A stretch of 64,000 bases of DNA, from the NCBI RefSeq assembly GCF_014696615.1, contig NZ_JACJQJ010000048.1, forward strand, positions 1 through 64,000, read 5' to 3'. Under the pieces are notes generated by a model. The model was given only the letters and a program-made list of their open reading frames with translations. It did not search any database and was not told where the DNA came from. This DNA comes from Nostoc linckia FACHB-104 (GTDB lineage Bacteria; Cyanobacteriota; Cyanobacteriia; Cyanobacteriales; Nostocaceae). Positions 1-64,000 of the stretch are shown here, piece after piece. Both the position numbers and the translations under genes were made by a program. Numbering within the stretch: the first letter of the stretch is position 1; every line of letters starts with the position of its first letter.

Positions 1-93
1 CCGACTTCTATTACGAATACAAGGCTTTCGGAATCAGATTTAACTAATACCTATGTACTAGCAATTGGCGATCGCATTGTGCCAGTTGCGTAA
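1..93 (+). CDS. 3' end of an unknown gene, cut by the window edge
   Basis: Frame 1 is open from the first base to a TAA at 91-93. The last 30 residues end in AIGDRIVPVA. Nothing in so short a tail identifies a family. It converges on the hybrid kinase gene, with only 11 bases between the two stop codons. The last bases of this gene are repeated about 5.8 kb away, on the other side of the kinase gene (see the direct repeat at 5849-5872). It could also be a chance open frame. Confidence 0.4.
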   Translation, partial: PTSITNTRLSESDLTNTYVLAIGDRIVPVA

Positions 94-100
94 GTCCTGA
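77..100. repeat. Left copy of a 24-bp direct repeat flanking the hybrid kinase gene
   Basis: This stretch covers the end of the partial gene and the few bases after its stop. It matches 5849-5872 with one mismatch (C against T). The two copies lie on either side of the kinase gene. Confidence 0.5.
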
Positions 101-104
101 TCTT

Positions 105-3100
105 TTAATCTTGTACTGCTAAAAGTTGTTTAATTCTGGTTGTTAGTTGATTGAGTTTGATGGGTTTGGGGATATAGTCGTTTGCGCCGGCTGCTAAACA
201 TTTTTCTCTATCGCCTGGCATGGTTAAGGCTGTTAGGGCAATGATGGGAATGCTTTCAAAATTTTTCTCTAGTCGAATTTGCTTAATTGCTTCTATTCCA
301 TCCATTCCCGGCATTTGAATATCCATCAAAATTAAGTCGGGAAGTTCGGTTTTGGTGAGGGCGATCGCTTCTTGGCCATTTTTGGCCAAGATTATCTGAT
401 ATCCTTTTGCCTCTAAATAACTAGAGATGGTCAAAACATTAGCTTCGTTATCTTCTACTAGTAAAATTAGGGGTGAATTTACTACTGTTTGGTTGAGTGT
501 GAAATTAAGCTCAGATGTAAGTAGGTTAACTGGCTCAAAAGAATATTCACAGAGATTGTTACAGGGTAAATCAACCGTAAAGCAACTTCCTACACCCAGT
601 TCACTACTTACCCCTACTTTACCGCCATGTAATTCTACAATCCGTTTGGTAAGAGCCAGTCCTAAACCAGTACCAGCGTATTGACGGTTTAAGGCACTAT
701 CAATTTGGATGAAGGGTTTAAACAGTTTTTTGAGGTTTTCTGGGGCAATACCAATACCCGTGTCAATTATGGCAATGCGAATAAAACCTAGTGGGGATGT
801 CTTCTCTGGTTCTAAAGCATGACAGCTAACTTCTAAAGTAATCCTCCCGCCTTCTGGTGTGAATTTCACAGCATTATTGAGGAGGTTAATCAAAACTTGG
901 CGGATGCGTCGTTCATCAAGCAATAGTTTTGGTAGCTGTGGCGGAGTTTTCACCTCCAACTGGATGCGTTTTTGGACTGCTTGCTGTTTAATAAACGCCA
1001 AACTGGATTCGCAAAGCTGACGGATCGCTATGGGAGCGTAGCCTAATTCTAGCTGCCCTGCTTCAATTTTAGATAAATCCAGGATATCGTTAATTAATTC
1101 CAATAAATGTTCTCCACTGCGCTCAATGGTTTGCAAACTTTGCCTTTGCTTCTCATTAATTGCGCCCAATATCTCGTCTTGCAACACTTCCGACATACCC
1201 AAAATGGCATTGAGGGGAGTGCGTAGTTCATGACTCATATTGGCGAGAAATTCATCTTTCAGGCGGGTAGCACGAGCGAGTTCGGCATTGGAAGCAGCAA
1301 GTTGTTCGTTTGTCAGATGGAGTTGAGTTTCTGCTAGTTTGCGTGCGGTGACATCCCGATCCATGCCTCGATAGCCGCGAAATTGTTTATTGGCATCAAA
1401 AATAGGAACTGCGCTCGTTTCTAAAATAACTAATCGTCCATCTTTATGGAGGTTAGTATTTTCTAAACATTGAAAAGGAGCTTGTATAGAAAAAAATTTC
1501 ATAAACTCCTGCGATACCCTTGCTGCTTCTTCTGGTGGCATTATATCAAATGGAGTTTTGCCAAGAATTTCTGCTGAGGAATAGCCCAAAACATTGAGAA
1601 TTTGCGGACTACTATAGGTGTAAATGCCAAATTCATTAACTTCCCACACCCAATCACTAGATGTTTCTACAAGGTTACGAAAGCGTTCTTTGCTGTGCTG
1701 CAGCTCCAATTCTAATTTTTTGATAGCAGTAATATCTCTGGCTGTGCCTACTAGGGCATAAACTTCACCATTTTCTTGCTTTAGTGGTACTTTAATCGTA
1801 TCAAAAGTAATGGTATTACCTGAGAAATGCAGAGTTTCTTGGATGCGTAATGATGCTCCCAATTCAAATACTTGCTGATTTTGCTGGGCGAAATATTCTG
1901 CATCTTGGTTCGGAAAAAGTTCAAAAATAGTTTTTCCTTCTATTTGCTCGCGAGGTTGCTGAAAGACTCCTTGAGCATAGCTATCATTACAGTAAATAGT
2001 TCGCATTTCCTGACGATCTATCATAAATAAATAGTCGGGAATCGTATCAATAACGCCTCGTAATTCCGCGGTGCGCTTAGTAACTTCTTCCTCTAAAGTC
2101 TGATTTTGTTTGGCTAAAATATCTAGCAGGCGATCGCGCTCTTGTTGTGTTTGTTTGCGCTCTGTAACATCTTCCCCAATGGCACCAAGGCGATAAGTGT
2201 TCCCAGCAATATCTTTGATGGGGAAGCATCTACCCCATATCCACCGAATCGAGCCATCCGGTCGAATGATGCGGTACTCTTCACTAAAAAATCCCTTGCC
2301 TCTTGCGGCTTCATAGGCGGTAGCAATGCGTGGCACATCATCTGGGTGCATAGCAGCCATCCAAGAGTCAGGATTTTTATACAAGCTTTCTATGGTTTGT
2401 CCCCAGACTTGCTCATAAGTGGGGTTGGCATACAGTAACTCTCCTGTGTCAACTTGACGCAGTAACATGACTTGGCGGCTATTTTCGGCAAACTGGCGAA
2501 ATTTCTCCTCACTATCCCTGAGTGCATTCTCAGCTTTTTTGCGTTCGGTGATGTTTTGCGTCATCAGGATACCTGCAATCACATTACCTTGTTCATCTCG
2601 CACCGGAAGATAATGTGTAAGGTAGAATTTATCTTGATAAGGAACCTCTGCAATTACAGATTCTCCAGCCAGTGCTTGTTTCATTAGCGGCATGATTATT
2701 TGACATACTTCTGGTGCAAAGATTTCCCAAATTGTTTTTCCTTCCATTTCTGCTTTGTGCAAACCTGCACTAGCAAGTTCTAAGCCTCCAACCAGGAGGT
2801 AGCGCAAGTCATGGTCAAATAGCACCACTGCACCATTAGGAAAGTTGTCTACTAGGGTGCGATAAAGTTGTTGGCTGCGGCGCAAAGCTGCTTCTGCTTG
2901 TTTGCTAGGATTGATATTAGTAATTGTGCCCACATAACCAATCACCTGTCCTTCGGGATCGGTTTCGGGAACGGCTTGCCCAAATACCCAAGTTTCAGCG
3001 TCATTTGGCTGCAAAAATCGATATTCTAAACAAAACCTTTCGCCTGTTTGAATTAAACGATGCCATTGGGACACAACGAGTTCTCTATCTTCTGGGTGCA

Positions 3101-5039
3101 ATGCTACTTGCCATCCGCATCCTAAAGCTGCTGGGAGAGTCAAGCCTGTTTCCTGACACCAGCGTTCATTGACATACAAAAAATTTCCTTGAGCATCTGC
3201 ACGGTAAATGCCAACGGGAGCTGATGCGGCTAGAGTGGCGTAGCGTCGTTCACTTTTCTGTAATGCTTGCTCAATTTCCTTGCGTTCTGTAATGTCTTCA
3301 TAGCTGGCTACAACGCCAATAATCTCACCATCAGCGTTGTGTAATGGTATTTTATTAGTGCGTAACCATCTGTGAATATTACCTATTTTGGTAAATGGTT
3401 CTTCAATACTAAATTTGGCTTGACCAGATTCCATGACGATGCGATCGTCCGCCTGATAAAGTGCTGCTTGCTCTCGCCACACCATATCAAAGTCTGTTTT
3501 GCCAATAATTTCTTGAATAGATGAATGTCCGCTATCTAAAAGTAATTGGCGGTTGCAGCCCAGATAATGGCAGTTTCTATCTTTCCAAAAGATAGCTATG
3601 GGTAGGCTATCCATAACAACCTGTAAGAGAATTTGGTGTTCTTGGAGTGCCTTTTGTGCCTTTTTGTGTTCGCTAATATCTCGCCCTTCGGGAATTAACA
3701 TGATGACTTTTCCTGATTCATCTTTCACAGGACGAATAGAAAAGTCTACGGTGACTATTTGCTCATCTGCGTTGAAAATTTCTACTTCGTAGCGGATAAA
3801 TTCACCTTGAGCTGCACGTGCGATCGCTTGCTTTAAATTGTTCTGGTCTGCGGGAGCAACTGTCAACCAATTAGTTTCCCACAACGGGCGATTGATCACA
3901 TCTTTTAATTGGAATCCCCGAAAGTCTAAAGCTGTTTGGTTAACTTCTAGTACAATTCCCTCAGTTGTTAATAACCCTGCAAATTGAAAACTGTGATTGA
4001 AAATAGCCCGAAATCTCTGTTCGCTTGTTTGCAGTTGTTCTGTTCTTTCTTTTACCTTCTGCTCTAAAGATTGGTTGAGAGTTTGTAGTTTTTCATACAG
4101 TTCTGCTTGTTGGATGGCTACAGCCAGCTGCACAGCAAGTTGCTGGAGTAAATCAAATTCATTTGTTTGCCACTCACGAGTATTGCTGCATTGATGGGCA
4201 ATTAGTAACCCCCAAATTTGATGTGTAGCAGATTCCTGATCTTGTGCTTCTGTGTCCAACAAAATTGGTACAACTAGATTAGCTTTAACTGCTAATTGCT
4301 CTAGGAATTCGATATGGCAAGCTGTAAATCCAGCTTGATGAATATCAGAAATTGCTCTAATTTTGCCATCACCATAGGCTAGTCTCTGATGCTCTCGAAA
4401 GCAAGTGTTGGTTATGTGATGATTGAGAGAACTTGTCCACGGAGGTAGTACTGATTCAGCTGAGATTTTGCCATTCATCTCATGATCAAACTGGTAAACA
4501 ATTACCCGATCTGTATTAAGAAATTGCCGCACCTCTTGCACAGCTGTAGCTAAAATTTCCTCTAAACGTAAAAATTGACGAATGCGGAGTAGCATTTGGG
4601 CTGACAAAAGTTGTTGTTGTTCCTGCATCCGAATCTGGCGCTTCAGTTGAGTTTTTTCTAAAATAGTATGAATAGCCCGACAGAATCCAGTTTGGGTAAG
4701 TTTTTCTTTGATTAAATAGTCGGAAGCACTAGCTTTGATAGATGAAATTGCGATCGCCGCATCTCCCAGCCCCGTTAACATAATCACTGGCAGTTGAAAA
4801 CTGTCAAATTCCAACCGCAACTGCTCGAGAAATGCTATGTTATCTATCTCTGGTAGTTGAGAATCTAAAAGTATTAGATCTGGCTTGTTTTGTGCGAGGT
4901 ATGTCCATGCTTCTAATTCTGTCTCCACCTCCACTACATCATAGGTGGCAGTTCTATCTTGATTTAAATAACTGCGGTATAATTTCCGTTCTTCGGCTGA
5001 ACCCTCCAGAATTAAAATTGAGTAATGAGATATTAGCAT
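105..5039 (-). CDS. Hybrid sensor histidine kinase: REC, GAF, seven PAS, HisKA, HATPase, REC
   Basis: A 1644-residue soluble phosphorelay kinase with no membrane segment. Domains in order: an N-terminal receiver (about 5-130; D59, T89, K111, although the usual acidic pair near residue 12 is only E-G), a phytochrome-type GAF (about 155-315), seven consecutive PAS/PAC units (about 340-1240, starting near NHSFQFAGLL, MDSLPIAIFW, AASAPVGIYR, VDNFPNGAVV, AENSRQVMLL, IDTIPDYLFM and VETSSDWVWE), HisKA with the phospho-acceptor H1270 in SHELRTPLNAIL, a HATPase with DTGIGI and GTGLGL, and a C-terminal receiver with LILMDIQMPGMDG. The GAF carries C241-H242 in the place where phytochromes and cyanobacteriochromes attach bilin, so light sensing is possible but unproven. 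The PAS units mostly end in the DITERK-like PAC signature. The gene stands alone, and no output regulator is adjacent. The start is ATG. The domain call is firm and the signal sensed is unknown. Confidence 0.95.
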   Translation of the reverse strand: MLISHYSILILEGSAEERKLYRSYLNQDRTATYDVVEVETELEAWTYLAQNKPDLILLDSQLPEIDNIAFLEQLRLEFDSFQLPVIMLTGLGDAAIAISSIKASASDYLIKEKLTQTGFCRAIHTILEKTQLKRQIRMQEQQQLLSAQMLLRIRQFLRLEEILATAVQEVRQFLNTDRVIVYQFDHEMNGKISAESVLPPWTSSLNHHITNTCFREHQRLAYGDGKIRAISDIHQAGFTACHIEFLEQLAVKANLVVPILLDTEAQDQESATHQIWGLLIAHQCSNTREWQTNEFDLLQQLAVQLAVAIQQAELYEKLQTLNQSLEQKVKERTEQLQTSEQRFRAIFNHSFQFAGLLTTEGIVLEVNQTALDFRGFQLKDVINRPLWETNWLTVAPADQNNLKQAIARAAQGEFIRYEVEIFNADEQIVTVDFSIRPVKDESGKVIMLIPEGRDISEHKKAQKALQEHQILLQVVMDSLPIAIFWKDRNCHYLGCNRQLLLDSGHSSIQEIIGKTDFDMVWREQAALYQADDRIVMESGQAKFSIEEPFTKIGNIHRWLRTNKIPLHNADGEIIGVVASYEDITERKEIEQALQKSERRYATLAASAPVGIYRADAQGNFLYVNERWCQETGLTLPAALGCGWQVALHPEDRELVVSQWHRLIQTGERFCLEYRFLQPNDAETWVFGQAVPETDPEGQVIGYVGTITNINPSKQAEAALRRSQQLYRTLVDNFPNGAVVLFDHDLRYLLVGGLELASAGLHKAEMEGKTIWEIFAPEVCQIIMPLMKQALAGESVIAEVPYQDKFYLTHYLPVRDEQGNVIAGILMTQNITERKKAENALRDSEEKFRQFAENSRQVMLLRQVDTGELLYANPTYEQVWGQTIESLYKNPDSWMAAMHPDDVPRIATAYEAARGKGFFSEEYRIIRPDGSIRWIWGRCFPIKDIAGNTYRLGAIGEDVTERKQTQQERDRLLDILAKQNQTLEEEVTKRTAELRGVIDTIPDYLFMIDRQEMRTIYCNDSYAQGVFQQPREQIEGKTIFELFPNQDAEYFAQQNQQVFELGASLRIQETLHFSGNTITFDTIKVPLKQENGEVYALVGTARDITAIKKLELELQHSKERFRNLVETSSDWVWEVNEFGIYTYSSPQILNVLGYSSAEILGKTPFDIMPPEEAARVSQEFMKFFSIQAPFQCLENTNLHKDGRLVILETSAVPIFDANKQFRGYRGMDRDVTARKLAETQLHLTNEQLAASNAELARATRLKDEFLANMSHELRTPLNAILGMSEVLQDEILGAINEKQRQSLQTIERSGEHLLELINDILDLSKIEAGQLELGYAPIAIRQLCESSLAFIKQQAVQKRIQLEVKTPPQLPKLLLDERRIRQVLINLLNNAVKFTPEGGRITLEVSCHALEPEKTSPLGFIRIAIIDTGIGIAPENLKKLFKPFIQIDSALNRQYAGTGLGLALTKRIVELHGGKVGVSSELGVGSCFTVDLPCNNLCEYSFEPVNLLTSELNFTLNQTVVNSPLILLVEDNEANVLTISSYLEAKGYQIILAKNGQEAIALTKTELPDLILMDIQMPGMDGIEAIKQIRLEKNFESIPIIALTALTMPGDREKCLAAGANDYIPKPIKLNQLTTRIKQLLAVQD

Positions 5040-5426
5040 ATATGATTTTATTTGTGTAATTATACGTAATTTTTATTACTCGCAACACTCGAAAACCAAG
5101 GTTAAAATCTGTAATTTCATCTATAATCAGAGTATGCTTTCAAAGCAGAGTTCAAAAAAAATCCTGACCTATACTTTGGTTAAAAATATAACAGGTAACC
5201 AATAAATATATTGCATATTATTGAGAATAAAAACTACACTAAATAAATTTATAGTTACTTAATCCTGAGAACTAGTGCTGTAAAGTTGTTACAAAGTGTA
5301 ACCAAAAATGTGTATAGAACTTTCGCAAGTGTAATATTTTCCCGCAGTGGTTGTCCAAAGTCAAAAATAGCCAGTGCGTTCGGTCGCCAGACAGGTACCG
5401 CTAACGCGAAACTCGCAAGGTAGTAA

Positions 5427-5605
5427 CTAGTACCGCAAGGCGGAATTCAAAATTCGTCTTCTCCCAAAGGGAGAGGCTACGCCAAGGAAAGTTTGCTCAA
5501 CGGGGGGAACCCCCGCACGCAACTTTCCGCAAAATTCAAAATTAAGACAGAGTAAGCGTTTTGTTGATCTTGAATGGTCTATTTATTTACGCCTTGCGGT
5601 ACTAG
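5427..5605. repeat. Nested inverted-repeat element with perfect 16-bp arms
   Basis: The outer arms (5427-5442 and 5590-5605) are perfectly complementary over 16 bases. Inside, 5488-5529 forms a second hairpin that begins with GGAAAGTT and ends with AACTTTCC, around a GGGGGG/CCCCC core. The structure looks like a palindromic repeat element and not like a gene. It could fold in RNA if transcribed. Confidence 0.55.
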
Positions 5606-5638
5606 CATTCCCAAGTCCAATTTTTGAACCTTGGTTCT

Positions 5639-5763
5639 CAATACTGCTCGGTTAAGGATTTTCAACTCGGAATTTGGTTTTGGGAAAAGGTGAAAGGGTA
5701 AGGGTTAAAGGTTTTTTCTTGCCCTTTTCCCCTTCCCCTTTTGCCCTTAACCGACAAGTATTG
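5639..5763. repeat. Purine/pyrimidine-rich hairpin repeat element
   Basis: The ends are an imperfect inverted repeat of about 19 bases (5639-5657 against 5744-5763, containing CGGTTAAG and CTTAACCG). The left half is rich in G and A and the right half in C and T, so the whole element can fold on itself. An element of the same design lies at 28718-28812. Confidence 0.5.
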
Positions 5764-5848
5764 CCTTGGTTCTGGAACGCCAATTTACCCAACGGAGAGA
5801 ACCTCTGCACGTGACTGGCTCCTCTTGACTACCACACCTTGAAAATAT

Positions 5849-5872
5849 TTGTGCCAGTTGTGTAAGTCCTGA
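5849..5872. repeat. Right copy of a 24-bp direct repeat flanking the hybrid kinase gene
   Basis: Matches 77-100 with one mismatch. In the left copy the sequence is the end of a reading frame (VPVA-stop). Here it reads VPVV-stop in a short frame with no gene body, so it may be a leftover of the same gene end or a dispersed repeat. Confidence 0.5.
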
Positions 5873-6142
5873 AAGTAACACACCATCTTTCTCAGTGCGT
5901 TAAGCGATCGCTTCACTTCTAAGAAAGTTGCTACATCTGTTAATCTGTCTTTTGAGGCAAAAAATAAATATTAGCTATTTCTCTGGCAAGAAGTTTTTTC
6001 ACAATATTGTGATGAATATATAACTTAAGACATCTGCCTGAAATTAATATTCTCAAACTCTCTCTAGAGAAAGAACTCTTGCGGCATTTTATTCTCTAAA
6101 TTGATGTTAGTAAATGCATAGTTTTAAATCACCGCAATAGTT

Positions 6143-6472
6143 ATGACTAATGAACCAAACGAGCAAATTAAACAACCAGTAAGTGAAGATTGGCATTCTC
6201 AAGACGAGCCCAATGTCAAAGAAAGAAACTTAACAGCCAATCCTGGAGATAGAATTGCTGACGAACCTCAGTCAGTGGAAGAGAAGGCTCAACAAATTGC
6301 TGTAGATGCACCCGACATTACAGGCGATCACATTAAAGTTCCTACTTACTTCGTTGTCGATGAACCAAATGGTGAAAAGAAAGCACTTCACCATGTTAAA
6401 GATGCTGAAGAAATTTCTGATGTAATTCGACAAGCAAGAGTTGACGAAAACGGCAATCGTATTTGGTGGTAG
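6143..6472 (+). CDS. Small acidic protein of unknown function
   Basis: A 109-residue protein with an ATG start. It is rich in Glu, Asp, Asn and Gln. The first 60 residues look disordered, followed by a short ordered stretch around HIKVPTYFVVDEPNG, and the protein ends in two tryptophans. There is no signal peptide, membrane segment or cysteine. Codon use is like that of the neighbours and the frame is clean, which supports a real gene. No family was recognised. It stands alone between two repeat-rich spacers. Confidence 0.65.
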   Translation: MTNEPNEQIKQPVSEDWHSQDEPNVKERNLTANPGDRIADEPQSVEEKAQQIAVDAPDITGDHIKVPTYFVVDEPNGEKKALHHVKDAEEISDVIRQARVDENGNRIWW

Positions 6473-6858
6473 TAATTAAATTTACGCTTTGCTAAATAAC
6501 GGTCAAAAACTACAAAGTAAACAGGTAGGGGCGTGCAACTGTACGCCCTACAATCTGTCGCATTCTTTTTTCAAATTGGTATTACATCTTCTATCGACGG
6601 TTAATTTTTTATTGCTCTCGCCAATATTAGGAACTGCTAAGCTGTAAGCTGTTATGCATTTAAATTGTATATTTCGCACTGAGGTTGTCAAAAGGAGCCA
6701 GTGCGTTGGGCGGCTTTGCCGACTTGAAGCAACTGGCGTTCAAGAGTCCAAAGTCCAAGCTAGCCTTTGACCCTGGACGATTGACCCTTGACATTCCTAA
6801 CGCTAGAATATTTGATTTAGGTGCGTATCAGCTTATTCAGCAGAGTATATTTCCCTGA
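6473..6858. other. 386-bp spacer, half of it a MITE-like element
   Basis: The left part (6473-6644) holds nothing recognisable beyond AT-rich sequence. The right part is the MITE-like element listed separately. The genes on both sides point towards this spacer, so it contains no gene promoter that I can assign. Confidence 0.6.
6645..6835. mobile_element. MITE-like element, copy A (191 bp)
   Basis: The ends are imperfect inverted repeats: TAAGCTGTTATGCATTTAAA on the left and the complement of TAAGCTGATACGCACCTAAA on the right. The body is nearly the reverse complement of 43585-43775, which is exactly the same length. A shorter third copy sits at 43969-44107 and a lone end at 38481-38501. There is no transposase frame. 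Both ends carry TA, which would fit a TA target duplication as in IS630-type elements, but that link is an inference. Confidence 0.75.
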
Positions 6859-7761
6859 TTACCAAGGTGATTTATGATTTTTTATTTCTAAATCCCTTTT
6901 TTCAGTAACACACATTGCAATCCCCTTTTCATAATAAGCTGCTTCATTAATAAAAACTGGATAGACAATTGCATTGCCTTCATAGGGAATTTCTTGACCA
7001 TCAAATGTTAAAAAAATAGGCTCGCCAGGATGCAGTGGTTGATAATCTCTAAATTGCAATCTTGGATGAATCATTGCTTGAATTTCTCCCAATTCATTTC
7101 TGGGATAGTCTATTGTCTCGATGTTATGATAAGCTGTCAGCGAATCATTTACAGGCAGTGGCGTTCCTTGATTATAAGCTTCTAAATAATCTAAAATTGC
7201 GTGAATAATTGCTTCGGTTTCCTGGAATAAAGCGGCATCCAAAACACCTTGAGCAACTGCACCAACCTCAAGCGTACAGGCAAATTGACAAATTGAATCG
7301 AGATGAGACCTTTCTTGATTTTTAGTTGTTGAATAAAGTACTTTAACTTTGGGGCTTATTGATGTCAGGTAAGCTGCTAATTGAATATTTAATAAATTCT
7401 CATTACCTAAAATAATAGACAGTCCCATATTGGCCGTAGAACTGTGTAAATCTATGACGAAATCTGCTGGCTGGCTACCTTTAGCGCCAAAGGTTTGATA
7501 AATTACCTTAGCTCGTTGGGCTTCATAACTAGACAAACTAGGGTTTTCTAAATCTTGGGAGAGGAAACAGCGATTGAGGTCGGTATCAGTATAGCGTTTC
7601 CCAATTGCATAGGCTTTAGGATTAGCAATCAGTGTCAGGGTTTCAAAACTTGAACGCTGAATCAAATCAGGCGATCGCTCAAATTTTTTCACTAAATAAA
7701 TTCCTGTAAGTTCATTTCCGTGGGTTCCACCGACAATCACAACACGTTTGATCTGACTCAT
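6859..7761 (-). CDS. Aspartoacylase-like zinc deacylase (AstE/AspA family)
   Basis: A cytoplasmic zinc-dependent hydrolase of the succinylglutamate desuccinylase/aspartoacylase family, which cleaves N-acyl amino acids such as N-acetylaspartate. The 300 residues show GGTHGNE near the N-terminus (zinc ligands H14 and E17), DTDLNR for substrate binding, DLHSS with the third zinc histidine, and LEVGAVAQG around the catalytic glutamate. The frame extends five codons upstream to a GTG. The ATG was chosen because the family normally begins a few residues before the first beta strand. It is divergent from a LysR regulator 141 bases away, which may or may not control it. The substrate in cyanobacteria is not established. 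Confidence 0.88.
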   Translation of the reverse strand: MSQIKRVVIVGGTHGNELTGIYLVKKFERSPDLIQRSSFETLTLIANPKAYAIGKRYTDTDLNRCFLSQDLENPSLSSYEAQRAKVIYQTFGAKGSQPADFVIDLHSSTANMGLSIILGNENLLNIQLAAYLTSISPKVKVLYSTTKNQERSHLDSICQFACTLEVGAVAQGVLDAALFQETEAIIHAILDYLEAYNQGTPLPVNDSLTAYHNIETIDYPRNELGEIQAMIHPRLQFRDYQPLHPGEPIFLTFDGQEIPYEGNAIVYPVFINEAAYYEKGIAMCVTEKRDLEIKNHKSPW

Positions 7762-7867
7762 ATTTATAGCGGTCACCCTGATAGCCTGATTTTAATTTTC
7801 CACAATAGCCCTTGTTTGTGACTATAAACGAAAGCAACTATATTGAAGATACTTTTTTAACAACTAA

Positions 7868-7888
7868 ACTATATTTTTAAAATATAGT
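7868..7888. promoter_or_regulatory. Palindromic site upstream of the lysR-type gene
   Basis: ACTATATTTTT-AAAATATAGT is a palindrome broken by one base. It ends 14 bases before the LysR start and lies in the divergent spacer. It contains a T-N11-A arrangement as seen in LysR-family operators, and LysR genes commonly repress themselves from such divergent sites. No binding evidence exists. Confidence 0.4.
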
Positions 7889-7902
7889 AGTTCTGGCAAG
7901 CA

Positions 7903-8790
7903 ATGGAACTTCGACATTTGCGGTACTTTATTGCTGTGGCTGAAGAAAGGAACTTTAGCTATGCAGCGCAGCGTTTGCATATTGCACAACCTCCCCTTAG
8001 TCAGCAGATTAGCGCACTAGAAGCGGAAATTGGCGTAAAACTCTTTGATCGCAAAAAGCGTCCCCTACAGCTAACATCTGCGGGACAAGTATTTTTAGCA
8101 GAAGCAAGGTTAGTTTTAACTCAAATCGAACATGCAATTGTTCAAACACAACGCGCCAGTCGCGGTGAAATTGGAGAGTTGATAGTAGGTACAAATAGTT
8201 CTATTGCCAATAGCTTGCTTCCTGATATGCTGCGAATATTCCGCGATCGCTTTCCCGATGTCAAGCTAGTACTGCGCGAACTCACAGCCGCACAGCAAAT
8301 TCAAGAACTACACAATCGTCGTCTGGATATTGCTTTTGATCGCTTACTCAATTCCTATCAACAGAATACTGGCTTGTGTTATCTACCAATAGGGCGCGAG
8401 TCTTTGGTGATTGCATTACCAAAAACACATCCCCTAGCTTCTCAGTCAAAAATTCCTCTGCAAGACTTAGCAAATGAACCTTTTGTGTTACCTTCTACAG
8501 AATTAGTTCCTTCCTATACTGAGATTATTCACCTCTGTCAGCAAGCAGGTTTTTTTCCCAATGTCGTTCAAGAAGCCACCTGGATGATTACAGTTCTCAG
8601 TTTAGTTGCAGGTGGGGTGGGAGTAGCACTTTTACCCAGCAATGTCCAAAATCTTCAACGCAAAGGTGTTGTTTATAAACCGATTCAAGGAGCAAATCTA
8701 ACAAGAGAAATTGTAGTTCTTTGGCGGGAAGAAGATACCTCACCTGTCTTGCACGAGTTTCTCAAGGTAATTCAGGAATTGACAGAATAA
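7903..8790 (+). CDS. LysR-family transcriptional regulator
   Basis: A 295-residue DNA-binding regulator. The N-terminal winged helix-turn-helix is plain (MELRHLRYFIAVAEE, then AAQRLHIAQPPLSQQI and LFDR), followed by a two-lobed LysR effector-binding domain from about 90 to 290. The wording of the first 60 residues resembles the BenM/CatR/CbbR side of the family, which sense small organic acids. An aldehyde dehydrogenase gene follows 84 bases downstream on the same strand and an aspartoacylase-like gene lies divergent, so these are the likely targets. The effector is unknown. A palindrome just upstream suggests self-control. Confidence 0.93.
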   Translation: MELRHLRYFIAVAEERNFSYAAQRLHIAQPPLSQQISALEAEIGVKLFDRKKRPLQLTSAGQVFLAEARLVLTQIEHAIVQTQRASRGEIGELIVGTNSSIANSLLPDMLRIFRDRFPDVKLVLRELTAAQQIQELHNRRLDIAFDRLLNSYQQNTGLCYLPIGRESLVIALPKTHPLASQSKIPLQDLANEPFVLPSTELVPSYTEIIHLCQQAGFFPNVVQEATWMITVLSLVAGGVGVALLPSNVQNLQRKGVVYKPIQGANLTREIVVLWREEDTSPVLHEFLKVIQELTE

Positions 8791-8874
8791 ATTTTAGATT
8801 GTGGATTTTATCCCTTTCATGCGTCTCGGTGTGAGACTATTTTATACTTTCTCTTAACAGACAAAACAAAATCT

Positions 8875-10371
8875 ATGACTACCCAACTCACACCTCCTCA
8901 ATCACAAACAACAATTCGCACCTACCAAAATTTCATCAACGGTAAATATATTTCCCCCTTATCTGAGGAAAAATATGAACGTAAAAGCCCATTAACAGGT
9001 GAAACTATCGTTCAAATTCCTTGGAGTAATCAAGCTGATACTGATGTTGCCATTCAAGCTGCAAGACAAGTATTTGATGATGGTACATGGTCAACATCCC
9101 ACGCTCGTGTGCGTCATGATATCCTGAGAAAAACTGCCGAATTATTAACCACAAAAACCTCAGAAATAGCTGAAGTTATTTGCCAAGAAGTAGGTAGACC
9201 AATAGGAATGTGTATTGGCGAAGTGCAAATGACAGCACAAGTATTTGACTACTTTGCGGCTTTAACACTGAACCTACAAGGAGAATCTACTACTCAATAC
9301 GATCGCAATGTCATTGGTTTAACAGTACATGAACCCGTGGGTGTAGTGGGAATTATCACCCCGTGGAACTTCCCCCTACTATTGGTAGCGTGGAAAGTTG
9401 CACCCGCGATCGCATCTGGTTGCACAATGGTAGTTAAACCCAGCGAATTTACTCCCTCTCCCGCCTTTATGCTGGCGGAAATTCTCAGCGCAGCTGGTTT
9501 ACCTGATGGTGTACTTAACATTGTCACAGGTGACGGCCCAGTGGTCGGAGAACATTTAGTTGAATCACCTTTAGTTGATAAAATCGCCTTCACAGGTTCA
9601 ACTGCTGTTGGTAGACGCATCATGGCTAAAGGCGCACCCACCCTGAAGCGAATTAGTTTAGAGTTAGGCGGAAAAAGTCCTAATATAGTCTTTCCTGATG
9701 CAGATTTATCTCAAGCAATTCCCGGGGCATTATTTGGCATCTATATTAATAGTGGTCAAGTCTGCCAAGCAGGTTCTCGGTTGTTATTGCATGAGTCCAT
9801 TAAAGATGTATTTATCGAACAATTTATTGCCGCTACCCAAACTTTTCCAATAGGCAACCCCACTGATAATACAACGATGATGGGGCCAGTAATTAACGAA
9901 AGACAGTTTGAACGCATTCAACACTATATTCAACTGGGTCAAAAAGAAGGTGCAAAACTTTTAATTGGTGGTAGCGGACGTTATCTTGTACCCGGATTTG
10001 AGCAAGGTTTATTTATTAAACCAACTATCTTTGATCATGTTACCAATGAAATGGCGATCGCTCAAGAAGAAATCTTTGGCCCGGTGCTGTCAATCATGAC
10101 ATTTAAAGATGAAGCGGAAGCGCTACAAATTGCCAATCAAACGATGTACGGTTTAACAGCAGCAGTTTGGACGAAAAATCTTGATACCGCTTTAAAAATG
10201 GCTAAAGGAATTCGTGCTGGTACAGTTTGGGTGAACTCTTATCATGCGTCTGGCTTAGAACCAACTATGCCTTATGGTGGTTACAAACAAAGCGGAATTG
10301 GTCGCGAAGTTGGCAAGAATGGTTTAGAAGAGTATTTAGAAACAAAAGCCATTCACATCAAATTAGCTTAA
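8875..10371 (+). CDS. NAD(P)-dependent aldehyde dehydrogenase
   Basis: A 498-residue enzyme of the classical ALDH superfamily, oxidising an aldehyde to the acid in the cytoplasm. Visible motifs are TPWNFPLLL and KPSEFTP in the cofactor fold, FTGSTAVG, the general base E263 in LELGGKSPN, the catalytic C297 in SGQVCQAGS, and EEIFGPVLS. The length is normal for the family. The sequence resembles the betaine-aldehyde/phenylacetaldehyde/ALDH2 branch, but the substrate cannot be fixed by eye. The LysR gene directly upstream is a candidate regulator. A small inverted repeat (8823-8837, GTCTC and GAGAC) lies in the 84-base gap, and it might be either the end of the lysR transcript or a control site. 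Confidence 0.94.
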   Translation: MTTQLTPPQSQTTIRTYQNFINGKYISPLSEEKYERKSPLTGETIVQIPWSNQADTDVAIQAARQVFDDGTWSTSHARVRHDILRKTAELLTTKTSEIAEVICQEVGRPIGMCIGEVQMTAQVFDYFAALTLNLQGESTTQYDRNVIGLTVHEPVGVVGIITPWNFPLLLVAWKVAPAIASGCTMVVKPSEFTPSPAFMLAEILSAAGLPDGVLNIVTGDGPVVGEHLVESPLVDKIAFTGSTAVGRRIMAKGAPTLKRISLELGGKSPNIVFPDADLSQAIPGALFGIYINSGQVCQAGSRLLLHESIKDVFIEQFIAATQTFPIGNPTDNTTMMGPVINERQFERIQHYIQLGQKEGAKLLIGGSGRYLVPGFEQGLFIKPTIFDHVTNEMAIAQEEIFGPVLSIMTFKDEAEALQIANQTMYGLTAAVWTKNLDTALKMAKGIRAGTVWVNSYHASGLEPTMPYGGYKQSGIGREVGKNGLEEYLETKAIHIKLA

Positions 10372-10428
10372 TTCGTAATTCTCGCTTCTATCGCTTCTAG
10401 TCAATGGGTGCGTTAGGCTAAAGTCATA

Positions 10429-11652
10429 ATGCGCTCTTTTTTCATCATGATGTTCTCTACATATCAAATAATTTTACCTTGGCTGGCAATAATACTGAGT
10501 GTTACCAGTTTATTTCTCAGTTCTTGGATTATCATTCCGGCTCCGAATCGTTTGTTGCAGCCTTTAGGAGTAGGCGCGCCAGAAGTTAGCCCTTGGTTAT
10601 TCATATTGAATATCATCTCTTTACTCACAGCTATTTTATGTATTTATCAACCGCAAATACAGCTTTTTACTAGCATTTTCAGCTTAATTGGATTACTGCT
10701 TTGTACTTCAGTTTTGCTCAAAATTGCACCCACTCAAATGCAAATGTCAGCAGCAATACAACAAGAATTAGGTGAGAATTATTTAGCGCAAATTCCACCT
10801 CAATTCAGCGCTAAAATGCAACCTCAACCCTTATCGTTAGCGAACAGCTTCCGCGGTATTACCCTAGAAAAAGTCCGTCACAGGAAAGATATTTTATTCG
10901 CTACACCTGGGGGAGTTCCTTTAAAAATGGAAGTTTACCAACCACAAGCAGTAGGAAAATATCCAGCATTAGTAGTAATTTATGGTGGAGCTTGGCAAAA
11001 TGGTAATCCTCATGCCAATTATAAATTCAATCAATATTTAGCAGCTCGTGGATATACAGTATTTGCCATTGATTATCGACACGCGCCCAAATATCAGTTT
11101 CCCGCACAGTTGGATGATGTGCGTACAGCGCTCAATTTTATTCGCCAACAAGCCGCAGAATATGAAGCCGACCCAGAAAACATGATACTTTTAGGGCGTT
11201 CTTCTGGCGCACACCTCGCCATGCTAGCGGCTTATCAACCAGATGCGCCACCGATTCGTGCTGTAGTGAGTTATTACGGGCCGACGAACTTAACTGAAGG
11301 CTATAATGAACCACCACAACCAGATCCGCTAAATACTCGTGCGATTCTCAAAACTTTTCTTGGTGGTTCCCCGCAAGAATTACCTGATGAGTATAAAATT
11401 GCTTCACCAATTAATTACGTAACTCGCCCTTTACCACCAACATTATTAGTTTACGGTAGCCGCGACCATGTCGTACAAGCCAAATTTGGTAGGCGGATGT
11501 ATGAAAGTTTACACAAAGCTGGCGTAACTGCTGTTTTCTTAGAAATACCTTGGGCGGAACACGCTTTTGATGCTGTTTTCAACGGTGTGAGCAATCAATT
11601 AGCCCTATATTACACCGAGAGGTTTTTAGCTTGGGCGTTGTTTAGGAAATAA
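10429..11652 (+). CDS. Membrane-anchored alpha/beta hydrolase (esterase/lipase, BD-FAE/HSL type)
   Basis: A 407-residue protein. About the first 110 residues hold three hydrophobic segments (around 12-34, 52-68 and 76-95). The alpha/beta-hydrolase domain follows from about 145: oxyanion motif IYGGAWQNG, nucleophile S259 in GRSSG, D346 in GSRDHV and H378 in WAEHAFD, which form a complete catalytic triad. The layout matches carboxylesterases and lipases of the BD-FAE or hormone-sensitive-lipase type. The membrane part suggests action at a membrane, with the side unresolved. It lies 57 bases after the aldehyde dehydrogenase and could be co-transcribed. The natural ester is unknown. Confidence 0.88.
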   Translation: MRSFFIMMFSTYQIILPWLAIILSVTSLFLSSWIIIPAPNRLLQPLGVGAPEVSPWLFILNIISLLTAILCIYQPQIQLFTSIFSLIGLLLCTSVLLKIAPTQMQMSAAIQQELGENYLAQIPPQFSAKMQPQPLSLANSFRGITLEKVRHRKDILFATPGGVPLKMEVYQPQAVGKYPALVVIYGGAWQNGNPHANYKFNQYLAARGYTVFAIDYRHAPKYQFPAQLDDVRTALNFIRQQAAEYEADPENMILLGRSSGAHLAMLAAYQPDAPPIRAVVSYYGPTNLTEGYNEPPQPDPLNTRAILKTFLGGSPQELPDEYKIASPINYVTRPLPPTLLVYGSRDHVVQAKFGRRMYESLHKAGVTAVFLEIPWAEHAFDAVFNGVSNQLALYYTERFLAWALFRK

Positions 11653-11853
11653 TTTAACTTTTAAGATTTCAATGACGATTAGCTTATCAGGAAATTCTCA
11701 CTGAAGGTTTTAATGTTTATCTCAGCATTTTTTTGGATATATCCGAGCAATTCTCTTCGGAAAAACTTGACTACTAAATCGCTGACAAAATCCTTATCTT
11801 TTTAATAGATACGGACTTTTAACAGCGCTAATTGAAAAGTTAGATTTAACGAG

Positions 11854-12741
11854 CTAACTACGCCATCGAAGTGTCTTTTCTTTAATTGGATTCACGAAAG
11901 AACGCCTCTGCATTTGAGAGCGAGCAAATTCTGCTTTCAATCTATAGTACCAACGGGCTTGAGCATCAGCATCTCCAACTAAAGTTAAGGGTGAATTATA
12001 TTTCAAGCCTATTTGTTGTTTAAGCAAAACTTCTCTATCTTGATTGAGAAAACTGCGCGTAAACCACAGCAACAATGGTTGAAGAATAGAGAACCAAGGT
12101 AAAGTGGTGTAGAACATAGTTGTTTCCTCGGTTTCAGTTTCGGAAATGGGAGTAATTACTGTTAGGTTACAGACTAGATGTTTCTCAGTAGATACTTTTT
12201 CAATCCGAATCCCTGGTAAACGAAATGAGATTTCAATCTGTGGATTACTTCCAAGCAACCGATAGAAAAATGTTTGTTGTTCTAGCGGATGCTTCCGCAT
12301 AGTAAAGCCGTACAAAGATGGTTCAAAAGTTTTGACTACCTCCTTGAGTGTTTGTGGAGAACGCCACCACCACGCTTGATGAACGAAAGCAATATGAGCA
12401 GGATCAATCAATCCGAATACTGCATGATCGACATTACAAGGAAAGCGGATCGATTCAACAGCTTGGTGAGTTTGGTCGGCAAATTCAGGGATTCGGGGAA
12501 TGTCTTCTAGTACTAAAGAATTCTCATCATTTGACATATAAATCCAAATATTGCCTTGCGCCTCTTTGATGGGATAAATTTTCGTTTCACTTGTCTTAGC
12601 AAAGACTACACCTGAGCGATCGCGGCTAAAAACGATTTGCTCGTTTAAGAGAGTTTTTGAAAGTATTTGTCCAGGTTTTAGCTGCTTACTTGGTAATGCA
12701 TAGTACCAAGTATTTCTTAAAAACAAAGGTATTTGAGCCAT
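11854..12741 (-). CDS. Rieske-type non-haem iron oxygenase lacking its Rieske domain core
   Basis: A 295-residue relative of the ring-hydroxylating oxygenases of the PaO/vanillate-demethylase type. The start matches the family (MAQIPLFLRNTWYYALPS) and the C-terminal catalytic domain is present, with the mononuclear iron region LIDPAHIAFVH at about 110-125. What is missing is the stretch that should follow VVFA: the CPHRG and CPYHGW cluster ligands, about 50 residues. The chain runs from VVFA into KTSETKIYPIKEAQG. The frame is intact across the join, so this is an in-frame deletion or a derived form. Without the [2Fe-2S] cluster, electron delivery to the iron site should fail. It may be a dead enzyme still translated, or one with another role. 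It converges on the esterase gene. Confidence 0.82.
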   Translation of the reverse strand: MAQIPLFLRNTWYYALPSKQLKPGQILSKTLLNEQIVFSRDRSGVVFAKTSETKIYPIKEAQGNIWIYMSNDENSLVLEDIPRIPEFADQTHQAVESIRFPCNVDHAVFGLIDPAHIAFVHQAWWWRSPQTLKEVVKTFEPSLYGFTMRKHPLEQQTFFYRLLGSNPQIEISFRLPGIRIEKVSTEKHLVCNLTVITPISETETEETTMFYTTLPWFSILQPLLLWFTRSFLNQDREVLLKQQIGLKYNSPLTLVGDADAQARWYYRLKAEFARSQMQRRSFVNPIKEKTLRWRS

Positions 12742-13366
12742 CTGAGAATTTGAGTTAAAACGATTGTAATTTGAGTTGATGCGTTTAAAAATTTTATGAG
12801 CTTACGCAAAGCTGCACTAAACCCTCTTTCTAAACCTTCTCACTTGTAGGTGGTAAAGCAATTGGACTTAACTCCAACTCTGGATGTTCTCCCACAATTT
12901 GATCTAAATTCCACTGATTTTTAAACAATAATACCTAACGTTGCCAACGGTCTTTTACCACAAAGGTGTGCGGGTTCGCAGACTTCATGAAATTTTCCGA
13001 ACGCAATCATCAGGGTTTTGGTGGATTTGTTTCGGACAAGGGTGAAATTTACCGCCAAAATTATCAGCAAGGGCTGAATTGATTTTTGTATAAGGATTGT
13101 AACTGATTTGTTTCAGACTCAATTGTTGAGTCCGAATTTTCTAGGCACTAAGTTTAAGATACCTGCAAGCGATCGCCCATTCATTACCGAGGAGTTTTTC
13201 CAAGCAACACCCACTCAGTTCTCAAGGATACAGAAATTCATAAAGGACTATACTCCTATTTTCTCCTCCAGTTAAGTGATTGCTCTAACCCCAACAAAGG
13301 GAAAAATATTTGATTGAGGATAATTGTATCTTGAGCTATTATACCTTCAAATAGTAAACAACGATG
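12742..13366. other. 625-bp spacer with a gene remnant
   Basis: The left third holds a degenerate release-factor-like fragment (listed separately). The rest (about 13000-13366) shows no intact frame and no repeat that I recognise. The promoter of the oxygenase gene would lie near 12742-12830. Confidence 0.5.
12830..12997 (-). pseudogene. Remnant resembling the C-terminus of peptide chain release factor 3
   Basis: On the minus strand one frame reads NPHTFVVKDRWQR, then a TAG, then VLLFKNQWNLDQIVGEHPEL and on to ALPPTSEKV and a stop. The pattern VKD-W-RPVLLF-NEWN followed by HP-L-LS-IAP is what I recall at the C-terminus of cyanobacterial RF3 (PrfC) proteins. An in-frame stop interrupts it and no upstream body is present, so it is at most a fossil 3' fragment. 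Identification is from memory of the family and needs a search. Confidence 0.4.
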
Positions 13367-13858
13367 TTACAACCTTTTTTCATATGTAAGTTCGTAAATT
13401 TGATAACCTACTCTATGATAAAAAATTTCTGCAGCCTCATTGTTGTGTAGCAGACTTAATCGTACAACTTTTAACTCTAAACCAAGAAAATGCTTCTCAG
13501 CCATTGCCATCAAGGAGGCACCTACACGCTTATCGCGCATTTTTGAGGAAACATATAAATCGGAAATGTAACCATATCTGCGTTCATTTTCTACTATATG
13601 TAAGTCGCCCTCTTCAAGTTCTTCTACAAAACAAACTATAAAACCAATAATTTCCTGATTGAACTCTGCAACATATATTTGCCCATTCTGCTGTTGCGTA
13701 ATTTCGACAAGATAATCCAAATGTTTGTGAGCAACCACACTTCCTGGCGCTCTACTTGGGTGTAATTGCCGTTCATAGTCTTGCAGTTGCGCCATGAGCT
13801 TGGCTACACTTGCATGATCATGAGAGTTAAAAATGCGAATTGTGAAATCAGTTGACAT
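13367..13858 (-). CDS. GNAT-family N-acetyltransferase
   Basis: A 163-residue single-domain acetyltransferase using acetyl-CoA. The core GNAT pattern is visible: IYVAEFNQEIIGFIVCF (strands 2-4), then ISDLYVSSKMRDKRVGASLM, which is motif A with an R-x-K-R-V-G version of the Q/R-x-x-G-x-G/A loop, then LSLLHNNEAAEIFYHRVGY (motif B). The length is normal. The acceptor (an amino acid, amine, antibiotic or protein) cannot be told from sequence. The gene is isolated, with no operon partner. Confidence 0.88.
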   Translation of the reverse strand: MSTDFTIRIFNSHDHASVAKLMAQLQDYERQLHPSRAPGSVVAHKHLDYLVEITQQQNGQIYVAEFNQEIIGFIVCFVEELEEGDLHIVENERRYGYISDLYVSSKMRDKRVGASLMAMAEKHFLGLELKVVRLSLLHNNEAAEIFYHRVGYQIYELTYEKRL

Positions 13859-14243
13859 TGATGTAAGTAGGTCGGCGAAATTAAAGATAACTGCCTGAGG
13901 CTGTCATTTGTCCTTGGTCATTGGTAAGGATTTCAAGCCTATTTACGTTTTTTAACATAGTTGCTTTATTTCCACTGACTTACTTAAATAGATAATATCT
14001 CAACTGAGAAAACTACGGTAAAAGTATACGTAGTCCCTCGTCTCAATCAAATTCAGTTTAAGTGGCGAATGTTAACTTACTTATTGGTTTAAGTTCGTCG
14101 CGCAATTAGGGACTTGCAACTAAAAAAATATTCCATCCCTGCGGGACGCTACGCGAACGCTGTGTATGCAAAGGAAGCAGAGGAGACAGAATCTGCCACT
14201 ATGAAAATGGGATAATTTATTTTCCGGAAGTCCCTTATTGGAT
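13859..14243. other. 385-bp spacer
   Basis: No gene was seen. A short G+C-rich repeat-like motif with GCGGGACGCTACGCGAACG occurs near 14140-14159; related wording occurs near 42930-42950. Otherwise nothing is recognisable. Confidence 0.5.
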
Positions 14244-17200
14244 TTATTTACGACAAGATGGGAGTTGCTGCAACTCCTGGGGATGGTTGTGGAAATAGTT
14301 GCCTAGCCAATTGCAACCTTGGGTAAGGAGATCGTCAAGATTCAGATTCCAAGAATAGAGCATTGACTCACTGCTAGAAATCAAGCGGTTGCCATCTGGG
14401 GTAAAATTGAGGAATGAATTAAATGCACCACCCATTGGGATGCGAGTAATAGGTGTGCCGTCGGCTTGCCAGATATGGATTGTGCTATCAATAGTCTTAG
14501 CAATCAACAATTGCCCATCTGGGCTAAATTGAAAGCGACCAATTTGATTGGTTTCGAGTGTGCGAATGAGCGTACCATCAGAACGCCAAAGTTTGATATT
14601 TTGATCAATTCCTACCGTCGCCAACTGCTGTCCATCGTTACGGTGAGCGATATCAATAATTGCTGCGCCATGATTGAGGGTTTGGATGAGATTACCCTCA
14701 GCCGACCAGATTACCAGTTTACCAAAGCGATCGCCAACCATAAACTGTCCCCTGGGGGAAAATCCCATTGCTGTGATTTCATTTGGTTGTCCTGATAGGG
14801 TTTTGAGCAGTTTTCCGTCTCTTCTCCACAGGCGCAAGGTACGTGTTGGGCTATTACCAGAAGTTACTGTTATATAGGTTTGATTGTTGGGACTAAAGTA
14901 GAGGGAATCTGCATCTTTGATAGTCTTTAAAAATTTACCTTCACTACTCCAAATTTGAATTTTATCGGGTTGATTACCAGAAATTGCCAACTCTTTGCCA
15001 TCAGGACTAAATTCGATTCCCGGCTTATAATGAGCCGCATCCATCTCTTGAATTAGATCCCCATTCGCTAACCTGAATTGTATTTTTTGCTGACGAATTG
15101 ATAACAAAACTAAGCGCGAACCATCGGGACTAAATTTAATCACACTTTCCGGGAGATTAGTTTGTATTGTTCTGAGTTCGCTGCCATCTGCCCGATATAA
15201 TGTCATTTCTCCATTGAATTTTGTGGCAGCAATTGTCTGTCCATCAGGACTCAGAGTGGCATCCATAATTCTATTTTGAGCATCAGATTTTGCCCCAGCA
15301 ATTTTTAGTTTTTCACCTGGTATTTGTATGCGGTTGATGGGTTGCTGATTTCCCACAACTACACGGGGCGTTTGTATTGGTGGTGTTAATGCAGGGGAGA
15401 TTTTTTGAGGATGGATTTTCCAGAGTTTCAGCATCCCATCTGGGTGACTTGTGGCGATGATAGAACCATCAAAGCTAGAACTAAAACCAGAAACCAGCAG
15501 TTGATGAGTTTTGATTTCTGCTTGTAAAGTTCCGTTTGGATGCCACAATTTGAGGGTGTTGAGATTGGCGGAAATATAAGCACCATCTTTTTGGCGGAAA
15601 CTGTGCCAAAGGTTATTGCCTAAATTATGGGTGATGTTAGGATAGGTTTTGATTAAAGCACCAGTTTTAATATCTCTAACTTCCGGTTTTCCTTGGGCAT
15701 TGATAAAGACAATTGCATCGCCTTCTAAACTAATAGTAAGGTCAATACCTTGTTGAGGTGGAGCAATCTGCCTGGTATGGAGTAATTTCCATTGCAAATT
15801 CAAGACTGCAACTTTGCCAAAGGCGTTGACTACCACAATATTGTTGTCATTTGTGAATTGGACATCGCTAAGAGTTTCTTGATCGAGTTTTAGCTTATTG
15901 ACAAGAGTACCTGTTTTGAGATGCCAAACCTGGATTTCATAGTCGGAGTCAGCAGATAAAATATACTGACCATCGGGACTAAAACTCAGAGAAGAAATGG
16001 AAATTGGGAAGCCCTGGAGAGTTTTAGTTTTGTGAGTTTTAATCGTCTGAATTTTCTTTCCCTGTAGTGTCCAAAGAGTTATCGCCCCGTCTTCGCCTCC
16101 AGTTGCTAGTTTCTGTCCATCACGGCTAAAGGCGATCGCTACCGCCGGACTTTCTAAATGCCAACGATTTTGCTCATTAATCGTGGACAGAACAGCTTGT
16201 AGGGCAAATAAAGGCGTGTGGGTGGGTAAATGTTTAAAAGAATGCTGTTTAGTCAATTGCTTGAGCTTTTGCGCTGATTTCATCGCCCCTAGCAAATCCT
16301 TCAACTGATTACCATCTGCACGCACTTGCAAAATTCGGCTTCCTTCTCGTTCTAAATTTAAGATATCTGCATTGGTTCTGAGTTGCTGTTCTGATTGCTG
16401 GAAGTAGAAAAACGTGCCGATGGTGCTAATTACAGCCGCAGAAAGCGCGATCGCTCCAATTTGCAATCGTTTTTTGGTTTGATGTTGCACGGTTTTTAAT
16501 CGCTGAATTGCTTGAGTTTCTTGTTGTATCGCTGTTTGGGTTTTGGATTGGGCGATCGCTAATTCTTGGGCTTGGCTGGCGGATAAAAATTGATAATCAC
16601 TATGACTCAAACTCAATCCTTTTGCCCAAACTAACGCCCACTGCAATGCTTCATTTTGCAGTAAATATTGAGCATCTTGAGAAATTTCCCAAGCGGCGAG
16701 TTCTGCACCATAGGGACGGATAGCCCGTAAAGCTTGTTCTGTCCAGGTATAATCAAACACAGTGGCATAGATGCGGTTATAGATACTCAATTTGCCTTGA
16801 CGTTTGACAACCAAACCAGAAAGACACAACTGCATCAACTCCCAGCTATCTTCAGCCGAAAGTTCGCCTTGATTGAGCAATTGCTGATAAAGTCCTAATG
16901 ACCAACAAGCCAAAGATTTATTGTGGAGAATGCGATCGCGAATTGTTTGAAAATGCTGCTGTCGGTCATTTGCTAACCAATGTTCGATCATTTGCGATCG
17001 CACAATCGCTTCTACTGCTGAAGTTTCCCATCCCGATACAATAAAAGTATTTGATGTATTAATTAGTTGACATAACCATTGAGTTAAAAATGGTTGTCCA
17101 CCAGTCCAAGCTAAAATTTCTGCCATCACCTTGGTAGGATTTGCAGCCACCTCAATTAAGCCTTGTTCCAGAGGTTTAGCTTCGGACAATTGAAAACCTG

Positions 17201-17816
17201 TAAGTTCGATAGCGCGACTATCTACATTTAGTGGTGTAAATTTATTATCGGCGATTAAATCAGTGGGTGTAGCCACACCAAATAGGGCAAAAGTTAACCT
17301 TTGAAATTCGGGTTTATCAGCGCGTTTGTTGTAGCAGGCTCTCACAAAAGCAAAAAAATCATCCTTAAATTCTAGATTGAGAATACTGTCAATTTCATCT
17401 ACAAAAACGATAATTTGCTGAGAGATATTTGCTAGTAAAACTTCTTCCACAAATTTACTCAGGCGTAAAAATGGATGCAGCAAAGTATTTTGAGACCACC
17501 AAGATTCCAAATCAATTTCAATGTTAAGTTCACTAGCAAAATGGCTGACAAATCCCCCATAAAATTCATCTGCACTCACTTGATAAACGCAGAGTTCGCG
17601 CATTTCAAAAGCAACACAAACAAATCCTTCTGACTGTAAGCGCGACATTGTACGCACTCGTAAACTCGATTTACCCATCTGTCTAGAGTTGAGAACATAG
17701 CAAAATATTCCGGATTTTAATCCTGTATATAAATCACTATCGGCTTGACGATGAACGTAAATTTCAGTACCTTCTCGTAAACTACCACCGACTTGATAAT
17801 GGTTGTAATTGTTCAT
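14244..17816 (-). CDS. AAA-like ATPase fused to a WD40 propeller (STAND-like)
   Basis: A 1190-residue protein. The N-terminus is an AAA_35-type P-loop ATPase: Walker A NSRQMGKSS (K49), Walker B VFVDEIDSI (D140, E141), then a winged-helix region up to about 400. A hydrophobic helix (about 455-475, IGAIALSAAVISTIGTFFYF) splits the protein and may anchor it. From about 555 to the end lie repeated WD40 blades, each marked by FSPDGQ-like and LW-like motifs. ATPase plus propeller is the architecture of cyanobacterial STAND-like sensors, where the propeller detects a partner and the ATPase drives assembly. Its start overlaps the stop of the upstream AAA gene by 4 bases (ATGA), so translation is coupled. 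No effector domain (protease, nuclease, TIR) is visible in this protein. Confidence 0.9.
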   Translation of the reverse strand: MNNYNHYQVGGSLREGTEIYVHRQADSDLYTGLKSGIFCYVLNSRQMGKSSLRVRTMSRLQSEGFVCVAFEMRELCVYQVSADEFYGGFVSHFASELNIEIDLESWWSQNTLLHPFLRLSKFVEEVLLANISQQIIVFVDEIDSILNLEFKDDFFAFVRACYNKRADKPEFQRLTFALFGVATPTDLIADNKFTPLNVDSRAIELTGFQLSEAKPLEQGLIEVAANPTKVMAEILAWTGGQPFLTQWLCQLINTSNTFIVSGWETSAVEAIVRSQMIEHWLANDRQQHFQTIRDRILHNKSLACWSLGLYQQLLNQGELSAEDSWELMQLCLSGLVVKRQGKLSIYNRIYATVFDYTWTEQALRAIRPYGAELAAWEISQDAQYLLQNEALQWALVWAKGLSLSHSDYQFLSASQAQELAIAQSKTQTAIQQETQAIQRLKTVQHQTKKRLQIGAIALSAAVISTIGTFFYFQQSEQQLRTNADILNLEREGSRILQVRADGNQLKDLLGAMKSAQKLKQLTKQHSFKHLPTHTPLFALQAVLSTINEQNRWHLESPAVAIAFSRDGQKLATGGEDGAITLWTLQGKKIQTIKTHKTKTLQGFPISISSLSFSPDGQYILSADSDYEIQVWHLKTGTLVNKLKLDQETLSDVQFTNDNNIVVVNAFGKVAVLNLQWKLLHTRQIAPPQQGIDLTISLEGDAIVFINAQGKPEVRDIKTGALIKTYPNITHNLGNNLWHSFRQKDGAYISANLNTLKLWHPNGTLQAEIKTHQLLVSGFSSSFDGSIIATSHPDGMLKLWKIHPQKISPALTPPIQTPRVVVGNQQPINRIQIPGEKLKIAGAKSDAQNRIMDATLSPDGQTIAATKFNGEMTLYRADGSELRTIQTNLPESVIKFSPDGSRLVLLSIRQQKIQFRLANGDLIQEMDAAHYKPGIEFSPDGKELAISGNQPDKIQIWSSEGKFLKTIKDADSLYFSPNNQTYITVTSGNSPTRTLRLWRRDGKLLKTLSGQPNEITAMGFSPRGQFMVGDRFGKLVIWSAEGNLIQTLNHGAAIIDIAHRNDGQQLATVGIDQNIKLWRSDGTLIRTLETNQIGRFQFSPDGQLLIAKTIDSTIHIWQADGTPITRIPMGGAFNSFLNFTPDGNRLISSSESMLYSWNLNLDDLLTQGCNWLGNYFHNHPQELQQLPSCRK

Positions 17817-19099
17817 GTTTGAATTCCCAAACGTTTACGAAAATATCGACGGTAAAGTTCGTAGCGTATAGATACTTGGTGTTGCTGTAGTTGGATTAAT
17901 CCCAAGTCATAGAGTTTCACCACATCATCGAGATGGAAGTGTGGTTGAATGGAAATAGCAGCATCAGCTGAGGCGATCGCTTTCAATGGTGCAAGTAAAT
18001 GAGAATGAGTTTGTAGCTTATGCCATTGTCTTTCTAGATGGCTGCGGTAGATACTATTAGGAGTTGCTGCGGTATTGAGCAATTGCTCAAGGGAAGTTGG
18101 GTTTTGAGCAAGAAATTGTAAAGTTAAGGTGACAAGGTAAGGATGTCCGCCAACAATTGCAGTTAATTTTTTCATCTCTTGCTGACTCCAGTGCAACTGA
18201 TACTGATTTAGTAAAGCGAGGATTTCTGTGGAACTTAGTTCTGTCAGCTGAATTTCTGTACCTGCGTTAAATGGTGATTGATTGATGTCAATCTGGGTGT
18301 AAACTTCAGTGTGTAGAACTATCAGACGTAGCTGAGTCCAAAGCAATTTGGTTTTAGCATCTTCATGCCAGGTTCTCAGCATTCCCAAAAATTCACCAGC
18401 AATTAATTGATGAGTAAATAGGCGATCCACTTCATCTAAGGCAATGACTAAAGGGATATCATCAGTTAAGAGATATTTTTGTAAATAAGTTCTACATTTG
18501 ATTTTGCTATTGCCTAAACTTTTGCGCCAATGAGTTTCGATATCCACCGTTAAATTGAGCGCATAGGTAACACTAGCAATAAACCACTGTAAGAAACTAT
18601 CTAAACTGTCAAAATCATCAATAACCGCATCCCGCAAATTGATAGCGATCGCCCGATATCCTTGTTGTTGAGCATACTTGAGAACTTGCGCCATGAGTGT
18701 GGTTTTACCAAACTGAATTGGTGCTTTAATGCGGAGTAAAGCCCCTGGTTTATCAATCTCTGCACAGCAAAATTCCCACTGAGATGGTTGCTTCATTCCC
18801 TGGTAAAATTGGGGCTGATGAGTTTGCCATCGTCGCTGAAGGGCTTGGCGAAAATTGGTTTTTTTCACCTCTTCTTGGAGTGCTTCTGAAAGCAATTGCC
18901 ACAACCGCCCGCCGACTTCGCTAACATACTTCACGGTAAGATAAGACTCAGCCGCGATCGCTTCATAGGTTTTACCTTCCCATGCACCCTGCAAAACTTG
19001 GATTTCAACATCACTCAGATGCTTTTGCGTAGTCTGTAGCATCAACTGATCAACGAGTTGTTGAGCAGCATTCCATTGAAATCCAGCGTCTAAGCTCAT
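17813..19099 (-). CDS. AAA-like ATPase with N-terminal HTH-type domain
   Basis: A 428-residue protein and the first gene of a two-gene operon with the AAA-WD40 protein. Residues 1-90 form a helical domain of the kind found at the N-terminus of cyanobacterial vWA-MoxR-associated and NB-ARC proteins (LSDVEIQVLQGAWEGKTYEA then YVSEVGGRLWQLLSEAL and NFRQALQRR). It looks like a LuxR-like helix-turn-helix. An AAA_35-type ATPase follows, with P-loop KAPIQFGKTTL (K132) and Walker B VIALDEVDRLF near 215-225. There is no propeller and no membrane segment. The HTH may bind DNA or may be an interaction domain. Coupled translation suggests that the two ATPases work together. Confidence 0.87.
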   Translation of the reverse strand: MSLDAGFQWNAAQQLVDQLMLQTTQKHLSDVEIQVLQGAWEGKTYEAIAAESYLTVKYVSEVGGRLWQLLSEALQEEVKKTNFRQALQRRWQTHQPQFYQGMKQPSQWEFCCAEIDKPGALLRIKAPIQFGKTTLMAQVLKYAQQQGYRAIAINLRDAVIDDFDSLDSFLQWFIASVTYALNLTVDIETHWRKSLGNSKIKCRTYLQKYLLTDDIPLVIALDEVDRLFTHQLIAGEFLGMLRTWHEDAKTKLLWTQLRLIVLHTEVYTQIDINQSPFNAGTEIQLTELSSTEILALLNQYQLHWSQQEMKKLTAIVGGHPYLVTLTLQFLAQNPTSLEQLLNTAATPNSIYRSHLERQWHKLQTHSHLLAPLKAIASADAAISIQPHFHLDDVVKLYDLGLIQLQQHQVSIRYELYRRYFRKRLGIQT

Positions 19100-19559
19100 A
19101 ACCCTACATTAGAAAGCAATGTTTATCTTCTAACATAGGATTTCTCAATAATTCCCCCTAATACCCAAACAACCAGAACAAACCGTGATTACTTAGCGAT
19201 GGGGAATAGTTAGCAGGATTTTTCCGGGAAAAACCGGAATTTATCGCCTGAAATAACCAGATTTCTTCCGGCTGACAATGACAGTAAGCGTCAAGCATCA
19301 TACAAATATGACTGCAACTACTGAAATCTGTATTTTGTTTCCAAATCTGTAACTCAGGTTCAGTTAAGGAAAATTGTAGGTTGGGTTGAGGCTTTGCGAA
19401 ACCCAACAAAACCACGGAAATGTTGGGTTTCGTTCCTCAACCCAACCTACATCTCAAATCTGTGTTTTGTTTCCAAATCTGTAACTCAATCCTGAGTCTG
19501 AGTATTTATTAGCTAACTTGAGACTGCAAGATTTACTGATATTTTTCAATCAATATTCT
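19100..19559. other. 460-bp spacer with a hairpin repeat between duplicated sequences
   Basis: Apart from the repeat unit listed at 19323-19488, nothing was recognised. It lies between divergent genes, so promoters for both the AAA operon and the exported protein should be here. A short minus-strand frame (19158-19415) overlaps the repeat and is not credible. Confidence 0.5.
19323..19488. repeat. Palindromic hairpin element flanked by a 34-bp direct duplication
   Basis: The core 19376-19450 is a long hairpin (GTAGGTTGGGTTGAGG on the left, its near complement CCTCAACCCAACCTAC on the right), a repeat type widespread in filamentous cyanobacteria. It sits between two copies of one 34-base sequence (19323-19356 and 19455-19488) that differ only near the left end and at one internal base. 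The arrangement suggests either insertion with a long duplication or a tandem duplication that included the hairpin. Confidence 0.65.
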
Positions 19560-20735
19560 ATGCTGCAACACTTTTACCACCAAGCCTTATTTAAATCAAC
19601 TATTATCGGATGTCTGCTTTTTTCTAGTTCGCTAGTTACTTTACAATCTACCGTTGCTAATCCGCAAATTTTGACTACACCACAAGCAAAGACGATCGCT
19701 CAACAAGTGCTTCAAGATGCGATCGCCAAAGAAAAACTTGATAATACTGCAAAAGTCGTTAAAATTGAGCGAATTGCTAAGGGCGATACCTGGATGTACA
19801 ATCCTGTACCTTACTGGAAAATTGCGATCGCCGATCAGCATAAAAGTTTGGTCTATTTCACCACTGATAATGGTAACTTTAGAGTCTTGATGCAAATGAA
19901 CGGACAAAACACCCATTCTCTGGGAAAACCTGCCGAAGAAATTCCGCCAACGGCAATGATCACAGCAGCGATTCAACAGGCGAAAGAATGGGGCTATCCT
20001 GGAGAACCCCTATTAACTGATATTTCATCTGAAAAGACAACTTGGGCAAGTGGTTGTGAAAATATTTCTTTTCCTTATGCTTGCGATCCGATTATTAATC
20101 AAGGCTGGAAAATTACCATTCCCCACCAACGCCAAAGTTGGGTATTTCGAGGTGAAACAGCCGACGATTTACAATTGATTGCACGTAGTAATCCTGTGAT
20201 GGAACGCGGCTTACCGATTCCGGTGGTTAACGAAATCAAGAGTATTGCCAGCAAACACTTGCAAATCTTACCCTCAGTTGTTCTGATTACTAAAATCGAG
20301 CCTCAAACCTTTACTGATAGCTGTTTAGGATTGGGGAATTTAGCAGAATCCTGCGCTCAACAAACAATCCGGGGCTATCGGGTGACGGTGGCGGGAAAGT
20401 CTCCAGCACAGCAAATATACCGAATTAGCAGTGATAAAGTTTATCTTCGCACCGAAGCGATCGCCGGACTTCCCACCCGCACTGATGACTTACCAACTGC
20501 GATCGCTCGCACAGTATTCAACGCCGCCCAATCAGACTTAAAACAACCCATTGCTAATCTTAGCATTACCCAAGTTGCACCAAGATTCTATTGTTTCCGT
20601 AGTCCCACGGCTGCACCCAATGAACCTTGCATACCAACGCAGAACCTTGATGGTTGGAATGTCACGGTGACAAATTTTCAGAAATCACTGAATTATACGG
20701 TTAATCTCAGTGGCAAGATTCTTAGCAAACTATAG
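19560..20735 (+). CDS. Exported protein of unknown function with repeated Cys-containing modules
   Basis: A 391-residue protein from the ATG at 19560. A TTG 14 codons upstream is a weaker choice because the signal peptide begins neatly at the ATG. Residues 1-34 are a signal sequence (hydrophobic STIIGCLLFSSSLVTL, cleavage probably after TVA). The mature part holds about three similar units, each with a helix ending in A-x-x-V/A, a WKI/YRVTV/WNVTV strand and a paired-cysteine loop (GCENISFPYACD, SCLGLGNLAESC, FYCFRSPTAAPNEPC), probably disulphides in the periplasm. The repeats recall PepSY-like folds but I cannot assign a family. The next exported gene follows 118 bases later. Confidence 0.75.
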   Translation: MLQHFYHQALFKSTIIGCLLFSSSLVTLQSTVANPQILTTPQAKTIAQQVLQDAIAKEKLDNTAKVVKIERIAKGDTWMYNPVPYWKIAIADQHKSLVYFTTDNGNFRVLMQMNGQNTHSLGKPAEEIPPTAMITAAIQQAKEWGYPGEPLLTDISSEKTTWASGCENISFPYACDPIINQGWKITIPHQRQSWVFRGETADDLQLIARSNPVMERGLPIPVVNEIKSIASKHLQILPSVVLITKIEPQTFTDSCLGLGNLAESCAQQTIRGYRVTVAGKSPAQQIYRISSDKVYLRTEAIAGLPTRTDDLPTAIARTVFNAAQSDLKQPIANLSITQVAPRFYCFRSPTAAPNEPCIPTQNLDGWNVTVTNFQKSLNYTVNLSGKILSKL

Positions 20736-20743
20736 CTGAGTTT

Positions 20744-20777
20744 TGAGTCCTGAGTGCTGAGTGCTGAGTGCTGAGTA
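20744..20777. repeat. Heptamer short tandem repeat
   Basis: About four head-to-tail copies of a 7-base unit (TGAGTGC and the variant TGAGTCC) directly after the exported-protein gene. Such heptameric repeats are typical of heterocystous cyanobacteria. Confidence 0.7.
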
Positions 20778-20853
20778 TAAATCTATTAGATACAAGGCTT
20801 TTAGTAATTAACACGCCCTAATTTAAGTAAATACGAATAGACAACATAAGCTT

Positions 20854-22950
20854 ATGATGCTCACACAATACCTGCGGCGAGTGAAGCTATCGCTCGCTTT
20901 GATTATTGCTTCTCAACTAATTTACTCTGTTCCTATTTATGCAGCAGATGCTAAAATAACGATTTCTAAAGCTTGCCGTGTGGAGCTAACTGGTGAAAGT
21001 ACCCGACGCTGGAACGAAATTTCTGGAATGTCCCCGACTGATAGGCTCCCCGCAATTATCAGAGAGCTAGAAAATGCTGAACGGCGAGGAGATACAACTT
21101 TTACAATCCAGACATTAGATTTTGCGCTCAAGGCAATTGCTACTCAAGTACAATCACTGACATATAAGGATAATCCAAAACTTCCTACCATTCTCGATCA
21201 AATCGTGGTCTTAGCTAAACCTTTACCGAGTGGGTATAGTCTGGGCAAAACTTATGTCTTGACGGAATCTGCGATCGCCTATGGAAAAATTGGCCACTTC
21301 ACCATAGGAAAACAAACGCTACAGCTTGCGTCTGAGTCGGTATCAGGAATTCGCAATACTCCTAAAGATTTAGTTGCGGCGCACATTCGCCTTGCAGAAG
21401 GGTGGATTGCTCTCGATAAATCGGCCGAAGCTGCATCTTCTCTCAACTATGGGTTTGAGCAAACTATCAAAAATCTGACAGATACCTACGCCAGACGTGA
21501 GTCGTTATCACAAATAGTTAATTTATATCTCCAAATTTACCAACCCACAAAAGCTTTAGAGGTGCTAAAGCAACTTTCTCCGCAAGATTACGATCCTGAT
21601 ATTACCGTCACTCAGATTGCTGCTACCTACTTTCAAGCTAGAGACCCAGTAAAAGCAAAGAAATTACTAGATCCATTGCTCAAAGCAGCACTAGCAATTA
21701 AAGATGTGGAACAACGGGAAATTAAATTAATGACTTTGGTGCTACACTATGCCCCCAGTGGAGATTTAGGGCGATCGCAGCAAATTCTTTCTCACATGAA
21801 ACGCCCTAATTCTTTCCGGGCTAGAAGTTGGTTAACAATCGCAGCAGAAGGTCGCAAATTTAACCAGCCAGAAATTCGTAAGCAAGCGATCGTTCGTTTA
21901 GTTGCTGATGCCAAAGCCGCTAACATAGCCGATCAGTTTGGTGGACGCTTCGATAATGAATGGTATGGCGAGATGTCAAATTTATCTGAAACTCGCGGCT
22001 ATCAGCCCGAACTCAAAGCCCTAATTGCTGAACTGCGTGCGGTGAATGTCTTGGGAATTGTTTTGCAAGATTTGATTGCTAATAAGCAGTTGACAACGGC
22101 TCGGCAAATACTACCACGTCCGATGATCGTACAGATAGATGCGGGCTATTTCGATGAAACTGATCGCTGGCTAGATAATATTGCCATAGCCGCCCTTGAA
22201 GCCGGACAAACCCAGGATGCAGAAGCCAGAATTGTTGGGGAAAAAACCGATGTGCGGCGATTGCTGCGATTTGCTCAAGCTTTCCATCGCCGTGGTAATG
22301 TTGCTGTTGCCGATCAATTATTTAGTCGTAGCCAAGTAATCGCTAATAGCATTTCTGCTTTACCTACCGCCATCACAACTCATGCTGCGATCGCCAATGC
22401 TTTGATTTCCAGCAATCGTCCAGCCGATCAACTATTGAATCGAATTGTCACACTGATACAAACAGAAAAAGCATTGCCACAACAAGCACAATTATTGCTA
22501 TCAATCAGTCCAGAATTTGATGCAACGCGATCAGCTTATTTTACACTGGCAGAAAAATTAAAGTTACTTCAGCAAGTAGATTTTGCTACCTTAGCAGGTA
22601 ATCAAGCGATCACCAATCGTCAGCCAGAGGAAGCATCCCGTTTTATTAGTTACGCCGGGAGAAATCCTAGCGAAAAGTTGGACTTTGCTTTACGAGTTGT
22701 GGAGCTGAATCTGACTCAAGGTAATTTCACAAAAGCGCGATCGCTCCTCAATATTCCCATGCAAACTCTCCGCAATGGGCCAGAGTCTTCTTTACCACCA
22801 ATTGCAGAACGTTCTCGTCTCTGGGGGCGGATTGCTTTAAATCTAGTGCGTACAGGAGATGCTAAAACTGCGATCGCCGTTGCTCAGAATGTTACACCAT
22901 CGCCAGCACGCGAACAATTATTGCAACGTTTACGCTGTTATCAGGACTGA
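20854..22950 (+). CDS. Exported helical-repeat protein of unknown function
   Basis: A 698-residue protein. Residues 1-31 are a signal peptide (LSLALIIASQLIYSVPIYA, then ADAK). The rest is almost all alpha-helical, with many helix pairs containing A-x-x-Y/F and LL/AL patterns, for example VAAHIRLAEGWIALDKSAEA and IAATYFQARDPVKAKKLLDP. This looks like a TPR-type solenoid, so it probably binds other proteins in the periplasm or at the outer membrane. No catalytic motif is apparent. ATG codons occur in tandem at 20854 and 20857. It may share a transcript with the exported protein upstream, although a heptamer repeat lies between them. Confidence 0.78.
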   Translation: MMLTQYLRRVKLSLALIIASQLIYSVPIYAADAKITISKACRVELTGESTRRWNEISGMSPTDRLPAIIRELENAERRGDTTFTIQTLDFALKAIATQVQSLTYKDNPKLPTILDQIVVLAKPLPSGYSLGKTYVLTESAIAYGKIGHFTIGKQTLQLASESVSGIRNTPKDLVAAHIRLAEGWIALDKSAEAASSLNYGFEQTIKNLTDTYARRESLSQIVNLYLQIYQPTKALEVLKQLSPQDYDPDITVTQIAATYFQARDPVKAKKLLDPLLKAALAIKDVEQREIKLMTLVLHYAPSGDLGRSQQILSHMKRPNSFRARSWLTIAAEGRKFNQPEIRKQAIVRLVADAKAANIADQFGGRFDNEWYGEMSNLSETRGYQPELKALIAELRAVNVLGIVLQDLIANKQLTTARQILPRPMIVQIDAGYFDETDRWLDNIAIAALEAGQTQDAEARIVGEKTDVRRLLRFAQAFHRRGNVAVADQLFSRSQVIANSISALPTAITTHAAIANALISSNRPADQLLNRIVTLIQTEKALPQQAQLLLSISPEFDATRSAYFTLAEKLKLLQQVDFATLAGNQAITNRQPEEASRFISYAGRNPSEKLDFALRVVELNLTQGNFTKARSLLNIPMQTLRNGPESSLPPIAERSRLWGRIALNLVRTGDAKTAIAVAQNVTPSPAREQLLQRLRCYQD

Positions 22951-23264
22951 GACGACGATTGTAATGCCTAACTGGAGTGCAGTTGAAGCTAGTTTTTTAC
23001 ATCCAAAACCGATATTTTTCACAATTGAAATAGCATTGCTATAGATAGTGATACTGCTGCAATCATTTATCAACTCAAATGATTATTAATTTCTCGACAA
23101 CATTATTTTTCAAGACCTCAATAAAATTTTTCCCAAGCGTTAACTTATAATAATAAGAAATGTCAGATAAAGTTTGTGTGACCAATTATTCGGCATAAAT
23201 TTCACACCTGACTACACAAATAATTTCTCCCAATCAAAGCGAATTCCTATAGATAGGAAAAACG
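22951..23264. other. 314-bp spacer
   Basis: AT-rich and without a recognisable repeat or gene. The promoter of the AraC-type gene probably lies in its right half. Confidence 0.4.
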
Positions 23265-24086
23265 ATGATTTACCATACTTATATTCCGCGATCGCCTTTA
23301 TCTAAGTTCGTCAAATTTTTTTGGTCGAGTGAGGGCGATAACTTACCTTCATCACGGGTGAAGTTGCTACCTATTGGCTCAATGGAATTACTGATAAATC
23401 TCCGGGAGAATACAATCCCTCTGTACGATAGTAACAGTGGGGAACGATGCGGTAGTACAAGCAGTATGAGAATTTTGGGAATCCATTCCCAAAGCCTGAT
23501 AATTGACAATCACAGCCAAATATCTGTGATGGGTGTGCGTTTCCAAGCAGGTGGTAGTGTCCCCTTTTTTCAGCTTCCCATCAAAGAATTACATAATCGG
23601 GTAATCTCGCTCAATGAATTGTGGAGCGATCGCGCTGACGAATTGCGAGAAAAGCTGCTTAAAGTTTCCCAATTAAAAACCCGCTTCCACATTTTGGAGC
23701 ATTATCTCCTAACTATGGTGCAATCATCCCGACAACATCCAGTTGTTGATTTTGCATTAAATCAGTTTGCAAATTTACATCCACCCACAGTTAGAGAAAT
23801 TACAAACCAAATTGGTATTAGTCCCCGTTATTTTGGACAGTTATTCAGCAACTGTGTGGGATTAACACCCAAGCTATTTTGTCGCATTCAACGCTTGCGA
23901 AGAGTTCTTTGTCTATTAGCCGGGAAAACACATACCGATACCGATTGGACTGATATTGCTTTCACTTGCGGTTACTTTGACCAAGCACATTTTATTCACG
24001 ACTTTCGCAGTTTAGCTCTTTGCACTCCTAGTAAGTATATCAAACACCGAGGTCTTCATCCCTGCCATATTGTATTACCCGATTAA
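23265..24086 (+). CDS. AraC-family transcriptional regulator
   Basis: A 273-residue regulator. The N-terminal part (IPRSPLSKFVKFFWSS, GSMELLINL, GVRFQAGG) matches the DUF6597-type ligand domain found on many AraC proteins, and the C-terminal 100 residues hold the double helix-turn-helix (REITNQIGISPRYFGQLFSN, then DIAFTCGYFDQAHFIHDFRS). It should activate or repress a nearby operon in response to a small molecule. The unknown protein gene 75 bases downstream on the same strand is the closest candidate target. Confidence 0.9.
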   Translation: MIYHTYIPRSPLSKFVKFFWSSEGDNLPSSRVKLLPIGSMELLINLRENTIPLYDSNSGERCGSTSSMRILGIHSQSLIIDNHSQISVMGVRFQAGGSVPFFQLPIKELHNRVISLNELWSDRADELREKLLKVSQLKTRFHILEHYLLTMVQSSRQHPVVDFALNQFANLHPPTVREITNQIGISPRYFGQLFSNCVGLTPKLFCRIQRLRRVLCLLAGKTHTDTDWTDIAFTCGYFDQAHFIHDFRSLALCTPSKYIKHRGLHPCHIVLPD

Positions 24087-24161
24087 GGTCATTTTTTTAC
24101 AATACCTCCTATCTTTTCTCTGCCAAAATTAAGATGCAGCAGAATTGGGAGATTGCAATAA

Positions 24162-24692
24162 ATGGAATTATTAACAGAATTTGTATCAGCCAACCAAAAA
24201 ACCGAGATTTTTACAATTGGTCAATATATTGAAGCCCATATAAATATCAATTGGGAAACCGTAATCCAAAAACATAATGATAAATTATTGCGTGCATTTA
24301 CCAAAGCGGGAGATATGGCTTATGGAGCTTATTTAAATTTCCTGTTTCGCCCCATTCATATGCAGCTAAAACAGGTTGGTTTATATCCAAACCCGAGGTT
24401 TCCTGGTGATTTTAGTATATCTAGAGAATGGGGTAATTTTGAAGAAACAAATCAACAGCGTTGGATGTGGAGTACTATCAAGTCAATAGAAGGAGATTCG
24501 CTAGGAACAATTGTTACCATTACTTTTCACGACCACAACCAGTTTCGCATCCCTCAACAGCCCGGAATTATCGCTTTAGCCCAAACAGATAAAGATGCTG
24601 TTGTAGAAGTGCTTTCGCAGTTTTCTACTGATTTTAAGAATGCACGCGAATTCAAAATTGAATATGCAGAATATTTACAAAGTCAAAATTGA
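24162..24692 (+). CDS. Protein of unknown function
   Basis: A 176-residue soluble protein with an ATG start preceded by a GGGAGA ribosome-binding-like stretch. It has no signal peptide or membrane helix. It contains several tryptophans (SREWGNFEE, QQRWMWSTIKS) and a beta-rich middle (GTIVTITFHDHNQFRIP). No family was recognised. It follows an AraC regulator on the same strand and converges on the kinase-like gene. Confidence 0.65.
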   Translation: MELLTEFVSANQKTEIFTIGQYIEAHININWETVIQKHNDKLLRAFTKAGDMAYGAYLNFLFRPIHMQLKQVGLYPNPRFPGDFSISREWGNFEETNQQRWMWSTIKSIEGDSLGTIVTITFHDHNQFRIPQQPGIIALAQTDKDAVVEVLSQFSTDFKNAREFKIEYAEYLQSQN

Positions 24693-24753
24693 AGTTCTCA
24701 AAAACACGCGGAGCGCACGAATTAATAATATTAAAAGAGAACTATCTGCCGTG

Positions 24754-25869
24754 TTATCCAGTGCTACGGATAAATCCTGTCTCTTTGAGCAGCCGCGCTA
24801 GTTCTCTGTGAGGAAATTTCGTATCCTTGTTTTTGTTATCCCACATTGCAGCAAAGAAGTTTTGCATCAGCGTAATGATGCTACGGTATTTAACAATGCT
24901 GGCAACATAGAAATCATTTAACTTCATATCGCCGTCAGCATATATCTGTTCGATGTTGTCGAGTAATATTGACCTCTGTTCATAAGGCTTTAAGCTTTCT
25001 TTGATGCTATATTTTTCTCTGATTCTGTATTTATCCCTTTCTGAACATGAATCATAAGGTGCACGAATCAAATGACCGAGATTTCGCAGAACTTCGCCGT
25101 AATCATAAAATTTGTTCTGCTCAAAGAAAGATTTTTCTTGTATTGTTAACGCGAAACTCTGATCGAGTACCAAGCCAAAATCGCTTAAATAAATCTGCTT
25201 GCCGTCAGTGAGAATATTACGAAAATGTGCGTCGAAGTGGATGATTCCCTTCATCCTCAAAAAGTCAATCGTTGTGCGTAACTCATCCAAGGGTTGCTGA
25301 ACTTTGTCGGGGTTTAAGAATAGCCATGTTTCCAAAATATGGGGAATGTATTCTAAGAACAGAACTAATTCATAGTTGGCATTTGCTCTATCTAATAAAT
25401 ATTGCCCCGCGTTCTCACTATTACCCCAGTATTCTATGTAACTTTTGTAATGCTCTCTATCTACATCAGCACGCTGCCCAGAGAAGGGAATAATCCGATA
25501 ATGGTACATCAGGGGGAAAGTAGCAATTTCACCTGCTAATACCCAGTTAGTTGTCTTGATATGGGTTACGAGTTCACGAAAGACACCAAAACCAGTGGAA
25601 CCTAAGCCGTAATTACAGTAAGTCGGCAAGTTATAGAGGTTTTTGGTAGAAAAGAGGTTGTCAAATTCGATGTCCGTCACAGGAACAAGTTTCACAAAAA
25701 CCTGGGATTCTCCCAGAGTTATGGTGTAATTTCTCCCCCAACCTGTACTTGAATCATTCGATTCACTATTGTTAAACAAAGAAAGCAATTGTGCATTATC
25801 TAACTGAGCAATTTGTGAACTGAGGTGGAAATATTTCTTGGTTCTAATTTCTATAGGATTATTAGCCAT
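24754..25869 (-). CDS. Protein-kinase-like phosphotransferase
   Basis: A 371-residue protein with the protein-kinase-like core. The ATP-binding lysine is K60 in SQVFVKLVP, the catalytic loop is H211-F-D213-A-H-F-R-N218, and the metal-binding motif is D230-F-G. The glycine-rich loop is not of the usual form. FLEYIPHILETW looks like the hinge, and a helical C-lobe follows. The D-A-H in the catalytic loop (instead of D-L-K) is closer to small-molecule or APH/Rio-type kinases than to Ser/Thr kinases, so the substrate may be a metabolite or a protein. It is divergent from the CP1-less leucyl-tRNA synthetase, with 272 bases between, so a shared control region is possible. Confidence 0.75.
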   Translation of the reverse strand: MANNPIEIRTKKYFHLSSQIAQLDNAQLLSLFNNSESNDSSTGWGRNYTITLGESQVFVKLVPVTDIEFDNLFSTKNLYNLPTYCNYGLGSTGFGVFRELVTHIKTTNWVLAGEIATFPLMYHYRIIPFSGQRADVDREHYKSYIEYWGNSENAGQYLLDRANANYELVLFLEYIPHILETWLFLNPDKVQQPLDELRTTIDFLRMKGIIHFDAHFRNILTDGKQIYLSDFGLVLDQSFALTIQEKSFFEQNKFYDYGEVLRNLGHLIRAPYDSCSERDKYRIREKYSIKESLKPYEQRSILLDNIEQIYADGDMKLNDFYVASIVKYRSIITLMQNFFAAMWDNKNKDTKFPHRELARLLKETGFIRSTG

Positions 25870-26102
25870 TTTCCTCCGTCTAGCTACAGCGCATTGAGTG
25901 TCAGCAGTTAACGAATCTAGATGGAGTGGCTTTTCCCGCTGACTTTCCGTAATATCTCAATTCTCATTGTAGCCAATCTCAGGAATCGAAAATGGGGGTA
26001 CTTCCCTAGCTAGAATTTGGCAACAAACTCTCTTGAGCGTATTACAATAATATTACAAGTAAGCATTAAGAATTTTATGATGCACGACTGGGACCTATAA
26101 AG

Positions 26103-26121
26103 CCGGATCAAAGAGATCCGG
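26103..26121 (+). promoter_or_regulatory. Leader hairpin just before the LeuRS start
   Basis: A perfect 7-base stem (CCGGATC and GATCCGG) with a 5-base loop, ending 20 bases before the TTG start. Directly upstream lies a tiny frame, 26077-26100, reading MMHDWDL-stop with one CTA leucine codon. The layout invites thoughts of attenuation, but one Leu codon is too few for a classical leader peptide. The hairpin may simply limit ribosome access. Confidence 0.35.
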
Positions 26122-26141
26122 TCAATTCTATTCCACCTTCT

Positions 26142-28046
26142 TTGACTTACGACCACCGCGCAATCGAAGCACGATGGCAATCCATCTGGCAGCAAACCCA
26201 ACTGTACGAAGTCGATTTAGCAATAACTGCTCAACCTTTTTACAATTTGATGATGTTCCCCTATCCCTCAGCAGAGGGTTTACATGTTGGGAATGTCTAT
26301 GCTTTTACCGGAGCAGACATTTACGGTCGTTTCATGGCGATGCAAGGGAAAGCGGTGTTTGAGCCAATGGGCTTTGATGCTTTTGGCATTCACAGCGAGA
26401 ATTTTGCGATTAAGCAAGGCGTTCATCCTCGTGAATTGACGGCGCGTAATGTAAAGCGATTTCGAGAAACGCAGTTGCAAAGAATTGGCAATCGTTTCTG
26501 CTGGAATCACGAAATTCAGACTACAGATCCCGCGTATTATAAATGGACGCAGTGGATATTCTTGCAGTTGTTCAACGCTGGGTTAGCTGTTCGTAAAAAA
26601 GCAGCGGTGAACTGGTGTCCTTCATGCAAGACAGTACTTGCTGATGAGCAAGTCATTAGCGGTGAATGCGAACGCTGCAATACCATTGTCATTCAACGAG
26701 AATTGGAACAGTGGTTTTTCAAAATCACCCAGTATGCCCAAAGGTTGTTAGACAATTTGGAGCGATTGGACTGGTCAGAAAAAGTTAAAACGGCTCAACG
26801 CAACTGGATTGGGCGTGACGAAATAGATGGCACAGTGCAGTATCACTTGCGAGATTGGTTAATCTCAAGGCAACGCTATTGGGGCCCGCCGATTCCGATT
26901 ATTTATTGCGATAGCTGCGGTACAGTGCCCGTTCCGGAGGAGCAATTGCCAGTGCAGTTACCGGAAACGGAGAATTGGTTGCCTCAAGGCACTGGGAATT
27001 CTCCTTTGGCAGACATTCCAGAATTCGTCAATACAACCTGTCCCTGCTGTGGTGGTGCAGCGCGGCGAGAAACGGATGTGTCTGATAACTTTTTGGATTC
27101 TGCCTGGTATTTTTTGCGCTATCCATCAAGCGATCGCGCTGATGTTCCATTTGATCCCGCAATTACCGCTAAATGGTTACCTGTGGATATGTATATTGGT
27201 GGCGCGGAACATTCTGTTCTCCATCTGTTGTACAGTCGATTCATCACAATGGTGTTGCACGATTTGGGGCATATCCCGTTTGAGGAACCCTTTCGCCGAT
27301 TCCGCGCCCACGGATTGCTGACTAAACAGGGTGGCAAAATGAGCAAATCCAAGGGCAATGTGGTGAATCCCGATGGCTACATCGAGGAATATGGTGCTGA
27401 TACATTGCGGACTTACTTGATGTTTTTGGGGCCATACGACCAAGGTGGCGATTTTTGCGATCGCGGGATTGCTGGTATCCGGCGATTTTTGGATAGAGTG
27501 TATCAATGGGTGAACAAACACAAAAATAGTTTGCAACCAAATCCGCCTGATTTGGCATCGCAGCGGCGTTTACATCAAACAATCCACAAGATTTCTGAGG
27601 ATATGCAATCGCTGAAATATAATACAGCGATCGCCGCCTTGATGAGTTATTTCAATGTGTTGCTGTCAAAGTCTAGTATTGCAGAGGTGGAATTGAAGTC
27701 CTATCTGTTGATGTTGGCTCCCTTTGCACCCCATATGACTGAAGAACTCTGGCAACAATTGGGTGAATCAGGCTCGATTCATCAGCAAACTTTTCCCCAG
27801 TTCGAGCCAGAATTGTTGATTACCGAACAGGTAACAGTCGCAGTGCAAATCAATGGACGTACTCGAACGACAATTACCGTTTCACCACAAGCTTCGCAGC
27901 CGGAAGCGATAGCGATCGCCAGGCAAACAAAAGCAGTTCAATGGTATCTCAAAAATCAGGAGGTTCAGCGTGTGGTTTACGTTCCCGGTCGAGTTATTAA
28001 CTTTGTCACCTTCGGCATAGCTACCTCCGCATTTCTGCCTTCATGA
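26142..28046 (+). CDS. Leucyl-tRNA synthetase paralogue without the CP1 editing domain
   Basis: A 634-residue class I synthetase, against about 850-870 for ordinary bacterial LeuRS. The catalytic signatures are intact: H48-V-G-N (HIGH), two zinc-knuckle segments (WCPSCK with ECERC, and YCDSCG with CPCCG), DWLISRQRYWG, and K399-M-S-K-S. The anticodon-binding helical domain (PFAPHMTEELWQ) and a short C-terminal domain follow. Between NWIGR (221-225) and LRDWLISRQ (236-) only about ten residues remain, where LeuRS normally carries the roughly 190-residue editing domain with its threonine-rich and GTG motifs. The frame is clean. The start must be the TTG at 26142, since the frame opens at 26070 and offers no ATG before the conserved EARWQ. 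It should charge tRNA-Leu without proofreading, or act as a specialised aminoacyl-AMP enzyme. Confidence 0.93.
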   Translation: MTYDHRAIEARWQSIWQQTQLYEVDLAITAQPFYNLMMFPYPSAEGLHVGNVYAFTGADIYGRFMAMQGKAVFEPMGFDAFGIHSENFAIKQGVHPRELTARNVKRFRETQLQRIGNRFCWNHEIQTTDPAYYKWTQWIFLQLFNAGLAVRKKAAVNWCPSCKTVLADEQVISGECERCNTIVIQRELEQWFFKITQYAQRLLDNLERLDWSEKVKTAQRNWIGRDEIDGTVQYHLRDWLISRQRYWGPPIPIIYCDSCGTVPVPEEQLPVQLPETENWLPQGTGNSPLADIPEFVNTTCPCCGGAARRETDVSDNFLDSAWYFLRYPSSDRADVPFDPAITAKWLPVDMYIGGAEHSVLHLLYSRFITMVLHDLGHIPFEEPFRRFRAHGLLTKQGGKMSKSKGNVVNPDGYIEEYGADTLRTYLMFLGPYDQGGDFCDRGIAGIRRFLDRVYQWVNKHKNSLQPNPPDLASQRRLHQTIHKISEDMQSLKYNTAIAALMSYFNVLLSKSSIAEVELKSYLLMLAPFAPHMTEELWQQLGESGSIHQQTFPQFEPELLITEQVTVAVQINGRTRTTITVSPQASQPEAIAIARQTKAVQWYLKNQEVQRVVYVPGRVINFVTFGIATSAFLPS

Positions 28047-28080
28047 ACTACCCCATCCGTCTATACGACGGGGTAGTTCA
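28044..28080 (+). terminator. Strong hairpin terminator of the LeuRS paralogue gene
   Basis: A perfect 11-base stem, TGAACTACCCC (28044-28054) with GGGGTAGTTCA (28070-28080), whose first three bases are the stop codon itself. Additional pairing inside (CCGTC with GACG) extends it. A T-rich run (TCATTTATCTTATTTTC) follows. Confidence 0.7.
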
Positions 28081-28111
28081 TCATTTATCTTATTTTCAAA
28101 CTGAGATGGTT

Positions 28112-28537
28112 TCAGTTGTTCACAGATGGATCGCAGTTAATCATCCACGAGATGCCAAATTGATCTAGCACCATCCCAAAACGGTAAGCCCAAAAGGTTT
28201 GCCCAAAAGGCATTTTCTCCTTCCCATTTTCTGCCAGTTTGTGAAAAATGCGCTCTGCTTCTACTGGATCTTTAAGACTAATCGATACGGAAAAACCCTG
28301 TGGTTGTTCATAGTATTCCGGTGGGTTGTCAGAACCCATCAATTCTTGATTGTCTACCATCAAACTGACGTGCATAATTTTATTGCGCCATTCTGTTGGC
28401 AAGTTATCTACCATGTATGAATCTGGCGACTCTGCATAAGTCATCATGGTGATAATTTTGCCCCCAAGACATTGTTCATAGAACTTAAACGCTGTTTCAC
28501 ATTGACCGTTGAACATTAAGTAAGAATTTAATTGCAT
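28112..28537 (-). CDS. VOC-superfamily protein, PhnB/glyoxalase type
   Basis: A 141-residue protein of the vicinal oxygen chelate fold. It starts MQLNSYLMFNGQCETAFKFY, the usual opening of the PhnB-like (3-demethylubiquinone methyltransferase-annotated) group, and includes GGKIITMM, HVSLMVDNQELMGSD and SVSISLKDPVEAERIFHKLA. The group has no agreed biochemical role, and some members bind metals or antibiotics. The length is normal. It converges on the LeuRS paralogue gene. Confidence 0.88.
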   Translation of the reverse strand: MQLNSYLMFNGQCETAFKFYEQCLGGKIITMMTYAESPDSYMVDNLPTEWRNKIMHVSLMVDNQELMGSDNPPEYYEQPQGFSVSISLKDPVEAERIFHKLAENGKEKMPFGQTFWAYRFGMVLDQFGISWMINCDPSVNN

Positions 28538-28837
28538 CGTATCCGCTCCTATTGATTAGTTGAATAATGTGGAGGGCGATCGCACGATTTGCTGCTTAAC
28601 ATCAAAATTTAGTTCATTTGTACTAATAATATCAGATAAGTTAGCAAGAAAAGTCAGTCTGTGGACAGATAGACAGGCTAACTAAGAGGGCAAAGTGCAG
28701 GAAGTAAAGTGTCTCCTAATAAGGTTCGGATAAGCAATTTTTATCTCCCTTTTGGGAAAGGGGAAAGGTTTGAATGGGCCCTTTTTCCTTTCCCCCTTAA
28801 CCGAACCGTATTGAAGTGCCTCCTGCCCTTCGGATGA
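28538..28837. other. 300-bp spacer with a hairpin repeat
   Basis: Holds the purine/pyrimidine hairpin element at 28718-28812. The VOC promoter presumably lies at the left end. Nothing else was recognised. Confidence 0.5.
28718..28812. repeat. Purine/pyrimidine-rich hairpin repeat element
   Basis: The arms AATAAGGTTCGGATAAG (28718-28734) and CTTAACCGAACCGTATT (28796-28812) pair at 15 of 17 bases. Inside, GGGAAAGGGGAAAGG on the left faces CCTTTCCCCC on the right. It has the same design as 5639-5763. It lies just downstream of the RND gene, where the hairpin could also end that transcript. Confidence 0.5.
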
Positions 28838-31800
28838 CTAATGACTAGTTGTATGCTTACGGCGATCGCCAGAAAAGTCATGCAATAATGCCATCAATGC
28901 CGGAACTACTGTTGGTGTCAGGATTGTAGAAAACGCTAAACCTCCTGTTAAAGCAATGCCTAAACCTTGATAAAGTTCCGAACCTTGTCCGGGAAAGATG
29001 GCTAGAGGAATCATCCCCAACACACTCGTACCTGCTGACATGAAGATAGGACGCAGGCGATCGCGTGTGGCATTGTACAAAGCTTCATCATACTTTTGCC
29101 CCTCTTCCTGAAGTTGTAGCACTCGCTCAACAATCAAGATGGCGTTATTTACTACTACTCCAGTCAAAATCAAAAACCCCAATCCGGTAATCATATCCAA
29201 GGGCACAATTACCCCAGGAATCCAGTTAGCAACAACCAAACTCAGTAATGCCCCTGTCAATCCCATTGGGACTGTAGCCATAATTACTAGGGGATAGAGG
29301 AATGAACGATATAGGGCAACCAGTAGCAAATAGGTGATAATCACTGAGAATACAAACGCGGCAGCGAGTTGTCCCACAGTTTCCGCCAGGCGATCGGCAG
29401 AACCAGCCAATTCTACGCGAAATTCAGCCGGCAATTTACTGCGTAATGGTGCCAGAATTTGATTCTCTGTCTGATTGACAAGTTGTCCTAAAGGTGAGTC
29501 TGGAGTTAGGCTCACCGTTAAAGTAGTAGAGCGTTCTAAATCCACATGGTTAATTACACCAGGCCCGGTTGTTTCGCGCACAGTTGCCACATCTGCAAGC
29601 TGCACTTGTCCCCCTTGAGAGCTAGTAATTTGCTGGTTATTCTCTGTTACTTGCCCTTGCGGAATTCCAGAACTATAAAGCGACAACTGGCGTAACTGTT
29701 CCGGTGTTTTAACAAAGACATTTTGCAACTGCACAGTTACATCCAATTCTTCTTTGCCATCGACAAACTCAGAGGCAAAGCGTCCGCCGAGCGCTGCTTC
29801 TACCATCGCTCCCACCTCCGATTCTGACAAACTCACTTCCGCAAGTCGGGCGCGGTTGGGAATAACTTGCAGTTGAGGTGCGCCGTTAACCGAGTTAGCG
29901 CGCGCATTGGCAACTCCTGGTAAGGCTGAGATTTGTTTTGTTAACTGTTGCTCTAGCTGATTAAGTTGTTGCAAGTCTGGCCCAATAATTTGCACCTCAA
30001 AGGATTTACCCGGATCGTTAAAGATGGGGAACCGAATCGGGAACATAAATTTATAGCCTGGATAGCCAAAGCTTTTAGCAGTTAAACGTTGTACCATATC
30101 CGCTAATCCGCTACCTGTTGCTGATTCTGGCTTAAGGTTGATACCAATCCCACGAAATTGGGGAAAGTTGACAAAAAATGTATGGGCGATTTCCGATTGC
30201 TGTTTGAGGAATCCTCTAGCAGGTGCAGATAGCTCTACTGCTTCTGGGACACTGGTTCCAGGGAAATTCTCAGTTAACCAAAATACAAAATTGAGGTTAC
30301 CTTCTGGTAAATAGTCGGCTGGTGGTAGCAAGACAATACTGGAAACCAGCAACACAATGGGAATAGATAATAATACGAGTCTCCGCTTCAGCCGACGCGG
30401 CCCCAACGCCCAACCTACTGTTGCTAATAAAAAGCTTTCTAACTTGCTTTGTAACCGTCGAAACACAAGGGAAGTCTGCATTACCGATCGCTCTAGCCAG
30501 TTGCGGCTACCTTGGATCTGAGAATCGCTGGTGTTGCCTAATTGGAAGGTTTGCTGTGCTTCTGCTGGGTTGAGAAACAAACTCGCTAACATTGGCAACA
30601 ACGTTAATGAGGCAAACATCGATAATACAGCCGCAGCCGTGATGGTGATTGCCATATCGACAAACAACTGTGAGACTTCACCCGTCACCAGCACTAACGG
30701 CGCAAATACGGCGATGTTGGCTAATGTTGCCGCCAAAATTGCTCCGCCGACTTCTTGGGTACCATCAATCGCAGCTTGCAGACGAGTTTTCCCCTGCTGC
30801 ATGTGGGTAAAGATGTTTTCAATCACCACGATCGCATTATCCACCACCATCCCGGCGGCAAATCCCAAGGCTGCCAAACTGATAATATTGAGCGATCGCC
30901 CCAGCACTGCACTGACGATGAACACCACAATCATGGCAATGGGAATGCTAATGGCAACCACCACAACGGTACGCAGCGAACCCAAAAATAACAGTAAAAC
31001 TGCGATCGCCAACACTCCACCTGTAATTAAATCGCCCCGGACGTTAGACACCGACTGGTCAATATATGTGCTTTCATCGTAGAGAATTTCAAACTCCACC
31101 CCTGCACCTTGGCGATCAAATTGTGTTTGTAAGTTGGCTAAGACGGCGCGCACTCCCTGAGATACTTGCGGTACATTCGCCCCTACTCTCCGAATAATAC
31201 CAATACCCGCAGAGGGAGAATCGTTGAAGAGAAAGGCGCTGTCCTGGAATTTGCGCCCCATTTCAACTTCAGCCACATCTCCCAGATATACTGTACCTGC
31301 ATCATCGCGCCGCAACACAAAGGTTTTGAGTTGATCTAACTCTTGCGCTCGGTTAACCGTCCGCACTTGATATTCGCGTTTTCCTAGTACTAAAGGGCCG
31401 CCGCGAATATCACGGTTGTTGTTTCTCAAGGTATTGGTAACATCGGTGAGGGTGAGATTGCGATCGGATAAAGCTTTGGGATTGACTAAGACCTCAACTT
31501 CCCGTTCCTGTCCGCCAACAATAAAGAAGCGACTGGTTCCTTCCACTCGTCGTAATGCAGGTTCAACCACTTCCTCAATCAAATCGCGGTAACGGTTAGA
31601 ATCAGTCTGATAGCCTGGTTTGGGCTTCAGCACAATCCACATCATTGGGTTGTTATTACCGCTAGCAACCTGAACATCAGACTCTCCCGCCTCCTCTGGG
31701 AGTTCTTCTAGCTGCTGTAATTTGTTCAGCACGTTGACGAGACGAGCATCAACATCCGTACCCCAGTCAAACTTGATTGTGATGGTACTAATCCCGGATA

Positions 31801-32053
31801 GACTTTGGCTGGTAATTTCCTCAACCCCTTCAATTTCCTCCAGCACATCTTCAATTGGGCGAGTAATCAAATCTTCTACTTCTGCAGGAGCTGCACCGAT
31901 GTAGGGTGTGGTAATCGTAATTTCTGGGCGATCGCCTCCTGGTTGCAGTTCCAAAGGTAACCTGAACAGGGCGATTAACCCAAACATCGTCAACAGACAG
32001 AATAAAACAAAGGTGCCATGTCGCCACCGGACAGAGGTTTCAATAAAATTCAT
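28838..32053 (-). CDS. RND efflux transporter permease subunit
   Basis: A 1071-residue inner-membrane proton antiporter of the AcrB/MdtBC (HAE) type, normal in length. It has the first transmembrane helix after RWRHGTFVLFCLLTMFG, a periplasmic porter domain (DVARL-like DVDARLVNVLNKLQ), the TM4 signature GMVVDNAIVVIENIF with D405-N406 where many family members carry Asp-Asp, a second large loop and a second helix bundle with GVVVNNAILIVERV. It exports drugs, lipids or metabolites as part of a three-part pump. The adaptor gene lies upstream with a 4-base ATGA overlap. No outer-membrane TolC gene is nearby, so a distant one must serve. Confidence 0.95.
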   Translation of the reverse strand: MNFIETSVRWRHGTFVLFCLLTMFGLIALFRLPLELQPGGDRPEITITTPYIGAAPAEVEDLITRPIEDVLEEIEGVEEITSQSLSGISTITIKFDWGTDVDARLVNVLNKLQQLEELPEEAGESDVQVASGNNNPMMWIVLKPKPGYQTDSNRYRDLIEEVVEPALRRVEGTSRFFIVGGQEREVEVLVNPKALSDRNLTLTDVTNTLRNNNRDIRGGPLVLGKREYQVRTVNRAQELDQLKTFVLRRDDAGTVYLGDVAEVEMGRKFQDSAFLFNDSPSAGIGIIRRVGANVPQVSQGVRAVLANLQTQFDRQGAGVEFEILYDESTYIDQSVSNVRGDLITGGVLAIAVLLLFLGSLRTVVVVAISIPIAMIVVFIVSAVLGRSLNIISLAALGFAAGMVVDNAIVVIENIFTHMQQGKTRLQAAIDGTQEVGGAILAATLANIAVFAPLVLVTGEVSQLFVDMAITITAAAVLSMFASLTLLPMLASLFLNPAEAQQTFQLGNTSDSQIQGSRNWLERSVMQTSLVFRRLQSKLESFLLATVGWALGPRRLKRRLVLLSIPIVLLVSSIVLLPPADYLPEGNLNFVFWLTENFPGTSVPEAVELSAPARGFLKQQSEIAHTFFVNFPQFRGIGINLKPESATGSGLADMVQRLTAKSFGYPGYKFMFPIRFPIFNDPGKSFEVQIIGPDLQQLNQLEQQLTKQISALPGVANARANSVNGAPQLQVIPNRARLAEVSLSESEVGAMVEAALGGRFASEFVDGKEELDVTVQLQNVFVKTPEQLRQLSLYSSGIPQGQVTENNQQITSSQGGQVQLADVATVRETTGPGVINHVDLERSTTLTVSLTPDSPLGQLVNQTENQILAPLRSKLPAEFRVELAGSADRLAETVGQLAAAFVFSVIITYLLLVALYRSFLYPLVIMATVPMGLTGALLSLVVANWIPGVIVPLDMITGLGFLILTGVVVNNAILIVERVLQLQEEGQKYDEALYNATRDRLRPIFMSAGTSVLGMIPLAIFPGQGSELYQGLGIALTGGLAFSTILTPTVVPALMALLHDFSGDRRKHTTSH

Positions 32054-33387
32054 GAATCTGGCCTCGTGTTTTGTTCAGCAATCTGCACTGGCGCTCCATG
32101 CATCAGTGCTTCACCACCACGCACCACAACAGGTTGCCCGATTTGTAATTGATTGCTAGAAATTGCCATTGTTTCGCCCATGTCCACGACTAGTTTTACT
32201 GGTACTTGGGCTGCTTTGCCATTAGCAACGGTGTAAACCAGCCAGTTGTCATCGCGCTGCACCAAAGCATCGCGGGGGACGACAAAGCTATTAGGAGCGA
32301 TCTGCAACTTTAATTCTGCGGCGATCGCCATTTTGGGTAACAAATTCTGCGGTGGATTCTGCAATCGCACCCTGACCATTTGTCGCCGTGATGCGGCATT
32401 AGCAGCGGGAACTACACCACTAATTGTGGCGCGTCTTTGCCAGTTGGGAATCGCACGAGCAGTTAGTTCTACTGGTAAACCAGGGGTGATGCTACCGCTG
32501 AGTTGTTCTGGCAATTCCAGAAAGACATCCAACTCGTTACTATTCACCAGAGTTAGCACCGGATCGCGACTTTCAACCAAATCCCCCACACTGACTTCGC
32601 GCGATCGCACAATTCCGGCTGTGGGAGCTTTAACTTGCGTCCGCGCCAAGGTAAGTTGTGCCTGATTCACCGCAGATAAAGCAGCAGCAACGCTAGCTTG
32701 TTGCGCTGCAATTTCTTCTCGGGTAGGCCCGGCTGTAGCTTCCGCCAAGGCTGCTTCTACTTTCAAGCGTTCGGCTCTTGTGGCATCGACTGTAGCCCTT
32801 TCTTCTAATAGCGCCCTCTCACTAATTGCCCCTGCTGTCACCAACTCTTGATAGCGTTTGAGGTTTTGCTGTGCCTCCCGTTCTCGTGCTTGCATAGAGC
32901 GGAGTTCCGCTTGCCGCTGGGCAATAATTTCCGGTCTGGTTCCCACCTCCAGACGCGCCAGTTCGCTGCGCGCTTGTGCTAGCTTGGCCTTGGCTTCTGC
33001 CAACAATAACTGCTGATCAGCATCATCTAAGGTAGCAATTGTCATTCCCGACGTGACGCGATCGCCCACTTCCACCAAAACCCGCTCTACTGTCCCGGCA
33101 GTTTGGGTGCGGAGTGTGGCGCTCTTACTGGCCTCTACTTGCCCTAATAACTGGATGCGTCTAATACCTTCGCCTCGTTTGAGAGCAACAGTTTCTACAG
33201 TCGTTGGTGGAAATCCTTGCGGCATTTGCGAAGATGCGGAGTCGGTGGTGGGGGTAACTGTCCGCCAAACAACCACACCGCCACCCACTAGTAGCAGAAG
33301 TCCTACCAGCCCAAGGTGCGATCGCTTGAGACGGCGAGATGACACTGAAAGTTGTGGTGATGAATCCTGGGATTGGGAAGTTTTCAT
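32050..33387 (-). CDS. RND efflux periplasmic adaptor (membrane fusion protein)
   Basis: A 445-residue adaptor that links the RND permease to an outer-membrane channel. Residues 25-41 (LGLVGLLLLVGGGVVVW) are a membrane anchor. The lipoyl half-motif TAGTVERVLVEVGDRVTSG is followed by a long alpha-hairpin (about 125-260, rich in Ala, Glu, Arg and Gln), the second lipoyl half (VKAPTAGIVRSREVSVGD), then beta-barrel and membrane-proximal domains (PRDALVQRDDNWLVYTV). It is the first gene of the pair, and a translational overlap couples the permease. No regulator gene lies next to it. Confidence 0.94.
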   Translation of the reverse strand: MKTSQSQDSSPQLSVSSRRLKRSHLGLVGLLLLVGGGVVVWRTVTPTTDSASSQMPQGFPPTTVETVALKRGEGIRRIQLLGQVEASKSATLRTQTAGTVERVLVEVGDRVTSGMTIATLDDADQQLLLAEAKAKLAQARSELARLEVGTRPEIIAQRQAELRSMQAREREAQQNLKRYQELVTAGAISERALLEERATVDATRAERLKVEAALAEATAGPTREEIAAQQASVAAALSAVNQAQLTLARTQVKAPTAGIVRSREVSVGDLVESRDPVLTLVNSNELDVFLELPEQLSGSITPGLPVELTARAIPNWQRRATISGVVPAANAASRRQMVRVRLQNPPQNLLPKMAIAAELKLQIAPNSFVVPRDALVQRDDNWLVYTVANGKAAQVPVKLVVDMGETMAISSNQLQIGQPVVVRGGEALMHGAPVQIAEQNTRPDS

Positions 33388-33432
33388 AAAAAACGAAGCT
33401 GCTGAGATTACTTGCGGGGGATGGGTTTGATT

Positions 33433-33478
33433 GGTTGATGGTTGACGGTTGACGGTTGATGGTTGACTGTTAACTGTC
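33433..33478. repeat. Heptamer short tandem repeat overlapping a gene end
   Basis: Tandem 7-base units (GGTTGAT and GGTTGAC, then CTGTTAA variants). On the minus strand the repeat supplies the stop codon of the phosphotransferase gene (33470-33472), so the repeat array overlaps the end of that gene. Confidence 0.7.
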
Positions 33479-34351
33479 AGTGCTTAAGGCTTGTGCATCC
33501 CGTAGGTTTTTGAGCATGACTTTGGCATGTTCATACCAGTCAGGAAACTCTGGTAATAATGCATAAACCCAGACAATCACGTGGAGTTGTCGCATCTGGA
33601 TGTATGGCTCCAGTAAGGTAGAGTCTGGTGCATGGGGATAAGCTAATCTCCCTTGCTCATCAAGGTTGATTAAGTCCCAAGCTATATGCCCTTTGCAAGT
33701 GTCTTCAAAGTCGTTCCAAAGCCATCCTTCTGCTGTGGGGATTAAATTTAAAGCATTAGCATCTCCATGCAATGGCTGTATTTGATCGGTTAGTAACTGT
33801 GGCAATAAGCGATCATATGTCTCTTGCAGCAATGTTAAATCGCTAGTAGTGAGAATATCACCCGCCTGTTTTAGTCGCTCCAGTCCGCGTGGAATGTCAT
33901 TTAGGGGGGGTGCTAATAGAGGTAAATCTTCAGGATAATCTTGCAGCAGGGTGTGTAATTCAGCCAGCATTCGTCCGATAAGTTGCGGTGCTGGCAAACT
34001 ATCAGATACAGGTTGAACGTAGCGCCAGAAAGTCATAAATAACCCGTCATGCTGATGCACAATTGCTCTTAAGCGATCGCTTACTCCAACTACTGGCGCA
34101 CCCCGCGCTGCCAGAAACTCCGCCACAGAGATTTCCCGCGCCAGCCAGGACTCAATGGGAGAACGGAGTACAGCCGTAACGGTACTGACACGGGCAACTA
34201 TTGGTGCAGGGTGTAAATAAACCCGCACTGAGTAAGCATTATTCAGCACATGGGGAGTGTCAACTTTTATGCCGTAGGCAGAAGCAACTGATACAGCTGT
34301 TGCAACTGCTCTGGTTGTGAGTGCGGTGTGGTGGATATTCTCAGATGGCAT
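33470..34351 (-). CDS. Aminoglycoside-phosphotransferase-family kinase
   Basis: A 293-residue protein of the APH/choline-kinase fold. It shows an N-lobe with YSVRVYLHPAPIVARVS, the catalytic Brenner motif LHGDANALNLI (H-G-D-x-x-x-x-N) and the metal-binding segment WNDFEDTCKGHIAWDL, where the usual D-W/F-E pattern holds as D-F-E. Members phosphorylate aminoglycosides, homoserine, choline and other small alcohols, so resistance is only one option. It sits upstream of the efflux pair on the same strand, 82 bases away, with a heptamer repeat at its end, so they may share a transcript. Confidence 0.85.
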   Translation of the reverse strand: MPSENIHHTALTTRAVATAVSVASAYGIKVDTPHVLNNAYSVRVYLHPAPIVARVSTVTAVLRSPIESWLAREISVAEFLAARGAPVVGVSDRLRAIVHQHDGLFMTFWRYVQPVSDSLPAPQLIGRMLAELHTLLQDYPEDLPLLAPPLNDIPRGLERLKQAGDILTTSDLTLLQETYDRLLPQLLTDQIQPLHGDANALNLIPTAEGWLWNDFEDTCKGHIAWDLINLDEQGRLAYPHAPDSTLLEPYIQMRQLHVIVWVYALLPEFPDWYEHAKVMLKNLRDAQALSTDS

Positions 34352-35171
34352 GATAAAGATTGTTTGGTTTGTAGCGTTTGATTCATACTTAATGTTTTTT
34401 CTTTGTTGACGGTTAACGGTTGATGGTTGACTGTTGGCAACTATTAGTCAAAGAACTGAGAGAACAGGACGCAATTATATGCAAATAACTACGTATATTT
34501 ATTTAATACTAAATATTTTTACTAACTATAATACAAAAAATGACAAATGTAGTTTAACAAGTAAATTTGCCCATTGAGTCTATCTAAAGAAAGGTCTTTC
34601 TAGTTCTTGGCTTGTATTCATCTCAAGGCATTGGATGATATCAAATCAGCCATTCACCAGAAAATCTCACTTTCCAGTCAATAGTCAACAGTCAACCATC
34701 AACATTATTTCAAATGAACAATTTTTGCTTTATTTCTATGGCAGAGTTAGGAATTGCAAGAATTGATACGTGATGTAGAGGTAGATGCAGAATATGAATG
34801 TAGAACATCGTATTTCCTCTATTTAATAAAGTGTTGTAATAGCCTTCTTAGACTAGCAATAGCCTTCTGCCTCTGCTTCACCCAATCAGGTGAAGCAGAC
34901 ATTTTATGTATATTGTTTTCTGTAAATTTTCTTGTACTTAAAGCCTTCGTTACACAGGGACAATTAGCGATCGCGCTCATCTCCTTCAATACTTGTTAGT
35001 TTAGGGACAATACAGTTCAGATAAGCCTCTTTTCTCCCCCTGCATCCTCTTAGAGGTAGTCGGCTTCTCTAGGCATAAGTGGCGAAGGGAAAGTAAGAAC
35101 CTTTTACTCTTTCCCTTTCGCCGTTACCCTTTCACCCTTTCCCCAAACTCAAGCTACAAGGGATAGCATTT
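34352..35171. other. 820-bp spacer with heptamer repeats
   Basis: Contains heptamer-type repeat stretches (about 34404-34440 with GTTGACGGTTAACGG, and about 34676-34704 with AGTCAACAGTCAACCATC) and an AT-rich middle. The right end (about 35005-35155) has runs of purines and pyrimidines reminiscent of the hairpin elements but without clear arms. An 81-codon frame starting with TTG at 34754 has no credible protein features and is left out. Confidence 0.5.
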
Positions 35172-36155
35172 TCATCCTATTGATTGAAGGAGTGCTTCGA
35201 GACGGTTCAAAGTTTCGTTCAGTCCCTCTTCCATACCAGATTGGAGATGCCCGTCTCGTTGCTCTCTAGACTGGTGTTGGATGTGTATATGGAGGGTTGT
35301 TTTGCCACCAACTTCATTCAGAGTCAGGATATTGAGATGGTCACTATTGGGGACTGGTTCATATATTTCGGTAGTTACCAATCTTTCTGGTGGCACAATT
35401 TCACGATATTTTCCTGAAAATGCGTGTTCTATGCTGTTTTTGGGGTCATGTAAGACATACCGCCAAGAACCTCCCACGCGTAGGTCAATTTCGCAAACTG
35501 TCATTGTCATACTGCTACAACCCCCAAACCAGCGCTTAACATGTTCGGGCTGCGTCCAAGCTTCAAACACAAGTCTGCGTGGAGCATTAAAGATGCGAGT
35601 AATCAGGATTTCTGTATCTGATGGCAATGTGACAGTAAAACCATTCTGTTGCTGTTTGGCTTGCTTGTCCAGGAATTCGTCGAGACAGTCGAAAGTGGAA
35701 TTCCACCCAGCAACCACACCCATCTCTTCATGCTTACGGCGATCGCTTTCGGTTGCATGACGAATTTGAAGAGTCAGTTTAGTCTTGCCATCCAAATCTT
35801 CAAACATCACTGTCATGACGATTCCCTGCGGCAAATCTCCGTTGATTACTTTTTCAAAGCCTTCGTCAAATTCATCGCTGCTGACAATCCGTTCAGGAGG
35901 GACGATTTCGGAGAAAACACCTTTGACAGGGTACTCTGTACCATCGGGGCCAACCATGACATACCGCGATTGACCGCCTGGACGCAAATCTAGTTCAGTT
36001 ACACGAGTTGTAAAGCCTTTTGGCCCCCACCATTGGACAATGTGTTTTGGGTCTGTCCATGCTTGAAATACAAGTTCTCGCGGTGCGTTGAAGATACGGG
36101 TAATGATAATCTCGCGTTCGGACTGAGTGGATGTGGAGTCATTTTGTTTCAACAT
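35172..36155 (-). CDS. Double AHSA1/SRPBCC-domain protein
   Basis: A 327-residue protein made of two START-like AHSA1 domains in tandem, about 12-165 and 180-325. Each opens with the same signature (IITRIFNAPRELVFQAWTDP and LITRIFNAPRRLVFEAWTQP), followed by W-x-G, a central LDLRPGG/IDLRVGG strand and a closing W/L-rich helix. Such domains bind hydrophobic ligands. In bacteria they are usually single-domain proteins encoded next to an ArsR regulator, sometimes as two separate genes, so this looks like a fusion of two such genes. An AGGAG site precedes the ATG. It follows the ArsR gene by 29 bases in one operon. Confidence 0.93.
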   Translation of the reverse strand: MLKQNDSTSTQSEREIIITRIFNAPRELVFQAWTDPKHIVQWWGPKGFTTRVTELDLRPGGQSRYVMVGPDGTEYPVKGVFSEIVPPERIVSSDEFDEGFEKVINGDLPQGIVMTVMFEDLDGKTKLTLQIRHATESDRRKHEEMGVVAGWNSTFDCLDEFLDKQAKQQQNGFTVTLPSDTEILITRIFNAPRRLVFEAWTQPEHVKRWFGGCSSMTMTVCEIDLRVGGSWRYVLHDPKNSIEHAFSGKYREIVPPERLVTTEIYEPVPNSDHLNILTLNEVGGKTTLHIHIQHQSREQRDGHLQSGMEEGLNETLNRLEALLQSIG

Positions 36156-36184
36156 CTTGTTTCTCCTGAAGAAAGGAACGCAGT

Positions 36185-36535
36185 TTATGATTCGCGATCG
36201 CGTTTGTTATCCTCTGCTTGCAATTGTTGTAAATACTCGTCTAGACGATCCAAATTCTGTTCCCAGAATTGGCGATATTGCTCAATCCAATCTGCTGCTT
36301 CCTTGAGCGCTTGTGCTTCTAATCGGCAGGGTCGCCACTGAGCCTCTCGACCCCTTGCGATTAATCCCGCACGCTCCAGCACTTTGAGATGTTTAGAAAT
36401 AGCAGGTAGGCTCATCTCAAAGGGTTGGGCTAGCTCAGTTACCGATGCTTCGCCCTTAGCAAGATGAGCTAAGATTGCCCGCCGAGTCGGATCGGCAAGG
36501 GCGGCAAAGGTGACGCTCAATTGATCGGTGGACAT
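36185..36535 (-). CDS. ArsR-family winged-helix repressor
   Basis: A 116-residue regulator of the SmtB/ArsR fold: FAALADPTRRAILAHLAKGE, then TELAQPFEMSLPAISKHLKV (recognition helix) and LERAGLIARGREAQWR. No CxC or other metal-binding cysteine motif is present, and it contains only one cysteine, so it probably senses something other than metal. This agrees with the ArsR type that is paired with AHSA1 proteins. It is the first gene of the operon, with a large palindrome upstream. Confidence 0.93.
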   Translation of the reverse strand: MSTDQLSVTFAALADPTRRAILAHLAKGEASVTELAQPFEMSLPAISKHLKVLERAGLIARGREAQWRPCRLEAQALKEAADWIEQYRQFWEQNLDRLDEYLQQLQAEDNKRDRES

Positions 36536-36550
36536 TTAGATTGGAAGTAT

Positions 36551-36582
36551 TTAACCGCGCAGTTAATTAACTACTAGGTTAA
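36551..36582. promoter_or_regulatory. Long palindromic operator of the arsR-AHSA1 operon
   Basis: TTAACC, four bases, AGTTAATTAACT, four bases, GGTTAA: a perfectly symmetric 32-base site apart from the two spacers. It begins 16 bases upstream of the arsR start codon, the expected place for self-repression by the ArsR protein. Confidence 0.65.
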
Positions 36583-36726
36583 ATGTACTAGTCTAGAAAG
36601 TCAACCCCTCCGAGAAATTCAAAATACCTTATGAGTTCGCTGTACCGTTGCTTCTTAACCCATCCACCGCAGTGGCTCCCCCTTGTGGGCAATCTTTTAA
36701 CTCAAAACTCAGCACTCAGAAGTCCT

Positions 36727-37359
36727 TTATGCTGCTACCAGTTGGGCAATTTGCTCACGTGCATGGGTAATTGACTCTGCTAACTTTTGTCCTCCATACT
36801 CATCGTTTTCTACATGAATAAAGGTAATATCCGTGATGCCCATGAATCCAAAAACGGTGACTAAGTATGGATCGTGATAATTCATGTTTTCGTAGCGCCC
36901 ACCGGGTTGAAAGCCAGAGTCTCCCCGTGCTTCGATGATAAACATTTTCTTGCCTAATACCAGAGGCTGAAAAACGTTGCCAGAATCATCAGGTTCAAAG
37001 GCAACTGTTCGTCCTATTCGCACAATCTGATCGATATAAGCTTTGAATGTGCTAGGAACACTGAAATTGTACATAGGAACGCCAATGACGTAGATATCAG
37101 CCTTTAAGAATTCATCCACGAGCTGATCGCTGAGGCGAATTGCTTGACGTAGTTCAGCGGTGTGTTGTTCAGGCGGAGTGAATGCGGCTGCAATCCAGAG
37201 TTCATCTAAATGCGGAATAGGATTACGGCCAATATCTCGATAGTTAACAGTATCATTTGGATGAGCTTGCTGCCATTTTTGCACAAACTCAAGAGTCATG
37301 CGGCGAGAATGGGAGCGTTCTCCACGAGGGCTGGAATCAATATGCAATAAATGTGCCAT
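36727..37359 (-). CDS. azoR: FMN-dependent NADH-azoreductase
   Basis: A 210-residue flavodoxin-fold quinone/azo reductase. It begins MAHLLHIDSSPRGERSHSRR (FMN phosphate loop) and contains GVPMYNFSVPSTFKAYIDQI (the flavin-contact loop with P-M-Y-N-F) and the C-terminal helix after FGFMGITDI. It reduces quinones and azo compounds with NADH and helps against electrophile stress. It is divergent from an AraC regulator 160 bases away, which probably controls it. Confidence 0.94.
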   Translation of the reverse strand: MAHLLHIDSSPRGERSHSRRMTLEFVQKWQQAHPNDTVNYRDIGRNPIPHLDELWIAAAFTPPEQHTAELRQAIRLSDQLVDEFLKADIYVIGVPMYNFSVPSTFKAYIDQIVRIGRTVAFEPDDSGNVFQPLVLGKKMFIIEARGDSGFQPGGRYENMNYHDPYLVTVFGFMGITDITFIHVENDEYGGQKLAESITHAREQIAQLVAA

Positions 37360-37518
37360 AGTTTTTGGTAATCAATTCTCTTTAGCTTAGAAAAATAATA
37401 GATTCCTTACTTTCTGATTCTTGTGCAACTATCAAAATCTTGTAGTCAGTTTTCAAAAGCGCAGATAGTAATTTCTGAAAATGAATACAATCGAAACTAG
37501 GCGCACTAAGTTTGCATC

Positions 37519-38394
37519 ATGAAGTTTCCCCCTAACCCGCTAGAAACAGACACTTTGCCCATCCTGTCGAGTCAGACTTATGGCTGGGAGAATATTACAG
37601 TTGAGCAGTTTCAGCATCCCCCTGGCGAAGCATATTGTCATTACAGTGATGAACATACCCTGTGTCTATCCCTAGCATCCCGTCCCGTTCGTTTACTCCA
37701 GATCCGAGAAGGCAAAACCTACACCGGACTTTACGCCAAGGGTGACATTTCCCTCATGCCTGCTGAGGTGCCGTTTTTCGCTCGTTGGGATGAAGAAGAT
37801 AATTATCTGCAAATTCGCATTACATCTCGATTTATCCAACGAGTTGCCAAAGAAGCTTTGGACATGAATGGCGATCGCCTAGAATTGCTGGGCGAATTTC
37901 GGACTCGCGATCCGCAAATTGAAGCGATCGCTTTCATGTTGCTGCGTGAACTACAACAGCAAAATACAAGCAGTCAACTTTATATAGAATCGCTGGCAAA
38001 CGTTTTGGCAGTGCATTTAATCCGACAATACGCTACAGATCCACAAAAGCTTCCCATTTATCAAGGGGGCTTACCCCAGCGTCAATTATTGCAAGTTTTA
38101 AATTATATTGATGACCATCTCCACCAAGAGATCAAGTTGGTAGATTTAGCTGCGCTAGTGAACATGAGCCAATTTTATTTCTGTCACCAATTCAAGCAAG
38201 GGATGGGCATAACGCCCTACCAATATTTACTTCAACAACGCATTGAACGGGCCAAGCAGTTATTGAAACACAGCGATCAATCGATTATGGAAATTGCTGT
38301 GATGTGTGGATTCAACAGTCACAGCCATTTGAGCAAACAGTTTCGACAACTCACAGGGATGACACCGAGAACCTACAGAATTAACCAATTTTGA
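37519..38394 (+). CDS. AraC-family transcriptional regulator
   Basis: A 291-residue regulator with an N-terminal cupin-type ligand domain (about 20-150) and a C-terminal AraC double helix-turn-helix (about 190-288: DDHLHQEIKLVDLAALVNMS, FYFCHQFKQGMGITPYQYL, then IMEIAVMCGFNSHSHLSKQF). The type is common in front of oxidoreductases. Its divergent placement next to azoR suggests that it controls that gene, possibly in response to a quinone-like compound. The inducer is unknown. Confidence 0.92.
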   Translation: MKFPPNPLETDTLPILSSQTYGWENITVEQFQHPPGEAYCHYSDEHTLCLSLASRPVRLLQIREGKTYTGLYAKGDISLMPAEVPFFARWDEEDNYLQIRITSRFIQRVAKEALDMNGDRLELLGEFRTRDPQIEAIAFMLLRELQQQNTSSQLYIESLANVLAVHLIRQYATDPQKLPIYQGGLPQRQLLQVLNYIDDHLHQEIKLVDLAALVNMSQFYFCHQFKQGMGITPYQYLLQQRIERAKQLLKHSDQSIMEIAVMCGFNSHSHLSKQFRQLTGMTPRTYRINQF

Positions 38395-38480
38395 TAGATG
38401 TTTGCAGATGTCTCAATCCTTGTTGCAGTGGAGAGCAACTCACCTCATTCAGTTTACGGTTATGTTGTCAGCACCAGTGG

Positions 38481-38501
38481 TAAGCTGTTACGCATTTAAA
38501 T
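38481..38501. repeat. Lone terminal repeat of the MITE-like element
   Basis: TAAGCTGTTACGCATTTAAA plus one T matches the end of the 191-bp element at 43585-43775. No body follows, so it is either a deletion remnant or a solo end. Confidence 0.6.
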
Positions 38502-38571
38502 TTCTGCACCTGCTTGACTGACAAAAATATTTTGTTTTGAGGTAATAAAACAAAGAAGTTTTATACTGTGA

Positions 38572-39615
38572 TTAATTGCTGGAAGTCCAAATCAAATCTC
38601 CGTTTTTATTAATATAGCCCACCTTGCCATCAAGATATACTAAAGCCAGTTCATTTGTAAAACTCAGAGCTAAGTCAAATTGGGGCTGAATTACTATCTT
38701 GCCTTGAGTATCAATATAGCCATACTTATTATCAAGTTTGACAGCAGCTAATCCTTCAGAGAATGAGGTTACTCTATCAAATTTAGGAGCAATAACCCTC
38801 TCTCCACGAAGATTAATATAACCCCATTTTTTACCGATTTTTACTACTGATAAATTAAGAGTAAATTCCCAAGCCTCATCAAATTTTGGTAAAATAACAA
38901 GTTGTCCATATTTATTAATATAACCATATTTATTATCAATTTTTACTGCCGCTAATCCTTGTGAAAATACTAAAGTTTCATCAAACTTGGGTTGTATAAC
39001 TATATGTCCTTGAGAATTTATATAGCCCCATTTATTATTAATTTTTACTGCTGCTAAACCTTCATTAAAATGTAGCGCTTTTTCATACTGCGGCTGAATG
39101 ACTAATTTACCGCTCAAGTCTATATAACCCCAATTCTCATCAATCTTAACTGCTGCTAACCCATTCTTAAAAGCTAAAGCTTCCTCAAATTGAGGTTTAA
39201 TTACTAATTTCCCATTGGTGTTAATGTAGCCATATTTATCTTCAACTACAACTAAGGCGAGTCTATTAAAGAACGCAAAACCTAAACGAAATTGAGGAGG
39301 TATAATCAGTTTCCCACTGGGTTCAATATACCCATATTTATCATTAATTTTAATCTGCGCTCGCTCGTCGATAAAGCTCCAAGCTAAATCAAACTGCGGC
39401 TCGATAACTATATTCCCAGTTTTGTCAATAAAACCATACTTGCCATTTTTGACAATACGAAATAGTGGACTTGTCACAGGTTGAGGTTTTGAACGTTGAC
39501 TGGTTAATTTATTTGGTCTAACAATAATACTAGATGCTTGTAGTTTTTGAATATTTAGGTAAACTATACCATTTATCATGATTAAACAGAGGATAGACCA
39601 AGTATATTTATGCAT
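38572..39615 (-). CDS. WG-repeat protein, membrane-anchored or exported
   Basis: A 347-residue protein. Residues 4-27 (WSILCLIMINGIVYLNIQKL) form a signal or anchor helix. The rest is nine WG/YG repeats of about 32 residues, each with KYGYI or KWGYI, then GKLVI-P-FD and FxxGLAAVKI. Repeats of this kind occur in bacterial surface and periplasmic proteins, and their function is generally binding or unknown. The last repeat is incomplete and ends LIWTSSN. It stands alone. A Fur-box-like site lies about 175 bases upstream. Confidence 0.9.
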   Translation of the reverse strand: MHKYTWSILCLIMINGIVYLNIQKLQASSIIVRPNKLTSQRSKPQPVTSPLFRIVKNGKYGFIDKTGNIVIEPQFDLAWSFIDERAQIKINDKYGYIEPSGKLIIPPQFRLGFAFFNRLALVVVEDKYGYINTNGKLVIKPQFEEALAFKNGLAAVKIDENWGYIDLSGKLVIQPQYEKALHFNEGLAAVKINNKWGYINSQGHIVIQPKFDETLVFSQGLAAVKIDNKYGYINKYGQLVILPKFDEAWEFTLNLSVVKIGKKWGYINLRGERVIAPKFDRVTSFSEGLAAVKLDNKYGYIDTQGKIVIQPQFDLALSFTNELALVYLDGKVGYINKNGDLIWTSSN

Positions 39616-39987
39616 TTTTATCTGCTAGCCTTGAGTTAAACTATAACTGCCACTACAATATTTTATTAGACAAGCGATCGCTCTGTTGTTGGGCGATCGC
39701 AAACGCAAATATTAGTTAAATAATAATGATAATCAAAAAAAAAGTAGGGATCAGAGTGTTGCTTCTAAGGTTCTTTTCGTCCTCTAGACGATAATCATTA
39801 TTAGTAAAAAAACTCGAAGATTAAAAGTTCTGATGGAAGCAGAGTAATGTATTTGAATAAATAGGCAGGAGTAATACCAATTAAAAATACCCTACGGTAA
39901 GGGTAAAGCACTAAAAAATTCAGAAACGTTTACAGAATTTTAAGTTTTAGAGTTTTAATGTGTTGGCGAAATTGTAGGTAGTTGGTA
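39616..39987. other. 372-bp spacer upstream of the WG-repeat gene
   Basis: Contains two HIP1 octamers, a spaced inverted repeat (39721-39734 with 39790-39803, 13 of 14 bases) whose right half is the Fur-box-like site, and otherwise AT-rich sequence. Confidence 0.5.
39789..39803. promoter_or_regulatory. Fur-box-like sequence
   Basis: CGATAAT-C-ATTATTA matches the 7-1-7 Fur consensus TGATAAT-N-ATTATCA at 13 of the 14 defined... by strict count the two end bases differ, leaving 12 of 14. A half-match occurs at 39721-39734. If functional it would act on the WG-repeat gene. AT-rich spacers give such matches by chance. Confidence 0.3.
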
Positions 39988-40806
39988 TTACTCCATTTTA
40001 CAATAAATTTCCATATATCTTAAATCAGTATTTTTGAGAAAATCAATTATTTCTCGAGATTCTAACCAATTTTCTAATTCAAAACTTTTAGTATCATCTA
40101 CCACATAGTTAAATAAGGCATTATTTTGTATTTTCGATAACTGCAAAATACAATTTATTGTTTCTTCGCAGAATTCAGGAAGATTAGCCTCAAAACTAAT
40201 TAAGCTGATTGGATAAGATAATCCTTGTAATGCCTCTAATTCATATCCTTCAACATCAATTTTTATGTATTTAGGAATTCCAAACTGATTAATTAGAGCA
40301 TCAATGGTAATAGTGGGTATTTCATAAGTTTCTTGGCTAACTGCAAATAGAGGTAAACCTCTATCATTTTCTGTTTCTAAAAATGATTTCCACTTGGTGC
40401 TGAAAGTCGTTAAGGCAGAATGCTGTGATATATAAATTTTTTCAACTCCAATGTGGCTACTAACTGCTTTTTCTACTAGTGTTAATTTTTTATTATTTTT
40501 AAATAACCTTTTTAAAATTTTGATATTTCTAGGATCTGGCTCTACAGCTATAACTTGACAGCCTATTTTTAAATAAATATTGGCTTTATAACCAACATTT
40601 GCTCCGATATCAAATACAAGGCTATTAGGTTCTAAAATACTTTGATTAAATTGCCAGATCTTTTTATTTTCTGCAACTAAATCACGTCTAAAAATCTGAA
40701 TATATAACTTCTGTAAAGAAGAGCCTTTATAATAGCGATTATAAAAATCGTTTTTTATAAAAATTTTTCTTAATTTGTCTAGAATCACATTATTTACAGT
40801 TAACAC
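39988..40806 (-). CDS. FkbM-family methyltransferase
   Basis: A 272-residue S-adenosylmethionine-dependent methyltransferase. The SAM site is LVFDIGANVGYKANIYL with the acidic AVEPDPRNIKIL strand, and the FkbM C-terminal pattern YIKIDVEGYELEALQGL is present. Members O-methylate sugars, polyketides or glycans. Start choice: AAGGAG lies at 40815-40820, eight bases before the GTG at 40806, which is the best-placed start. The TTG two codons earlier is only two bases from AAGGAG. No glycosyltransferase or polyketide gene is adjacent, so the acceptor is unknown. Confidence 0.88.
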   Translation of the reverse strand: MLTVNNVILDKLRKIFIKNDFYNRYYKGSSLQKLYIQIFRRDLVAENKKIWQFNQSILEPNSLVFDIGANVGYKANIYLKIGCQVIAVEPDPRNIKILKRLFKNNKKLTLVEKAVSSHIGVEKIYISQHSALTTFSTKWKSFLETENDRGLPLFAVSQETYEIPTITIDALINQFGIPKYIKIDVEGYELEALQGLSYPISLISFEANLPEFCEETINCILQLSKIQNNALFNYVVDDTKSFELENWLESREIIDFLKNTDLRYMEIYCKME

Positions 40807-41329
40807 AATCAAATCTCCTTGTTGTGTAAAAAATTAAAACTAATACTAGCAATTCATTACCATCTGCGTTTAACAGAGAGACTTGTCTGAAAACATTATA
40901 TATTCAGTTTTTGGTACTAAATAATGGTGTTTTTCTAAGAGTAGATGTACCCGATAATTTAAATAATTAACTAATATAGCTGTCCTAAATTATTTTGCGA
41001 AACACAATAAAAATTCGTGATTCTTCTTTCATCTTCCCTAATGCAAAGAAGAATTTTATAACCCACTTAGGATTGCTATGATTATTCTTTTTTAGTGATT
41101 AGTTAATATTGCTTATGTACGCTTAAGAACAATCTTAACTTATTATGTTGGTTCATTATTGTCAATTATTGTATACATAAGTTCACATTTGTAGGGTAGA
41201 TATCCAGAAATATCGGTTTTGGCTGTTGGGTGTCAACTGTCAACGGTTAACATTCAACAACCCTTCATGCCAGATTTCACAAATCATTATGATGTGATTA
41301 TCTCCTGTGTAATAAATAGATAGCAAAAA
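40807..41329. other. 523-bp spacer
   Basis: AT-rich spacer between divergent genes. It includes a heptamer-type stretch near 41222-41262 (TGTCAACTGTCAACGGTTAA). No gene or other site was recognised. Confidence 0.45.
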
Positions 41330-41743
41330 ATGCAGTATATATCTTCGGCAATTTATTTTTCTATTTTGGTGATGATGGTAATAACGCCATTTGCAATACC
41401 CTTTCTGTTAAGGCGGAATGGTTATGTGACTAGTTTGCTCTTAAGTAGTTTTCTATCTTTTATAACCTGCGTACTTCTAGTTTCTTTGTTGGCATATTTG
41501 CCACATTTATATGCCGAACTGCGGCTTGATTATCTGGGTTTTAATTTTGATGGCTGGTCAGACGAAGACCGACTCAGAAAGATTGCCCCTGAACTCAGAG
41601 AGGAAGCTATAAAACTTTATCGATCGACTATGGGCATTGGGTGGACTTTGCAAGCTATCATTGGGGCTGTTTTGCTCATCCCTTATCAAATTGTTGCCTC
41701 TGCCTTAGTTTTCATGGTAAGTAAGTCGAAAAAACATAGCTAA
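41330..41743 (+). CDS. Small membrane protein of unknown function
   Basis: A 137-residue protein with three hydrophobic helices (about 8-27, 33-57 and 105-128), separated by a charged loop (about 60-100) with GWSDEDRLRKIAPELREEAI. It ends in a basic tail. No family was recognised. It is followed, 137 bases later on the same strand, by another unknown gene. Confidence 0.65.
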   Translation: MQYISSAIYFSILVMMVITPFAIPFLLRRNGYVTSLLLSSFLSFITCVLLVSLLAYLPHLYAELRLDYLGFNFDGWSDEDRLRKIAPELREEAIKLYRSTMGIGWTLQAIIGAVLLIPYQIVASALVFMVSKSKKHS

Positions 41744-41880
41744 ATCACCTAACCATACCTTACAGTGGACGCTCAACGGTGGCGTTTACAAATGATATCA
41801 AATTGTTGATTATTGCTTTTCGATTTTCAGATTTGCCATAAGAAATAGCACGAAAACTTTATGAACCCGGTTAATCTACT

Positions 41881-42891
41881 ATGAACTGCAAAACTTTAAT
41901 TTACGATCCAAATAAGCAAGAAGCAATTACTTTAACTGTTGATAAAAAGCGTTATAAATTGATACGTTGGGATGTTTCCGATACACCCCAGATGTTGTTA
42001 GAGTCTTCTTTGGAACGATATACACAATTAAGTTTACTTACCAAAATACCCCAAGCAAATGCGATCGCCATTGTTCAGTGCAATAATATTTACCAACTTC
42101 CCAACCAGCCAGTCAATGCCATCTTAGAAATTCGTCACTGGGAAGATTTTAGCTGTATCCAGGAAATAGAATTACCTGAATGCACCTATATACCAGGTTG
42201 TGTCACGATTACTCCCTGTCAACAGTACATCATCGTTGTCGAATCCTATGCTTCGCTATATCTAGTAGAATTGCAATCGGGTATAATTAAGCGTTTTGCT
42301 TTTGAGACAGAATATAATCGGAACCTGGTATTTGACCCAAAGATGCAGTTTTTTATCAACTCATCAATTGACCAATTCAGCTATTTTCAACTTCATTGGA
42401 TTGATGATTTAGTAACGGGTCAGTTTTCCCTTCGGGGAGGTTTTTGGGGGGATATGCGCTGTCATGACGATACCATTATTTTTAGTCCCAATGAAGACGC
42501 TTTTATCCATACTTGGTATCACTTTGAACACAAGCTATTGGTGACATACCGTCGATTTAATCGTTCCCAGTTATTTAGTGATCGCAGTCATTGGGGAATA
42601 AATAACAACCCGACACCAAATTCTGTTCTCTATAAAGTTTGGGAAGTATCCCTACCCTACATCGAACATCAGCATGATGACGAAAATTATTGGCAAAGTG
42701 ATATTGCTTTTCTCAATGACCAAACCCTAGTATTAGGAGCAGGAAAAACCCTGGCTTTGCTAAATATTCAAGATGGAGTCGTGAAAGCAGAGTACCAAAC
42801 AGATGCAATTATACAGGCGATCGCAATAGATACTGCCCATCAACGAGTAATCGCTGCTATCCGTAATGGAATGTTCTGCTTTCATCTGTAG
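41881..42891 (+). CDS. Protein of unknown function, probably a beta-propeller
   Basis: A 336-residue soluble protein, beta-rich, with repeating strand patterns such as AIAIVQCNN, QQYIIVVESYASLYLVEL, DTIIFSPNEDAFIHTW and QTLVLGAGKTLALLNIQDG. These resemble WD40-like blades without the canonical motif. A run of His, Trp and Asp residues occurs around 165-245. No signal peptide is present. No catalytic motif or named family was recognised. It may be a cytoplasmic scaffold or a degenerate propeller. Confidence 0.65.
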   Translation: MNCKTLIYDPNKQEAITLTVDKKRYKLIRWDVSDTPQMLLESSLERYTQLSLLTKIPQANAIAIVQCNNIYQLPNQPVNAILEIRHWEDFSCIQEIELPECTYIPGCVTITPCQQYIIVVESYASLYLVELQSGIIKRFAFETEYNRNLVFDPKMQFFINSSIDQFSYFQLHWIDDLVTGQFSLRGGFWGDMRCHDDTIIFSPNEDAFIHTWYHFEHKLLVTYRRFNRSQLFSDRSHWGINNNPTPNSVLYKVWEVSLPYIEHQHDDENYWQSDIAFLNDQTLVLGAGKTLALLNIQDGVVKAEYQTDAIIQAIAIDTAHQRVIAAIRNGMFCFHL

Positions 42892-42999
42892 CACTTCGTG
42901 ATGCAGAATCCGCCGCTGAGTCGCAGAAGCGACACGCTATGCGAACGCACTTTCCCTATCAGCAACACAAAGTTAGGACAGCATTTTCCCTTGTAGTCA

Positions 43000-43497
43000 A
43001 TGAAAAAACTTATTCAAATCTCAATTATTACAATTCTATCACTAGGTTTGACATATCATTTATTACGTATTGCTTTTCCCGTAACCTATATAGTTGACTG
43101 TACTCAAGCTCATCAAATCACCAAAATATCCGATAATTTTATCAGTGCAATTGGTGACCCATCGCCAAAAGAAGCAGAAATTATCGCACAAAGGTATATC
43201 ACAAAAGCCTTTTGTTTAAATGATTTAAAGGGAGATTCTAGCTTCAGCCCTAAACCATATTTCTTTAATGTCTCAAACTTAAGTTCTCAGTATCAAATTA
43301 TTGGTTATAGTGGTGCTGGGTTTCGTAGTCCAGGCAATTTACAAGTGAAATTTGACAACGGGACTCTCCTAAATTTTTGCTTTAGCATGATGGTAATTAA
43401 CTGCAACCAAGCTCAAGAATGCGATTGTCCTCATGATTTTAACTGGGAACCTAAACCAAAGCAATCGCATCACAACTCAGGAAGAGTATCGCAATAA
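43000..43497 (+). CDS. Exported or anchored small protein of unknown function
   Basis: A 165-residue protein with an N-terminal signal or anchor (KKLIQISIITILSLGLTYHL). The mature part has six cysteines, two of them in the closing ECDCPHDFNWEP segment, a hint of disulphide bonding outside the cytoplasm. The C-terminal tail is polar and rich in His and Ser. No family was recognised. It stands alone before the MITE-rich spacer. Confidence 0.65.
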   Translation: MKKLIQISIITILSLGLTYHLLRIAFPVTYIVDCTQAHQITKISDNFISAIGDPSPKEAEIIAQRYITKAFCLNDLKGDSSFSPKPYFFNVSNLSSQYQIIGYSGAGFRSPGNLQVKFDNGTLLNFCFSMMVINCNQAQECDCPHDFNWEPKPKQSHHNSGRVSQ

Positions 43498-43584
43498 GGC
43501 AACATTTGCTAGGATGCAAATTTTAAATTAAGTATGGATAATCTTTACATGAAAATATGTTTTAATAAAACACTAAATGCGGAA

Positions 43585-43775
43585 TAAGCTGATACGCACC
43601 TAAATCAAATATTCTGGTGTTAGGACTGTCAATGGTCAATAGTCCAGGGTCAAAGGCTAGCTTGGACTTTGGACTATCGAACGCCAGTTGCTTCAAGTCG
43701 GCAAAGCCGCCCAACGCACTGGCTCCTTTTGACAACCTGAGTGCGAAATACACAATTTAAATGCGTAACAGCTTA
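43585..43775. mobile_element. MITE-like element, copy B (191 bp)
   Basis: The same length as copy A at 6645-6835 and close to its exact reverse complement, with the same inverted ends. A 63-codon frame inside it is an accident of the repeat. Confidence 0.78.
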
Positions 43776-43968
43776 CATATTTTCCTACAACATCTATGAC
43801 TTCCACAAGCTCCGCAGATATTAATAATAATCAAGTTGAAACGAACATTATTGTTTCGGACTTTCGGATGCAGCAAAATTGAAAATGGAGGTGATTGAAA
43901 GTCTTCTAGAAGCAGGCGATCGCACTACATATACTTAAAATTTCAAGGGCTACAGTTTTTAATATCAA

Positions 43969-44107
43969 TAAGCTGATATGCAGCTAAATCAAATATTCTG
44001 GCGTTAGTACTGTCAAGAGTCCAGAGTCAAAGGCTAGCTTGGACTTTGGACTCTTGACTTTGGACAACCTGAGTGCGAAATATACAATTTAAATGCGTAA
44101 CAGCTTA
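43969..44107. mobile_element. MITE-like element, copy C (139 bp, internally deleted)
   Basis: Oriented as copy B and with the same ends, but lacking about 52 bases in the middle (the stretch with GCAAAGCCGCCCAACGCACT in copy B). Two copies so close together upstream of katG could affect its expression. Confidence 0.75.
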
Positions 44108-44137
44108 TCAGAGAGCGCAGTAATGGGATGACTATAA

Positions 44138-46480
<2,343 letters not shown>

Positions 46481-46829
46481 TCGAAAGCGAGAAGCTTTTC
46501 GAGAGTTTCTCGGCGTAACTTCGCTTATTTGGCGATTAGGGGTTGAGGTGGAAGCTAGAAACAAATATGAGGACAGTATTTCAAGCTAAGTTGAAACGCT
46601 ACCCTCAAAGAGTGCTTGACCGAGACAATTTTGGATTTTAGATTTTGGATTTTGGATTAAATCTAAATCTAGAATCCAAAAAATGGTTTCAAGCCTCTTC
46701 TTTACAAGAAGAGGTTAATCCAAAATCTAAAATTGAATGACGTTCCTGTAGTTCCACAAGTAGAGACTCATCAGCATGAATAGAGATACTATAATTTTTT
46801 AAGAATTATTGCCCAAGGTAGTTAATATC
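46481..46829. other. 349-bp spacer after katG
   Basis: Mostly the palindromic repeat listed at 46626-46735. No gene was seen. The promoter of the caspase gene should lie in 46740-46829. Confidence 0.5.
46626..46735. repeat. Palindromic repeat with a nested perfect hairpin
   Basis: The outer arms 46626-46651 and 46717-46735 are complementary (AATCCAAAATCTAAAATTG on the right). Inside is a perfect 9-base stem, CCTCTTCTT with AAGAAGAGG, and a three-base loop. TTGGATTTTGGATT-type repeats are common in cyanobacterial spacers. It may also terminate the katG transcript. Confidence 0.6.
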
Positions 46830-49022
46830 ATGAAACGTCGTCATTGCTTGCAATTTGGCACTTCGCTGTTTGCTGCTTTGGGATTAAGTCAGCTCGATTT
46901 TCTCCATCAAGCACATCGATATGCTCAGGTAATAGCACAAAGCACTTCACGTAAACTTGCCTTATTAGTAGGTATTAATAGTTACTCTGGTGATATCCGT
47001 CCATTACAAGGATGCCTTACTGATGTAGAAATGCAGCGGGAACTTCTGATTCACCGCTTTGGCTTTCATCCCCAAGACATTCTAGAATTGAAAGATGCCC
47101 AAGCTACACGTCAGCAAATACTTACAGCATTTGAAACCCATCTGATTAAGCAAGCAAAACCAGGAGATATAGTAGTTTTCCACTTCTCTGGACATGGTTC
47201 ACAAGTAAAAGATCCTACCCCCGTCAGTAACCAAAAAGTTAACAGCACACTTGTACCAGTTGATACGAATGATACAAAGTCAGCCAATGTAGTTAAAGAT
47301 ATTATGGGGCGGACATTGTTTTTATTGATGTCTGCGGTGCCTACAGAAAATATCAGTGTTGTTTTGGATAGCTGTTACTCTGGTGGAGCCTACAGAGGCA
47401 ATTTAGCCATTCGTTCTGCTCGTTTAGAAGGAGGTGAAAACAGCGAAGCTACTCCAGAAGAATTTGATTATCAGCAACGGTGGCTGAAAGAACTTTCTCT
47501 TTCTTTAGAAGAGTTTCAAAAAAAACGAGCTCAGGGAATTGCCAAAGGTGTAGTCCTAGCAGCTGCTAAGGAAAATCAATTAGCTACAGATGCTCCCTTT
47601 GATGATTTTCATGCGGGAGCTTTTAGTTATTTACTTACCCGCTACCTATGGCAACAAACTCAAAATGATGCTGTTGGTAAAGTTTTTGTCAATCTATCTT
47701 TACGTACCCGTGATTTAGCCGCCAAGTCATCAAATCCTAACCAAGATCCAGAATTAAAAGCCGAGCCCAAAAGTAACGACCAAAAACTTCTCTACTTCCA
47801 AAAATATGTAACTCCTGGTGCAGAAGGAGTGATTCGGAAAATCACTGGCGAGCAGATAGAATTTTGGCTAGGTGGTATAGCTTCCCAAACCCTAGAAGGT
47901 TTTCAATCTGGGGCAATTTTTAGCTTAATCGATCAACAAGGCAAAGAAATCGGACAAATTGAGCAACAATCACGTGTAGGATTAGTTGGTTACGGTAAGG
48001 TTGTCAAAGGGACTTCTGTCAATGTTGTTAAACCAGGGATGTTATTACGAGAAAGGGTGCGCGGAATTCCTAATGGTTTAACTTTGAAGGTCGGTTTAGA
48101 TTCGTCTTTAGGCACAGAAATGTCCCAAGCTCAAACAGCTATGCAAGCAGTGCAGCGCATAGAAGTAGTACCAGTTAACCACAAAGCTGTAGTACATTAC
48201 ATCTTGGGACGAGTTACAGAAAACGACTTCCATCAGTTTCAACAGCAGCGAATTTCCAATCCACCACCTGTAGGTGCTATTGGTTTGTTTAATGCAGGGC
48301 GAGAACCTGTACCTAATTCGTTTGGTAAAGTGGGTGAATCAATTGCCGAAGCAATGTCACAAAGGCTGCGAACCAAACTGAAATCTCTGTTAGCAGGACG
48401 CATTTTACAGCTGCTCACCACAAGTGCATCATCGTTAAAAGTAGCGACCACCATCAAACCATTAGATAGCACTGCGACAACTAACGCCAGCCGCAGCAAC
48501 CAACAAACCCCACAAATCCGCGTTGCTCAAGCTGTAGAGTTCAAACCGGGGACAAACATTCAGCTTCAGGTACAAAATAACGAAAGCCGCAATATTTACA
48601 TTAGTGCTGTATTGATTGACTCTAGTGGTAATTTGGTAGTTTTATTTCCTCGTGACTGGGATGCACCAGAAGATGAGGCTTTAGTACCTCCGGGGAAAAA
48701 CATTGCTATTCCCCAAATAGGTGATAATTTTCAATTCCGCCTTAAAGGGCCATCGGGCACATTGGAAGTGTTGGTATTAGCCAGTATCAAACCGATTCGC
48801 AACGCTTTAAAGGGGTTACAAAATATTGCCAGAAACCGCGATATTGGCAAAGGTTCTCCTTTAGGGTTATCTGAAGATGAGCCAGTACAGGTAATGGGTA
48901 ATTTACTCGCAGACTTAAATGAAATGGCTCGGGCTGGTTTAGAAATTATTTCTGATGGAGTACAAGCCGTAGATACAACTAAATTAGCAGCGATATCAAC
49001 CTTAATTGAGGTCAAAGAATAA
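46830..49022 (+). CDS. Exported caspase-family (metacaspase-like) protease with C-terminal DUF4384
   Basis: A 730-residue protein starting at the ATG 46830. An upstream TTG adds seven codons and is unlikely, because MKRRHCLQFGTSLFAALGLS reads as a complete twin-arginine signal peptide. The caspase p20-type domain follows: LALLVGINSYSGD, the catalytic H122 in HFSGHGS and C182 in LDSCYSGGAY. The C-terminal part (about 560-690) has the DUF4384 pattern NIQLQVQNNESRNIYISAV with LFPRDWDAPEDE. Prokaryotic caspase homologues usually cut after Arg or Lys. The Tat signal places this one outside the cytoplasm. A two-partner secretion pair and a CHAT protease follow on the same strand. Confidence 0.92.
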   Translation: MKRRHCLQFGTSLFAALGLSQLDFLHQAHRYAQVIAQSTSRKLALLVGINSYSGDIRPLQGCLTDVEMQRELLIHRFGFHPQDILELKDAQATRQQILTAFETHLIKQAKPGDIVVFHFSGHGSQVKDPTPVSNQKVNSTLVPVDTNDTKSANVVKDIMGRTLFLLMSAVPTENISVVLDSCYSGGAYRGNLAIRSARLEGGENSEATPEEFDYQQRWLKELSLSLEEFQKKRAQGIAKGVVLAAAKENQLATDAPFDDFHAGAFSYLLTRYLWQQTQNDAVGKVFVNLSLRTRDLAAKSSNPNQDPELKAEPKSNDQKLLYFQKYVTPGAEGVIRKITGEQIEFWLGGIASQTLEGFQSGAIFSLIDQQGKEIGQIEQQSRVGLVGYGKVVKGTSVNVVKPGMLLRERVRGIPNGLTLKVGLDSSLGTEMSQAQTAMQAVQRIEVVPVNHKAVVHYILGRVTENDFHQFQQQRISNPPPVGAIGLFNAGREPVPNSFGKVGESIAEAMSQRLRTKLKSLLAGRILQLLTTSASSLKVATTIKPLDSTATTNASRSNQQTPQIRVAQAVEFKPGTNIQLQVQNNESRNIYISAVLIDSSGNLVVLFPRDWDAPEDEALVPPGKNIAIPQIGDNFQFRLKGPSGTLEVLVLASIKPIRNALKGLQNIARNRDIGKGSPLGLSEDEPVQVMGNLLADLNEMARAGLEIISDGVQAVDTTKLAAISTLIEVKE

Positions 49023-49097
49023 GAATTTACCTGCTGATTTGCGGAATCTTGCCTGATTAGGTTGTATTCTTGACACAGAAAAATATTAGGACAATTG

Positions 49098-50837
49098 ATG
49101 TATCTACAATTTTTAGCAAAATGGTTGAGGCATTTAATCCCTAAATTTATTGCCTACTATTCGCTGCTATGTACTCCATCAGTGATCGCCCAAATACCCC
49201 CTGTCTCTGGTGATGGTAAACCAAATCCTAATGTTGATCGCTTTCCACAATCTCTACCCACGCCCCAGCCTTTACCCCCCAGTGATACTGCGCCCTTAAT
49301 TCCCGCCCCGCCTACCCCAACACCTCCATCAGAAGAATCCGCTGTTAATATTTTCATCCGCAAAATTGAAGTGGCGGGGAATACTATCCTCAATCAAAAT
49401 AAAATTGCTGCTATTATCAAACCATTTGAGGGGCGATTGGCAACCCTGAAAGATTTACGAGAGGTTGTTAATGGGATCACCCAGCTATATATACAACATG
49501 GTTACATTACCTCGAGAGCAATTCTTGTAGACCAAACAATTACTGACGGTGTAGTTCAAATCCTAATCATTGAAGGTTCACTAGAAAAAATTGAGGTAGA
49601 AGGAACTCGAAGCTTAAATCCTACTTATATTCGCAATCGGATTAATTTGGGTGTAAGCAAACCACTCAAAGCAGACCAACTCGAAGACCAGCTGCGACTC
49701 CTCAAAGCCGATCCGCTATTTACTAACATTGAAGCCAGTCTCAAGCCAGGAAGCGAACTTGGTAAAAGTATTTTGACTGTGCGAGTCACAGAAGCAAATG
49801 CTTTGAGCGGTTTTGTTGGCATTGATAACTACTCACCTCCTGCTGTGGGCTCGGAGCGCTTGGGTGGTGTAATTAGTTACCGTAACTTAATCGGCATCGG
49901 TGATGAGTTGAGCGCTTCTTACTATCGTTCCACAGCAGGTGGATTTAATTCCTTTGATTTTATCTACCGCGTACCCATCAATCCGATGAATGGAACTTTG
50001 CAGTTGCGGTATGCTCCCAGCGATAGCAGAATTATTGAACCGCCATTTTCTGACTTTAATATTACTGCTGATAGCCAACTATACGAAATTAGCTATCGCC
50101 AACCTCTGATTCGCAGTCCAGGGGAGGAGTTTGCATTATCTCTAGCGTTTACTATACAAGATGGGCAAACTTTCTTAGAAGGTACGCCAACACGTTTTAG
50201 TGAAGGGCCCGATGAAAGCGGCAATAGTAAGACCAGAGTATTAAAATTTGGCCAGGATTATATAAAACGCGATCGCCTGGGTGCATGGGCAGCAAGGTCG
50301 CAATTTAACTTTGGTCTTGACGTTCTAGATGCCACAAATAACGCAGGAGGGTCACCAGATGCTAACTTTTTTAGTTGGCTGGGGCAACTACAGCGAGTGC
50401 AATTTCTCGGCAAAGACAATCTCTTGATTGTGCAAGCTGATATGCAATTCAGTTTGAATAGTTTACTACCTGCACAACAATTTGTCATAGGTGGCGGTCA
50501 GTCGCTACGCGGCTATCGACAAAATTCTCGTTCTGGAGACAGTGGCTTTCGCTTATCAATAGAAGACCGAATTGCCCTGCAACGCGATGACACCGGACAA
50601 CCAAATCTGCAAATTGCGCCCTTTGTAGACATGGGTGCAGTGTGGAATACTGCCGATAATCCCAATAAATTAACAGGCGAAACCTTTTTAGCATCTATAG
50701 GTTTGGGATTGATTTGGGAACCAATCCCTAGTTTTTTAGTGCGCTTGGATTATGCACAACCGTTAATTGCATGGCGCGATCGCGGCGAAAATGCCCAAGA
50801 CCGAGGTTTTTACTTTAGTGCAGGCTATCGTTTCTGA
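49098..50837 (+). CDS. Two-partner secretion outer-membrane transporter (TpsB, ShlB/FhaC/HecB family)
   Basis: A 579-residue outer-membrane protein that exports the TpsA partner. Residues 1-33 are a signal peptide (ending PSVIAQ). A proline-rich linker (about 35-75) leads into POTRA domains (FIRKIEVAGNTILNQNKIAA and KIEVEGTRSLNPTYIRNRIN) and a 16-strand-type barrel with the family's VRVTEANALSGFVGIDNY, GGQSLRGYRQN (loop L6) and a terminal aromatic (GYRF). The first ATG is used; a TTG lies one codon earlier. It lies 76 bases after the caspase gene and 46 bases before the TpsA gene, so it is plausibly in one operon with both. Confidence 0.94.
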   Translation: MYLQFLAKWLRHLIPKFIAYYSLLCTPSVIAQIPPVSGDGKPNPNVDRFPQSLPTPQPLPPSDTAPLIPAPPTPTPPSEESAVNIFIRKIEVAGNTILNQNKIAAIIKPFEGRLATLKDLREVVNGITQLYIQHGYITSRAILVDQTITDGVVQILIIEGSLEKIEVEGTRSLNPTYIRNRINLGVSKPLKADQLEDQLRLLKADPLFTNIEASLKPGSELGKSILTVRVTEANALSGFVGIDNYSPPAVGSERLGGVISYRNLIGIGDELSASYYRSTAGGFNSFDFIYRVPINPMNGTLQLRYAPSDSRIIEPPFSDFNITADSQLYEISYRQPLIRSPGEEFALSLAFTIQDGQTFLEGTPTRFSEGPDESGNSKTRVLKFGQDYIKRDRLGAWAARSQFNFGLDVLDATNNAGGSPDANFFSWLGQLQRVQFLGKDNLLIVQADMQFSLNSLLPAQQFVIGGGQSLRGYRQNSRSGDSGFRLSIEDRIALQRDDTGQPNLQIAPFVDMGAVWNTADNPNKLTGETFLASIGLGLIWEPIPSFLVRLDYAQPLIAWRDRGENAQDRGFYFSAGYRF

Positions 50838-50883
50838 TTTCTACTTGAGAATTTTTTGTTTTGATTATTAGGTAAAAAAGACC

Positions 50884-53712
50884 ATGAAAAAATATTCAAT
50901 TGCGAAACTCAAGAGATTAGTAAGTATTAGTAGTTTGTTATTTGCTGCTTCTGTAATTGCAGACGGACTACAAACTGTAGGGAAAGCCCAAATTACAGCT
51001 ACACCCAACGATGCGAGGACAGTAATTTCTACAGATGGCAATACTATCAATATCACTGGTGGTACCAAAGCCCAGGGAAATTTATTCCATAGTTTCGAGA
51101 AATTTGGTGTCAATGCAGATCAAACTGCTAACTTTATCTCTAATCCATCAATTCAAAATATTTTAGGTCGTGTCACTAGTGGAGATGCTTCGGTAATTAA
51201 TGGGTTAATTCAAGTTACAGGTGGTAATTCTAACTTGTATTTGATGAATCCTGCTGGAATAATTTTTGGTTCTGGTGCAAGATTAGATGTTCCTGGGTCT
51301 TTTACAGCCACAACTGCGAATGGTATTAGATTTGGCGATCAATGGTTTAATGCCTCAGGTCAAAATAACTACGCAGCGTTAGTGGGTAACCCTAACGCTT
51401 TTGCTTTTACGATGTCCGAACCAGGAGCAATTATCAATGCAGGGAAATTGGAAGTTGGTGAGGGTAAAGATTTAACACTGTTGGGTGGAACAGTTGCCAA
51501 TACTGGAGAACTCAAATCCTCAGGGGGTAACATTACTGTAGCAGCGATCCCCGGTGAGAAATTGGTACGCATTAGCCAAAAGGGAAATATCCTAAGTCTG
51601 GATGTGCAACAACCATTAAATAATGATACCCTACCGACTAATTGGAATTTACCCATTTCCACCTTACCCAAATTACTTACAGGCGGTAATGTTGGTAATG
51701 CAACTGGAATTCAAGTTAATGATAATGGCACAGTATCGCTCACAGGATCTGGTATCAAAATCGAGAGTGGTGATATCGTTTCCTCTGGTACTATCAATGC
51801 TTCAGGTAGTTCCTCTGGAGATATAAAGTTATTAGCAGATAATACAGTTCAAATCAGGGACACGTTATTAGTTAAAGCAGATGGCGATTTGTATATTCAG
51901 GGTAAGGAAGCCATTAATATCAATGCTTTAAAGAATCCTCTGTCATGGTTTCAAAGTGGGGGGAACCTGAGTTTGGTAAGTGATGGAGTCATTACAAGTA
52001 ATGGACGGTTTGCTACTGGTGGTGACTTTTCTGCTCGCAAATTGTCAGGCGAACCTACAAACTTTAACATTACCTCTATTAATTCCAATGGCATTATTAG
52101 TTCCCAAGGAGATGTAACTTTTGGTAATTACGAAGGTGTAGCACTAAAAGTTGAAGCTCAAGGTAGCATTACTGCAACAGGAAATATCAAAATTACAGGC
52201 TCAAATAGTTCTATTCTGAGTGGCATAGATGCAAATCAACCAGTCTTAGCACAAGATCAGGATATTCCAATTTTAGCTAATAGCTCTGCTTTAATTTTAC
52301 GAGCAGGTGTAACTAAATTACAAAACTCTCCAAATATCTCTAATCAACCGATAACAGGAAAAAATTTTACATCTACTGTTAATCAGCCATCGGTAGGAAA
52401 TATTACTGTAAATGGTGATATCACTACTAACAAAGGGCCTGTAATATTATCTGCTAATGGAAATATTACAACTAAAAATATTACAACAGGTGGAACTTTC
52501 TATAGACGGCAGGATGATCAATCTTTATATAATGCCTATCGAGGCTTCCTCGGTGGATATGTAAATCTTACGGCTGATGGCAACATTACTATTGAGACAA
52601 TTAATGCCTATGGATTGACTAATAGTACAGGAGGAGATATTGAGATCAAAGCTAGCGGTAATTTCCAAGCTACAGGTTCTTTTCTAACATTTTTAAGAGT
52701 TGAAGAAAAATATAGACCACGAGGATTTGAAAGGAATAATTTAGTGCCGACCAGCATCTTAACTGGCTCTTCTCCTTTTGGTAACCCATTAGGAGTGATA
52801 AATATACAGCATGGAGGCACCTATTTTGTAATAGGGCCACAATTTCAAAAAGATTCGAGAACTCAACAAGTAATTTATCAACTAGTTCAAGAGAATCCTA
52901 ATGGCAATATTATAATTGGGCCTGACAGTGAACAGAGGGTATCTTTCACAGGTATTAAGGTGTATCCACAAGGAGATGTCAATTCATTAGTATTTAGGGA
53001 TAGCGAAACAAACAATATATATGCTCCCATATATAGGAATGGTTCTAATTTGATTAATGTTGCTCCTATAACCATCCCCCTCACATTAAATAAATTACCC
53101 AATCCTAACAGTACTAGTTTTACTGCTGGTGCTATTGCCTCAACTTCTGGGGGTAATGGATATATGCCATTTTCCGTGCGAGATCTACCCTTAAATACAA
53201 ATTTTTCAGGATTGCAAGAATATGAGACTCCTGTTCAAATAAATTTTACGCCTCCTCCTTCCAAAGTTACTAATCCTGTAACTGGTAATATCATCAGTGG
53301 TAGTGGTGCTAATAATATTGCTGGTAACAATAGCAGTGGTATTCAAAGCAATACGGGAATAAATAATGGTGGAGTTAACAACCCACCACAAAATACTCCA
53401 ATTAATAACTCCTCTCCTACGGTTAGCACCAGTAATGGTAGTACAAGCAGCAACGTAACTCAAGGTAGTAGAACAGACAGAGGTGTAGTGAATAACGCAC
53501 CGATAGAAGAAATACAGCAAAATGCCCAGGTTAATCTTTCTTCTGCACCTTCTTCTGATTCTGCTGGGCTGACTGTTGATGAAAATCTCACCAATGGTAC
53601 TCAAGAATGTAATGCTACCCAAATGAAACCTAATAGCGATCGCACAATAGAATTAACAGGTTCTTGTGTACCTAAAAAAATAGGAAATTCTAGTCAGCTA
53701 CCTTCTAAATAA
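50884..53712 (+). CDS. TpsA-type filamentous haemagglutinin N-terminal domain protein
   Basis: A 942-residue secreted protein. After a signal peptide (about 1-37, ending VGKAQ) comes the TPS domain (about 40-260): TINITGGTKAQGNLFHSFEK, ISNPSIQNILGRVTSG and the LMNPAGIIFGSGARLDVPGS motif, an NPAG version of the NPNG box. A beta-helix follows, with many GNI/NGDI/ITT turns to about 690. The C-terminal 200 residues are rich in Asn, Ser, Gly and Thr and end with a Cys pair (ECNAT and GSCVPKK), a common feature of cyanobacterial TpsA proteins. The TpsB next to it is its transporter. Its last base overlaps the CHAT gene start (TAATG). Adhesion or contact activity is possible but not shown. Confidence 0.93.
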   Translation: MKKYSIAKLKRLVSISSLLFAASVIADGLQTVGKAQITATPNDARTVISTDGNTINITGGTKAQGNLFHSFEKFGVNADQTANFISNPSIQNILGRVTSGDASVINGLIQVTGGNSNLYLMNPAGIIFGSGARLDVPGSFTATTANGIRFGDQWFNASGQNNYAALVGNPNAFAFTMSEPGAIINAGKLEVGEGKDLTLLGGTVANTGELKSSGGNITVAAIPGEKLVRISQKGNILSLDVQQPLNNDTLPTNWNLPISTLPKLLTGGNVGNATGIQVNDNGTVSLTGSGIKIESGDIVSSGTINASGSSSGDIKLLADNTVQIRDTLLVKADGDLYIQGKEAININALKNPLSWFQSGGNLSLVSDGVITSNGRFATGGDFSARKLSGEPTNFNITSINSNGIISSQGDVTFGNYEGVALKVEAQGSITATGNIKITGSNSSILSGIDANQPVLAQDQDIPILANSSALILRAGVTKLQNSPNISNQPITGKNFTSTVNQPSVGNITVNGDITTNKGPVILSANGNITTKNITTGGTFYRRQDDQSLYNAYRGFLGGYVNLTADGNITIETINAYGLTNSTGGDIEIKASGNFQATGSFLTFLRVEEKYRPRGFERNNLVPTSILTGSSPFGNPLGVINIQHGGTYFVIGPQFQKDSRTQQVIYQLVQENPNGNIIIGPDSEQRVSFTGIKVYPQGDVNSLVFRDSETNNIYAPIYRNGSNLINVAPITIPLTLNKLPNPNSTSFTAGAIASTSGGNGYMPFSVRDLPLNTNFSGLQEYETPVQINFTPPPSKVTNPVTGNIISGSGANNIAGNNSSGIQSNTGINNGGVNNPPQNTPINNSSPTVSTSNGSTSSNVTQGSRTDRGVVNNAPIEEIQQNAQVNLSSAPSSDSAGLTVDENLTNGTQECNATQMKPNSDRTIELTGSCVPKKIGNSSQLPSK

Positions 53713-56171
53713 TGCTAGCTTTAAAAATTAGCTCAACTCGATTACGCCGAGCAATATATCTGCTGATTAGCTTGCTGATTATTGCCTTGATTATATTTAC
53801 TCAAGGCTTACCAGCAGAATTTACAATGCCTCCAGCAAGCGCGCAAATTCAAGATAGTCGTAAAGTACAAGCAGATACATTATTTCAACAAGGAATTAAA
53901 CAGTCTCAAACACAGCAGCTATCAAATGCTATTGAATCTTGGGAACAAGCACTACAAATATATCGTGGATTACATGACATTTATGGTGAAGGGTCTGCAT
54001 TAGAAAAGTTAGCAGCGGTTCACTTAGCTCAAAAAAATTATAGCAAAGCTATTAATTTTTTACAGCCTTTGTTGACAATTACCCAAGCTATAAAAAATAG
54101 CCAAGCTGAGGGTCAAATTTTAGCTAATTTGGGAATTGCTCAGAGGAATTTGGGCAACTATGTCAAAGCAATTGAGTTAAATCAGCAGGCTTTGACAATT
54201 ATGCAGAAAATTCAAGATAAACAAGGAGAAGGAAGAGTTCTAGGTAATTTAGGAAATGCTTACGCATCCTTAGGTAAATATCAACAAGCAATTGAATTTC
54301 ACCAACAAAGCTGGCGAATTGCTCAACGAAATAATGACCGAATTGCAGAAGGTACAGCTTTAGGAAATTTGGGAGGGTTGTATGCTAGTCAGGGGAATTA
54401 TGAAAAAGCGATCGCATGTTATCAGCAGAGTTTAACTATTGCTAAATCCCTTGGCGATCGCGAGGGGGAAGGATATACTCTCAATAATCTGGGAGTGGCT
54501 TACCATATCCAAGGTGACTTAAAACAAGCAATTGATTATTATCATCAGAGTTTAGCAATTGCGCGCACTCTCAACAATCGCCCCTTGCAAGGAGAAGCTT
54601 TAGTTAGTTTAGCAATGGCTGAAGAAGATAAAGGTAACTATAAAAATGCCATTCAGCTACATCAACAAAGTTTAGCGATTGCTAGGACAATTAAAAACCC
54701 ACAAGCAGAGGCTTTAACTCTTAATAATCTCGGACATACTTTATTTTTAGCTCAAAATTTAAGAGAAGCTGAAAAAAATTTGCGTTCTGCTATTGAGGTG
54801 TTAAAATCTCTACGTTTAGGCTTAAACGATAATTATAATATTTCGGTTTTTGATACGCAAATTTCCACATATAATCTACTGCAACAAGTTTTAATTGCTG
54901 CCAAAAAACCAGAAGCGGCACTCGAAATTTCTGAACAAGGTCGATCCAGAGCTTTTGTAGAGCTATTAGATAAGGGATTAGCAAATAAAATTAATCCCCA
55001 ACCTCTAAAGCTAATTACTATTGAAAATATTAAACAAATTGCCAAATCTCAAAATGCTACCTTAGTTGAATATTCTATTGTTCCTGACTACAAGTTTAAG
55101 TTTCAAGGCAAATTAAGAGGTCGAGAATCAGAACTATTTATTTGGGTAGTTCAACCTACGGGTAAAGTCATATTTCGCCGCGTTGACCTCAAACCTGTGT
55201 CGCTACAAAACAATCTTTCCTTAACGCAACTTGTGGCTAAAAGTCGTGAGTCAATTGGTGTTAGAGGTCGCGCTGGCTTGGAAATAATCTCTCAACCAAG
55301 CACAGACCAACAGCAACGCCTCCAACAACTGCATAAACTGCTGATTGAACCTATCGCTGATCTATTACCAAAAAAACCACATGATCCTTTGATATTTATC
55401 CCGCAAGAATCCCTATTTTTAGTACCTTTTCCAGCCCTGCAAGATGGCACAGGTAAATATTTGATTGAACAGCATACTATACTTTCGGCTCCAGCAATTG
55501 AGTTGTTAGATTTAACTCAAAAACAACAGCAACTTATTCAAGGATTAGCCAAGGAAGTGCTGATTGTTGGCAATCCTACCATGCCCAAAATTACCGTTGA
55601 ACCAGGAAAGCCACCTCAGCAGTTATCCCCACTTCCTGGTGCGGAAGAAGAAGCGAAAGCGATCGCTAGTTTACTGAAAACACAAGCCATCATCGGCAAT
55701 GATGCCAGTAAAGCCAAAATATTGCCAGAATTGCCTAAAGCCCGCTTGATTCATTTTGCTACCCACGGTTTATTAGATGATGTTCAATCATTAGAGATAC
55801 CAGGAGCAATAGCACTTGCACCATCAAACCAGGATAACGGCCTGTTAAGTGCTAGTGAAATCATCAATCTTCATCTCAACGCTGAACTAGTAGTGTTGAG
55901 TGCTTGCGATACTGGCCGGGGCGAGATTACTGGTGATGGTGTCATTGGATTATCTCGCTCATTTATTACCGCAGGAGTACCCAGTGTCATAGTATCTTTA
56001 TGGTCTGTGCCAGATAGCCCAACTGCTTTTTTGATGACTGAGTTTTATCGTCAGTTACAGCACAATCATAACAAAGCACAAGCTTTACGCAGCGCAATGC
56101 TTAAAACTAAAGAATTGCACCCAAACTCAAAAGATTGGGCGGCTTTCAGTCTCATCGGTGTTAGTTCGTAA
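53712..56171 (+). CDS. Exported CHAT-domain protease with TPR repeats
   Basis: An 819-residue protein. Residues 15-36 (YLLISLLIIALIIFTQGL) are a signal peptide or anchor. About eight TPR repeats follow (55-375, each with GEGxxLxNLGxAY and YxxAIxxxxQSLxIA). The C-terminal CHAT domain (about 530-815) is a caspase relative with H685 in HFATHG and C732 in LSACDTGRGE, so the catalytic pair is intact. The start codon overlaps the stop of the TpsA gene by one base (TAATG), so the two are translated together. CHAT-TPR proteins are often found beside TPS genes in filamentous cyanobacteria. In other bacteria, CHAT proteases are activated by partners and cut specific targets. Confidence 0.93.
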   Translation: MLALKISSTRLRRAIYLLISLLIIALIIFTQGLPAEFTMPPASAQIQDSRKVQADTLFQQGIKQSQTQQLSNAIESWEQALQIYRGLHDIYGEGSALEKLAAVHLAQKNYSKAINFLQPLLTITQAIKNSQAEGQILANLGIAQRNLGNYVKAIELNQQALTIMQKIQDKQGEGRVLGNLGNAYASLGKYQQAIEFHQQSWRIAQRNNDRIAEGTALGNLGGLYASQGNYEKAIACYQQSLTIAKSLGDREGEGYTLNNLGVAYHIQGDLKQAIDYYHQSLAIARTLNNRPLQGEALVSLAMAEEDKGNYKNAIQLHQQSLAIARTIKNPQAEALTLNNLGHTLFLAQNLREAEKNLRSAIEVLKSLRLGLNDNYNISVFDTQISTYNLLQQVLIAAKKPEAALEISEQGRSRAFVELLDKGLANKINPQPLKLITIENIKQIAKSQNATLVEYSIVPDYKFKFQGKLRGRESELFIWVVQPTGKVIFRRVDLKPVSLQNNLSLTQLVAKSRESIGVRGRAGLEIISQPSTDQQQRLQQLHKLLIEPIADLLPKKPHDPLIFIPQESLFLVPFPALQDGTGKYLIEQHTILSAPAIELLDLTQKQQQLIQGLAKEVLIVGNPTMPKITVEPGKPPQQLSPLPGAEEEAKAIASLLKTQAIIGNDASKAKILPELPKARLIHFATHGLLDDVQSLEIPGAIALAPSNQDNGLLSASEIINLHLNAELVVLSACDTGRGEITGDGVIGLSRSFITAGVPSVIVSLWSVPDSPTAFLMTEFYRQLQHNHNKAQALRSAMLKTKELHPNSKDWAAFSLIGVSS

Positions 56172-56578
56172 GACCCATGACAAAACTCGAATCCCAACAA
56201 CAGCAACAGGTGTCGCAACGAGCCGTTCAAGTTGCTGTTAACTGTTAACTGTTAACTGTTAACTGTTAACGGTCAACAGCCCTCACAATGGATTGTGCAA
56301 TTTAAAAGCCGAATAAGTATAAAATTTTGCTGTCAACTATCATGTTTGATTTAATGTTTTAGTTCTACACAAAATATACAAATATTAATAAAACATTCAA
56401 AAGTTGTAGAAGAAAATTTACTTATTTGTCTACCAAGATAGAAGAAATATTTGCTGTTTTATGTTTGATTAGAGAATCAGGTTATTAATCAGTAATTTAT
56501 GCAGATATTGAGAGTTAATCAACACAAAGTAAGTTGGGACAATAAAATCCAATTATCTGAATAGTGAGAAAAATAGTC
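56172..56578. other. 407-bp spacer after the caspase/TPS/CHAT locus
   Basis: Contains a heptamer tandem array (56233-56275) and AT-rich sequence. No gene was recognised. Confidence 0.5.
56233..56275. repeat. Heptamer short tandem repeat
   Basis: Five perfect tandem copies of the 7-base unit CTGTTAA, followed by degenerate units (CGGTCAA). It is the clearest heptamer array in the window. Confidence 0.8.
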
Positions 56579-57028
56579 ATGTTAGATATTGATGAAATGA
56601 GTTTAAAAGAAATACATGAACTACTACACAAAGTAGGATATGGTCATCTGGGCTGTATACACGAAGGTAAACCCTACGTGATACCAATGTATTATTATCT
56701 CGAAGAAGAGGACATCTACCTGTTTACAACAGTTGGGATGAAAACTCATGACATAGATGCGAATCCAGAAATCTGCCTACAGGTTGAAGAAATTAACGGG
56801 TCTCTGCATTGGCGCAGCGTGATTGTGAATGGTCGAGCCTCGCGCCTCACCGAGAATTCAGACATTGATCGTGCAATGAACTTGATCAAAGAGCGCAATA
56901 CAACGCTGTCACCCGCAATCAATCGAACTTGGATTGATTCTGAGGGACGTTCAGAAGCGATCGCCATCTACCGCATCCACGAGTATGAATTAAGCGGACA
57001 CACGACTGATGGAGTCAGCAGTCGCTAA
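56579..57028 (+). CDS. Pyridoxamine 5'-phosphate oxidase-family flavin-binding protein (NimA-like)
   Basis: A 149-residue split-barrel flavin-binding protein. It has GYGHLGCIHEGKPYVIPMYYY and TTVGMKTHDIDANPEICLQV, the pattern of the Pyridox_ox_2/NimA group, whose members bind FMN or F420 and reduce nitro or other compounds. The frame can begin five codons earlier at a GTG (56564). The ATG was preferred, but neither has a strong ribosome site. It lies 45 bases before the P-type ATPase gene on the same strand. Confidence 0.85.
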   Translation: MLDIDEMSLKEIHELLHKVGYGHLGCIHEGKPYVIPMYYYLEEEDIYLFTTVGMKTHDIDANPEICLQVEEINGSLHWRSVIVNGRASRLTENSDIDRAMNLIKERNTTLSPAINRTWIDSEGRSEAIAIYRIHEYELSGHTTDGVSSR

Positions 57029-57073
57029 GAACCGAAATACTGTTTTTGATGTTTCATAGGAAAAAGCAGAATT

Positions 57074-59737
57074 ATGGTTTCGATGGTCGATATCAATACT
57101 GTAGCTGGCTTATCTGAGCAAGAGGCGATCGCTCGGCTCAAAGATGAAGGCTATAATGAACTCCCCTCGGCTCGCTCTCGCAGTATTTTATCCTTTGCTT
57201 GGGAAACCGTTCAAGATCCGATCTTCCTGTTACTGGTCGGCGGCGGTATCATCTATTGGATTTTAGGCGACCTACAAGAAGCCTTAATTTTGCTGGGTTT
57301 CGTCTTTTTTATCACAGGGATCAGTCTTTACCAGGAAGGTAAAACCGAACACGCCCTAGAAGCATTACGCGACCTTTCCAGTCCTCGCGCCTTGGTGATT
57401 CGGGATGGTGAGCGAAAACGGATTGCAGGGCGAGAAGTTGTTAGGGGAGATATCTTAGTTCTAGCAGAAGGCGATCGCATTTCTGCCGATGCAATCATGC
57501 TATCTTGCACAAATTTTTCCACCGATGAGTCATTATTAACCGGGGAATCCTTACCAGTCCGTAAAATTGCTGCCGCCGCTACCGTGGAAATGGCACGTCC
57601 AGGGGGCGATGAGTTGCCGTTTGTGTATTCTGGCACCTTAGTAGTTCAAGGACAGGGAATTGCTCAAGTCCAAGCGGTGGGCGCTCAAACGGAGATGGGC
57701 AAGATTGGTAAGGCTTTGCAAAAAGTTAAGCCAGAACCGACTCCCCTACAACAGGAAATGACTCGGTTGGTGAGTCGCTTATTTGGTATCGCTTTATTGT
57801 TGTGTGTGGCGATTGTAGTGATTTATGGACTGACGCGGGGAGATTGGCTCAAAGGATTTCTTGCGGGTATTACCTTAGCGATGGCAATTTTGCCGAATGA
57901 ATTTCCGGTTGTCGTGACGATTTTCTTAGCATTAGGAGCTTGGCGCATTTCTCAGAAACACGTCTTAGCTCGTCGTGCTTCCGCCGTGGAAACCTTGGGT
58001 TCTGCAACGGTTCTGTGTGTGGATAAAACTGGGACACTAACCCTGAATCAGATGGCTGTACAACAGCTATTCGCATACAACCAGGCAGAAAACCCTCACC
58101 CATATAATTTGGAATTGCATTTAAGAGAGTTGCTCCCCGAAGCATTTCATGAATTAGTCGAGTTTTGCATTCTGGCCAGTCAGAGAGATCCATTTGATCC
58201 AATGGAGAAAGCATTTAAGGAATTAGGAGATCGCTATCTGGCACATACTGAACATCTGCACAACGATTGGATACTGTTACGAGAATATCCGCTTTCACCG
58301 CAGCTATTGGCAATGTCTCACGTTTGGCAGTCAGCCGATGGACAACAGTATGAAATTGCTGCCAAAGGAGCGCCGGAAGCGATCGCGGATCTCTGTCATT
58401 TCACGCCCCAACAGCAGAAAATTATGGCAGCCCAAATCAGTGAAATGGCAGATCAAGGATTGCGTGTGTTAGGCGTTGCCAAAGCCTCTCTTGTTGATGC
58501 ACCGCCCCCATTTTTACCGCCTCATCCGTCGCTCAATCCGCATCATTTACCCGACGAGCAACATGACTTTCCTTTTCAATTTCTCGGATTGGTAGGACTG
58601 TCTGATCCAGTGCGTCCAAATGTGGCGGCGGCGATTCAAGAGTGTTACACCGCAGGTATTCGAGTGGTGATGATTACGGGTGATTATCCCGGAACGGCTC
58701 AAACTATTGCCCGTCAGATTGGATTGATGCAAATGGGAGCTATTTTGACGGGAGCAGAATTGGATCTCATGAGTGATCTTGAACTCCAGGAGCGCATTCA
58801 AAGTACAAACATCTTTGCACGCGCTGTTCCCGAACAAAAACTGCGGTTAGTTAATGCTTTGAAATCCCAGGGTGAAGTCGTCGCCATGACTGGGGATGGT
58901 GTGAATGATGCCCCTGCTCTCAAATCTGCCCAAATTGGGATTGCGATGGGACAGCGAGGTACAGATGTTGCTCGTGAGTCGGCGGCTTTAGTGTTATTAG
59001 ATGATGATTTTTCGTCCATTGTGCAAGCAGTGAAAATGGGACGGCGAATTTTTGATAATCTCCGCAAAGCAATGGCATATTTGCTAGCGATTCACATTCC
59101 CATTGCTGGGATGTCTTTAATCCCAGTGCTGTTTAAGTTGCCATTAGTATTACTTCCCGTTCACGTTGCCTTTCTACATTTAATTATTGATCCAGCTTGC
59201 TCAATCGTTTTAGAAGCCGAACCCGCAGAAGCAACGGTGATGCAGCGTCCTCCCCGCAACCCCAAAGAACCATTATTTGGTAAGAAGACTTTGGCTTTGG
59301 CAATGCTACAAGGGTTAGGGATTTTAGCGATCGCTCTCGTCATCTTTGTGGTTGCACTATATCGCAGACAAGGCGAACTTGATGCCCGTGCCTTAACGTT
59401 TACGACATTAATTTTAGCAAATTTAGGATTAATTTTGAGTGAAAGTTCTTCATCGCGCCTCAGCCTCAAAATACTGAAATCTCCCAATAATGCCCTTTGG
59501 TGGGTGATTGGTGGGGGAGTGGCTTTTCTCTCGTTCGTGTTGTATGTCCCATTTTTGCGTCAATTGTTTAGCTTCTCCTTCTTACACCCAATCGACTTGG
59601 CAATTTGTTTAGGCGGTGGCGCGATCGCTCTGCTTTGGTTTGAACAGTTAAAGTTTCTCAATCGACCCCAAAGAGTTATTAAATCCAAATCAAGAAAACC
59701 TATGCAGGAAAATCGAAGCAGGAATAGCGATCGCTAA
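57074..59737 (+). CDS. P-type cation ATPase with unusual ion-site residues
   Basis: An 887-residue ATP-driven cation pump of the Ca2+-ATPase-like (P2) type, with normal length and layout: N-terminal cation_ATPase_N, the actuator TGES motif (LLTGESLPV), the phosphorylated D317 in DKTGTLT, the TGDGVNDAPAL hinge and about ten membrane helices. The ion-binding M4 motif reads P274-N-E-F-P, where Ca2+ pumps have PEGLP and close bacterial relatives PEEFP. M6 reads FLHLIIDP (H702, D706), where I would expect Glu at H702. The transported ion is therefore uncertain. The C-terminus ends in a basic tail. A 29-base piece near its 3' end is repeated 4 kb downstream. Confidence 0.94.
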   Translation: MVSMVDINTVAGLSEQEAIARLKDEGYNELPSARSRSILSFAWETVQDPIFLLLVGGGIIYWILGDLQEALILLGFVFFITGISLYQEGKTEHALEALRDLSSPRALVIRDGERKRIAGREVVRGDILVLAEGDRISADAIMLSCTNFSTDESLLTGESLPVRKIAAAATVEMARPGGDELPFVYSGTLVVQGQGIAQVQAVGAQTEMGKIGKALQKVKPEPTPLQQEMTRLVSRLFGIALLLCVAIVVIYGLTRGDWLKGFLAGITLAMAILPNEFPVVVTIFLALGAWRISQKHVLARRASAVETLGSATVLCVDKTGTLTLNQMAVQQLFAYNQAENPHPYNLELHLRELLPEAFHELVEFCILASQRDPFDPMEKAFKELGDRYLAHTEHLHNDWILLREYPLSPQLLAMSHVWQSADGQQYEIAAKGAPEAIADLCHFTPQQQKIMAAQISEMADQGLRVLGVAKASLVDAPPPFLPPHPSLNPHHLPDEQHDFPFQFLGLVGLSDPVRPNVAAAIQECYTAGIRVVMITGDYPGTAQTIARQIGLMQMGAILTGAELDLMSDLELQERIQSTNIFARAVPEQKLRLVNALKSQGEVVAMTGDGVNDAPALKSAQIGIAMGQRGTDVARESAALVLLDDDFSSIVQAVKMGRRIFDNLRKAMAYLLAIHIPIAGMSLIPVLFKLPLVLLPVHVAFLHLIIDPACSIVLEAEPAEATVMQRPPRNPKEPLFGKKTLALAMLQGLGILAIALVIFVVALYRRQGELDARALTFTTLILANLGLILSESSSSRLSLKILKSPNNALWWVIGGGVAFLSFVLYVPFLRQLFSFSFLHPIDLAICLGGGAIALLWFEQLKFLNRPQRVIKSKSRKPMQENRSRNSDR
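59621..59649. repeat. Source copy of a 29-bp sequence repeated at 63616-63644
   Basis: Part of the P-type ATPase coding sequence, beginning with the HIP1 octamer. It matches 63616-63644 at 28 of 29 bases. Confidence 0.6.
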
Positions 59738-59796
59738 ACAATAAAATCAATTAAAACAAGTTTGGCAAATTTAACAAATTCAAAAAGGAGCGCATT

Positions 59797-62700
59797 ATGG
59801 ATAAAATCAGAGTTTTATTTTTCAATCAGTCTAATGGCAGTGATGCGTTTAGCCAAGATATTGAGGATATTTTAGCATATCTGATATCTCGCCCCAGCTT
59901 AATATTAGAACAAACAGTTTCAATAGAAGATGCTAAAGAAAAACTAGCAGATAATAATCATGATGTTTTGATAATGTGGGTTGATCATAAAAATTATGAT
60001 GCTTGGCATCAGTTAGATAATTTCATGGAAGAGTCAGAGACATTATATTATCTGGGATTTATTGTTATTTTTAGCTTTAAAGAAGGAAACTTACTCGAAA
60101 ATGCTCGCGAAGCGATGTTGCGGCGAATATATCCATTTGTCTGCCCTATAGACTTTGAAGTATTTCTGGCATGTATTGAAGCACTAGATTCAAAAATGAA
60201 GTATAAGAAATCTCTGGCAGATTTAAAGAATGCTTTACTTAAAGCGGACAGTTTAGATTCTATCGTAAAGAAGGCACTTCAACAGTTAAATACCCATCCA
60301 TTAGTTGGATATGACGGGGCAAGTATATCGTTGGTTGATAGAACAACTAAAATTGGTAAAAGATATTTATTAAAAATTGATCCACCAAGCCTTCGTCCAG
60401 ATCGAAGTCTTCAGAAAGATATCCACGGCGACAAGGCTCTCTTGATTTTCTGGTGGAACTGGTATTTAGCGATACGAAGTAGTCAACTGATTAATGCTGA
60501 AGAGCTTGATTTATGGTTTATAAACTTCATATCCCTCGTATCCAGAATAGCTGGTGACAAATTGATGATGAAAGTCGATAGAGAAACAGTAGTTATCATA
60601 GAAGATATTGAATCTTTAAGTAAAAAACAATTAATTGACTTTGGTTGGAAACGCGAAGTTTCAACACAAGACATTAAATCTTGGATTGGATTAGCTGCGA
60701 AACATCAAGATCAGACAGTAGCGGTTATTACTCTCCATCATAAAATATCAGGTAAATATAAAAAATCTAGTCAGAAACTCATAGAATATCTGAGAAATTT
60801 TGGTGAGATTTTTGCCGATGCGATTCAGAATTTCTTTCTCAAAAGGAACGAGTGTGTGATCAAAGCAATAATCAATGAAATGGGAGACGATTTGAAGAGT
60901 GAAGATTTGGTAAGACAAATACTCCAGAAATTGAAAGATGAGTTGCATTGTCATACCTGTAACTATTTTTTAGTTTCATATGATTCTGACAATAAAGAAA
61001 TATTGAAGGAGGAATGGAGATCAGCTAAAGATGATTCAGATGCTATAAAAAAACTAGAAAAAAGTTCCCATAAATTTAAGAAAGGTGATGGCATTGTAGG
61101 GGCTGTACTAAAGGATGGCAAGAGTAGAATTGTCCCTAATGCATCTGAAGATAAAGAATTTCTCCCAACCCTTAACCATCCAGGCTACAATCTTTCTATG
61201 TTAGCAGTACCTGTAATACCGATATCTAACAAACACTCAAATAAACCTAATCGTATCATTGGTGTGATTTGTTGCTACGAGGAAAAACCAGATTATTTTA
61301 CTGTTTATGATCGAGATCTTGTTGAAGATATTGCACTGAGTGCAGCCACTGTAATTGAACGTACAATGACCTTAGAGTTCTCGAATGATATCAGTTCAGA
61401 AATGGCTAAACTTGTGCTAGATACAGATAAATCTGAAAAACTGCTCAAGCAAATTTGTAACCATGCATTGAGAGTGACAAGTGCTGGATCGGCCAGTATT
61501 CATCTTCTCAATTATTTAGAAAAAGAAAAAAAATATATACCCATAAAAATACCCTTTTATACTTATCCTCATGGTGAAGAAGCAGATCCTCGTTTAAATG
61601 GTTATGGCACTACTGATTTGGTAATAGAAAAGGGCAAAACTGTAGAGTTTTCAGAACACCATAGAAACTTTTATAGGATTGCCCCAGAACAAATAGAAAA
61701 AGGTGTTAAATATAAGATCGTTGTCCCTCTACTCACCAGTAAAGATAATCAACAATTACTGATTGGAGCCTTATACTTGAATAAATACTCAGAAGAACCA
61801 TTGTCTAAAGTTGAAAAGTTCGCATTAGAACTATTAGCAAGTCAAGCAGCTAGCATCATCTACGATCAGAAGATATTATCCGAAAATAAGTTCATGGCTG
61901 ATGCTCACGAACATTTTGTTAGAGCTATTCAATCGATAGCGGACAACGACAATATAGACTTACTGTTACGAGATATTGCAAAATACTCCTGTTCGCTCGT
62001 AAATGCGAATTTCAGCTATCTAGTTATTCGTGATATTACAAATAATTTTAAAGTCAAAGCTGCATGGCCTGAATATATATTAACTGATTTAAAGAGTAAG
62101 CATCGTGAAGATAATAAGATAGGAATCACAGGTCTTGTTTCTAACACAGGGGAAAGCATTCTTATTAATGATATTCATGAACACAAGAAAAATAACTCAG
62201 AATATGGACAGGCATATATTGAATTTAAAAAGGACACTTGTTCGGAGTTAGCCGTACCTATTTTAGAAAAAGATGGCACGGTAATTGGTATAATTAACCT
62301 TGAGCATCGTAAACCTTATGCTTTCACTAGGCTACATCAGACTGTCATCGAACATTTTGCAAGACAGGTTGCAATTGCATTTCAAAAGAAAAACCTTATT
62401 GATCGCATTAGGAGTAATAACAGATTATTAACTACTCTGCATCAATCTTTCCCCAATATTATGTCGGAATCTGCTCAAAATATTCTATATCAAGTAGTTT
62501 CTACGACTCCTGAAGCTTTAGGCGCTAAAGAAGTTATCGTGATTACGTATAAAAAGGGTAAAGATGATCATACGATTGATGAAATTTTTCCACCTAGATG
62601 TAATTATTTGATAAAAGACTTAAAAAAAATTTCTTTAGATGTTTATGTTAATCAGGAAGAGAAGATTTACCGAGATGGTAATATCGATCAAAATAACAAA

Positions 62701-63366
62701 GGTTATAACCAGATAAAGTTTGAAAAACCTGTAATTTCTGGATTATGCTTTCCTTTATCTTCTGGGTTAAAAAAAATGGGGGTCATATGGATACTTTTCT
62801 CGAAATCCATTGATCAAGAACAGCTAGAAGAGGATAAGGATGTATACAAAGTTTATATAAATCAGATTGCATTAGCGTACGAAAATGCCACGCGGCTTGA
62901 AGAATTAAAAAAGAAGGCTAGTGAAGATTTATCTAAAGACATTAAAATTGATTACAAGTATGCACGACAGCAGGCAACATTCTTTTTTGTGATTTCAGTA
63001 GTTGCTTCAATCACAGGTCTTGGATTGATTTTTGCTGGTGTTCCTCAGTTATTAAAAAGTGATGCCAAAAATATTATAAATGGAGGAGGAATTTCTGCTG
63101 TGACAGGTGTGATATTAGAGGCAGTTACTATATTAGCTTTTAATCGTGCTAAAGAGGCAAACGAAAGATTAGATCGATATCATCAAGAAATTTACCATGT
63201 TGGTGAGCTAAGTATTCTACTTTCTGCTACAGAACAACTTGATCCTCAAATTGTGCAAGAAGAAAAGAAAAAGATTATTCAGACTACGACTAATCATTGG
63301 CTGAATTCAATCAATGACGTGAGGAATACTGATAAGGTTAATGAAGTCAAAAAAAATGATAAGTAG
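59797..63366 (+). CDS. Five-GAF sensor protein with a C-terminal cyanobacterial TRADD-N-associated membrane domain
   Basis: A 1189-residue protein with a good ribosome site (AAGGAG, seven bases before the ATG). Residues 1-135 resemble a degenerate receiver-like fold (IRVLFFNQSNGSD, DVLIMWVDHK). About five GAF domains follow (near 145-350, 365-540, 550-700, 710-870 and 885-1035), with recurring IVGAVLKDGKSRIVPNA or GLVSNTGESILINDI and AVPIL elements. The C-terminus has two transmembrane helices (about 1059-1082, FFFVISVVASITGLGLIFAG, and 1096-1117, GISAVTGVILEAVTILAF) and then a coiled segment with RLDRYHQEIYHVGEL. This matches what I recall of the cyanobacterial TRADD-N-associated two-transmembrane domain from predicted immunity/cell-death proteins. 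No catalytic domain was seen, so it may sense ligands and signal through membrane assembly. Confidence 0.85.
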   Translation: MDKIRVLFFNQSNGSDAFSQDIEDILAYLISRPSLILEQTVSIEDAKEKLADNNHDVLIMWVDHKNYDAWHQLDNFMEESETLYYLGFIVIFSFKEGNLLENAREAMLRRIYPFVCPIDFEVFLACIEALDSKMKYKKSLADLKNALLKADSLDSIVKKALQQLNTHPLVGYDGASISLVDRTTKIGKRYLLKIDPPSLRPDRSLQKDIHGDKALLIFWWNWYLAIRSSQLINAEELDLWFINFISLVSRIAGDKLMMKVDRETVVIIEDIESLSKKQLIDFGWKREVSTQDIKSWIGLAAKHQDQTVAVITLHHKISGKYKKSSQKLIEYLRNFGEIFADAIQNFFLKRNECVIKAIINEMGDDLKSEDLVRQILQKLKDELHCHTCNYFLVSYDSDNKEILKEEWRSAKDDSDAIKKLEKSSHKFKKGDGIVGAVLKDGKSRIVPNASEDKEFLPTLNHPGYNLSMLAVPVIPISNKHSNKPNRIIGVICCYEEKPDYFTVYDRDLVEDIALSAATVIERTMTLEFSNDISSEMAKLVLDTDKSEKLLKQICNHALRVTSAGSASIHLLNYLEKEKKYIPIKIPFYTYPHGEEADPRLNGYGTTDLVIEKGKTVEFSEHHRNFYRIAPEQIEKGVKYKIVVPLLTSKDNQQLLIGALYLNKYSEEPLSKVEKFALELLASQAASIIYDQKILSENKFMADAHEHFVRAIQSIADNDNIDLLLRDIAKYSCSLVNANFSYLVIRDITNNFKVKAAWPEYILTDLKSKHREDNKIGITGLVSNTGESILINDIHEHKKNNSEYGQAYIEFKKDTCSELAVPILEKDGTVIGIINLEHRKPYAFTRLHQTVIEHFARQVAIAFQKKNLIDRIRSNNRLLTTLHQSFPNIMSESAQNILYQVVSTTPEALGAKEVIVITYKKGKDDHTIDEIFPPRCNYLIKDLKKISLDVYVNQEEKIYRDGNIDQNNKGYNQIKFEKPVISGLCFPLSSGLKKMGVIWILFSKSIDQEQLEEDKDVYKVYINQIALAYENATRLEELKKKASEDLSKDIKIDYKYARQQATFFFVISVVASITGLGLIFAGVPQLLKSDAKNIINGGGISAVTGVILEAVTILAFNRAKEANERLDRYHQEIYHVGELSILLSATEQLDPQIVQEEKKKIIQTTTNHWLNSINDVRNTDKVNEVKKNDK

Positions 63367-63513
63367 GTGTCGAAATAAAGTGAAGATATTTTTCAGTGCG
63401 ATCGCTAAAATCATGAGTAACAATTGCGATCGCGGTACCCCATTGATTTAATTGTGGAATATTCTGTCAGCTAAAATCCAGAAAGTGTATCCTTGTAGTA
63501 AAACCAAACGTCT

Positions 63514-63606
63514 ATGCAAGTTACGTTTGACTTACCTGATGAAGTTGTAAATCAGCTTCAACCCTTTGCAGACAAACTTCCTCAAATCCTAGAATTGGGG
63601 TTATGA
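63514..63606 (+). pseudogene. Truncated antitoxin-like gene fragment
   Basis: The ATG-initiated frame reads MQVTFDLPDEVVNQLQPFAD then KLPQILELGL and a TGA. Intact cyanobacterial relatives as I remember them continue with R-E-L-N-A after LGL. Here the next codons are TGA-GAA-GTG-AAT, so a CGA arginine codon appears to have become TGA, and after AAT the sequence switches to an unrelated fragment. It belongs to a small family of antitoxin-like or AbrB/UPF0175-like proteins. The exact family is unsure. Confidence 0.55.
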
Positions 63607-63615
63607 GAAGTGAAT

Positions 63616-63644
63616 GCGATCGCTCTGCTTCGGTTTGAACAGTT
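63616..63644. repeat. 29-bp copy of the P-type ATPase gene end
   Basis: Identical to 59621-59649 apart from one base, starting exactly at a HIP1 octamer. It directly follows the point where the antitoxin-like fragment loses similarity to its relatives. Confidence 0.6.
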
Positions 63645-63719
63645 GGTTGTGTTGGTAGAGCGATGTCTACTACTGGCCGCGCCTACGCTTTTTAGAGATG
63701 AACAATTTTCAAAGTCCTG

Positions 63720-64000
63720 TTATTCAATTACCTGAACAGTGACTTCAAATTGTTCAATATTTGATTGCTCACCAGCCCACTCACGCAAGTTTTTCAGTTG
63801 TAATTTGACATGACCGGGATTGTTTGCTTGAAAGGTAAACACATGCTGTCCACCACTACCAATCCCAGCATTACTAGGCAGATTAAACTTGTCACTCTTC
63901 AATTGTAAAACTTGTGTATCTAAAGTGGGTTTCGACCAACGATAGCCGGTTGTTGGATTTTCGTCCAAATGAACTATTAGTATCTGTCTACACTTGAGCG
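63720..64000 (-). CDS. Chagasin-family (I42) protease inhibitor, 5' end beyond the window
   Basis: The minus-strand frame ends at 63720 and runs open past the window edge, so the gene is partial at its N-terminus; the TTG at 63968 is not the true start. The visible 93 residues hold the inhibitor loops of the chagasin family: ENPTTGYRW (the NPTTG loop), GIGSGGQHVFTF (the GxGG loop) and LREWAGEQ (the RPW-like loop), on an immunoglobulin-type beta sandwich. Such proteins block papain-like cysteine proteases. The part outside the window would normally carry a signal peptide. The target in this organism is unknown. Confidence 0.85.
   Translation of the reverse strand, partial: LKCRQILIVHLDENPTTGYRWSKPTLDTQVLQLKSDKFNLPSNAGIGSGGQHVFTFQANNPGHVKLQLKNLREWAGEQSNIEQFEVTVQVIE

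Follow-up and report, generated by a model that had tools for sequence, protein, structure and literature searches.

A second leucyl-tRNA synthetase without the CP1 editing domain in Nostoc linckia and its relatives, preceded by a predicted TrcR operator and a conserved leader

A leucyl-tRNA synthetase (LeuRS) that naturally lacks the CP1 editing domain is already known from Mycoplasma mobile, and so are plasmid tRNA arrays and the regulator TrcR. A second LeuRS alongside the housekeeping one is also known, in the case of the AgnB2-type resistant enzymes. For the M. mobile protein, a nonapeptide is reported to replace CP1 (title cited in PMC3834818). TrcR is described as the repressor of a plasmid tRNA operon of Anabaena, where it binds TGTAGTAT over the −10 box, and this operon is reported to be induced by translation-blocking antibiotics (PMC10272220). 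Here we describe a CP1-less LeuRS, called LeuRS2 below, of the cyanobacterium Nostoc linckia FACHB-104, and compare it with these systems.

The window, that is, the whole stretch of 64,000 nucleotides that was analysed, carries the LeuRS2 gene on its forward strand (Table 1). The open reading frame has 634 codons and no internal stop. Its product scored 724.6 bits against the NCBIfam model of bacterial leuS, TIGR00396 (cut-off 548.4), and contains the Pfam domains tRNA-synt_1 and Anticodon_1. The HIGH motif (as HVGN), the KMSKS motif, both four-cysteine sets (eight zinc cysteines) and the catalytic positions inspected are kept. The first-pass annotation, which had reported catalytic motifs, zinc regions and the anticodon-binding domain in a clean frame, is borne out on all these points by the profile matches and the residue check. 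Class I signatures, zinc cysteines and conserved positions of the leucine site, in an assignment that we take to be correct, are present, and the CP1 editing domain is absent; as this absence is the finding itself, membership of TIGR00396 rests on the remaining chain. The asparagine in fourth place of HVGN occurs likewise in 14 of 39 full-length relatives. Residues 84-85 read HS, also as in 14 of the 39, and the two features together are perhaps a mark of the subfamily.

The reading of this frame as a LeuRS gene holds, and its two ends call for correction. The TTG start at its first codon is doubtful, since most relatives have no start codon there. At the other end, the matches of relatives stop at residue 622-626, and residues 625-634 had no match in any relative seen, so that the last ten codons are best taken as local read-on beside the inverted repeat. 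This repeat lies where homology ends and may be the trace of a recent indel at the 3′ end.

Table 1. Coordinates of the features of the LeuRS2 locus in the window
Feature	Position	Strand	Basis or remark
Predicted TrcR operator, a pair of 8-mers at 11-bp spacing that overlaps a TACAAT −10-like hexamer	26039..26057	.	promoter comparison and published TrcR site
Leader mini-ORF ATGATGCACGACTGGGACCTATAA (MMHDWDL-stop), −1 frame relative to leuS	26077..26100	+	leader comparison
Leader hairpin GCCGGATC-AAAGA-GATCCGGT, directly 3′ of the mini-ORF stop	26102..26122	+	inner stem kept, loop variable in relatives
CP1-less leucyl-tRNA synthetase (LeuRS2)	26142..28046	+	residues 1-624 homologous to relatives
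HIGH motif, reads HVGN	26283..26294	+	sequence reading
Junction DEIDGTVQYH (residues 226-235) replacing CP1	26817..26846	+	alignment with relatives and 3ziu
KMSKS motif	27336..27350	+	sequence reading
Last ten codons, without counterpart in relatives	28014-28043	+	homology comparison
Inverted repeat, 15-nt arms, 9-nt gap	28043..28081	.	3′ end, where homology to relatives stops

Ten residues, DEIDGTVQYH, sit between NWIGR (residues 221-225) and LRDW (236-239). Aligned with the Thermus LeuRS (1h3n), LeuRS2 matched in separate pieces and chain positions 229-403 were skipped; with the CP1-less LeuRS of M. mobile (3ziu), a single-piece alignment covering residues 3-622 was obtained. These alignments and those with relatives confirmed the claim made at first pass that the whole of CP1 is gone and about ten residues stand in its place. 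The NWIG..LRDW spacing was 19 residues in all 18 CP1-less sequences compared, a set that leaves out rows L048, L050, L055, L179, L181 and L184. A sequencing or assembly error at the join is excluded, since the same junction was read in other genomes and in public plasmid records, where the gene bears the annotation leuS or class I tRNA ligase. Searches of the open-licence literature yielded no paper on a cyanobacterial LeuRS without CP1, nor any linking such an enzyme to TrcR, which is consistent with the earlier remark that no cyanobacterial case had been described.

Like LeuRS2, the M. mobile enzyme is a natural LeuRS without CP1, with the same domain order and a short peptide in the CP1 place. 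The M. mobile junction NWIGKEEIDGKITYKLQDW (NWIG..LQDW) and that of LeuRS2, NWIGRDEIDGTVQYHLRDW, are both 19 residues long, and their letters are alike, EEIDGK in the former and DEIDGT in the latter. The two cases differ in that the cyanobacterial clade has full-length sisters of its own and that full-length Chloroflexota LeuRS were the closest outgroups found, so that the two CP1 losses look independent. The common junction length would then probably reflect convergence, M. mobile being outside the tree that was built. They also differ in that the canonical LeuRS is always kept alongside LeuRS2 in cyanobacteria, whereas we know of no LeuRS in M. mobile other than the CP1-less one.

The Chloroflexota enzymes (53-57% over the best segment) were found among 80 outgroup loci taken from a wider scan of genome contigs, which was clearly incomplete, since no cyanobacterial LeuRS2 copies were among the matches listed. 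In a tree of 22 LeuRS2, 23 outgroups and the canonical LeuRS of N. linckia, LeuRS2 formed a clade separate from the latter. The full-length sisters are 85% identical to the LeuRS2 of the window in the N part and 77-79% in the C part, and CP1 was cut from the four sisters before tree building. In free trees, these sisters fell within the CP1-less lineages, at low support (41% and 22%), and a tree forcing the CP1-less forms together was not rejected (AU p = 0.444, with 8 outgroups). The common junction length favours a single loss of CP1; repeated loss, or regain, is a tenable alternative history. For 12 of the 18 sequences of the junction set, dN/dS was 0.127 over codons 1-33, counted from a conserved YDH, and 0.081 over codons 34-220. 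Values of about 0.1 indicate that LeuRS2 is in use, and that its N-terminus is translated from at least about YDH.

The genome of N. linckia (9.39 Mb, 181 contigs) also contains a full-length leuS, on contig C68; a second copy of this kind was what the first-pass annotation had advised looking for, and LeuRS2 is therefore a paralogue. A canonical LeuRS match (E ≤ 1e-150) was obtained in 23 of the 23 genomes carrying the LeuRS2 subfamily, that of G1020 covering residues 277-873 only. Among 217 genomes of the family, 15 have the subfamily, 11 of them in the CP1-less form (N. linckia included) and four with CP1. LeuRS2 is thus dispensable, the CP1-less form being limited to 11 of 217. One of these 11 has its copy cut by a contig end (G478), and another has two copies (G420), L045 on contig C2 and L055 on contig C3, which read the same. 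One of the four CP1-bearing copies, L051 of G448, is broken; three sister copies retain CP1 with what we take to be its threonine-rich and HDxRD stretches. In wider samples the gene was scarce: 5 of 388 genomes of the order (N. linckia included), with CP1-less copies in G722 and in G633 (two copies), a CP1-less copy without its 5′ end in G644 and a fragment in G742; and 5 of 388 genomes of the class (N. linckia again included), among them G1020, G944, G1041 and G922, the copies of the last two being broken. Several copies outside the window are thus truncated or broken. In the phylum sample of 386 genomes, none of the matches listed, apart from that of N. linckia, was better than E = 2e-107, and those listed were C-terminal parts of longer frames. 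A pattern search of a viral contig collection gave no viral relative of LeuRS2. In a phage collection, the 15 records listed of 63 aligned as two or three segments (38-46% identity), and behave as full-length LeuRS would.

The plasmid collection placed LeuRS2 on plasmid2 of Aulosira laxa NIES-50, pNSMS102 of Nostoc sp. MS1 and pA of Kovacikia minuta, the last two being, by coordinates, the copies of G552 and G1020. The contigs bearing the copies of G442, G944, G1041 and G922 are 5.8 to 8.2 Mb long and are probably chromosomes. No neighbour was common to diverse lineages in 22 regions of 6-10 kb: some sharing was observed among close relatives, a few short or unidentified ORFs were common to two or three loci, and the glyoxalase-like ORF (Pfam) at 28112-28537 of the window was shared with G944 alone. 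The window, L038-L040 and 24 short relative loci were all free of tRNA genes according to ARAGORN.

The plasmid location in Aulosira, Nostoc MS1 and Kovacikia, and the loss of the entire CP1 domain, would suit a resistance copy which, having no editing site, escapes the natural or man-made inhibitors that act there; an effect of tavaborole-like boron compounds on cyanobacteria is reported (PMC7763570). Against this stands the lack of any neighbour or gene cluster in common among the regions compared. AgnB2 confers self-immunity to the antibiotic agrocin 84, whereas no antibiotic cluster was seen around LeuRS2. Moreover, three sister copies keep CP1, so that the gene was not acquired for the sake of escape. 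We regard a resistance role as unlikely.

On the minus strand, the predicted operator of the LeuRS2 promoter reads TGTAATAT-TAT-TGTAATAC, and on the other strand GTATTACA-ATA-ATATTACA. It resembles the published regulon in having TGTAGTAT-type sites over the promoter of a translation gene (PMC10272220). It has the paired design of the tRNA array promoters of the same genome, with operator sites at 11-bp spacing; these array promoters carry the TrcR 8-mer repeatedly, with two exact copies 11 bp apart on C59. It differs from the array sites in being of opposite orientation and slightly degenerate: the window operator has TGTAAT where the published site has TGTAGT, and shows one mismatch even to the degenerate pattern. 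Two 8-mers spaced by 11 bp, differing from the pattern at no more than 2 of 16 positions, were found in 18 of 22 LeuRS2 promoters and in 0.05% of 4400 mononucleotide shuffles; the pattern was written after inspection of the array and LeuRS2 promoters. Among the exceptions, the Kovacikia half-sites are 10 bp apart and L180 has 3 mismatches. In L183 and L184, the broken copies of G1041 and G922, the operator is absent and the leader mini-ORF and hairpin described below are still there.

A scan of the 9.39 Mb genome at no more than one mismatch returned 8 paired sites, of which some must be due to chance, since a reversed-pattern control gave 3. LeuRS2 itself is downstream of one of the eight; four others lie upstream of a tRNA array, an ABC transporter, an EF-G-like gene and an RNA ligase, respectively, and the remaining three (on C29, C96 and C118) precede ORFs of 494, 80 and 96 aa. 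The RNA ligase (L206:396-1472) matched Pfam RNA_ligase and T4_Rnl2_C and fell under the NCBIfam Rnl2 cut-off; together with the EF-G-like gene (L201:1-1425) and the ABC transporter (L198:1563-3017), it is a candidate member of the regulon.

The published trcR promoter motif has a single exact occurrence in the genome, before a 111-aa ORF with a leucine at position 44, and copies with one and two mismatches precede the EF-G-like and RNA ligase genes. A leucine at this position is reported for TrcR (PMC10272220). The 111-aa ORF has no Pfam match; from its exact motif, size and Leu44, it is the probable TrcR orthologue. Homologues of this protein were found in 21 of the 23 LeuRS2 genomes, the exceptions being G722 and G742, the latter 67% complete. 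Neither a LeuRS nor any other aminoacyl-tRNA synthetase appears in the published table of strongly derepressed genes (PMC10272220). Membership of LeuRS2 in the TrcR regulon is a strong prediction from the promoter comparison.

ARAGORN identified two tRNA arrays in the N. linckia genome, L169 on C59 with 19 tRNAs and L170 on C97 with 21. Their tRNALeu genes are 75-81 nt long and have a short variable loop, unlike normal long-arm tRNALeu. In all, 33 array tRNALeu were found in 13 array loci, and a covariance model was built from the 20 of these that were aligned. These 20 have U72 and A73 in common, and their length of 74-81 nt indicates that they are short-armed. Over 13 sources, the model separated array tRNALeu (77.7-89.6 bits) from the next best match (62.7). 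Two further features of the arrays can be mentioned. A 72-nt tRNA with a CUA anticodon (labelled Pyl by ARAGORN), nearly identical in 4 of the 13 array loci (L170:1297-1368, L185:2837-2908, L186:2584-2655 and L190:2284-2355), is a possible amber-reading stress tRNA, and in 5 of 11 plasmid array regions (L185, L189, L190, L192 and L194) the annotation places an HNH endonuclease gene upstream of the array.

The shared features of the array tRNALeu, the operator type common to array and LeuRS2 promoters, and the presence of both an array and LeuRS2 on Kovacikia plasmid pA would all be expected if LeuRS2 were the dedicated partner of the short-variable-arm tRNALeu, the two forming a separate leucine-charging pair. 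When the 217 family genomes were searched with the model, array tRNALeu were found in 114 of them, namely in 10 of the 15 that have the LeuRS2 subfamily, in either its CP1-less or its full-length form, versus 104 of the 202 that do not (Fisher p = 0.29; G398 is listed as having no match, and G419, G442, G525 and G526 were counted as such, being absent from the list of 114 matching genomes). This co-occurrence is not significant, so that LeuRS2 is not a strict partner of the arrays, and we consider such a dedicated pair quite improbable. LeuRS2 and the arrays may nevertheless be induced together.

Between operator and gene lies a conserved leader, which was compared in 22 loci (L048, L055 and L181 were left out as copies of L039, L045 and L040, and L050, L051 and L178 because their 5′ end is missing). 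All 22 contain a mini-ORF of six or seven codons ending in GA[C/A]-CT[A/G]-TAA, a leucine codon followed by a stop. A hairpin starts 1-3 nt past this stop; its six inner pairs form in 22 of 22 and its 5-nt loop varies. The spacer from the mini-ORF stop to YDH is 29, 44, 47 or 62 nt, all 2 mod 3, so that leuS is in the −1 frame in every case. The leader motif occurs once in the N. linckia genome at up to 3 mismatches (control 0), and positions 25800-26400 gave no Rfam match to E = 1.

An ATG, GTG or TTG in the open leuS frame before YDH was present in 4 of the 22 only, at differing places, the window TTG being one of the four; in the other 18, leuS has none ahead of the conserved domain, and no near-cognate start codon was found at one common place across the 22 leaders. 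Canonical start codons between the mini-ORF ATG and YDH were counted as 3, 13 and 2 for the three frames; that there are so few in the leuS frame is thus not in itself unusual, as they are equally rare in one other frame. From the mini-ORF stop to YDH, none of the 22 has a stop in the leuS frame, as compared with 1 and 10 of 22 in the other frames. The spacers keep the frame through at least 3 indels of multiples of three, which would happen by chance about once in 27 times, and give modest support to the leuS-frame relation. No protein-level constraint was found in the 12 leaders of equal length, where dN/dS was 1.22 for the leuS frame against 1.05 and 0.64 for the other two; past the hairpin, the values were 0.85, 0.43 and 0.75, another frame looking more constrained than that of leuS.

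From this arrangement we infer that the leader hands ribosomes to leuS, either by a −1 frameshift or by termination and reinitiation. The −1 relation is constant (22 of 22) and a stem-loop lies just downstream, as in frameshift sites; a classical slippery heptamer X XXY YYZ is absent, the conserved core being GA[C/A] CT[A/G] TAA. Reinitiation at leader peptides is described for bacteria generally (PMC4833913), and would have to proceed here without a good start codon. A more specific scheme is put forward tentatively. LeuRS2 would have no start codon of its own; ribosomes would load at the leader ending in a leucine codon and cross, aided by the hairpin, to the −1 frame of leuS at or next to the stop. 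Since the hungry codon of the leader would be a leucine codon, a shortage of charged tRNALeu would raise the synthesis of the spare LeuRS, and the whole would act as a self-sensing recoding switch under a stress repressor.

The same leaders could be read as those of a decaying pseudogene without start codon: most copies lack a canonical one, a ribosome-site-like tetramer ahead of the mini-ORF is found in 16 of 22 loci and is absent in the window, the mini-ORF of L043 has an internal stop, three copies (G1041, G922 and G448) are broken, and a fourth (G644) is without its 5′ end. However, dN/dS is about 0.1 from the first conserved codon on, the frame is intact in the 12 sequences compared, and leader and hairpin are conserved, which makes decay a very unlikely explanation. 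Least probable of all is a recruitment away from translation, for instance as a source of leucyl-adenylate or leucyl-tRNA for some biosynthetic pathway, as suggested at first pass, where loss of proofreading would cost less: this found no support, as no neighbour was common to diverse lineages in the 22 regions of 6-10 kb and the anticodon-binding and C-terminal parts are retained.

We favour, with moderate confidence, the view that LeuRS2 is a functional second LeuRS, acquired from outside cyanobacteria, which lost CP1 later, in the cyanobacterial lineage, and was retained by selection as a stress backup controlled by TrcR and edited in trans by the canonical enzyme. During normal growth, TrcR would hold LeuRS2 off. 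When translation is disturbed or blocked, LeuRS2 would be switched on with the stress tRNA arrays and other translation genes, and would charge tRNALeu, adding capacity without editing. The canonical LeuRS, always present, could clear mischarged tRNALeu in trans. LeuRS is a monomer, so that such help would need release and recapture.

In being a cyanobacterial duplicate synthetase beside the normal enzyme, LeuRS2 is comparable to the Anabaena threonyl-tRNA synthetase T2 (thrS2), reported to be stress-induced, editing-impaired and served in trans by T1 (PMC4787780). T2 differs in being a class II dimer, induced by lack of zinc, whose editing domain is present but impaired and which forms T1-T2 heterodimers.

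LeuRS2 is one more natural LeuRS that lacks proofreading, from free-living bacteria in which a normal LeuRS is kept, and its full-length sisters permit a comparison of the enzyme before and after CP1 loss. Its leader is a candidate for an unconventional translation start, or for recoding, in a synthetase gene. For the biology of these cyanobacteria, LeuRS2 would add a candidate synthetase to the translational-stress response, and allows one to test whether leucine charging that is prone to error is tolerated, or put to use, by cells under stress.
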